Positions 1 through 38,626 of a stretch of 38,626 nucleotides of DNA are shown here, piece after piece. The notes beneath the pieces are model-generated. The model did not search any database, was not told where the DNA came from, and saw only the letters and a list, made by a program, of their open reading frames with translations. Where the stretch lies: positions 1 through 38,626 of the forward strand of contig CATLEQ010000006.1 of NCBI GenBank assembly GCA_949915905.1, given 5' to 3'. The translations under genes and the position numbers were made by a program. The stretch is from an uncultured Lachnospiraceae bacterium (GTDB lineage Bacteria; Bacillota; Clostridia; Lachnospirales; Lachnospiraceae). Every line of letters starts with the position of its first letter. Positions within the stretch are counted from its first letter, which is position 1.

Positions 1-312
1 GAATACACCTATCGTATGATTATTGAATTATCAGGCAAGGTGGTGGAGCACATCGCGGAAAAATACGCATCCGTGCGGAAAGGAGTGAATTCGGTTATGG
101 TAGGAGGAGTCATAGAGACTGAGGCGCACAAAATACTTTGGAATGGCATTCAACAAGGAAGAGAGGAAGGCCAGCAAGAGGGAATTCGAAACATGGTTTC
201 GACCTTGATGGAATTGAATATCCCGTCACAAACCATCCTTGCCAAGGTTCAGGAAAAATACCACCTCACCGCGAAGGAGGCGCAAGAATATTTGGAAACA
301 GTTGTAAAATAG
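1..312 (+). CDS. C-terminal part of an Rpn-family / PD-(D/E)XK nuclease transposase-like protein (5' end outside window)
   Basis: Reading frame open from the window edge. Protein 16..312 is nearly identical to the C-terminus of the 730..1749 protein (EYTYRMIIELSGKVV...KEAQEYLE.VVK). Confidence 0.75.
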   Translation, partial: EYTYRMIIELSGKVVEHIAEKYASVRKGVNSVMVGGVIETEAHKILWNGIQQGREEGQQEGIRNMVSTLMELNIPSQTILAKVQEKYHLTAKEAQEYLETVVK

Positions 313-729
313 TTAACGCTCCGTGTAATAATGGACACCTTTTTAAATCCTCAAAAGATAATATATTTATTTGAATATTTTCAGAGCTGACACATCAATT
401 TCCCACTTGCGCATTTTGCCCATCTATGTTATATTTCTGGTAGAGCATTAAAATTTCTCGGGAAACAGTTTGGATGCATTACATCCAGACCGTTTCCAAC
501 TTCCAAATGATTTACGCTTCTGAATCATTTCAGCCATATGGCACACATACGGAAATCTCAATGCTTGTAACCCATTAAGAAAATAGCAGAGAGGTTTCAT
601 AAAAAGCCATGACTGGCGGGTGTAAGAATATGGGACGCGTGGAGATTCACACTTTGAAGGATGCCGTGCCGATTTGGACTCCATCCGGCCATTGGCCGGT
701 GACCTCTCAAACAACAGAGAAAGAGAGGG

Positions 730-1749
730 ATGTCAATGGGAGAGATGCAAACATCACACACGACGTACGACGACGTGTTCCGCACGTTGTTAAATGATTG
801 CCGGGGACTGATTGTTCCGCTGATTAACGAACTGTTCGAAGAGAATTATTCGGGAGCGGAGGAAATTGTCTTTTCGGTGAACGAGCACTTTATGAACCAG
901 CAGGACGGAAACATGGAGAAGCGAATCACGGACACTTGTTTTAAAATATTAGGAAGAGAGGCGCGGAAGTACCATTTGGAATGTCAGAGCGGATCCGATA
1001 ACAGCATGGTGGTGAGGATATTTGAGTATGACACGCAAATCGCGCTGGATGACGGGGAGATTCGGGGAAACACCCTCACGGTGACGTTTCCTCATTCGGC
1101 GGTATTATTTTTGCGGAGCAATTCCGCCACGCCCGACAGCATGAAAATCAAGATGGTCACGCCGGGCGGAGAGGTCGCGTATGACGTTCCAGTGATGAAA
1201 ACGCAGCAGTACTCGCTGGATGAGATATTTGAGAAAAGGCTTCTGTTTTTGCTCCCGTTTTATGTTTTCTCCCACGAGAGCCGGTTCGAGGAATATGAGC
1301 AGGATGAGAAGAAGTTGGAACTATTAAAACAAGAATGTGCACAGATAAAAGGGCGGCTTGAAAATTTGGTGGTTCGAGGAGAAATCAGCGAATACACCTA
1401 TCGTATGATTATTGAATTATCAGGCAAGGTGGTGAAGCACATCGCGGAAAAATACACATCCGTGCAGAAAGGAGTGAATTCGGTTATGGTAGGAGGAGTC
1501 ATAGAGACTGAGGCGCATAGAATACTTTGGAAAGGCATTCAACAAGGAAGAGAGGAAGGCCAGCAGGAGGGATGGCGCAAAGGCCAGAAAGACGGTTGGC
1601 ATAAAGGCCAGCAAGAGGGAATTCGAAACATGGTTTCGACCTTGATGGAATTGAATATCCCATCACAGACCATCCTTGCCAAGGTTCAGGAAAAATACCA
1701 CCTCACCGCGAAGGAGGCGCAAGAATATCTGGAAGCAGTTGTAAAATAG
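730..1749 (+). CDS. Rpn-family recombination-promoting nuclease / putative PD-(D/E)XK transposase-like protein
   Basis: 339 aa ORF. N-terminal 'TTYDDVFRTLLNDCRGLIVPLINELF', 'YHLECQS', and a C-terminal G-Q-x-E-G repeat tail typical of this family. Confidence 0.7.
   Translation: MSMGEMQTSHTTYDDVFRTLLNDCRGLIVPLINELFEENYSGAEEIVFSVNEHFMNQQDGNMEKRITDTCFKILGREARKYHLECQSGSDNSMVVRIFEYDTQIALDDGEIRGNTLTVTFPHSAVLFLRSNSATPDSMKIKMVTPGGEVAYDVPVMKTQQYSLDEIFEKRLLFLLPFYVFSHESRFEEYEQDEKKLELLKQECAQIKGRLENLVVRGEISEYTYRMIIELSGKVVKHIAEKYTSVQKGVNSVMVGGVIETEAHRILWKGIQQGREEGQQEGWRKGQKDGWHKGQQEGIRNMVSTLMELNIPSQTILAKVQEKYHLTAKEAQEYLEAVVK
1558..1629 (+). repeat. Three tandem 24-bp units (GGCCAG...) encoding GQxxGxxK-type octapeptides
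   Basis: Units 1558-1581, 1582-1605 and 1606-1629. The paralogous copy at the window start has only one unit. Confidence 0.85.
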
Positions 1750-1833
1750 TTAACGTGCCCCGTGTAATAATGGACACCTTTTTAAATCCTCAAAAGATAA
1801 TACATTTATTTGAATATTTTTACAACGACTACC

Positions 1834-1877
1834 AGGAGCCTTCAACCCCAATCCTTGAAGGCTCCTGCTGTTTTTTT
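1834..1877 (+). terminator. Rho-independent terminator after the Rpn-like gene
   Basis: AGGAGCCTTCAA (1834-1845) / TTGAAGGCTCCT (1855-1866), perfect 12-bp stem, then GCTG and T7. Confidence 0.8.
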
Positions 1878-1923
1878 ACATTTTTACTTTTGGGCTGTTA
1901 CTTCCGTTCTTGTCATTCAACCA

Positions 1924-4017
1924 TTATTGAAGCAACTGCAATACGCCCTGCGGAACCTGGTTCGCCTGGGCGAGCATCGCCTGAGCAGCCTGAACGAGGA
2001 TGTTGTTCTTCGTGTAAGCCATCATTTCCTCGGCCATGTCAACGTCACGGATACGGCTCTCGGCAGCCGTGATATTCTCCGTTGTCACGCTCAAGTTGTT
2101 AATCGTGTGTTCCAAACGGTTCTGGATGGCACCCAAGTCACCTCTCTGAGAAGATACCGCATTGATAGCGTTTTTAATCTTATCAACAGCTGTCGTTGCA
2201 CCTGCCTGCGTAGAAATGTCAACATCACCAATGCCAAGAGATGCCGCGTTCATGTTCTTTACATTTACGGTCAATTGATTGAAATCCTCAGCTGTATCAC
2301 CAATCTGAAGTGTCAGAGCCTTTCCGGAACCAGGCGTATTGATGCTAAATACTTCCGCGAGTTTCTCCTTAGTGTCGTAAGTCTTCGTAGAATCATCCTT
2401 TTTGTGAATCGTGATTCCCATTTTCTTATCGCCGTTCGACGTATCATTTACACCTACGATAAAGTTTGTCGTATCACCGATTGCCTGAGAAATTTTACCA
2501 AGTGCAGTGTTAAGGTCGGTAGATGTAATATTCTTGGGGTCAAGAGCAGTCAAATCAACTGCACCGTCTGCTGTTTTATACTGGCTGTCTGCACCAACCG
2601 CCAACGTAACGGTCTTTCCATCCACAGTAATTTTCGTTCCATCTACAAGATCAGTTGTTTTCATTTCAAAAACGGTATTCGCAATGGCATTCGCCGCTCC
2701 TACCTGACCTTGCTGCGTAACGGTCGTACCTGCGGTATGGTTACCCTTAAATGCACCGGTCGCATCTTTCATAGAAAGGTCCCAGTCATAATTTCCCTTA
2801 ATATTCGTTGCTGTCGGAGCATCTGCCAACGTGAATTTCAAAGATTCATCACCGTCTTTGGCCACAGTATAATTGACAGTTCCAATCTTCAACTTGCCAT
2901 CTGTCAATTTTGCTTGTAAACCATCATATACGGCATCACGAATCGCTTTCGAGTCTGTGCCCGTAACATTGACATCCGTAACCAAATCAACGTTACCAAG
3001 CTTAAAGCTGATTTGAGCCGGATTCTCAACAGCGGCGGTTCCCGTGTTAGCCTCTGCTGTTACATTGCCAATCGTGATTACTCCTGTACTACCAGTTTTT
3101 GCGGCTGCATCTGACTTTGTAGGAGCCGCCTTCGGTGCACCGTCTGCGGCATTACCAGCATCAACTTTTCCAGCATTTTTTGCTGTATAAACAATGTTAG
3201 AGCCATCAGAAGCTATATCGTAGTCCGCCGAAGTCAATTTGCCAGCGATAAACGCCGCTAATTTCTCGGCATCGTTCGCATCAGCCACATTAATATCACC
3301 AGCCGCACCTACGGCATAATCCGTACCTCCTATAGTAATGTTATCGCCATCTACAAAATTATTGTCCACCGTAACAGCGCTCTTATATACCGCCTTGGTT
3401 GCCGGCGTTCCTTCTCCAGCTTCCGCAGTGATATTGGCAAAATTAACCTTGAACTCGGTCGCCTTTGTTCCCGAACCGCCGCCATCAAGAATCGTCTTAA
3501 GACCTGTATTTCCTACCGGATCTTCACCCGCGCCGAGCACGTCGGAAAGAATACGGTCAATACCCGCCACGGTCTTTCCACCGCCGCCTTGCTCCATGGA
3601 GCCATCGAGCAGATTAATGCCGTTAAAGTTCGTACTCTTTGCAATACGATTAATTTCATCTTTTAGAGATTTAACCTCGGCCTGCAAATTCTCACGGTCT
3701 ACCTCATCTGCATATGTTCCATTGGCGGACTGGTTTGCCAGTTCCACCATGCGGTTGAGCATGGAGTGTACTTCCGTCAGCGCACCTTCTGCCGTCTGCA
3801 CCAGGGAAATACCGTCATTGGCGTTCTTCTGCGCGGTCTTGAGTCCGGTAATCTGCGCGCGCATTTTTTCGGAAATGGCCAATCCTGCCGCGTCGTCACC
3901 CGCACGGTTGATTCTGTAACCGGATGACAGCTTTTCCAAGTTCTTGGAAACCGCGCTGTTATTATTTGTTAAATTTCTGTAAGAATTTAATGCTGCAATA
4001 TTGTGTTGAATTCTCAT
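1924..4017 (-). CDS. Flagellin (697 aa, large central variable region)
   Basis: Canonical N-terminus [56 protein letters not shown] and C-terminus [37 protein letters not shown] upstream of the ATG. Confidence 0.98.
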
Positions 4018-4226
4018 GATTTAAACCTCCTTGAATTTGTTGTTTAGAGTGCTTTCACTTCCTGCTACGGCACTTGTTACTTTTTTGTCTTCCGTCATTG
4101 CTCTTTGTCATTTTGTTTCCCGCGTCCTCAAAGTCCCGTCTGCCATGGCTTTTTTGCTGGAACCTTTTGGCGCGAATCTATTTCAACCGGCTCGCGATAC
4201 CGGGTGAAACCCATTTTTTACGCGCT

Positions 4227-4733
4227 CTATGCGTCACTTTCCTTTTCCGCATTCTTTCTTCCCGCCGTTCCTACAATCGTCCTTTTCGCTTCATCGTTGG
4301 CGATTCCACCGTTCATGATTCCGCCATTTAAGCTTTCCCAAATCTGCGCGAGTTCCCGTACCTGCGTCCGCAAAAGTTCCAGTTCCCGCCGTCTCAATTT
4401 ATGCTCCGGATTATCCAAAATCTCTCCCAATTGATATAGGACTCCGGCATAAATTTCCTGGCCGTCATGGTAATCCTCCCGTCTTTTCTCTACCTTCTGG
4501 AGATATTGCGCGTAGCGTTTCTTATCGGACGGCGAACGCTTCGGCTTTCGGTCTAACAATCCTTCGGGACGTTGTTCCCCGTCACGCTCCAGCACCTTTC
4601 CCCGCATAATCGAAATTTCCTTCGGTGCCTTGATGGAAATGCGAAACTGCGGCCCCGATTCCTTAAACACCTGCACCACCACGTCTTCCCCGATGGTAAC
4701 ATACTCCCCTGACTTCATCTGTAACGAAAGCAT
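4227..4733 (-). CDS. csrA: CsrA-family carbon storage regulator with a long C-terminal extension (start moved from 4763 to the internal ATG)
   Basis: MLSLQMKSGEYVTIGEDVVVQVFKESGPQFRISIKAPKEISIMRGKVLER matches the CsrA fold signature (APKE.S..R..V). RBS AGGGAGG lies just upstream of the 4731-4733 ATG. About 110 extra residues follow. Confidence 0.85.
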   Translation of the reverse strand: MLSLQMKSGEYVTIGEDVVVQVFKESGPQFRISIKAPKEISIMRGKVLERDGEQRPEGLLDRKPKRSPSDKKRYAQYLQKVEKRREDYHDGQEIYAGVLYQLGEILDNPEHKLRRRELELLRTQVRELAQIWESLNGGIMNGGIANDEAKRTIVGTAGRKNAEKESDA

Positions 4734-4759
4734 AATAGAAACCTCCCTATTTCTTTTAT

Positions 4760-4885
4760 TCAAGATTTACAATCATCCGGCAAACACGTGATTTCAAAAA
4801 CCCTCATCTCGCGATGGTCATCCACCGTTCCTACCATATTTTTCATTTGCCACCGACCCATAAATGCGTCTACAATGTAATCCAT
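4760..4885 (-). CDS. Possible small ORF (41 aa) between the left inverted repeat and csrA
   Basis: MDYIVDAFMGRWQMKNMVGTVDDHREMRVFEITCLPDDCKS with an upstream AGAGG. No recognised family. Confidence 0.3.
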   Translation of the reverse strand: MDYIVDAFMGRWQMKNMVGTVDDHREMRVFEITCLPDDCKS

Positions 4886-4922
4886 AAGGCATCCTCTGTA
4901 AGAACACCACGCCGCCATGTTT

Positions 4923-4948
4923 TTCACAGAATGCGCAATTCTGCGAAA
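4923..4948 (-). repeat. Left inverted repeat (IR-L) of putative invertible element
   Basis: Reverse complement TTTCGCAGAATTGCGCATTCTGTGAA matches IR-R at 25/26 positions, 22 contiguous. Confidence 0.9.
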
Positions 4949-4979
4949 ATCTTCAAAAATCCCTTGATTACGCGGGCTT

Positions 4980-6131
4980 TCAAGCCACCTGACCACAAAT
5001 CTGACCATAAAATTCTGAAAGCGTTTCCAATTGTTTTCTTTTTGAATCCATGGTAGGGTGAACGTAGCGATTCATGGTGATTTTTACATCAGAATGACCC
5101 AGAATTTCACAGAGCGATTTCACATCCATCCCGCTTTCAATGCAACTTGTGGCAAATGTGTGGCGTATCATATGAAAATTTCTACTCTCGATTTCCGCCA
5201 GGGAAAGTATTTTTTTGAATCGGTATTGCAGCGTTCTTGGCTCCATTGGCTTGTCCCCGCCAAACACATACGGCTGATTTTCGTGCAATGCGGTGAGCAG
5301 CTCCCCGACTTTCGTCGAAATGGGAATCGTCCTTTTTGAACTTTCGCTTTTCGGCTCCATTTCCATCAGGATTGTCTTCGTGGCCTGATTTTTCACCGCG
5401 ATTCTTTGCACCGTGCGCTCCACGGTCAGCGTCATTTCTTTCAAGTTAAAATCCGTCCAACGTAGTGCACACAATTCACCAAGCCGCAAACCCGTATATA
5501 AACATAAAACAAGGGCGGTTCCATATTTGTCCGGCGCATTATAAATAGAAGAAAACAATCGTAGACGTTCGGATTTACTAAACGTCTCCATTGTTTTCTT
5601 CTTTACTTTCATAACCGGCCTTTTCAAAATTGAAATTCGAAGTCCATATGTTTCATTGGCATGACGAATGATTTGATTCATGACGCAACAGACACTCCTC
5701 TGCAGGCTTTCCGAAACCTCATCTGAAAATAAGTGGTCAAAAATCTTGGATTGAAATTCTTCCTTGTCAATCTCCGATAAATGGCAAGAATCAAAAATCG
5801 CAGAAAGGTGCGTTCTATAAACCGTCTCATATTTCACATATGTCGAGTACTTACATTTTTCTCTTTTTTCCTCCAGCCACGCTTTTGCAACTTCAGAAAA
5901 TAAAACGGTTGCATGGGCATTTCCTACATCTTCCGCTTTTGCCCGGCTATCAGGATAAAGATTTTTCTGTGGGGTCAATTTTGCTGCAGTAAGCTTTTCT
6001 TTTGCTTCGGCATATGTACTTCCATAGACAGAGCGATACAAATACCGTCCTTTCTTCTCACTATACGTTTTATAACGACCTTCCCATCGCCCATCCACGC
6101 GTTTTCTTATGTTCTCTCCATGTCGTGCCAT
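4980..6131 (-). CDS. Tyrosine recombinase / site-specific integrase (Tn916 Int-like architecture); candidate DNA invertase
   Basis: MARHGENIRKRVDGRWEGRYKTYSEKKGRYLYRSVYG (N-terminal arm-binding type), then catalytic motifs 'TGLRLGELCALRW', 'HMIRHTFATSC', 'LGHSDVKITMNRYVH'. Start moved to the ATG after GAAAGGAAG. Confidence 0.93.
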   Translation of the reverse strand: MARHGENIRKRVDGRWEGRYKTYSEKKGRYLYRSVYGSTYAEAKEKLTAAKLTPQKNLYPDSRAKAEDVGNAHATVLFSEVAKAWLEEKREKCKYSTYVKYETVYRTHLSAIFDSCHLSEIDKEEFQSKIFDHLFSDEVSESLQRSVCCVMNQIIRHANETYGLRISILKRPVMKVKKKTMETFSKSERLRLFSSIYNAPDKYGTALVLCLYTGLRLGELCALRWTDFNLKEMTLTVERTVQRIAVKNQATKTILMEMEPKSESSKRTIPISTKVGELLTALHENQPYVFGGDKPMEPRTLQYRFKKILSLAEIESRNFHMIRHTFATSCIESGMDVKSLCEILGHSDVKITMNRYVHPTMDSKRKQLETLSEFYGQICGQVA

Positions 6132-6294
6132 GTTATTTCTTCCTTTCGTTCCTATATCAGAGATTCCCTCCTCCGAAGATTTTGACCACAAAAATGACCA
6201 CATTTACCACTTTCCGCGTATTTTTCGCCATATGTTTCCACGAAACACCGGCTATTTGACCATATGATTTTGATAAAAACTTTTGAAAAGATAT

Positions 6295-6323
6295 TAACTT
6301 CTGAAAAAAGATGCCGATATAAT
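6295..6323 (+). promoter_or_regulatory. Sigma28/sigmaD-like promoter, outward facing inside the putative invertible element (overlaps a sigmaA-like TATAAT)
   Basis: TAAC (6295-6298) - N14 - GCCGATAT (6313-6320). Bacillus sigmaD consensus is TAAA-N15-GCCGATAT. An overlapping TTAACT-N18-TATAAT is also present. Confidence 0.65.
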
Positions 6324-6353
6324 ACGTGAAGATAAGAATTACAGTTCATCTTG

Positions 6354-6379
6354 TTTCGCAGAATTGCGCATTCTGCGAA
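6354..6379 (+). repeat. Right inverted repeat (IR-R) of putative invertible element
   Basis: TTTCGCAGAATTGCGCATTCTGCGAA; inverted copy of 4923-4948. Confidence 0.9.
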
Positions 6380-6386
6380 TTTTTTT
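6355..6386 (+). terminator. Intrinsic terminator formed by IR-R plus an external T-tract
   Basis: TTCGCAGAAT-TGCGC-ATTCTGCGAA: perfect 10-bp stem, 5-nt loop, followed directly by T7 (6380-6386). Confidence 0.75.
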
Positions 6387-6513
6387 ATGTGCATTTGTTC
6401 CGTAATATAATACGCTTATTTTTTGTATTTGGAGTATAAAACATAGAAAGACATAGGACGGAAGCGAAAAACATGTGTCGATGTCTATACGAATACGATG
6501 AAGAAACATTTAA

Positions 6514-6558
6514 GAACAAAGAGTTTTGCTTGCGAAACTCTCGCGCCGCGAGCGCGGT
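6514..6558. repeat. REP-like palindromic intergenic repeat, copy 1
   Basis: GAACAAAGAGTTTTGCTTGCGAAACTCTCGCGCCGCGAGCGCGG; near-identical to 10844-10888. Confidence 0.7.
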
Positions 6559-6599
6559 CGCTTGTGAAGTACAAGCGTTTCCGCGCCCGCGGCACTTCC

Positions 6600-7562
6600 T
6601 TACCCCCTCTCCCGCACGATATATACCGGCCGGTTTTTATTTTCCATGCAATCCTTTGACAGATAAATCCCCACGATATACAAGAAAATCATCTGCACGC
6701 CGGACAAAATCAAGATGGCCGTAAGCAGCACGTCGAACTGTGAAAGTGCACCCGGGACAAATATTTGCTGAACCAGATTGACGAGTAAAAATAACACTCC
6801 CCCGAACAACAGCATCGCCCCCACAATGCCCGCCAGCTTCAGCGGCGCGGTGGAAAAGGCCAGAATCCCTTCCATGGCATAGGACAGAAGGCTTCTCAAA
6901 TTCCACTTGCTGCTGCCATTTTCCCGCTCCACGTTCTCAAACGGAATCCATTTCGTATGAAATCCCACGAAGGAGAAAATGCCTTTCATATAACGGTTGT
7001 ATTCTCGCACAGAAAGTATCGCGTCCACCATGGTGCGGTTCATCATACGGAAATCCCCATATCCATCCCCCATGTCCATGTGTGTCAGACTTTTTCCGAT
7101 TTTATAAAAGAGCCGGGAGCAAAAGCTGCGAATCACGCCGTCCCCCTCCCTGCCGCAACGTTTTCCGCCGCAGCAGTCATACCCCTCCTTGCTGACCGCC
7201 TTGTACATCTGTGGCAAAAGCTTCGGCGGATGCTGCAAGTCCGCATCCATAATCACGCAATAATTCCCTGCCGCCTCCGACAATCCCGCGTACATGGCCG
7301 CCTCCTTGCCAAAATTTCTGGAGAAGGAAAGATATCGGCAGTGCGCGTCCTTTTCGCAAAGCTCCCGCAACATTTCAATCGTTTTGTCACTGCTCCCATC
7401 GTCCACGAAAAGCAGTTCATAATCTATATCCTGCATCTGCCCCAGCACGTTCGCCGTCTCCTCATAAAAATGAAAAATGGATTCCTCCTCATTGTAACAA
7501 GGTACAATCACGCTGATTTTATCTGCCATCCTCTCTTGTCCCTCTTTTTTCAGATTTTCCAT
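6600..7562 (-). CDS. Family 2 glycosyltransferase, GtrB/DPM1-like, two C-terminal TM helices
   Basis: ISVIVPCYNEEESI...YELLFVDDGSSDKT...DADLQHPP...GDGYGDFRMMNR; hydrophobic C-terminus. Confidence 0.93.
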   Translation of the reverse strand: MENLKKEGQERMADKISVIVPCYNEEESIFHFYEETANVLGQMQDIDYELLFVDDGSSDKTIEMLRELCEKDAHCRYLSFSRNFGKEAAMYAGLSEAAGNYCVIMDADLQHPPKLLPQMYKAVSKEGYDCCGGKRCGREGDGVIRSFCSRLFYKIGKSLTHMDMGDGYGDFRMMNRTMVDAILSVREYNRYMKGIFSFVGFHTKWIPFENVERENGSSKWNLRSLLSYAMEGILAFSTAPLKLAGIVGAMLLFGGVLFLLVNLVQQIFVPGALSQFDVLLTAILILSGVQMIFLYIVGIYLSKDCMENKNRPVYIVRERG

Positions 7563-7610
7563 GATTATTCTCCTCTGATGCTTTGCTGCCGCTACGTTCT
7601 CTCACGGACT

Positions 7611-10232
7611 TCACAGCGTAGTGCGAAGTCCTAACCCGAATAGTCGCTTCATGCTTTTATACATAAGAATAACGGCAACCCATACCAACCAACAGCCCGC
7701 GCTCATGGCGGCTCCCATCTTAAATCCCGGTGCCCGGAACATGATTTCCACCTCGTGCTTTCCCGCTGCAAGCGGCACGCCCACAAAAGCCGTGTTTACC
7801 ATTTCCGGCGTCACTTCCTGCCCGTCAACCAATACCTGGTATCCTTTTCGGAACGGATAGGACGTCACAAAATATCCATCCTCCGGCATGTCAATCGTTT
7901 TTTGACAAACCTTCGCCTCGCTCTGCGGAAGCCACAATGCCCTTGCCAGAGAAAACCGCTCCGACCGCGCCGCTTCACTCTCCGGCATAATTATGTTTTC
8001 GTTTTTCAAAACATCACGCTCCAGGCTAAAGACTTCCAAATCCTCAATCTTATAATTCCCATCTGACAGTTTTATTTTCAAATGCTCCGCCCCGGCCCCT
8101 AAATCAATCACATAGACAAACTCCTCATTTCCATTCGGATACGGCGCACTTTTAGCGGACAACTTGTTGCTCATTTGATTTACATAAATCACGACTTCCT
8201 TGCCGCCCTTCCGCTCCACGCGGAACTTTAATACCAGGATTTGATTGGACCACGAGCTTGAAAAGTTTAGCTCTATATTCTCCTGCGAATTTTCATGGGA
8301 AAGCAAACGCTGCAAATCTTCCTCCACAAAAATCTCCTCCGGGTTCAGCCGTGTCACCATTCCGGACACGCTCTTTGCCGTCCCCACATTTTCCGACTCC
8401 ACCACCGTGTACCGTGACAACGCCGCCAGCGTTTCGGGAAAGGAAAGTCGGTCAAATTCTTCCCTGTCCATCCATTCCGTACTCCCATAGCAGATTGGCC
8501 GCACGTCCTCATTTTCCGCCAACACGTAATCTCCGTAAGTTTCCCGAACCTGCCAGCCGTCAGGAAACTTGTCTGCTTTGCAGACAAGATAGCGAACTCC
8601 CATAAAATAATTGAACACTGGATTTTGTCCTGCCACCAACGCCACCCGGTTATTGTACGAAATCGCATTTCCCATCGTGTCATAATAAAACTTTGCATAC
8701 GTTTTATTTGATATGGACGAATAAATCGAAGTCCTCTGCACGTCCCCGCCGCACAGCACGTTGGAATTCATATAATTATTCACCATGTATTCCATCCTAT
8801 AGTCCGAATCTTCTGCGAATGCCGCGACTTGTGCCCGGGGAACGCGTTCCTGCCGCCTGTCCTCCACCGACAAATAATCTTCCCTTCCATAAATTCCCAG
8901 CTTATCGAACACGTCCTGCAAAACGTCGCTCCGCAAATTTACCAACAGACTCACCCAAATCGGGAACAGCAAAATCAGCCAAAACTTATAGGCGGATCCC
9001 GCCTCTCTCCCACAATCATCGCCCGGCACACATTCCGGCTCTTTTTGCCTCATCCACCAAATCATCCAGGCGGCGATGATTCCGGCCTCCGTCAAAATCA
9101 CGAACCGCCATTCGGACTCCAACGCCGGAATCAGACAGACAAGCAAGCTCAATGCCAACATGCACTTTTTCATCCGAACGCCTTGCTCCCACAATTCCTG
9201 CAGTGTTTCTATGCCAACCAGGACAAGCAGCGGTACGAACGGAATCAGTATTTTTCCCCTCGCATACAGAAATCCGTTCAGCACCAGGGACACCGCCGGT
9301 ATCGCCATCACCGCCAACAAGCCGGCGGACAAGGCTCTTCGCTTTTTATTTCCCAGTGATACCACCAGACAAAACAAGGTCAAAAGCGACATGCCGCAAC
9401 CATAAGGGGAGTACAACAAGCCCGTCATCTGAAAATCCACCGGCGCGATTGCCTCTTTGGCAAAACTCCCCGCGTCCTTCGACGTGGACAAGATATCGAG
9501 CCCCGTGGGAAGCAAAAGAATCATGCCCATGCCCACGGCCAATAACATTGCCGCCGCCAGCAAAAAGATCCGCCGAAGCGCCGCCTTCCCGCCTTCCCGG
9601 GTAAAAACGCGCCAGATTCCATAAATGCCTATCACGCAGATACCGGTCGGCGAATAATAAAAGCTATGCACGATCATGAGAAATACGGAAATACACAGCA
9701 TTCCGATTTTTTTCTTTTGCAGCAGCCGGTCACACCCCATCAATGCCAATATCAAAAACGGCATATAATTGACAAACATAATTTGATGATGCGCCTGGTA
9801 AAAGCATGTGGAGCTTAAAAGAAGCACCGCCCCCATGACCGCCGTCCACTCATGCTTTCCCAGACTTTTCAGCCACTTGTAGCAAAGCATGCCGCTTGCC
9901 ATGACACCCGCCATTGCATAAACCGAGATGATATATTTCATCGGAATTTGCGGAACCAGGCACGCAAGCAGGACGTCCGGCCGAAGCACCCCATAATAGG
10001 CAAAATCATATATGCTGCTTCCGCCTCCAAGCCCGATCCATTGCGGTAAAACCGAATGGGCGGACAACATGGTCTGGCGCAGGCTTTCCGCAATGGCCAC
10101 ATGCTGGCTGAGCCAGTCCCCGTCTGAACCGAACAAATTCCCCGCCCCCATGGGCAGAAGCATCAGCACCAGCGCAAACATTCCCAAAACCAGATACGGA
10201 AGCCCCCGCAGCCGTCTCAACCTATCCCACAT
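7611..10232 (-). CDS. YfhO-family multi-pass membrane protein
   Basis: Large polytopic protein 'LFGSDGDWLSQHVAIAESLRQTML...GLGGGSSIYDFAYYGVLRPDVLLACLVP'. Start ATG at 10232 overlaps the end of the gtrA-like gene. Confidence 0.85.
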   Translation of the reverse strand: MWDRLRRLRGLPYLVLGMFALVLMLLPMGAGNLFGSDGDWLSQHVAIAESLRQTMLSAHSVLPQWIGLGGGSSIYDFAYYGVLRPDVLLACLVPQIPMKYIISVYAMAGVMASGMLCYKWLKSLGKHEWTAVMGAVLLLSSTCFYQAHHQIMFVNYMPFLILALMGCDRLLQKKKIGMLCISVFLMIVHSFYYSPTGICVIGIYGIWRVFTREGGKAALRRIFLLAAAMLLAVGMGMILLLPTGLDILSTSKDAGSFAKEAIAPVDFQMTGLLYSPYGCGMSLLTLFCLVVSLGNKKRRALSAGLLAVMAIPAVSLVLNGFLYARGKILIPFVPLLVLVGIETLQELWEQGVRMKKCMLALSLLVCLIPALESEWRFVILTEAGIIAAWMIWWMRQKEPECVPGDDCGREAGSAYKFWLILLFPIWVSLLVNLRSDVLQDVFDKLGIYGREDYLSVEDRRQERVPRAQVAAFAEDSDYRMEYMVNNYMNSNVLCGGDVQRTSIYSSISNKTYAKFYYDTMGNAISYNNRVALVAGQNPVFNYFMGVRYLVCKADKFPDGWQVRETYGDYVLAENEDVRPICYGSTEWMDREEFDRLSFPETLAALSRYTVVESENVGTAKSVSGMVTRLNPEEIFVEEDLQRLLSHENSQENIELNFSSSWSNQILVLKFRVERKGGKEVVIYVNQMSNKLSAKSAPYPNGNEEFVYVIDLGAGAEHLKIKLSDGNYKIEDLEVFSLERDVLKNENIIMPESEAARSERFSLARALWLPQSEAKVCQKTIDMPEDGYFVTSYPFRKGYQVLVDGQEVTPEMVNTAFVGVPLAAGKHEVEIMFRAPGFKMGAAMSAGCWLVWVAVILMYKSMKRLFGLGLRTTL

Positions 10233-10702
10233 TTTCCTTCCTCTCCCTCCGCGCGTCCGTTCTTTTCCCGAAACACGATGCATTTACTAAAAATATAATT
10301 CAGTACCGTGACAAGGACATTGACGAATATTTTCATCCACATCTGCGGAAAACGCATCACGTCCACAAGTACTACCATCAAAAATACGTCCAACGCACCG
10401 GAAAAGACCCTTGCCCCGAAAAATGCACCCGCCTCCTTTAAAATGGCCCGCGCGCCATGGTTTGTACTGCGAAATACAAAGGTACGGTTCGCCACATAGG
10501 CAAACGTGACGGAAAAAATCCACGCGACACCCGTTGATGCCGCCGTCGGCAGCCAAAGCTTCGTGCAGAGCCAATACGTGGCCAGATTGACCACCGTGGT
10601 CATTCCCCCGCAGACAAGGTACCAGAACACTTCCCGCTCCTTCTCATACAGTTCCCCAATTTTCTTTCCTATCTTTTTCTCCCAAAACTTATTCTCTTTC
10701 AT
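10217..10702 (-). CDS. GtrA-family membrane protein
   Basis: 'FWYLVCGGMTTVVNLATYWLCTKL...FVFRS...LNYIFSKCIVFR', four TM helices. Confidence 0.9.
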   Translation of the reverse strand: MKENKFWEKKIGKKIGELYEKEREVFWYLVCGGMTTVVNLATYWLCTKLWLPTAASTGVAWIFSVTFAYVANRTFVFRSTNHGARAILKEAGAFFGARVFSGALDVFLMVVLVDVMRFPQMWMKIFVNVLVTVLNYIFSKCIVFREKNGRAEGEEGKCGIG

Positions 10703-10843
10703 TGTCTCTTACTCCTTATTTTATATCTTTCTCATATCTTTCTCTTTTCTTTCTGATTTATTAGTAGTTTACTTTTCTCTTCTTAAAAGACCTCTGAGGA
10801 AAACTTAATATTTTTCTTAAATTTTTTTGAATTTCCTGTGTCC

Positions 10844-10888
10844 GAAACAAAGAGTTTCGCCCGCGAAACTCTCGCGCCGGAGCGCGGC
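10844..10888. repeat. REP-like palindromic intergenic repeat, copy 2
   Basis: GAAACAAAGAGTTTCGCCCGCGAAACTCTCGCGCCGGAGCGCGG, containing the perfect hairpin AGAGTTTCGC/GCGAAACTCT. Confidence 0.7.
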
Positions 10889-10973
10889 TGCGTTAGCAGC
10901 CATTTTCCTTAGGCGCGAAGTGCACATCCCCCGGAGGGTTTTGTGTCATAGGGAACGAAGTTTCCTATGACAC

Positions 10974-11011
10974 AAAAATGCCCTGGCCACGCCAACCAGC
11001 GTACCAGGACA
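10974..11011 (-). terminator. Terminator downstream of the histidine kinase
   Basis: Minus-strand TGTCCTGG...CCAGGGCA stem with nested ACGC/GCGT, then T5. Confidence 0.6.
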
Positions 11012-11047
11012 CCTTTCTTCCCGCACTTGCGCAATGTCAAGCCATAA

Positions 11048-12442
11048 CTATTTTTCCACTGATTTTACCGGTGCTTTCGCCTCTTCCACGGGCAATTCCC
11101 TTGGAAACACCAGTCTTGCCTTGAACTGGTCATAATCGATAAAAATATCAAACTCGCCGCCAAGCGCCGCGGCATACGTGCTGACAATCGCCAGCCCCAG
11201 ACCGTTGCCCTCCGTGCTCCGCGCCTTGTCCGCCCTCGCAAACCGCTCCACGATATCTTCCTTTTTAAAATCCATCTGATATCCGGCCGTATTGGTAATC
11301 TCCAGGCATATTTTCTGCTTTTCCGCCGCCGTTTGGCTTTGCCCGGCCGTGATTTCTTCTCCCGCCTGGGAAATCAGGCATGTCTTCACAAACACGCGCG
11401 TTCCCTTGGCCGAATACTTCAAGGCATTCTCCACCAAATTCTGACAAATCCGATACATGTAGCCATTGTCCGTCACCATGCCGGTATCCCCTTCGTCCAG
11501 CAAGGTTACGAATTCCAGCCCGGAATCCTTCATTTTATCCGCCATGTCCGCAAAAATCTGTTCAATCAAGCGGTTCATGGTAATACGCTCCCGCCTAAGT
11601 TCCACGTTTCCGCTGCTGACCTTGGCCAGCGAAAACAAACTCTCAATCATTTCCTTGAGCCGCCCCGCCCGGTTGGAAATCACTTCCAGATAATCCCTCG
11701 CCGTGTCACTGATTTCTTCCTTCTTTAAAAGCTCCAGATACCCCACCATGGAGGTCAAAGGCGTTTTCAAGTCATGGGAAACATTGGTAATCAAATCCAT
11801 CCTCAACTGGTCGCTTCTGGACACCTTGAGCAAACTTTCCCGCTCAATCTGCAAAGCCTTCTCCAGATTTTCCGCCATCTTTTGATTGATAATCTGGTTT
11901 CGCACGTCCATGAATTCCTGCAGGCGTTCGAAAAAGAACCTGCATATGACGATCTCGGCGATAAAGCATTGCAAAATAACCGTAAAATAAGACAAATAAT
12001 TCAAGGAATAATTGCTATAATAGAAATAGAACCGATTATACCACCTAATATTGAGCAACCACGTCACCACTACCAAAAGGACGGCGAATACGGCCAACAT
12101 GAATCTTTGCCTTACCCTCCACTGGCGTTTCCAATCCTCATAAAACGTTTCATCCTCCGGCTTCCAATCCCGATACCGCCGCCGTATCCACATATCCACC
12201 AAAACGGCAACCGTCGGGGCGAGCAAGAGATTTGCGATCGTGCCCAGAAACCACGTCGAACTTGTCGGAAAACTGTCCCTGAATAAAAATCCATACAACG
12301 CCATCGCCAGCACGCCAAAGACGATGACGATTGGCAGCCTCCTCCTTTGCAACGTCCCCAGTAACCTTTTTCCCAGATTCTTACCTGTAGTCTTCCCTTT
12401 TTCCTCATTATTCCCTTTAGAACTTTTCCATCTTATAGCCAA
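11048..12442 (-). CDS. Sensor histidine kinase (VanS-like)
   Basis: H-box 'LITNVSHDLKTPLTSMVGYLELL', N-box 'CQNLVENALKYS', G-box 'EGNGLGLAIV'. ORF overlaps the response regulator, so the true start may be downstream. Confidence 0.93.
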   Translation of the reverse strand: MAIRWKSSKGNNEEKGKTTGKNLGKRLLGTLQRRRLPIVIVFGVLAMALYGFLFRDSFPTSSTWFLGTIANLLLAPTVAVLVDMWIRRRYRDWKPEDETFYEDWKRQWRVRQRFMLAVFAVLLVVVTWLLNIRWYNRFYFYYSNYSLNYLSYFTVILQCFIAEIVICRFFFERLQEFMDVRNQIINQKMAENLEKALQIERESLLKVSRSDQLRMDLITNVSHDLKTPLTSMVGYLELLKKEEISDTARDYLEVISNRAGRLKEMIESLFSLAKVSSGNVELRRERITMNRLIEQIFADMADKMKDSGLEFVTLLDEGDTGMVTDNGYMYRICQNLVENALKYSAKGTRVFVKTCLISQAGEEITAGQSQTAAEKQKICLEITNTAGYQMDFKKEDIVERFARADKARSTEGNGLGLAIVSTYAAALGGEFDIFIDYDQFKARLVFPRELPVEEAKAPVKSVEK

Positions 12443-13121
12443 TTCCCCACACCACCTTTACATATCTTGGATTTTTCGTGTCAATTTCAATCTTTTCCCG
12501 AATATGGCGAATATGCACCATGACCGTATTTTCCACCGTGTAATCCGCCTCCTCGTTCCATACGTGCTCGTAAATCTGCTCCGCCGAAAACACCCGCCCG
12601 GGATTTTGCATGAAAAGCAGCAAAATTGAGTATTCCTTGGCCGTCAGCCTTACCTCCTGCCCGTCGACGATGGCAATCTTCTGCGCCATGTCAAGCACCA
12701 GGCTGCCATTTACCAAACGATCCGCGTTCGCCTGCGGCATCTGCCCGCCCCAAGTATGGTAGCGGCGAAGCTGGGCTTTCACCCGGGCAATCAGCTCTGC
12801 CGAATTGTACGGCTTGCTGATATAATCATCGGCTCCCAGCGTCAGACCGGACACCTTGTCACTCTCCTCCGTCTTGGCCGAAAGAATGATGACCGGAATG
12901 CGGTGACGCTCACGCAGCTTCATCAACGCGGAAAGCCCGTTTAGCCGTGGCATCATCACGTCAAGTAAAATCAAGTCCACCTGATGCTTTTCCACCACCT
13001 CGAGTGCCTCCATCCCATCATACGCCTTCAATACCTGGTATCCTTCATACTTTAACAACTCACTGATTGAAAATACAATTTCCCGGTTATCATCCACCAC
13101 CAAAATCGTCTCTTGCTCCAT
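12417..13121 (-). CDS. OmpR/VanR-family response regulator
   Basis: 'ETILVVDDNREIVFSISELLKYEGYQV...DLILLDVMMPRLNG...VNGSLVLDMAQKIAIVDGQEVRLTAKEYSILLLFMQNPGRVFSAEQIYEHVW'. Confidence 0.96.
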   Translation of the reverse strand: MEQETILVVDDNREIVFSISELLKYEGYQVLKAYDGMEALEVVEKHQVDLILLDVMMPRLNGLSALMKLRERHRIPVIILSAKTEESDKVSGLTLGADDYISKPYNSAELIARVKAQLRRYHTWGGQMPQANADRLVNGSLVLDMAQKIAIVDGQEVRLTAKEYSILLLFMQNPGRVFSAEQIYEHVWNEEADYTVENTVMVHIRHIREKIEIDTKNPRYVKVVWGIGYKMEKF

Positions 13122-13142
13122 TTCCTATCTCCTCCTGACATC

Positions 13143-13172
13143 GTTACAGTTCAGCTAGGTCTGAACTGTAAC
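13143..13172. repeat. Perfect 12-bp inverted repeat upstream of the response regulator
   Basis: GTTACAGTTCAG-CTAGGT-CTGAACTGTAAC; resembles the hairpin at 16176-16205. Confidence 0.8.
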
Positions 13173-13375
13173 CTGACACCTCATACTTTATCGCGCGGCC
13201 TTTAAAAAAGCATTGACCTAACTCTTAAAAAATTCTTAAAAACGCATGACACTATAATAGCAAATCCAAAGAAAGTTGTACATTCATAATCTTCCGATTT
13301 ATCCCGCCTCATTTTCATTAAATTTGTTTATTTAATATAATTGCAGAGTATAGGCGCGGTATGGTATAATATGAA

Positions 13376-13450
13376 CACTTGGCGAGGTATTATCGAGCCT
13401 AGTGAGAATATATACCTGGCCACTTGGCGAGGTCTTCCACGAGCTTAGTG
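13376..13450. repeat. Two tandem ~30-bp hairpin repeats (45-bp period) upstream of the GGDEF gene
   Basis: CACTTGGCGAGGTATTATCGAGCCTAGTG (13376-13404) and CACTTGGCGAGGTCTTCCACGAGCTTAGTG (13421-13450). A related copy in inverse orientation is at 21002-21030. Confidence 0.8.
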
Positions 13451-13496
13451 GACATGGTATAATTATTCCATCTCATTGATATACGGAGGAAACATC

Positions 13497-14870
13497 ATGG
13501 AAGGGACAGACACTTCAAAGCAAAAAAATTTACACGGCATCCGAATTCGCACGATTAACTATGCCATGATCGTGGCGGCGTGCATCATTTACATATCGCT
13601 TTTATATATCACGGTTCAGGTTTCTTTGAAATGCTCCGACACGCTTTCGGCGACCGACATGCACATCGCCTGCGAAGAGGACGCGAGGCTCGTGTCGGAA
13701 GCTTCGGACTATCTCACGGAGCAAGTGCGCCTTTACGCGGTGAACGGAGACGTACAGTACATGGATGCCTATTTTGAAGAATTAAACGTGACGAAACGAC
13801 GCGAAACGGCATTGGCACAGTTAAAGGAGCGCGGCGCAGGTGCCGAGGCGACCAATTATCTCAGCATGGCTCTCGAAAGCTCGGACACATTGGCTCAGGA
13901 GGAGATTTATGCCATGCGGCTCGTATCTGAGGCATACGGATATGAAATCGAAACCCTGCCGGCAGAGGTGCAAGACGTCATCTTGAAGGAGGAAGACCGT
14001 TCCCTGAATCCGGACGAGATGTCGACAAAGGGGCGCGCCATGGTTTTCGATACTTCCTACCAAAACCTAAAATCACAAATTATGGAAAACATTTCCTATT
14101 TTACCGATGAAGTGATAAAAGGAACGCAGCAAAAGCAGGCGGAAAGTGCCGATGAGTTGGAACGCGCCGTCAGCATCCAGCGAATTTGTATCAGCTTCCT
14201 ATTCATCCTTAACATTGTTACATTTATTATGATTATCCGTCTCATCGTAAAGCCTCTGCAGATTTACATTAAATGTATCAAAGAAGGGAAGACACTGGAA
14301 ATTTCCGGTTCCTATGAATTTCGTTATCTCGCGTTGACCTACAACGATATCTACGAATTAAATGCGGCAAATGAAGAAATGTTGCTTTACCGCGCGGAGC
14401 ACGACCCGCTTACCGGCGTGATTAACCGGGGCGGTTTTGATAAATTGCGCAAACTGTTAAAAGCCAAGCCAGAGCCGATGGCCTTCATGCTGTTTGACGT
14501 GGACAAGTTTAAAAATGTCAACGACACCTATGGACATGAGGTCGGCGACCAGGTGCTGAAAAAAGTAGCCGCCATCGCGGAAGAGCATTTCCGTTCCAAT
14601 GACTTTGTGGCCAGAATCGGAGGGGATGAGTTTGCCGTCATCATGACCGCCAGCACCCCGGAATCGAAATCCATCATCCGGCAGAAAATCGAGACGATGA
14701 ACACGGATTTGATGAACCCGTCCGACGGCCTTCCACCCGTATCCTTAAGCGTGGGCGTGGCATTTTCGGAGCTTGGTTTCGGCGACGAGCTTTACTCGCG
14801 GGCCGACAAGGCTCTTTACCGCGTAAAAGAAAACGGACGGTGCGGCCACGCATTTTATGACGAATTATAA
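13497..14870 (+). CDS. Membrane-anchored diguanylate cyclase (GGDEF)
   Basis: 'HDPLTGVINRGGFDKL...FDVDKFKNVNDTYGHEVGDQVL...RIGGDEFAVIM'. Start ATG 13497 with RBS GGAGG. Confidence 0.95.
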   Translation: MEGTDTSKQKNLHGIRIRTINYAMIVAACIIYISLLYITVQVSLKCSDTLSATDMHIACEEDARLVSEASDYLTEQVRLYAVNGDVQYMDAYFEELNVTKRRETALAQLKERGAGAEATNYLSMALESSDTLAQEEIYAMRLVSEAYGYEIETLPAEVQDVILKEEDRSLNPDEMSTKGRAMVFDTSYQNLKSQIMENISYFTDEVIKGTQQKQAESADELERAVSIQRICISFLFILNIVTFIMIIRLIVKPLQIYIKCIKEGKTLEISGSYEFRYLALTYNDIYELNAANEEMLLYRAEHDPLTGVINRGGFDKLRKLLKAKPEPMAFMLFDVDKFKNVNDTYGHEVGDQVLKKVAAIAEEHFRSNDFVARIGGDEFAVIMTASTPESKSIIRQKIETMNTDLMNPSDGLPPVSLSVGVAFSELGFGDELYSRADKALYRVKENGRCGHAFYDEL

Positions 14871-14957
14871 TTGCCGTTACTATTGCGGCCAAATGCCGTT
14901 ACTGTCAAGGCCTACGGCGTGAACCACAACAAATCCCATGGCTTGAAAGGAGCAAAC

Positions 14958-15245
14958 GTGTTAGAAATTTTTGACGACGAATTACTCACCCCCGAGGAAC
15001 AAAAAGAGCTTGCCGCGTACATGAACGAAAAACTTGCACGGATTGAAGATTTGCTCTACCATATGAAGCGGCTTGCATTACTGGCCGCGAGGGAACAGAC
15101 ACCAGATGAAGAGCGCGCAAGGCTTCAGCAGGAAATCGAAACACTGGAAAAAGAAATCAATACCCTTGCAGACGAACTTCCCGGGCTGCTCCTGCCGCCC
15201 GGCAAAGCGCACAGCCCCGTGAATAGTAACCGCCCGGCAACATAG
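14958..15245 (+). CDS. Small predicted coiled-coil protein, unknown function (GTG start proposed)
   Basis: GAAAGGAG then GTG TTA GAA ATT...; VLEIFDDELLTPEEQKELAAYMNEKLARIEDLLYHMKR...ERARLQQEIETLEKEINTLADEL. Confidence 0.55.
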   Translation: MLEIFDDELLTPEEQKELAAYMNEKLARIEDLLYHMKRLALLAAREQTPDEERARLQQEIETLEKEINTLADELPGLLLPPGKAHSPVNSNRPAT

Positions 15246-15342
15246 GTGAATCGTAACCACTTGCCGTGTTTTTACTATTCACAGCCGCTTCGCCACACAT
15301 GCGCACATGCCGTGCTTTTTAATAGCATTTTGTTAAATATAC

Positions 15343-15371
15343 TTGACATTTTGCCACCCTCATATTATAAT
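15343..15371 (+). promoter_or_regulatory. Consensus sigmaA promoter for the membrane protein/XRE pair
   Basis: TTGACA (15343-15348) - N17 - TATAAT (15366-15371). Confidence 0.85.
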
Positions 15372-15405
15372 GGCATTATCAAACGAAACGGGAGAGGGTA
15401 AAAGC

Positions 15406-15936
15406 ATGTTAAATTTTGAATATATGTTAGGTTTTCTATTCGGTGTGCTCTGCGCTTTGATTCTTATCGCGCTTATTATCAAGCTTAGCCGCAAGGGTCA
15501 TCCGGGAAAATGTATAGTTGACGAGCGGCAGCGATTGGTACGGGGAACCGGTTTTAAATATGCATTTTTCACATTGATGATATACGATGTGATTTTGGCA
15601 TTTTTGATGGAATTTTGTCTCGCGCCTTTTATCACCGCCCCTGCCGCGGCTTTGCTCGGCATCTGTCTTTCCATCGCGGTTTTTGCCGTTTACTGCATTT
15701 GGAATGACGGTTATTACACCCTTAACGAAAACCCGAAGGTCATCACGACATCCTTCCTGCTCATTGCCTTGCTGAACCTGATTAACTTCGGCCGATATGT
15801 GCATGAGGGCGAGGTCGTCGTGAACCATGTGATTGAAGTCCCCATCGTCACCCTTGCAGCGGCACTGCTTCTATTACTTGTAGCCTTTACCACGATACTC
15901 AAATCTGTAAGGCGCAAGGGGGAAGACGAGGAATAG
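15406..15936 (+). CDS. Multi-pass membrane protein of unknown function (DUF)
   Basis: Several hydrophobic segments; RBS GGGAGAGGG before ATG 15406; paired with a downstream XRE regulator. Confidence 0.75.
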   Translation: MLNFEYMLGFLFGVLCALILIALIIKLSRKGHPGKCIVDERQRLVRGTGFKYAFFTLMIYDVILAFLMEFCLAPFITAPAAALLGICLSIAVFAVYCIWNDGYYTLNENPKVITTSFLLIALLNLINFGRYVHEGEVVVNHVIEVPIVTLAAALLLLLVAFTTILKSVRRKGEDEE

Positions 15937-15947
15937 GAGTAAAAAAC

Positions 15948-16145
15948 ATGAAAAACTTGAGACTCAAAGCGGCAAGGGCTGCCATGGATTTTTCCCAACA
16001 GCAGCTTGCCGACAAGGTCGGCGTTTCCAGACAGACTATCAGTGCCATTGAAAAAGGGGATTATAATCCCACCATCCACCTCTGCCTGGACATTTGCCAC
16101 TGTCTGGGCAAGACATTGGACGAACTATTCTGGGAGGAACCCTAG
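15948..16145 (+). CDS. Small XRE-family HTH transcriptional regulator
   Basis: MKNLRLKAARAAMDFSQQQLADKVGVSRQTISAIEKGDYNPTIHLCLDICHCLGKTLDELFWEEP. Confidence 0.95.
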   Translation: MKNLRLKAARAAMDFSQQQLADKVGVSRQTISAIEKGDYNPTIHLCLDICHCLGKTLDELFWEEP

Positions 16146-16159
16146 GGTTCCTCCGTTTT
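16133..16159 (+). terminator. Terminator overlapping the stop codon of the XRE gene
   Basis: GGAGGAACCC-TA-GGGTTCCTCC then GTTTT. Confidence 0.6.
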
Positions 16160-16176
16160 GACTTGCATCTCCCGCA

Positions 16177-17523
16177 TTACGGTTCAGCCTTGGCTGAACC
16201 GTAATTCTCCCGTCGATAGATGAATGCCGAGAAGGCGGCGGTGACAAATTCCGTAAAGCAAAACGCACACCATACCCCGTTCGCCCCGGCAAATTTACTG
16301 AATATGTAAGCCGCCGGGATGATTACCGCCACATATCTCAACAGCGAAATGAGCAAGGACTGATACCCCATTCCCAGCCCTTCCAGAGCACCGGAACAAG
16401 TGATGGACACGGCCGATATGACAAATCCCAGACTGATGATGTGCAAGGCCGTCACACCGATGGTTATCGTTTCCTCACTATTCGTGAACAACCCAATCAA
16501 ACGCTCCGGCATCACCCACGACAACACCATTCCCAAAAACATGATTCCCATGTTCATCGTCAATGCCGTATAATAAATTTTCTTCACGCGCCCATGCTCC
16601 CCCGCCCCGAAATTGTACCCCATCAGCGGCCTTATGCCCTGAATGATTCCATTTGCCGTCAGATAAATAAACGTCTGCAATTTGTAATACACACCGAGTA
16701 CCAGAATGTATTTTTCTGAGAAATTTACCAGCAGCCCGTTCAATACCGAAATCAACAAGGACGGCAAAGCTAAATTGAGCGTCGCCGAAACACCCACGGA
16801 ATACAACTTTTTTACAATTGTAAAATCAAAGCGCAGATATCTTCGACTAATTTTAACCGGAATGCGGTCAAACATATAAAACGCGAGATATACGGCCAAA
16901 GTGATACATTGCCCGATTCCCGTGGCGTAGGCCGCTCCCGCAATGCCCATCTCAGGGAAAATGCCAATCCCGAAAATCATCAGCGGATCCAAAATAATGT
17001 TGGCAATGCAGCCGCACATCATGCTGAACATGGAAACCTTCATCCTGCCCACGGACTGAAAAAGCTTCTCAAAAGCCAACCCTAGATTGATAATCGGCGA
17101 AAATAAAAACGCCCGATTGGAATAAGCCAACGCCAAATTGATAATTTCCTCATCCCTGGAAAAATTTTTCAAAAACAACGGCATGCCAGCCATGCAAAGA
17201 GCCATGAGTACCACGCCATGCACCAAACTAAGCAACGTGCCTTGCGTGGCCGCCCCGTCCGCCCGCTCTTGTTTTCCCGCCCCCAGATAAAAGGCAATGC
17301 TCGCATTCATGCCGATACCAAAGCCGATGGCAATGGCATTAATCAGATTCTGAATGGGAAAGACCAACGCCAGCGCGGTCATGGCATTTTCACTCACTCT
17401 TGCGACAAAATAACTGTCGATGATGTTGTAGAGCGAGTTCACCGCCATGGAAATTACCATTGGAAGCGACATGGACAACACCAACGGCAATATTTTCTTT
17501 TCTTTCATAAATGTTTGTTCCAT
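16177..17523 (-). CDS. MATE-family efflux transporter
   Basis: 'PLVLSMSLPMVISMAVNSLYNIIDSYFVARVSENAMTALALVFPIQNL'; 12 TM pattern; start at MEQTF with RBS AGAAGGGG. Confidence 0.93.
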   Translation of the reverse strand: MEQTFMKEKKILPLVLSMSLPMVISMAVNSLYNIIDSYFVARVSENAMTALALVFPIQNLINAIAIGFGIGMNASIAFYLGAGKQERADGAATQGTLLSLVHGVVLMALCMAGMPLFLKNFSRDEEIINLALAYSNRAFLFSPIINLGLAFEKLFQSVGRMKVSMFSMMCGCIANIILDPLMIFGIGIFPEMGIAGAAYATGIGQCITLAVYLAFYMFDRIPVKISRRYLRFDFTIVKKLYSVGVSATLNLALPSLLISVLNGLLVNFSEKYILVLGVYYKLQTFIYLTANGIIQGIRPLMGYNFGAGEHGRVKKIYYTALTMNMGIMFLGMVLSWVMPERLIGLFTNSEETITIGVTALHIISLGFVISAVSITCSGALEGLGMGYQSLLISLLRYVAVIIPAAYIFSKFAGANGVWCAFCFTEFVTAAFSAFIYRRENYGSAKAEP

Positions 17524-17630
17524 AATTTTTTTCACCCCTTCTGATTTGTTATAACAGAGCAAAGTTTCCTATAACGATCGAGCAGGGACAGGCTGCGTAA
17601 GCAGCATATACCTTTTTTTCCCGTGTGCAC

Positions 17631-17667
17631 AAAAAAGCCACACAATTACTCAACGTAACTGTGTGGC
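17631..17667 (-). terminator. Terminator downstream of the C39-like peptidase
   Basis: Minus-strand GCCACACAGTTAC-GTTGA-GTAATTGTGTGGC then T6. Confidence 0.8.
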
Positions 17668-17769
17668 GAAAAGAAGATTGCTCTTGAAAAATCCACTCCT
17701 AAAAAGGTTTTATGAATGATTTTATACCATATTTTTTATAAAAGGTCAACCCCGACTTCCATTTCCACT

Positions 17770-18627
17770 CTATTTTTCCGTAAACGCCCACAGATTGTCA
17801 ATCTGGTGTTCCAATGTCTGGTAATCCCACAACTGCGCGCTTCGCTCCCTGCTATTTGAATCATTTACCTTGATTTTCCCATCCTCGACTCCGACCAGAA
17901 CGATAAAATGCCCTGTCGTCGTGAAATCCCCGGGACGCATGCTGCAAATAATCGGACTGCCCGCTTCCAACGTGTCATATACGATGCTTTCGGACAAGGA
18001 CAATTCCTCCGCCTCAATGCCAAATTCCTCACATCCTTCCGAAATCAGGCTCCACTTGCTTCCCGCCCCCGGCACGTAATATCCGTTTTCATCCGCATAG
18101 CGGGCGACCACGTAAGGCGTGACGGTGCTTTCCCCGGTAAGCCCCGCAACCACCATGGACAAAGCCGTCGGCCCGCAGCCGCATACGGCAAGAATACCGT
18201 CCCCATACTGTCCGTAACCCCATCGCTCGTCCCATTGCAGCAAGAGCGGTATCGTCCCCTTTTCGACATCTCCCACCGTGTCTGCATAAACCTGCCCCTT
18301 CTTTGTCGGATAATCCGAAACAAAATCAATCATCTCGTTGTTACGCGAAAGCATGTCTAATAAATCCTGCGGATATTCATCCGGATGCTCCAGGATTTCC
18401 CTCATGCGCGCGTCATCCGCCCCGTCCCCCAGAAGATTCATGCTAAAGACCGGGACGCTCTGATTGACAAATGCGTCATACAGCGTCACTCCCGTCTTTA
18501 CAACCAACAGAAACGCAACAAGCACAAGACTTGTCATCATCAGTTTGGGCATTCTCCTTATCCGTCTTTTTCGTTGTCTTCTGCCGCGTATACACATTCG
18601 TCGTTCTCTTTCTCTCGCATCTATCAT
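17770..18627 (-). CDS. Membrane-anchored papain-like C39-family (C39-like 2) peptidase
   Basis: 'PLLLQWDERWGYGQYGDGILAVCGCGPTALSMVVAGL...GHFIVLVGVEDGKIKVNDSNSR' contains the Cys/His/Asp triad context. Confidence 0.85.
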   Translation of the reverse strand: MIDARERERRMCIRGRRQRKRRIRRMPKLMMTSLVLVAFLLVVKTGVTLYDAFVNQSVPVFSMNLLGDGADDARMREILEHPDEYPQDLLDMLSRNNEMIDFVSDYPTKKGQVYADTVGDVEKGTIPLLLQWDERWGYGQYGDGILAVCGCGPTALSMVVAGLTGESTVTPYVVARYADENGYYVPGAGSKWSLISEGCEEFGIEAEELSLSESIVYDTLEAGSPIICSMRPGDFTTTGHFIVLVGVEDGKIKVNDSNSRERSAQLWDYQTLEHQIDNLWAFTEK

Positions 18628-18963
18628 TTGATGTCACCCCTTTTTGTCATTTACTCACGGCCACTTTACGAATTACGCCCCTCTTGCGTCGCGCATATTC
18701 TGCGCTCCCTTTATCAAGTATAAGAACAAAAACGCTGAAATCCATAAAAGGCTTCTTTAATAATGTCTGAAAAATTATTGCGAAATTCTTTAGCCAATAT
18801 CTCTTATAATTAGCAAAAATTCACATTTTAAACATAAAATAATAGATCCGTTTTTTATCCCTCTTGACAATTTCCCCGCCAACATGCAAAATAAAACCAG
18901 AGCGTGTAAGGAGGCAGGCCTTGCTAACGCAATGCCATCGTTACAGAGAGGAGGATTACTGAC

Positions 18964-20625
18964 GTGGGACTATTTTTAAATAGCAGAATTCCTTTTGATT
19001 CCTATAAAGCAACCGCATCGGAGAAATATTTTGTAGATAAATCAGCACTCATCGCGGAACTCATTCCGGCTCTTGGAACAAGCCAGCGCTTTTTCTGCAT
19101 CACCAGACCTCGCCGTTTTGGAAAAAGCGTCATGGCAAATATGGTTGGAGCATTTTTTGGAAAATCAACTAATGCCAGCGAATTATTTGACAATTTAAAA
19201 ATCGCGGCGCCAGATATTACGCAAAAATTGATAAAGACCACCCATAAAGATTACCACGAATACTTGAATCAATATGACATTATCTATATTGATTTTAGCG
19301 AAGTACCGGAAGCTTGTACTTCCTATGGCACTTACATTTTCCGAATTTTACAAGGATTAAAGCGAGATTTATCAGAAACTTTTTCAGAGCATAATATAAA
19401 TACAAACGATTCTGTATGGGACATTTTAACCCGCCTTTATCAACAGACAAGTCAGCGCTTCCTCTTTATTCTGGACGAATGGGATGCCGTGTTTCATATG
19501 GATTTTATTACTGATGATGACAGAAAATCTTATCTTTTATTTCTAAAATCGCTTTTAAAAGATAAAATTTATGCAGAACTGGTCTACATGACCGGAATTT
19601 TGCCTATTGCAAAATATTCTGACGGTTCCGAATTGAATATGTTTGTCGAATACAACATGGCCACCTCCGAACGTTTCAGTGAATATTTTGGATTTTCCGA
19701 TTCCGAGGTTGACAAGCTTTATGATATTTTCCAACGCACTACCGAGAATCCAAAAATTACACGCGACGATTTACGGCTTTGGTATGATGGATATCACACT
19801 GTAGGCGGTGAGCAGATTTATAACCCACGCTCGATAGTATGCGCCTTGACAGATAATCAACTGAGAAATTATTGGACCAGTTCCGGGACATACGATTCCA
19901 TTTTCGGCTACATTAAAAATAATGTAGCTGATATTCAAGATGATCTGGCGTTGCTATTTTCCGGTGAGTCCATTTCTGCGGATATCCTGGAATATGCCGC
20001 TACATCCATGCATCTTACCACAAAGGATGAAATTTATTCTTCCATGGTCGTTTATGGCTTGCTTACCTACAAAGATGGGTTTGTATCCATCCCCAACCGT
20101 GAGTTGGCCGACAGCTTTGCCGCCATGATGAAAAGGGAAAAATCCTTGGGATATATTTACAACCTTGCAAATGAATCCAAGAAAATGCTACATGCCACCC
20201 TTACTGGCAACACACAAGTAATGGCTGAAATTTTAACTTTTGCGCACAATACGGAATCCCCCATTTTCTCCTACAACAGTGAAATAGAACTTGCGGCTAT
20301 CGTTAATTTGGTCTATCTGGCCGCTCGGGATAATTATCGTGTCGAACGCGAGGATAAAGCCGGAGAAGGATATGTGGACTTCATTTTCTATCCCGTTATA
20401 AAAACCGCAGATGCCCTCATTCTTGAACTAAAGGTAGACTGTACGCCTGAAGAAGCCATTCAGCAAATTAAAGACAAAAAATATTTTTTTCGCTTCAAGG
20501 GAAAATTAGGGGAAGAGCCAAAATATACCGGAAAGATTTTGGCCGTTGGAATCGCCTACGACAAAAAAACAAAAGTACACTCTTGCAAAGTGGAAGAGTT
20601 GAAAAACATATCTCCCGCCTCTTGA
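18964..20625 (+). CDS. AAA-ATPase-like protein with C-terminal PD-(D/E)XK nuclease-like domain (AAA-ATPase_like/DUF1703 family)
   Basis: GTG start after GGAGG; 'YFVDKSALIAELI...RFFCITRPRRFGKSVMANM...FILDEWDAVF...EGYVDFIFYP...ALILELKVD'. Confidence 0.9.
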   Translation: MGLFLNSRIPFDSYKATASEKYFVDKSALIAELIPALGTSQRFFCITRPRRFGKSVMANMVGAFFGKSTNASELFDNLKIAAPDITQKLIKTTHKDYHEYLNQYDIIYIDFSEVPEACTSYGTYIFRILQGLKRDLSETFSEHNINTNDSVWDILTRLYQQTSQRFLFILDEWDAVFHMDFITDDDRKSYLLFLKSLLKDKIYAELVYMTGILPIAKYSDGSELNMFVEYNMATSERFSEYFGFSDSEVDKLYDIFQRTTENPKITRDDLRLWYDGYHTVGGEQIYNPRSIVCALTDNQLRNYWTSSGTYDSIFGYIKNNVADIQDDLALLFSGESISADILEYAATSMHLTTKDEIYSSMVVYGLLTYKDGFVSIPNRELADSFAAMMKREKSLGYIYNLANESKKMLHATLTGNTQVMAEILTFAHNTESPIFSYNSEIELAAIVNLVYLAARDNYRVEREDKAGEGYVDFIFYPVIKTADALILELKVDCTPEEAIQQIKDKKYFFRFKGKLGEEPKYTGKILAVGIAYDKKTKVHSCKVEELKNISPAS

Positions 20626-20650
20626 CATCTCAAAATTTCTGTGTTATAGT
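20622..20650 (+). promoter_or_regulatory. sigmaA promoter of the trp operon
   Basis: TTGACA (20622-20627) - N17 - TATAGT (20645-20650). Confidence 0.85.
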
Positions 20651-20659
20651 GACACAAGT

Positions 20660-20950
20660 TAATATGGTAAACCGTTGAAGCGGAGATAACGGTAATTATG
20701 CTTCTACAGAGAGCCCGAGGTGCTGAGAATCGGGTGAAAAACAGATTATCAAATGGACCGCCGAGGGTGCAGTCAAATGCGTGATACACGCAGAGTATTC
20801 TGCAACGTGGAGGCATACGTTAGTTGCCGGGGATATGTTGGTATCCTGCAGAGCGTACGGTTTGGCGACAAACTGTAAATCAAGGTGGTATCGCGGATAG
20901 ATTACTTTTATTCGTCCTTGACAGAAATATTTTCTGTCAAGGACTTTTTT
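20660..20950 (+). promoter_or_regulatory. T-box riboswitch leader of the trp operon (specifier probably UGG, Trp)
   Basis: T-box core AAGGTGGTATCGCGG (20882-20896), upstream AGATAACGG..., 'CAAATGGACCGCCGAGG' specifier context, followed by a terminator. Confidence 0.92.
20914..20950 (+). terminator. T-box-controlled terminator
   Basis: GTCCTTGACAGAAA-TAT-TTTCTGTCAAGGAC then T6. Confidence 0.95.
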
Positions 20951-20951
20951 A

Positions 20952-21082
20952 TGTCTAAAAAACAGACACTAAGTGCTCTTTTGGTAGGGAAGTTGTGCTC
21001 CCACTAAGCTCGACACTACCTCGCTAAGTGGTCCACAACTACATTCGCACGTAAGTGTCTAAAAAACAGACACTAAGTGCTC
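20952..21082 (+). repeat. 27-bp direct repeats (20952-20978 and 21056-21082) flanking a hairpin element
   Basis: TGTCTAAAAAACAGACACTAAGTGCTC is present twice, perfectly. Between them is the hairpin AGTTGTGCTCCCACTAAGC...GCTAAGTGGTCCACAACT. Confidence 0.9.
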
Positions 21083-21102
21083 ATAGTAAGGAGGGGTTCA
21101 TC

Positions 21103-22254
21103 ATGAATTTTTTACCAGGTTTAGAGGATGTCAAGCGCATCGCTTCTTCCGGCGAATATCATTTCCTGCCGGTCAGCTGTGAAATGTTATCGGACATCTG
21201 CACGCCCATGGAGGCGCTCAAGATTTTAAAAAACGTATCGACCCACTGTTACATGCTAGAATCGGTCGGTAAACAAGAAAAATGGGGACGCTACACCTTT
21301 CTCGGGTTTGACCCCAAACTGGAAATCACCTGCATCGACGGGGAACTGAAAGCCGGCGACATTACTTTTAAGACGGATAACCCTTCCGTCTTCCTTCGCC
21401 AGATTCTCAAGGAACACAAAAGTCCGCGTTTTGACTACCTTCCCACCTTTACCGGCGGGTTGGTCGGATATTTTTCCTATGACTACCTCGGCTACAGCGA
21501 GCCGACCGTCAAAACCAAGGTGCAGGACAGCGAGGCTTTTGAGGGGAGCCTTTTAAATACCTACCGTATTTTAAGGACAATGAATCCGTCCCCCTACATG
21601 TTTTATTTTTCAGGAACCGACGTGGAGGTCGCCGGTGCCTCGCCCGAAACACTCGTCAAGCTGGAAAACGGCATTTTGCACACGTTTCCCCTGACGGGCA
21701 CGAGGCCGAGGGGCAAAACCGACGAGGAGGACTTGGCTTTGGAACGTGGACTGCTATCCGACGAAAAAGAACTGGCCGAACACAACATGCTGGTGGATTT
21801 GGGGCGGAATGACCTTGGAAAAATCAGCAAATTCGGCACGGTAGCCGTTGAAAAACTGCATTCCATCGAACGCTATTCCCATGTGATGCATATCGGTTCC
21901 ACCGTGCGGGGAGAAATTCGGGACGAATTTGACGCATTGGACGCGGTCAGCGCGGTTCTTCCGGCCGGAACGCTCTCCGGCGCGCCGAAAATCCGCGCCT
22001 GCCAGCTCATCGGCGAATTAGAAAACAACAAGCGGGGCATTTACGGCGGGGCAATCGGGTACATTGATTTTACCGGAAACATGGACACCTGCATTGCCAT
22101 TCGCATCGCCTACAAGAAAAACGGCCGGGTATTTATACGGAGCGGCGCGGGCATCGTGGCCGACTCGGTTCCTGAGAAAGAATTCGAGGAATGTATCAAC
22201 AAGGCCAAGGCGGTTGTCAATGCCTTGAAGCTTGCAGAGAAGGCGGATTTATGA
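21103..22254 (+). pseudogene. trpE: Anthranilate synthase component I with apparent internal deletion of roughly 100 aa
   Basis: N-terminus MNFLPGLEDVKR and C-terminal chorismate-binding motifs (GTLSGAPKIRA, GGAIGYIDF, RSGAGIVADSVP) present, but 'YSEPTVKTKVQDSEAF' joins straight to 'EGSLLNTYRILRTMNPSPYMFY'. The usual 'DLxLxxxDKVIAFDH...GDIFQVVLS' block is absent. Confidence 0.8.
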
Positions 22255-22825
22255 TTTTACTGATTGACAATTACGACAGTTTTTCCTACAACCTATATCA
22301 GCTTGTCGGCGAACTGTCGCCCGACATCAAGGTCATTCGAAATGACGAGATGACAATTGAGGAAATCCGTACGCTAAAACCCAAACGCATCATTCTCTCA
22401 CCAGGGCCCGGCCGGAGAATGCGGGAGTCATCATCGAAGCCGCAAAAACACTGGGACGGGAAATCCCCCTCCTCGGCGTGTGCCTCGGCCATCAGGCAAT
22501 CTGCGCGGCATTCGGGGCAAATGTCACTTATGCCAGACGATTGATGCATGGCAAGCAGTCCGAGGTTCGCTTTGACAAGACATGTCCTTTATTCTCGGAT
22601 TGCCCTAAGACGGCTCTCGTCGCCCGCTACCATTCTCTTGCGGCGGACGCGGACAGCATTCCTGCAGACTTAAAAGTCACCGCAATCACCACGGACGGCG
22701 AGGTCATGGCGGTTCAACATGAGACTTACCCGATTTTCGGCGTACAGTTCCACCCCGAATCCATCATGACACCGGACGGAAAACAGATGTTGAAAAATTT
22801 CATTACATTAAAAGAAAGGACATAA
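22251..22825 (+). pseudogene. trpG: Anthranilate synthase component II (glutamine amidotransferase), frameshifted
   Basis: [22 protein letters not shown]...IILSPGPGR, then the frame shifts; in another frame [37 protein letters not shown]...[15 protein letters not shown]. Confidence 0.85.
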
Positions 22826-22830
22826 TCGCC

Positions 22831-23850
22831 ATGATTAAAGAAGCAATTGAAAAAATCGTAAACAAAATGGACTTAACTTATGACGAGGCCTACAGCGTAA
22901 TGAATGAAATCATGAGCGGCGAGACCACGGCCACCCAGAATGCGGCCTTTCTGGCGGCTCTTTCCACCAAGAGCACAAAGGCAGAGACCATCGTGGAAAT
23001 TGCCGGTTGTGCCGCCGCCATGCGCGACCACGCCACAAAGGTTGAAACTGACATGGATTTGTTTGAAATCGTCGGCACCGGCGGTGACGGCGCGCACAGC
23101 TTCAACATTTCCACCACCTCCGCATTGGTTGCCGCCGCCGGCGGAATGAAGGTCGCCAAACACGGAAACCGTGCCGCTTCCTCGAAGTGCGGGACGGCCG
23201 ACTGCCTGGAAGCCCTGGGCGTAAACATTGAGCAAGCCCCCGAACAATGCATAAAGCTTTTGCAGGAAGCGGGCATTTGTTTCTTCTTTGCCCAGAAATA
23301 CCACACCTCGATGAAATACGTGGGAGCCGTTCGCCGGGAACTTGGTTTCCGTACCGTGTTTAATATTCTCGGCCCCCTGACCAATCCCGGAAGTCCGAAA
23401 CGCCAACTGCTCGGCGTTTACGACGAGTATCTGGTGGAGCCATTGGCGCAAGTCTTGATGAACCTCGGCGTACAACGCGGCATGGTCGTTTACGGGCAAG
23501 ACAAGTTGGACGAAATCTCCATGAGCGCGCCGACCAAGGTTTGCGAATTCAAGGACGGATGGTATAAGACCTACACGATCGCGCCGGAGGATTTCGGCCT
23601 GGAACGTTGTGAAAAATCCGACCTCGTGGGCGGAACCCCGGAGGAAAATGCCAAAATCACACTGGCCATTTTAAATGGCGACAAGGGGCCGAAGAGAGAT
23701 GCCATCCTGATGAATGCCGGAGCCGCGCTTTACATTGGAGAAAAGGTCGAAACCCTAAAAGACGGAATCGCCCTCGCGGCGGAATTGATTGATTCCGGCA
23801 AGGCACTCGACGTACTCCATAAATTTATCGAGGTGAGCAACCACGCATAA
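22831..23850 (+). CDS. trpD: Anthranilate phosphoribosyltransferase
   Basis: '[30 protein letters not shown]', '[21 protein letters not shown]', '[10 protein letters not shown]'. Confidence 0.98.
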
Positions 23851-23865
23851 AGGAGGTTGATAAAA

Positions 23866-24717
23866 ATGACAATCTTGGACCAACTCGCGGATTACGCAAG
23901 AGTGCGTGTCGCCAACGCTAAAAAGGAACTGCCGCCCGAGGCAATAAAGGAGCAGGCGGCGGCACTCCCCAAGGGGGATTTTGCTTTTGAAAATGCGTTA
24001 AAAAAGCAAGGCCTTTCCTTCATCTGCGAATGCAAAAAAGCCTCGCCCTCAAAAGGACTGATTGCCCCGGAGTTCCCGCATTTGCAGATTGCCCGGGAAT
24101 ACGAGGCCGCCGGAGCCGACTGCCTTTCCGTGCTGACCGAACCGAAATGGTTTCTCGGAAACGACAGCTATTTAAAGGAAATCACCGGCACGGTCTCCAT
24201 CCCCTGCCTGCGCAAGGATTTTACCGTGGACGACTATATGATTTGCGAGGCAAAGCTACTGGGTGCTTCGGCGGTATTATTAATTTGTTCTATCTTGGAT
24301 GAGAGGCAAATCGCGGATTCGATTCACCTTTGCGACACACTGGGGCTTTCCGCCTTGGTGGAGGCACATGACGAAGCCGAGGTGAAAATGGCACTGAGTG
24401 CCGGCGCGCGCATCATCGGGGTCAACAACCGCAACCTCAAGGATTTTACGGTAGACACGGAAAACAGCCGCCGTCTGCGGGCTTTGATTCCGCCCGAAGT
24501 GCTATTCGTCTCCGAAAGCGGCGTGCAAAACGCCGAAGACGTGCGGGCTTTGGAAACACTTGGCGCGGATGCCGTCCTCATCGGAGAAACATTGATGCGG
24601 GCGGCCGACAAAAAACAAAAGCTCGCCGAACTGAGAGGTATAATCCATACTCAGACTCAAAACGCGACCGGCTCCCCGGCACAAAGCACGCCCCGCTCCC
24701 CTGAGGGTGCGTCATGA
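23866..24717 (+). CDS. trpC: Indole-3-glycerol phosphate synthase
   Basis: 'FICECKKASPSKGLIAPEF', 'LRKDFTVDDYMI', 'IIGVNNRNLKDFTVD', 'FVSESGV'. Confidence 0.98.
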   Translation: MTILDQLADYARVRVANAKKELPPEAIKEQAAALPKGDFAFENALKKQGLSFICECKKASPSKGLIAPEFPHLQIAREYEAAGADCLSVLTEPKWFLGNDSYLKEITGTVSIPCLRKDFTVDDYMICEAKLLGASAVLLICSILDERQIADSIHLCDTLGLSALVEAHDEAEVKMALSAGARIIGVNNRNLKDFTVDTENSRRLRALIPPEVLFVSESGVQNAEDVRALETLGADAVLIGETLMRAADKKQKLAELRGIIHTQTQNATGSPAQSTPRSPEGAS

Positions 24718-25436
24718 CGAAAATCAAACTTTGCGGCCTGACGCGCCCCTGCGACATCGCGGCCGCCAATGAACTGATGCCGGAATATATCGGCTTCGTC
24801 TTTGCTCCCAAGAGCCGGCGATATGTATCACCCGAAAAGGCGGCCGGGCTAAAACGGCAATTATTGCCGAACATTTCCGCCGTGGGCGTGTTCGTAAAGG
24901 AATCGCCCGAGACGATTGCCGCACTGCTAAATCAGGGAATTATCGACATCGCCCAGCTCCACGGCGGCGAAGACGAGGCGTATATCAAACGGCTGCGCAC
25001 CCTGATTGCCGAACGCCGCCCCGGGCAAATACATCCTGACTTTGACATGAACCGCCCCGGGCAGGCACGCCCCAACCTTGGCGCGAACCGCCCCGGTTCC
25101 ACCCTCATCCAGGCATTTCGCATCCGCGAGGAACAAGACCTTATCTCCGCCAAACACAGTCTGGCCGACTATGTCCTGCTGGATTCCGGCGAGGGCGGCA
25201 CCGGAACCGCATTTGACTGGGAGCTGATTCGCCAGATGAAGCATTTTGACAGACCATATTTCCTCGCGGGCGGCCTAACCCCCGACAACGTGGGAAACGC
25301 CGTCGCTTCGCTTACGCCTTACGCCGTCGACGTAAGCTCGGGAATCGAGACGGACGGGAAAAAGGACACGCAGAAAATGAAAGCCTTCACTCACGCCGTG
25401 CGAAACGCGAATGAATCAAAAACATCTCGCATTTAA
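24714..25436 (+). CDS. trpF: Phosphoribosylanthranilate isomerase with repeat insertion
   Basis: 'KIKLCGLTRPCDIAAANELMPEYIGFVFAPKSRRYV', 'IAQLHGGED', 'DSGEGGTGTAFDW', 'FLAGGLTPDNV'. Confidence 0.96.
   Translation: MTKIKLCGLTRPCDIAAANELMPEYIGFVFAPKSRRYVSPEKAAGLKRQLLPNISAVGVFVKESPETIAALLNQGIIDIAQLHGGEDEAYIKRLRTLIAERRPGQIHPDFDMNRPGQARPNLGANRPGSTLIQAFRIREEQDLISAKHSLADYVLLDSGEGGTGTAFDWELIRQMKHFDRPYFLAGGLTPDNVGNAVASLTPYAVDVSSGIETDGKKDTQKMKAFTHAVRNANESKTSRI
25015..25098 (+). repeat. 36-bp tandem repeat (about 2.3 units) inside trpF
   Basis: GCCGCCCCGGGCAAATAC... (25015-25050), ACCGCCCCGGGCAGGCAC... (25051-25086), ACCGCCCCGG (25087-). Encodes RPGQxxPxxxxN. Confidence 0.85.
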
Positions 25437-25496
25437 CCGGTCGCAAACATTCACCATGAATGGTAACTATTTAGCAGATTAGAAAGGAAGAAAAAT

Positions 25497-26687
25497 ATGA
25501 CAAACTCAAAAGGACGTTTTGGCATTCACGGCGGACAATATGTCCCCGAAACGCTGATGAACGCAATCATAGAATTAGAAGCGGCATATGAGCATTTTAA
25601 AGATGACCCCGAATTTAATCGCGAGCTGACCGAATTATTTAACGAATATGCCGGTCGGCCGTCCAGGCTCTACTATGCGAAAAAAATGACGGAAGACCTC
25701 GGCGGGGCAAAGATTTACCTCAAACGGGAGGATTTAAACCACACCGGCTCACACAAGATAAACAACGTGCTGGGTCAGGCCTTATTGGCCAAAAAAATGG
25801 GCAAGACCCGCCTGATTGCCGAGACGGGAGCCGGTCAGCACGGAGTTGCCACCGCCACCGCGGCCGCGCTGCTTAACATGGAATGCGTGGTATTCATGGG
25901 AGAGGAAGACACGATCCGCCAGGCCTTGAACGTTTACCGCATGCGCCTTTTAGGAGCGGAGGTCATTCCGGTCAAAACCGGAACCGCCACCTTGAAAGAC
26001 GCGGTTTCCGAGGCGATGCGGGAATGGAGCAGCCGGATTGACGACACGCACTACTGCCTTGGTTCCGTGATGGGTCCCCACCCGTTTCCGGTAATCGTGC
26101 GGGATTTTCAAGCGGTGATTTCCCGGGAAATCAAACAACAGCTTCAGGAAAAGGAAGGCAAGCTTCCCGACGCGGTCATCGCCTGCGTGGGTGGCGGCTC
26201 CAATTCCATGGGCAGCTTTTACCACTTCATCGAGAATAGGGACGTGGCACTTATCGGCTGCGAGGCTGCCGGCCGGGGCATTGACACCTTCGAGACCGCC
26301 GCCACCGTGAACACCGGCAGGGTCGGCATTTTCCACGGAATGAAGTCCTATTTCTGCCAGGACGAATACGGGCAAATCGCGCCGGTTTATTCCATCTCGG
26401 CAGGACTTGACTACCCCGGGGTCGGGCCGGAGCACGCCTACCTTCACGACATCGGCCGCGCACGGTATGTTCCGATTACGGACGACGAGGCGGTCAACGC
26501 CTTCGAATATTTGTCCAGGATGGAGGGCATCATTCCGGCCATCGAGTCGGCACACGCCGTCGCCCACGCGATGGAACTCGCACCAACCATGAGAAAAGAC
26601 CAGATTATCGTGATTACCATATCCGGCCGGGGCGACAAGGACTGCGCCGCCATCGCCAGATACAGAGGGGAGGATATCCATGAGTAA
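25497..26687 (+). CDS. trpB: Tryptophan synthase beta chain
   Basis: '[16 protein letters not shown]', '[16 protein letters not shown]', '[12 protein letters not shown]', 'GGGSNSMG'. Confidence 0.99.
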
Positions 26688-27450
26688 TATAAAATCAGCT
26701 TTTGAAAACGGAAAGGCATTTATTCCTTTTATCACCTGCGGCGACCCGGACCTTAAGACGACCGCCGCCGTGGTTCGCGCGGCCGTACAAAACGGCGCGG
26801 ATTTGATTGAACTGGGAATCCCCTTTTCCGACCCTACCGCGGAAGGGCCGGTCATCCAGGGGGCAAACCTGCGCGCCCTGACCGGCGGCGTGACCACCGA
26901 CAAAATCTTCGACCTGGTGCGGGGGCTTCGCAAGGACGTGAAAATCCCGATGGTATTTATGACCTATGCCAACGTGGTATTTTCCTATGGCGCAGAGCGA
27001 TTTATCTCCACCTGCAAGGAAATCGGCATCGACGGCTTGATTTTGCCCGACCTGCCATTTGAGGAAAAAGAGGAATTCCTGCCCCTCTGCCGCAAATATG
27101 AGGTGGACTTGATTTCCCTCATCGCCCCCACGTCAGAAAACCGTATCGCCATGATTGCCCGGGAGGCGGACGGATTTTTATACATCGTATCCAGCCTCGG
27201 GGTGACGGGAACCCGCAGCGAAATCAAGACCGACCTCGCCTCCATCGTGGCCATGGTTCGGCAAAGCACGGATGTTCCCTGCGCCATCGGATTTGGCATC
27301 TCCACACCCGGGCAGGCAAAGAAAATGGCCGATCTGTCCGACGGCGCGATTGTCGGCTCCGCCATCATCAAGCTGTTGGAAAAATACGGGAAAGACGCGC
27401 CGAAATACGTCGGCGAATATGTAAAAGCGATGAAGGACGCGATACGGTAA
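26680..27450 (+). CDS. trpA: Tryptophan synthase alpha chain
   Basis: '[15 protein letters not shown]', '[19 protein letters not shown]', '[12 protein letters not shown]', 'GFGISTPGQ'. Confidence 0.99.
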
Positions 27451-27471
27451 ACAGTATTTATAAAATAAAGG

Positions 27472-27509
27472 AATGACCGGGACGGGCAATACGCCCGCCC
27501 GGTCATTTC
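27472..27509. terminator. Convergent-gene terminator hairpin between trpA and the minus-strand membrane protein
   Basis: AATGACCGGGACGGGC-AATAC-GCCCGCCCGGTCATT. Confidence 0.65.
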
Positions 27510-28312
27510 TTCGGCTCTTCCACCGTCAGTACAAGCTGCAAGACATTTTCCGCCTTGTCCGGGATAAAGATGTTTACCGACTCTGCCGGAAACGGTATCG
27601 ACAGACATTTCATCTCCTCGTCATAGGAAAATTCCGTATACTCTGCCCCGCTTATGCCAAAAATTTCTATCCGCGCCGCGTCCACGCCCGAATCATCCTC
27701 CTGCAAGTACAAATATACACGGCCGTCCACCATCTCATTCGAGAGCACCGTCGGCGCTTTCCGATCCACGTTATCCACCGGCACCTTCCGCTCTATATAT
27801 TGCCTATTTTTCAAAATCACCGTAACCGTCATCTCCCCGTTCAACGTCGGGATTACCGAGTACCTGTTTTCCCCGACCTCGTAAACCGGGACGTTCTTGC
27901 CGTCCACCTCCGCCACCACGCTGGAAATCGGTAAAAACGTGTCCACGTCCACCTGATAAGTGGGGTGCCCCTTTTGCTCCTCCTCCCCCTCTTGCAAGGC
28001 AAATGACGGGGCGACAAACAAAAAAGGCAGCAAGCAGAAAAGAACCATCATCGCCACAATGATTACCCTCTGCAGCGAAAAACGCTCCGTCCGATAATTC
28101 GAATACGCCTCCAACACCGTGAGCGGCACCGTGCAAGGCTCCATACGGCATGTCTCGAACACGTTTTCCAATATCTGGTTTGCAACCTCCGCTTCCAGCT
28201 TTGGTTCTTCCTTTTTCACTCCATAAAAAACAGCTTTCAGTCTTTCAAATCCCACGATCCGCTCACTCCTATCGTCTGAAACCATTCTTTTTCGCCTCGC
28301 CGCCTTGTTCAA
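27503..28312 (-). CDS. Membrane protein, probable anti-sigma factor/regulator partner of the ECF sigma factor
   Basis: One TM segment (VIIVAMMVLFCLLPFLFVA) after a ~100 aa cytoplasmic region; ORF overlaps the end of the sigma gene. Confidence 0.6.
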   Translation of the reverse strand: MNKAARRKRMVSDDRSERIVGFERLKAVFYGVKKEEPKLEAEVANQILENVFETCRMEPCTVPLTVLEAYSNYRTERFSLQRVIIVAMMVLFCLLPFLFVAPSFALQEGEEEQKGHPTYQVDVDTFLPISSVVAEVDGKNVPVYEVGENRYSVIPTLNGEMTVTVILKNRQYIERKVPVDNVDRKAPTVLSNEMVDGRVYLYLQEDDSGVDAARIEIFGISGAEYTEFSYDEEMKCLSIPFPAESVNIFIPDKAENVLQLVLTVEEPKK

Positions 28313-28862
28313 ACATCCCCGCCAGGCGTTTTCTTCCTTTTTTCAAATACCATCTGACGGAACCACGGTCAAGCTCCATCAAATTGGCAATCTCTCCCAT
28401 CTTCATGTGCCGGAAATAGCGCAAAAGAAGCACCTGCGATTCCGTAAACGGAAGCTTCATCACCTGGCCGATCGTATATTCCCTTCCATCAAGCCGCAGC
28501 ATTCCCGTCCTTGCCATGTTTTCACCTTGCCGCGCCTCCCCCTGCATCCGAAAGCAAATACGGAAGCTGATTTGTTTCAGCCACGACAAGAACAAATCCG
28601 GATCCTTGAGCTGAGCCATGTTTCTCAAAGCCGTGACGTAAATTTTCTGCAACGCGTCCCGCGCCAAATATTCATCCTCCAAATACCACAACGCGAAAGC
28701 ATACTGTTTTTGGTACGTCGCCGCGTAAAGCTCCGCGAATGCCTCCCCTTCTCCCGCCTGCGCGCTGACGACAAGGCGCGAAATATATTGGTAATCCAAA
28801 CTCTTGGCCACATTTTCACCCTCTTTCGGCCCAAGCTTCTTAGGAACTGCCGCCAAGGTCAT
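28269..28862 (-). CDS. ECF-type RNA polymerase sigma factor
   Basis: 'GEGEAFAELYAATYQKQYAFALWYLEDEYLARDALQKIYVTALRNMAQLKDPDLFLSWLKQISFRICF...FTESQVLLLRYFRHMKMGEIANLMELDRGSVRWYLKKGRKRL'. Confidence 0.93.
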   Translation of the reverse strand: MTLAAVPKKLGPKEGENVAKSLDYQYISRLVVSAQAGEGEAFAELYAATYQKQYAFALWYLEDEYLARDALQKIYVTALRNMAQLKDPDLFLSWLKQISFRICFRMQGEARQGENMARTGMLRLDGREYTIGQVMKLPFTESQVLLLRYFRHMKMGEIANLMELDRGSVRWYLKKGRKRLAGMFEQGGEAKKNGFRR

Positions 28863-28911
28863 GCAAGCATGACTTTGGCTCGTTGCTCGCGGGAATAAAT
28901 CCTCGCGTTCC

Positions 28912-29598
28912 TTATTTCCGATAAATCCGTTGATTCGACAAGGCGATCAGGTCGGTAATGGTCTTCGCCCCGTCTCCCTCCCGAAACGCGATTCCATATT
29001 TATACGTGATTGTGAAATCCTTCGACACCACGTTATACGCGTCCACGCCCTCCTCCACCTTGCGGAGAAATGCCAAAATTTTCTGGCGGTCGCCGCTCTC
29101 AAACAACGCCATAAATTTATTACCACCATTACGCCCCACAAAACACAAGTCCTGGGAGGCGTTCTGGAGAATGTTCGAAAAATCACAAATTAATTCATTG
29201 CCCTGAACATGTCCGTACAGCTGATTGATTTCCCGGATATTGGTCAAATCGAGCATCACGCAGCCCATGTCCTCGGGAAGCGGCTTGTCGAGATACTTTT
29301 CAATCAGCGTGTCACAGCTGAATCGATTGGAAATGCCCGAAAGCGGGTCGGAAAATACCACGTAGTCCAATTCCCGAAAATCTTTTTTATAGGATGAAAT
29401 CATCGTAAAATCATAAAAAATGAATAAGAAAGAAATCACCAGAATCACCCATAACAGCCCGCACAAAATCATATATGACTTATCAGTGGCCACCAGATGG
29501 TATACCCGCTCATCCAAGAGCACGATTGCCAAACCTGCCGCGGTCAAAACCAAAAGAACCGCCAACTGAATCGTTTTAACCAGATTATTTTTTTTCAT
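28912..29598 (-). CDS. Membrane protein with degenerate GGDEF domain (GGNKF)
   Basis: 'FSDPLSGISNRFSCDTLIEKYL...VMLDLTNIREINQLYGHVQGNELI...FVGRNGGNKFMALFES'; two N-terminal TM helices. Confidence 0.88.
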   Translation of the reverse strand: MKKNNLVKTIQLAVLLVLTAAGLAIVLLDERVYHLVATDKSYMILCGLLWVILVISFLFIFYDFTMISSYKKDFRELDYVVFSDPLSGISNRFSCDTLIEKYLDKPLPEDMGCVMLDLTNIREINQLYGHVQGNELICDFSNILQNASQDLCFVGRNGGNKFMALFESGDRQKILAFLRKVEEGVDAYNVVSKDFTITYKYGIAFREGDGAKTITDLIALSNQRIYRK

Positions 29599-29759
29599 CC
29601 AAATATCTCCTCCAAAACCAACCCGAAAGCCCCTCTTTTATTGAAGTTTCCCTCGCGATATGGTATACTTACGTCATGAGGCGGCGAGGTACGAATGCCT
29701 TTTCACAAGCCTTTGTACCCGCATAAATCGAATCCAAACACTAGAAGGAACTATCCCCC

Positions 29760-30302
29760 ATGCGTAAACAAACACGACAAAAATCCAGAACGTTTGACGG
29801 GAAAAAATACCGTCTTCTCCTCAATGCGAAGGAAATGGTTTTTTTCCTGATCCTTGCATTTTTACTCTTGCGCTTTATTATTGGTTTCTCCATCGTACAC
29901 GGCAATTCCATGGAACCCACGCTGTATGACGGCGAAATTGTTTTTTACACCCGCGTCAACTTCGGCTACGCCCCCGGCGACATCGTGTCCGTGCGGATGC
30001 CCAACGGAGATTATTATGTAAAACGGGTGGTGGCCGCCGCCGGCGACGTCGTCGACCTCAAGGACGGCATCCTTTATGTCAACGGCCGGGCGGAAGCCCA
30101 AAATGATACCAACGAGGAAACCCTCGAACAAAAAGGTTCCGTCGTCTATCCTTGTACCCTCGGGGAAAATCAATACTTCGTCCTTGGCGACAATCGCGCC
30201 GAGTCCGTTGATTCCCGCGCGTTCGGAGCCGTCAGCGAATCACAGATTAAAGGAAAATTGTGGCTTCACTTCGGAGCGTTTTATATCCGCACGCTTTACT
30301 AA
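29760..30302 (+). CDS. lepB: Signal peptidase I
   Basis: 'VHGNSMEPTLYDGEIVFYTR', 'YYVKRVVAAAGDVVDLKDGILYVNG', 'YFVLGDNRAESVDSRAFGAV'. Confidence 0.96.
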   Translation: MRKQTRQKSRTFDGKKYRLLLNAKEMVFFLILAFLLLRFIIGFSIVHGNSMEPTLYDGEIVFYTRVNFGYAPGDIVSVRMPNGDYYVKRVVAAAGDVVDLKDGILYVNGRAEAQNDTNEETLEQKGSVVYPCTLGENQYFVLGDNRAESVDSRAFGAVSESQIKGKLWLHFGAFYIRTLY

Positions 30303-30310
30303 GGTGGAAA

Positions 30311-30345
30311 GCCCTGCCGGAGTTTCCTCCGCCAGGGCCGTTTTT
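30311..30345 (+). terminator. Terminator of lepB
   Basis: GCCCTGCCGGAG-TTTC-CTCCGCCAGGGC then CG and T5. Confidence 0.75.
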
Positions 30346-30436
30346 ATGCGCACGGGGCAGAAAGGTTATGCTGCTTTCGCAGCCTGCCCCGGCGCACGAG
30401 CAGGGAAGTTGCCTCCCCTGCTCGATTGTGCCGTAA

Positions 30437-30622
30437 CTATGCATCTTCTGTTACGGATTTATCCGCATATATTTCCGATAATTGATCTTCCAGTTCCTTT
30501 TCTTCCTTCACTTGTTCATGACGTTTCACCACGAACCATATTATTACACCCGCCAAAATAATCAGCGCGGGAATGTCCCACCAGCAAAAACCCAGCATGG
30601 TATGCGTTAAAATGTGCGACAT
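30437..30622 (-). CDS. Small single-pass membrane protein
   Basis: MSHILTHTMLGFCWWDIPALIILAGVIIWFVVKRHEQVKEEKELEDQ; shares WDxPxLI-TM-basic/acidic layout with its neighbour. Confidence 0.65.
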   Translation of the reverse strand: MSHILTHTMLGFCWWDIPALIILAGVIIWFVVKRHEQVKEEKELEDQLSEIYADKSVTEDA

Positions 30623-30636
30623 GTCAATCCCCCCTT

Positions 30637-30819
30637 TCATCCTTCTTGCGGAAGATTCTCTTTCTCTTTCATTTCATCTTCCCAATCTGATTCACGCTTT
30701 TTCTGATTCCTGCCATGAACCAATCCCACGACCACCATCGCGATGACGACAATCAGCATCGGCAAATCCCAGAAGTGCAAACCCATATTGTGAATTCCCA
30801 CATATAAATCGTACAACAT
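30637..30819 (-). CDS. Small single-pass membrane protein, paralogue of the neighbour
   Basis: MLYDLYVGIHNMGLHFWDLPMLIVVIAMVVVGLVHGRNQKKRESDWEDE. Confidence 0.65.
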   Translation of the reverse strand: MLYDLYVGIHNMGLHFWDLPMLIVVIAMVVVGLVHGRNQKKRESDWEDEMKEKENLPQEG

Positions 30820-30886
30820 GTTTTACTCCTTTCTTGATGACCCCCTGCCAATCACCGAAGTGACTGGCAAGGTTCTAAATTGCGAC

Positions 30887-33800
30887 TTATTTTCCACCTG
30901 CCGTCTGTTCTTTGCTTTCCTCCTGCGCGAGCTTCTCCTTTAATTCATGAATCCGCTCCTGATGTTTCTTTCTGCTCTTCGTGTAGAATGCCAACACGAT
31001 TAATGCAATCAGCACGACCAGGAAGTGGAAGATACAGCAGGCGTGGTCAAGATCCGCATTTGCCAAAGGTGTCTCTTCGTCCTCGATTTCCGTCAGGTCA
31101 TAGCCATTTTCCGTCGGTGTCACTTCCGCCTCAATCGGTGCCAATGGTACCGGAGTCGGCGCGACCGGTATGACTGCCGCCGGTACTACCGGAGCCGGAG
31201 CCGCCGGTGCTGCCGGTGCCGCTGGAGCCGCCGGTGCTGCCGGAACTGCCGGTGCCACCGGTATGGTCGGTACTACAATGACTCCAGGTATCAGCGTGTA
31301 AGTTACCGTAAATGTCAGGTCACTTGCCGGCATGCCGTCCTCGTTGCTGCTAATTGAGCCGTAATCCGGTGTAAATCCGTCAATTTCTGGCGAAGTCACC
31401 GTAAATGTCGTTCCGGCCGCCATGATTCCCACGTAATCCGGTGCCACCGAGTCGCCCGCCGCGTTCACATAACGAATCGTCAGCGTATAGTATGGATCCA
31501 CGTCCTGCCTGTTCTCGCCCGGTGTTGTTCCCGGTACGATTGGTTCTTCTGGATTTTCCGGCTCTTCCGGCTCTTCCGGGTTCTGCGGAGTATCCGGGTT
31601 CGGAATCGGATCCACCGTCGCCGTCGCCACGTTCAGCACGCTTCCCACCTCGCAATCAGCCTGCGTCACTTCGTACCTCGCCGTAAATGTCTCGCTCGCT
31701 CCCGGTGCCAGTGTCGCCACCGTCCATTCATCGTTCGTCAACTCGTCAGTCACGACCACGTTTTCAAGCGTCAGGTTTCCGTCGTTCGTCACGGTGATGC
31801 TGTAGGTAATCTCCTCGCCCAGCACGTATGCCCTTCCGTTTGCCGGCGTGCCGGTCGTCGTCTTGGTAATGGTCGAATGTGCCACTGCCTCTTCCAGCTC
31901 CCCGTTCTCCGCGGTAACCGTCTCCTCGTCCCTTGCCTCAATCGGCTCTCCGTTCGGATCCGTTCCCTCTGCCGTCGCCACGTTGGTAATGCTGCCTCTG
32001 ATGATGTCGGCTTCCGTCACAATGTACGTTACCGTGATTTCCTGAGACGCGTTCGGCTCCAAATCACCTGCCTGAATCTGATCCCCGGTCAGGTCATCCG
32101 TTACCTCAACGCCTTCCATCGTCACATTTCCATTATTTACCACGCGAATGGTATATTCAATTACATCTCCCACGCCATATGCATTTTCAGATGCGGCCGC
32201 CGTCTTCTCCACGAAAAGACTTGGCTACGGTGTCGAAATCGGCGCGTCTTCCTCGCCAGGATCAACCTCCGGCTCGATTGGCGGTAACGGTTCCTCCGGA
32301 TTTGGATTCGGGTCTGGAATCGAATCTGCCGTCGCAATCGCCACGTTTGTCACGACTCCGTTCCTCGTCAAAATGTCTTCTTCCGTCACCACGTATGTCG
32401 CGGTAAATGTCTCGCTCGCTTCCGGTGCCAATGTTTCTACCGTCCACACGTCGCCCGTCAGCTCGTCGCTCACTACTACGTTTTTTGCCGTCAGGTTTCC
32501 GACATTGCTTACCGTGATTTCATAGGAAATCGTCTCACCCAACCCGTAAACCGCTCCGTTTTCCGGTTCATTGGTCACACGCTTCTCCACGTTCAGCCTA
32601 TAGTCCGCGTCGTCGGTCGGTGTCTCTACCTCTCCCGGCACCACGTCGTCCGGATTCTCCGGGTCAATCGGCGGCGTATCTGGATCATCGGTCGTACCGC
32701 CGCTGACGGTCGCCACGTTCGCCACGCTTCCTGCAAGGATGTCATCCTCCGTCACCACGTAGCTTCCGTGCAATGTTATGCTACCCTTTGGTGTCGTATC
32801 ATCGTTTGCCAATACCGCGTCCTTCGGTGCCAGCGTGAGGTTCTGCCAATTCTCGCCTTCTGCCATTTCAAATCCATCCAGCAAGTCAACTACGTCAAAT
32901 CCTCTTACCGTCAGGTTGCCCTCGTTCGTCACCGTGATTTCATAATGAATCGTCTCGTTCAAAGCATAACCCGTGCCATTTGCCGGTGCGCTCGTCACGC
33001 GCTTTTCCACCACGAGCTTCGCATCCGCCGGGTCGGTTTCGTCTGTCTCGCTGCCCGGTACTACGTCGTCCGGATCCTCCGGGTCAATCGGCTTCTCTTC
33101 GTCCGGGTTCTCCGGATCCGGAATCTTGCCGCCCGTGACCGTGGCCGTATTCATGACCTGGCCGCGAATCACGTCCGCCTCCGTCACCGTGTACTGCGTA
33201 CGCAGCACGTTTGACGTCTCACCCGGTTTCAGTTCATCCACCGTCCAGCTTGCATTTGTCAGCTCATCCTCCACCACGATATCCTTCATCGTTACGTTTC
33301 CGGTATTCTTCACCGTGATTTCGTAGGAAATGGTTTCGCCCAGTGCATAAGTCTGGCCATTTGCCGGCGTGCTTACGCTCTTCTTCTCAACCTCGACCTT
33401 GCCGTCCGGCTCGTCGATTTTTTCAACCACGTCCTCGTCGGTAAATGTTTTTTCAATATCGCTAAATGCCGCCGTCACCGTGTTGCTAAAGCTTCCGTTC
33501 AATATGTCGGCCTCTTTTACCGTGTAGGTGGCCGTCGTGGTAACCTTGGCTCCCGGCTCCACGTTTTCGAATTTGCTCTCGCCGGTAATCCTCACGCCGT
33601 TCTGCTCGGTGATCGTGATATCCTTCGCCACATCGTAAATGTTTGTCACTTCGATGTTAAATGTAATCACGTCGCCGATTCCGTAAGTGATGTCATCGTG
33701 AGTCTTCTTCACTACCTTCTCCGGGTCAATCGGATCCTCGCCCGTGCCATCCGTTACGGTCAAATCACCCACCGTTTCCTTAACCGTATAGTTGCTTTCC

Positions 33801-36800
33801 TTTGCAATGGTAATTCCTGCCGCACTTGCCTGCCCCCACTTAATCTCATAGGTGTTCTTGCTCGTTCCTACAAGGGTCTGGGTGCCGTTCACTTCAAAAG
33901 CCGCATCCTCGCCGGATACCCAGCCGGTAATCGTTCCCGGCTCTGTAAGTGCCGCGCCGTCATACGTCTTGCTTCCGCTTCCCGTCGTAACGGTCAGTTC
34001 CTTCGGGGTAACGGTTATCTTCTCCTCAGCCGTCGCATATCCATCATAGTTCGGATTCGATGCCCTTACGTAGATGACGTCAATAGAATCCTCCACGTTC
34101 GTCGCCATGATGTCCTGACGATTTTGGATCCAATTTTCATTGTCCAAGCTATACTCAATCGTAAACTGGTCTCTTCCGTTGCCCAGCGTGCTCGTCGCAA
34201 CCGCCTCGCCCGCATAGTAGGCCGAACCCTTATAAGCCTCCACGACATCTTCGCCGGTCAGAGTAACGTCACCCTTCTCTACGACTTCGTCCATGGATGC
34301 CGGCTTAATCTTGAAGCTGCCCGTCTCAAACTTGACATCATAGTTCTCTGTGGTAACCGTCTGAGTATTTCCTTCCTTACGGATTACCAACGCATTTTCA
34401 TCCGCAATCGCCGTTGTATAAGTCGGATTTGCCTCTGTGTTCGCATCCGTCTCCGTGCGGCTTGCGCTGACGCCGGTAATCTCCTCGCCTTCCGCCAGTT
34501 CTCCGCTCGTTATCTCGTAACCGCTGATGGTGTGCGGTTGCCCGTCATAAGTAATGTCTTCACTGCCGTTTGCCGTGATGGTCAACGGCCGCTTCGTAAT
34601 CTGAACGGTTACGGCTATCGTTTCCGTGTCCGTATAGTTCGGGTTCGTCGCATATACATAAACCGTATACGTTCCGGCTTCCGTGAAGGACGGCTTTTCC
34701 GTGGACCATTCTTTCTCGTTACCCTCGTCCGTGCTATAATGCAGCGTCGAACCATCCTCCTTTGATGCCTTCACCTGAACCAGCTCATCGTGCGCTTTTC
34801 CGTCATACATGATCGTGTTGCCTGCGCCCGCCACATTAATAACGCTATTGTCCGATGCCGCCGTAATCGTGAACGTAGCTTTCGTTACTTTGACATTATA
34901 ATTCGAATTAGCCGTATAAACAGCATCCAGTACATCCGAATGCGGCCCTACATTCTCTGCATCTTCTGCACCCTTATTCGTACGTACAAAAGTAATCTCG
35001 CCCAGGTCGTCTTTGCTTATTAACTGGCCGCTCTCTAACAGTTCACTTACTGTCGTTCCGGTAAATTCAGGATCATCTTGACCGTATACTTTACTTGCCG
35101 CCTTTACAATAATGCTGACTTCCCTCGGGTTGATGGTCAAAACCTGCGTTCCCGGCAAAGCACCCGTGAAGTTATCTCCGGTCACACGCACGTCGATAAT
35201 CTTGCTTTCCGAAACGTCTGTCGCCGTAATTTCAGCCGGATTGATCGTCCATCCGCTTTCTCCCGGTTCGGTTTCACCCTCGCCACGGACACGGTACTCC
35301 ACTTTCAACCTGCCTGCTGCCAGTTCTTCCTTCAACTTCTGCTCGCCCAGGGTTCCGCCCAATATCGCCGTTCCCGCTGCATGCGGCTGTCCGTCATAAG
35401 TTTTCTCTACGGGAGTCGGTGTCAAAGTAACCAGGTCACTCTCTCTGATATCCACAGGATTAATTACAAGATTTCCTTTCTCCGTCTCAATCTTATAGTT
35501 TCTCGTAGTATCTACCGTTTCACCGGCAACTTCCTTTGTCACCGTGATGCCCGTCTCGTTAATCGTCGTCGGATACGTACCAACATTCGTTCCTTCTCCA
35601 CTGACTACGACACCCGCAAGCGTTTCACCTGCTACCGGTCTAGCCTCATCAGTATAATCCCATGTTGTTACGCTCTTCTTTGTACCGTCATACACAAACG
35701 TACCATCATCTGCCTTGAGCGTCAAAGTAATCGGTGTTATGGTAATCTTCTGCGTGCCCGTAACCTCGCCCTCATAATTCGGGCTGGTCACTCTGACGTT
35801 AATTTCTCTGGAGTCAGATACATTCGTCGCCGTGATTTCGGTAATATCCGTCGTCCAGCTATTCTCGTCATTGGCATCTTTCTGGTATTCGATTGTCAAA
35901 GTGCCATTGTCATTCGGGCGAGTGCTCGTAGCCGTCGCTACATTCGCCTGCTGCGCCTCACCGTTATATGTTCCGGTCTTATCGCTCGTCGTCAGCGTTA
36001 CGAAAGTATTGATATCCTTGGCTCTTACAATCTCGAAATTACCCTTTTCATATCTCACGGTATAGTTGTTGGTGGAGTCCTCGCCTTCCTGGCCTTGCGC
36101 CACCGGTGCCTTGGTTACCTTGAACGTATCTTTGCCTGTAACCACCGTATCATACTTACCAACGTTTGTTTCCGTCCTGGCCGCTTCGATGCCCGTGATT
36201 GTCTCAGTGCCCGGAAGCTCACCTTTCTCTACCTTGACCGTATAACCCTCTACCGCTCTCGGTTGTCCGTCATACTCCGTTTGAACCGGGTCACCGCTCT
36301 TGGCCGTAATTACCAGTTCCGCCCGCTTAACAGTCATCGTCTGCGTGGTCGTCGCATATCCATCATAATTCGAATGTGATGCCCGCACGTAAACCGTTAT
36401 CGGTTCGCCCGGCTCGGTCGCATTAATCCGGGTAATCAATTCCGGCGATTCCTTCCAGTCGGCTTCCGTACCATTCTCAGTCAGACTATACTCAATCTTG
36501 AATTCATCATCTTTTGACAAATTCGAAGTTGCCGCCGCCGTTCCTGCCGCAAGCGCCCTGCCATTGTAATACTGCTCTACATTATTTCCTTTCAGGGAGA
36601 CGATATTTTTATCCTCCGCCGATGCCTTGGTAATCTCAAATTCGCCGTCTACAAAATGAATCACGTAGTTATTTTTTGTAGATTTTCCGTCCTCGTCCTT
36701 AATGTCATAACTAATTCTGCTACCCTCGGTTACCTTCGTTGGATATTTGCCGACGTTCGTTCCCTTGCCTTCCACCACAAGACCAGTTAACTCTTCGCCA

Positions 36801-38626
36801 TTTACCAATTTCATATCACTTGTAATGCTATATCCATCACTCGCGACAGCATGCTCTTTTCCATCATAAACAATGGCTGACGTGTTGCCGCTATCGGGAT
36901 AACTTGATGCAGTAATCGTCACTTCACGCTTATTAATGGTTATCGTTCCCTCTACTACTTCCGTATCCTCATAATTCGGATTGGCCGCGTACACATAAAT
37001 CTTGTACTCACCTGCATCCTTGAATGTAGGCATCGTAGTAGACCACTTATTTGTATCCGACTTATCCGCATCTTTTTCCTTGCTAAAGTAGAGTGTTGAA
37101 CTCTTCTTCGTTGCTGATGCACTAGCCAGACCATATGATTCACCATCATAGGTAACAACTGTATTTTCTACATTAATTGCATTTTCATTTGTTCTCTTGA
37201 TGGTAAAGGTTCCTTTTTCTACTTCTTTAATCTCATAATTCGGGTTCAGGTTTTCGCATTCTGCATCTAACACACCTAAATACTCGCCAACATCTTCTAC
37301 TCCGCTATTCGTACGAGAGTATTCAATTGTCCCAAGGTCATCACCATCTACAAGGCCGGATTCTTCATCATCCTTTACCTTGTCAACTGTACCGGTAAAC
37401 TTAGGCTCTTTCTCCCCATAGTTCTTGGATTTATCATCCACCTTGATGACAACCGGCCGCTTTGTAATTTCCAGAGTCTGCTCACCTGACAACGTATCAC
37501 TAAAGTTGTCACTGGTTACCCGCACTTCAATCGTAATTGGCCCATCATTCACATTGGTCGCGGTAATGGAAGCCCAATTCTCGGTCCAATCATTTTCTTC
37601 CTGCCCTTTCGCAACTTTTACGCGGTACTCAATCTTCAGGCCTTTCGCCAACGCTGCAAACTCTTCCGCTGTCAACGTGGAGTCTTCCGCGTTGCTTACC
37701 GTTGCCTGGCCTGCCGAATGCGGCTGTCCATCATACACCTCGCTTACATCAACCGTATTCAAGGCTGCCAGATTACTTGTTTCAAACGCGGCCTTGGCAA
37801 TTGTAAACGAACCCGCCTTTGTCTCTACGATATAATTGTTTGTAGAGTCTTCCGGCTTGCCATTAACCGTCTTCGTTATCTTTGCCGTTCCATCAACGGT
37901 TGTATCGTATTGACCCGCATTCGTCTTCATAGAATCTACGGAAACTCCTGCAAGTTCCTCACCGGCTACAAGTCCGTCAACCGTATATCCAAGATATCCC
38001 GTTGACAAATCCGTCTTGACACCATGCTCTTTTCCATCATACGTAAACGGTTCTACAACTGAACCAGCCGTAATCGTCAATGGCTTTTTAGCGATTGTGA
38101 ACGTATTTTCCTCAAACGTGATGTCATAGTTTGCGGTAGGTACGACACTGCCATCTGCCTTGGTTATTTGGAAACTGTCAGTCTTCTGAGCTGTTGCCTT
38201 ATAACCGCTACCTGCATTCGTCTTCTTTCCAGTCACGGAAATTCCAGACAAATTTTCTCCGGCTACCATCTGGCCGTCAATATCATAATCCTCCGGGCCT
38301 TGCTCCTGGCCATTATAGATATAGGAGCCGTCCTTCGGCTTAACGGTCAGCGAAATCGGTTTGATTTTTACATAAGAGCCATAAACGCTAGAAATTACAC
38401 TTCCATTTACTACCCTTACATAAACCGGATATTTTCCGTCATTATCAACGGTAACGTCCGCGTACTCTAAAGCATTTCCCGTCCAACCGTTTTTTCCATT
38501 TACAGAATATTGAACAACATCTCCCTCCTTCGCCTCAAACGTTACCTTCACGCCATGGGACTGGCCGTCATACGTTCCCTCATAAGGCGTTACACTGACC
38601 TCATCCTCGTCAAAGCTTCTCTTCCA
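30887..38626 (-). CDS. Giant repetitive surface protein (MBG-like YDG repeats, then DUF11/DUF7507-like repeats, Pro/Ala-rich stalk, C-terminal anchor), 5' end beyond window; interrupted by one in-frame TAG at 32225-32227
   Basis: ORFs 32225..38551 and 30887..32212 are in the same frame (38551-32212 = 6339 = 3x2113), separated only by TAG. The frame is open to the window edge. C-terminus ETPLANADLDHACCIFHFLVVLIALIVLAFYTKSRKKHQERIHELKEKL. Confidence 0.85.

Follow-up and report, generated by a model that had tools for sequence, protein, structure and literature searches.

A putative self-inverting cassette with a sigma28-type promoter upstream of a csrA-flagellin operon in a Lachnospiraceae genome

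Introduction

Why would a flagellar-type promoter lie beside a flagellin operon and point away from it? This question is raised by the 38,626-nucleotide stretch analysed here (hereafter the window), which is contig C6 of an uncultured Lachnospiraceae genome (G000; a 3.9-Mb assembly of 497 contigs, 75% complete). On its minus strand is an operon whose first gene is csrA-like (4227..4733; 168 aa, PF02599) and which includes a flagellin gene (1924..4017; 697 aa, PF00669 and PF00700). An initial annotation had proposed that the outward promoter upstream of this operon is one half of an inversion switch, captured in the OFF phase. As described below, comparison of related sequences makes it highly probable that positions 4923-6379 form a self-inverting sigma28-promoter cassette for csrA-flagellin, present here in the OFF orientation.

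Results

The 1.46-kb segment at 4923-6379 is bounded by 25-bp inverted palindromic repeats. One of these recombination sites, IR-R (6355..6379), consists of the arms TTCGCAGAA and TTCTGCGAA around a 7-bp centre; the second, IR-L (4923..4947), is inverted relative to it and has the same centre and one arm mismatch. Between them, on the minus strand, lies a tyrosine recombinase gene (4980..6203), a 407-aa ORF with a likely start (MARHGEN) at 6131 and with PF00589 and PF14659 domains. Its reading frame is open and it retains the catalytic R-K-H-R-H/W-Y set of the tyrosine recombinase family; indeed, R240, K285, H344, R347, H370 and Y380 are invariant across 43 relatives. The nearest solved structure is Tn1549 Int, the chains of which are titled only 'Int protein' and which we take to originate from Tn1549. 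The likeness to Tn916/Tn1549-type integrases includes sequence similarity to Tn1549 Int, the catalytic residues and probable arm-site repeats, namely paired GGTCA direct repeats beside both ends of the recombinase gene (6183..6199 on its 5′ side and 4990..5006 on its 3′ side, both minus strand). In contrast to those transposons, no other transposon genes are found between the repeats. Since the sites are inverted, recombination would flip the segment rather than excise it. Just beyond IR-R is a T7 tract (6380..6386, plus strand), and in the OFF transcript IR-R and this tract together fold into a hairpin that resembles a terminator. The window also contains two related intergenic palindromic repeats of the form AGAGTTT(T/C)GC..GCGAAACTCT (6520-6541 and 10851-10872) and, on the minus strand at 32225-38551, an ORF of 2108 aa.

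The promoter itself, TTAA-N15-GCCGATAT (6294..6320, plus strand), faces outward from the element, with csrA-flagellin behind it. It is equally readable as TAAC-N14-GCCGATAT, with TAAC at 6295-6298 and GCCGATAT at 6313-6320, and differs by one mismatch from TAAA-N14/15-GCCGATAT. The promoter, which ends 34 bp short of IR-R at 6355, is part of the sequence TTAACTTCTGAAAAAAGATGCCGATATAATA (6294-6324) between the start of the recombinase gene and IR-R. The segment has the anatomy of an invertible promoter, with inverted repeats enclosing a promoter upstream of a target operon. The initial annotation had placed the TAAC-N14 motif at 6295-6320, about 35 bp inside IR-R, in agreement with the position and the 34 bp measured here, and had seen no such motif on the minus strand of the csrA and flagellin leaders. 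A scan allowing up to three mismatches bore this out: neither the csrA leader (4734-4922) nor the flagellin leader (4018-4226) contained a minus-strand sigma28-like match, and the closest ones on that strand fell within coding sequence.

Elements of the same type were found at four csrA-flagellin loci in two species: the window, a second csrA locus of the same genome (L007, on C302) and two loci of a congeneric genome (L045 and L046). All four have a Tn1549-Int-type tyrosine recombinase between inverted palindromic sites, and in all four a T-run adjoins the distal repeat while none is found outside IR-L. The four recombinases form one clade (support 100/99) made up of two ortholog pairs, each spanning the two species, and therefore the arrangement is older than the split of these species. 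Within the promoter block, TTAACTTC[TC]GAAA[AG]AAGATGCCGATATA, 27 of 30 columns are invariant in all four elements, as compared to a segment mean of 9 elsewhere. Searches of viral contigs for the exact promoter pattern and for close relatives returned no match, so there is no sign of the element being a phage gene set; a scan of genome contigs found distant relatives only.

Other kinds of switch occupy the same position at further csrA-flagellin loci. At L164 (G009:C12), L165 (G000:C211) and L166 (G006:C16), a serine recombinase gene (PF00239) adjoins a segment of about 150 bp between GGTTCAAAAAGTACACTTT-type inverted repeats, which are diverged in L166, and the segment carries TTAA-N15-GCCGATAATA facing away from csrA. 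Similarly, at L168 (G000:C313, 2727-3873) the gene next to the segment (about 230 bp, bounded by 28-bp repeats) encodes a 289-aa Xer-like recombinase, and in this segment TTAT-N15-GCCGATAT faces away from csrA. The recombinases at the switches of G000 are thus of three kinds: an internal integrase-type tyrosine enzyme, an external serine enzyme and an external Xer-like enzyme. TTA-N16-GCCGATA is common to all eight flagellin switches of these three kinds. Contig C211 ends in csrA and C208 begins in csrA, and the two may be halves of one locus. Across the genus and 397 genomes of the family, the switch type of csrA is essentially found in three species. It is worth noting as a separate observation that three species have a gene for an Xer-like recombinase of 301-303 aa at a distance of about 2.5-3.5 kb from non-switch flagellins (L169 9687-10592, L170 12697-13608 and L171 9649-10560).

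A wider family of recombinase cassettes bears on which sigma factor would read the window promoter. In 348 genomes of the family, about 40 further recombinase genes were found, most of them flanked by inverted palindromic sites with the pattern TTTCGYAGA-N9-TCTGCGAAA. The non-flagellar members carry an outward sigmaA promoter, TTGACA-N17-TATAAT, between the 5′ repeat and the recombinase; sigmaA scores of at least 10/12 were obtained outward in 25 of 39 elements, inward in 2 of 39, and in 4% of randomised segments. It is at this position of its sister elements that the flagellar clade carries the sigma28-type promoter. In the window, however, a sigmaA-like -10 (TATAAT, 6318..6323, plus strand) overlaps the sigma28 -10 and can be read as TTAACT-N18-TATAAT (score 10/12). 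This match and the sigmaA promoters of the sister elements favour an alternative in which the invertible promoter is real but is read by sigmaA, making the switch independent of the flagellar hierarchy. We regard this as unlikely. The spacer is 18 bp, where most relatives have 17, and TATAAT has decayed to TATAGT in two of the four elements (L045 and L046), whereas GCCGATAT is constant in all four; moreover, the serine and Xer-type switches retain GCCGATA but have no TATAAT at the overlapping -10 position.

Sigma28 is the likelier reader because FliA is present and because similar promoters occur at fixed flagellar genes. FliA is found above the curated cut-off in G000, G006 and G009, and the combination of this gene with a TAAA-N14/15-GCCGATAA-like sequence would place the window promoter in the sigma28/FliA class. 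Non-switch flagellins are preceded, 200-223 nt before their ATG, by TTAACTTTTT...TTCGATAATA (the TTAACTT part in 3 of 5), and fliD of G009 has TTAACTTATTATCAAACCGTGCCGATAAAATA upstream. The flagellar sigma reading of the initial annotation is strengthened by these promoters and by the encoded FliA. In a genome-wide count the bare motif was not enriched: TTAA-N14-16-GCCGATA occurs 6 times in the genome and the reversed control also 6 times, and across the genus the motif is no more frequent than the reversed control. Motif counts by themselves were consequently dropped as evidence.

Is the element still able to invert? All eight flagellin switches are assembled OFF, with no ON copy among them, and at the four tyrosine-type loci the recombinase gene is co-oriented with csrA. 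Both observations would suit a fixed relic that no longer inverts, its csrA-flagellin operon being either silent or expressed through transcription that runs on from the recombinase gene. Within the genome, inverted-repeat matches occur only on C6, C32 and C302, and no contig has the alternative orientation. We nevertheless consider a relic improbable, given the intact catalytic residues and open frame of the recombinase and the retention of the promoter across two species. In addition, among 36 elements the site centres differ within an element at 7 of 281 positions and the arms at 57 of 648, while 32 different centres are found between elements, a comparison in which a few of the 36 elements are probably mis-registered. 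Centres that match within an element and vary between elements are a requirement of strand exchange by a tyrosine recombinase.

Relatives also occur in both orientations at homologous genes, although most other elements are assembled OFF. L085, L090 and L115, which lie at genes other than csrA-flagellin, are three relatives in the ON orientation. For example, the target gene of L085 is on the promoter side, and the homologous gene is on the opposite side in seven relatives; L090 (NusG-like, then aminotransferase) is oriented oppositely to L053 and L089, and L115 oppositely to L048, L051 and L104 at homologous loci. These assignments were made from homologous target genes, an automatic call by nearest gene having been dropped as too noisy (15 of 39 'both'); L098, the repeats of which are not canonical, was left out. 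The proposal of an invertible promoter in the OFF phase, made at the outset, thus gains from several directions: the block is kept in four csrA-flagellin elements while non-flagellar ones carry sigmaA promoters, the family shows both orientations, and the recombinase has a complete catalytic set.

Two side observations concern the same family. A third copy of the element in the genome (L006, G000:C32, 7666-9190) has a sigmaA promoter, TTGCAA-N17-TATAAT, and an ambiguous orientation, the promoter facing a glycosidase-like gene with an exopolysaccharide (Pel-like) operon on the other side. Directly after many elements (L049, L084-L088, L110 and L113) there is a gene family starting near KTVYQYN, one member of which has a weak match to Cas12f1-like TNB.

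Conservation in the four flagellar elements spans the -35 to -10 spacer as well as the unchanged GCCGATAT, a pattern that might suggest a recombination accessory site with no promoter function. We judge this very unlikely, since the serine and Xer-type switches share TTA, GCCGATA and their spacing with the element but not the spacer sequence, and the same type of sequence precedes fliD and non-switch flagellins. A chance match to the sigma28 consensus, to which the equal count of the reversed control might point, is barely credible: when the 201-nt window segment is randomised 3000 times by a first-order Markov model, only 10 of the resulting sequences reach the motif's score (5-10 of 3000 for each of the four elements), and the motif stands above chance because its place and orientation recur in four elements and four other switches.

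Discussion

From these patterns we infer that the locus does invert, that its promoter depends on sigma28, that transcription terminates at IR-R and that flagellin is phase-variable. In the mechanism that we propose, the cassette's own tyrosine recombinase would pair IR-L with IR-R through their common 7-bp centre and invert the 1.46-kb segment. In the OFF orientation the FliA/sigma28 promoter would send transcripts outward, over the IR-R hairpin and the T7 tract, and these probably end there; csrA-flagellin would be left with no flagellar promoter, although read-through from the co-oriented recombinase gene could leak some flagellin expression. In the ON orientation the promoter would read into csrA and flagellin by way of IR-L, a repeat with no T-run on its far side. 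Taking a start 7 nt past the -10, the predicted 5′ end of the ON transcript would lie about 242 nt upstream of the csrA ATG, in near agreement with the approximately 245 nt forecast by the initial annotation.

This layout resembles the Salmonella H segment (Hin, fljBA), in which a recombinase gene and the promoter of an alternative flagellin are likewise together in an invertible segment, with the flagellin operon outside it. There the flagellin operon includes fljA (PMC8306008), and here csrA takes that place, so that in both systems the flagellin shares its transcript with a gene that may regulate other flagellins. Hin is a serine recombinase, however, whereas the window enzyme is an integrase-type tyrosine recombinase (PF00589), serine enzymes (PF00239) being found instead at L164-L166. 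The sites, 25 bp long and palindromic around a 7-bp centre, also set it apart from the H segment, as do the use of csrA rather than fljA and the presence of several independent switches in one genome. By analogy, the window element would be Hin-like in its working, but its tyrosine recombinase places it outside the Hin family. The RecV switch of Clostridioides difficile, also a clostridial gut bacterium, likewise relies on recombinase-driven inversion of DNA in front of flagellar genes; it acts on the flgB leader, has no functional promoter and works via Rho (PMC7446863). Unlike that promoterless leader, the segment described here has a promoter-like block and its own recombinase, and precedes csrA-flagellin.

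More broadly, the element fits the inverton class (PMC11868660, PMC11892184), in which inverted repeats enclose a promoter, with surface genes and a recombinase close by. Among the invertons identified by PhaseFinder, group 139 is similar in being mostly from Clostridia and linked to tyrosine-type integrases (PMC11892184). The element differs from these in having the recombinase inside the inverted segment and a sigma28 promoter. The arrangement was not found reported in the open literature, an absence that is not proven.

The switch CsrA has a CsrA domain and a C-terminal extension of about 115 aa with no Pfam match, and a housekeeping csrA adjoins fliW on the main flagellar contig. In non-switch flagellin leaders a GGA is found both in a hairpin near -40 and at the ribosome-binding site, as would be expected for CsrA control; the hairpin is absent from the six switch-linked leaders examined. 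Taken with the dedicated csrA, this pattern is reminiscent of Salmonella fljBA (PMC8306008). R6 and R7 of canonical CsrA are functionally important residues. The switch CsrA reads M6 and K7 in their place, and this replacement weakens the case for a plain FljA-like repressor. Only as a hypothesis, drawn from analogy, would we suggest that the switch CsrA may repress the fixed flagellins.

Tentatively, and with rather less than even confidence, we suggest that this presumed gut bacterium has four or more paralogous csrA-flagellin operons, each under its own sigma28 switch, and that three unrelated recombinases serve these switches. This would amount to a default-OFF combinatorial antigen switch, the CsrA of which may tune or repress the fixed flagellins in the manner of FljA. 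Among commensal gut bacteria, flagellins act as major immune antigens. If this is true, several switched flagellin operons would give antigen variation like the phase variation of Salmonella, but with more alleles, and the repeated use of unrelated recombinases to flip one type of promoter ahead of one type of operon would be a clear case of convergent gene control.

Follow-up and report, generated by a model that had tools for sequence, protein, structure and literature searches.

Organization of the csrA-flagellin locus

The analyzed stretch of DNA, 38,626 nucleotides long and hereafter called the window, contains a csrA-like gene (4227–4733, minus strand) encoding a protein of 168 amino acids with a long C-terminal extension, and downstream of it a flagellin gene (1924–4017, minus strand; 697 amino acids). 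Both genes lie outside the inverted repeat IR-L (4923–4948, minus strand) and read away from the element that IR-L bounds together with a second repeat, IR-R (6354–6379, plus strand). A repeat search showed that the two copies are 26 nt long and 96% complementary. Between them lies a 407-amino-acid open reading frame for a tyrosine recombinase (4980–6203, minus strand; likely start, the ATG at 6131), which reads toward csrA. The protein matched Phage_integrase at 1e-27, and the Arg, His-x-x-Arg, His, and Tyr motifs were visible in the alignment. The recombinase is apparently intact. Direct repeats GGTCANNTTTGTGGTCA occur near both ends of the element, as GGTCAGATTTGTGGTCA in the 3' end of the recombinase gene (4990–5006, minus strand) and as GGTCATTTTTGTGGTCA upstream of its likely start (6183–6199, minus strand). 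Both were present in the related loci L007 and L054 and one in L053, and they are possible candidates for arm-type recombinase binding sites.

A sigma-28-type promoter, TTAACTTC-N11-GCCGATAT (6294–6320, plus strand), lies inside the invertible DNA and points at IR-R, away from csrA, the first gene under the switch; this orientation is referred to as OFF. The sigma-28 consensus consists of TAAAGTTT-N11-GCCGATAA-like boxes, and the window promoter fits it. The locus thus combines a promoter flanked by inverted repeats with a recombinase at the same site, as in an inverton. Beyond IR-R, a glycosyltransferase gene (6600–7562, minus strand) is convergent with the OFF-facing promoter. We placed the transcript start near 6326, about 60 nt upstream of the end of the putative terminator described below, in agreement with the distance given in the preliminary description of this DNA. 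Between the promoter and IR-R, a small stem-loop was predicted (6331–6350, plus strand), which the ON transcript would carry in its 5' leader. It differed among the four tyrosine-type copies compared below, with the pairing partly kept and one pair changed on both sides. A search for the promoter leader in viral contigs gave no match.

Hairpin and T-tract at the recombination sites

Each inverted repeat has the dyad symmetry that a pair of recombinase half-sites flanking a short core would produce, and this symmetry gives the hairpin. In IR-R, TTCGCAGAAT (6355–6364) and ATTCTGCGAA (6370–6379) form a perfect 10-bp stem around the loop TGCGC (6365–6369), and seven T residues (T7; 6380–6386, plus strand) follow at the outer edge, outside the invertible DNA. 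This was exactly as previously described, and together IR-R and T7 form the signature of an intrinsic terminator on the OFF-facing side. The minus-strand read of IR-L, TTTCGCAGAATTGCGCATTCTGTGAA, folds into the same hairpin, except for a single G-U pair, also as described. Its outer flank on the csrA side was found to be AAACATGGCGG, also given as AAACATGG, and has no T-tract. The earlier statement that a T-tract is absent here was therefore upheld, but the flank originally noted, AAAAACATGG, takes in the last two A residues of the stem. Within the window, the stretch from IR-L to csrA yielded no terminator candidate.

Only two positions in the 38.6-kb window, 6355 and 20914, combined a perfect stem of 8 bp or longer with an immediately following run of at least five T residues. 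Shuffling the entire window 200 times with dinucleotide frequencies preserved gave on average 0.04 such patterns per shuffle, and 7 of the 200 shuffles contained one or more. A looser terminator scan over 8 kb showed no excess (4 found against 8.8 expected), although IR-R with T7 was by far the best of the 4; the significance of the structure therefore rests on stem length, the T-tract, and comparative evidence. The predicted fold of the OFF leader ended in the 10-bp hairpin (approximately −11 kcal/mol; four G-C pairs, a loop of 5) followed by U7, which agrees with the sequence criterion for an intrinsic terminator. Its score by a d'Aubenton-Carafa-type formula, which serves for relative comparison only, was moderate (−16.4), partly because the A-T end pairs fall outside the best stem. 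Covariation in the terminator stem gave weak evidence for an RNA function: no stem pair was altered on both sides, and recombinase binding in any case constrains the stem.

Other csrA-flagellin switches in the genus

The recombinase element is present twice more in the genome of the window, on contigs C302 and C32. The C302 copy is of the csrA type; it shares the promoter, differs in the site core (CGCCC), and carries T7 at its OFF side and no T residues at its csrA side. Its flagellin gene would fall past the contig end. The C302 recombinase has an in-frame repeat insertion of about 40 amino acids in the catalytic domain (L007, 1143–1260). The C32 copy has no adjacent csrA, no sigma-28 boxes, and no T-tract. 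Two more csrA-flagellin copies, with T5 and T7, were found on contigs C2 and C11 of G008, a genome of the same genus. All four csrA-associated tyrosine-type copies (the window, C302, C2, and C11) have the sigma-28 promoter, with both boxes invariant, and the hairpin followed by T7, T7, T5, and T7, respectively, on the OFF side only. Their site cores differ, and the DNA beyond the T-tract is dissimilar. A recombinase scan over the genome contigs gave weak matches only.

Three other csrA loci, on C211, on C16 of G008, and on C12 of G001, have an upstream serine recombinase. In these serine-type switches (L067, 5388–6228; L069, 3878–4792; L070, 4049–4865), inverted repeats enclose approximately 100 bp of DNA with a sigma-28 promoter facing away from csrA; contig C211 stops before any flagellin gene. 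In a further locus (C313; L068, 2727–4705), a short invertible sigma-28 promoter associated with a XerD-like recombinase precedes a 76-amino-acid CsrA and a flagellin. The serine-type and XerD-like switches use inverted repeats unlike those of the tyrosine type, and their recombinases are encoded outside the inverted segment. Their OFF-side terminators scored 5.1, 24.7, and 12.4 (L067, L069, and L070) and −5.7 (L068), and on the csrA side of these switches no terminator was found, the best score being −44.9 or nothing. Altogether, the window and seven further switches in three genomes, in two of which (C302 and C211) the flagellin is off the contig and was inferred from the others, showed a one-sided OFF-facing terminator in 8 of 8 cases and a csrA-side terminator in none of 8, across three recombinase classes. 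The N11 spacing between the sigma-28 boxes was identical in all eight. Switchable flagellin loci of the three recombinase classes occur within a single genome.

The CsrA-like proteins encoded before the flagellin at a switch can be extended C-terminally by about 110 amino acids. Such long forms were located in the window (4227–4733, minus strand), in L007 (32–505), L053 (2517–3038), and L054 (4757–5245), and in L067, L069, and L070. The CsrA domain passed the Pfam threshold but fell far below the NCBIfam cut-off for CsrA (41 against 73 bits). All of the extended proteins found came from three genomes of a single genus, and the family-wide sample contained no genome with the extension beyond that of the window itself; the comparison therefore rests on the genus. 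Like FljA, the long CsrA may repress other flagellins.

Terminator side across the family

For a wider comparison, we designated the side at the 5' end of the recombinase gene, which is the side of the outward promoter, as R and the other side as L. Recombinase homologues in 195 relatives yielded a first set of 29 elements with flanking repeats, and 397 family genomes yielded 57 further elements, for a total of 86; L038, L039, L045, and L081, with long unrelated or doubtful repeats, were excluded from the counts. A terminator was called at a score above −30 with the stem end within 60 nt. In the first set, a terminator was present on R in 20 of 29 elements and on L in none of 29, against 12 of 348 in random background. 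In the replication set, the corresponding numbers were 20 and 8 of 57, and 16 and 5 at a score above 0. The elements are partly paralogues and orthologues, so that these counts are not all independent. When the flanks were randomized and the repeat kept, 6.8% passed at −30 and 0.9% at 0, in comparison with 28 R-side and 5 L-side terminators observed above 0 among the 86 elements. By this rate, the eight L-side cases at −30 are close to chance. Of the L-side terminators above 0, those of L109, L118, and L135 have the outward gene on the opposite side, and these elements look like true ON states.

The recombination site itself served as the stem, defined as a stem ending within a few bases of the outer edge of the repeat, in 18 R and 4 L cases of 86 (score above −30; 12 R and 3 L at another threshold), against 1.9% with a randomized flank. 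In other elements, a stand-alone terminator lies approximately 30–60 nt out, and 40 of the 86 elements have a terminator on neither side at a score above −30. An outward sigma-70 match of at least 10/12 was found on R in 54 and on L in 5 of the 86 elements. Of the 38 elements with a terminator on R only, 33 had an outward open reading frame of at least 100 amino acids with a ribosome-binding-like site on L, and 11 had one on R. At the contig ends near the recombinases of L029, L032, and L082, there were no assembly breaks in the repeats. A chance origin of the T-tract was rejected on the basis of the shuffles, the L-side control, and the randomized-flank control.

Inversion and possible orientation bias

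Both orientations were directly displayed by one pair only, L117 and L118, on two contigs of G452; the window locus was assembled in OFF only. The two loci share one element, with 95% identity in the DNA enclosed by the repeats, and their flanks align swapped and reversed with the breakpoints in the inverted repeats. This arrangement indicates site-specific inversion within the family by a distant homologue of the window element. All eight csrA-flagellin switches were assembled in the OFF orientation. This excess of OFF (8 of 8 switches; 28 against 5 in the family at a score above 0) suggests a strong OFF bias.

Proposed mechanism and alternative explanations

We consider it probable, at roughly 80%, that positions 4923–6379 constitute a recombinase-carrying invertible sigma-28 promoter cassette with a one-way terminator at IR-R and T7. 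Sequence comparison establishes the anatomy of this cassette and shows that it recurs in paralogues, in relatives, and with unrelated classes of recombinase. Recombination between IR-L and IR-R would flip the promoter toward or away from csrA and the flagellin gene. Any transcript crossing a dyad-symmetric site would fold into a hairpin, and because the T-tract lies only outside IR-R, transcription would stop there and pass IR-L. As now oriented (OFF), the promoter would give rise to no more than a roughly 60-nt abortive RNA, insulating the convergent neighbor; in ON, the inverted promoter would read through IR-L into csrA and the flagellin gene, and the recombinase transcript would end at IR-R with T7. 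Inversion of the window copy, termination, insulation, and any effect on the recombinase level are what we infer from this arrangement.

The preliminary description had the promoter terminated in OFF and reading through to csrA and the flagellin gene after inversion. The geometry supports this in part: the promoter faces IR-R and T7, and once inverted it would face csrA and the flagellin gene along a path on which no terminator candidate was found. The terminator is not, however, the cause of the OFF state, since a promoter pointing away already leaves the gene OFF and no terminator is needed to silence it. Most likely, the terminator insulates the neighboring DNA with the convergent glycosyltransferase gene in OFF, and in ON it is best read as the end of the recombinase mRNA. 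The proposed orientation-dependent read-through of the recombinase transcript is allowed by the geometry of the window locus.

The main task of a real terminator could instead be to end the recombinase mRNA in ON, or to provide feedback, with insulation as a by-product, as in fimE. In that orientation, 31 nt would separate the recombinase stop codon from the inverted repeat and about 64 nt would separate it from the end of T7, and a precedent exists in the fim system as cited in PMC2784873. We regard this as unlikely, because the serine-type and XerD-like switches have the OFF-side terminator as well, although their recombinases are encoded outside the inverted segment; neither ending the recombinase mRNA nor feedback can therefore be its general reason. 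If the hairpin were a mere recombinase binding site, with a coincidental T-tract and no terminator function, the dyad symmetry of nearly every inverted repeat in the family, with or without T residues, and the lack of excess in the loose scan would be accounted for. The one-sided T-tracts in 8 of 8 csrA-flagellin switches of three recombinase classes, the family excess far above the flank-randomized null, and the ordinary stand-alone terminators that many elements carry at the same place make this explanation very improbable. That the element is a recombinase transposon with terminal inverted repeats, which settles beside terminators and does not invert, is highly implausible: it would fit the self-contained recombinase, the several copies per genome, the L008 copy without any terminator, and the single pair with both orientations, but not the flanks of L117 and L118 swapped at the repeats, the position of the promoter, which suits the gene on the opposite side, or the sigma-28 boxes at flagellin switches.

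The proposed promoter cassette leads to a testable rule: an invertible promoter has a terminator closing the end directed away from its gene, and this terminator is often made of the recombination site itself. Such a rule would allow ON and OFF to be assigned from sequence alone, would tie the symmetry of a recombination site to an RNA function, and suggests how a strong promoter can be parked harmlessly toward a neighbor. The analysis also pinpointed several switchable flagellin loci in one genome, each linked to a csrA-like gene. A broader proposal, which we put forward tentatively and consider doubtful, is that dual-use sites, in which a recombinase site and an outside T-tract make a one-way terminator, are a design rule of invertible promoters on which systems with tyrosine, serine, and XerD-like recombinases converged independently, that in the flagellin switches such sites also render recombinase read-through orientation-dependent and bias the population to OFF, and that the long CsrA is FljA-like. 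If so, the linked long CsrA would silence other flagellins while its own switch is ON.

Comparison with known switches

The classical flagellin switch is the H-segment of Salmonella, in which the serine recombinase Hin and a promoter lie inside the inverting segment. The window element similarly holds the recombinase and the promoter of a flagellin operon in one segment and couples the flagellin to another, regulatory gene, csrA-like here and fljA in Salmonella. It differs in having a tyrosine recombinase and a sigma-28 promoter, and the serine recombinases of the sister loci, unlike Hin, act from outside the segment. The flg switch of Clostridioides difficile depends on RecV and Rho (PMC7446863); it resembles the window switch in producing flagellar phase variation through tyrosine recombination, with termination favoring OFF. 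However, termination there is Rho-mediated, and the switch is located in the flgB 5' leader and governs the flgB operon rather than one flagellin. In gut invertons, a promoter between inverted repeats is likewise turned to face a surface gene or to point away from it, whereas the portion of that report consulted describes neither an OFF-end terminator rule nor flagellin loci, using "terminator" once and "flagell" never (PMC11892184). Within the open literature, subscription papers being outside the scope, we found neither a tyrosine-recombinase csrA-flagellin switch nor an OFF-end terminator rule.

The detachable terminator of E. coli fimE, as cited in PMC2784873, couples orientation to the recombinase mRNA. 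There too, the terminator makes the length of the recombinase transcript orientation-dependent, although feedback in the window would only be presumed; the fimE terminator is Rho-dependent according to the same citation, whereas the window has one of the intrinsic type, built from the recombination site. C. difficile cwpV comes closest as a precedent for an inverted repeat acting as an intrinsic terminator in OFF; there, a 9-bp stem and a U-tract at the inverted repeat of an invertible DNA were proposed to terminate OFF transcripts 60–70 nt from the start (PMC2784873). Both are invertible DNAs beside a clostridial surface gene. In cwpV, however, the promoter lies outside the segment and the terminator decides between ON and OFF (PMC2784873), whereas in the window the sigma-28 promoter lies inside and turns, the recombinase is also inside, and the T-tract is fixed outside. 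The window switch thus extends a kind already known from cwpV, fimE, and Hin.
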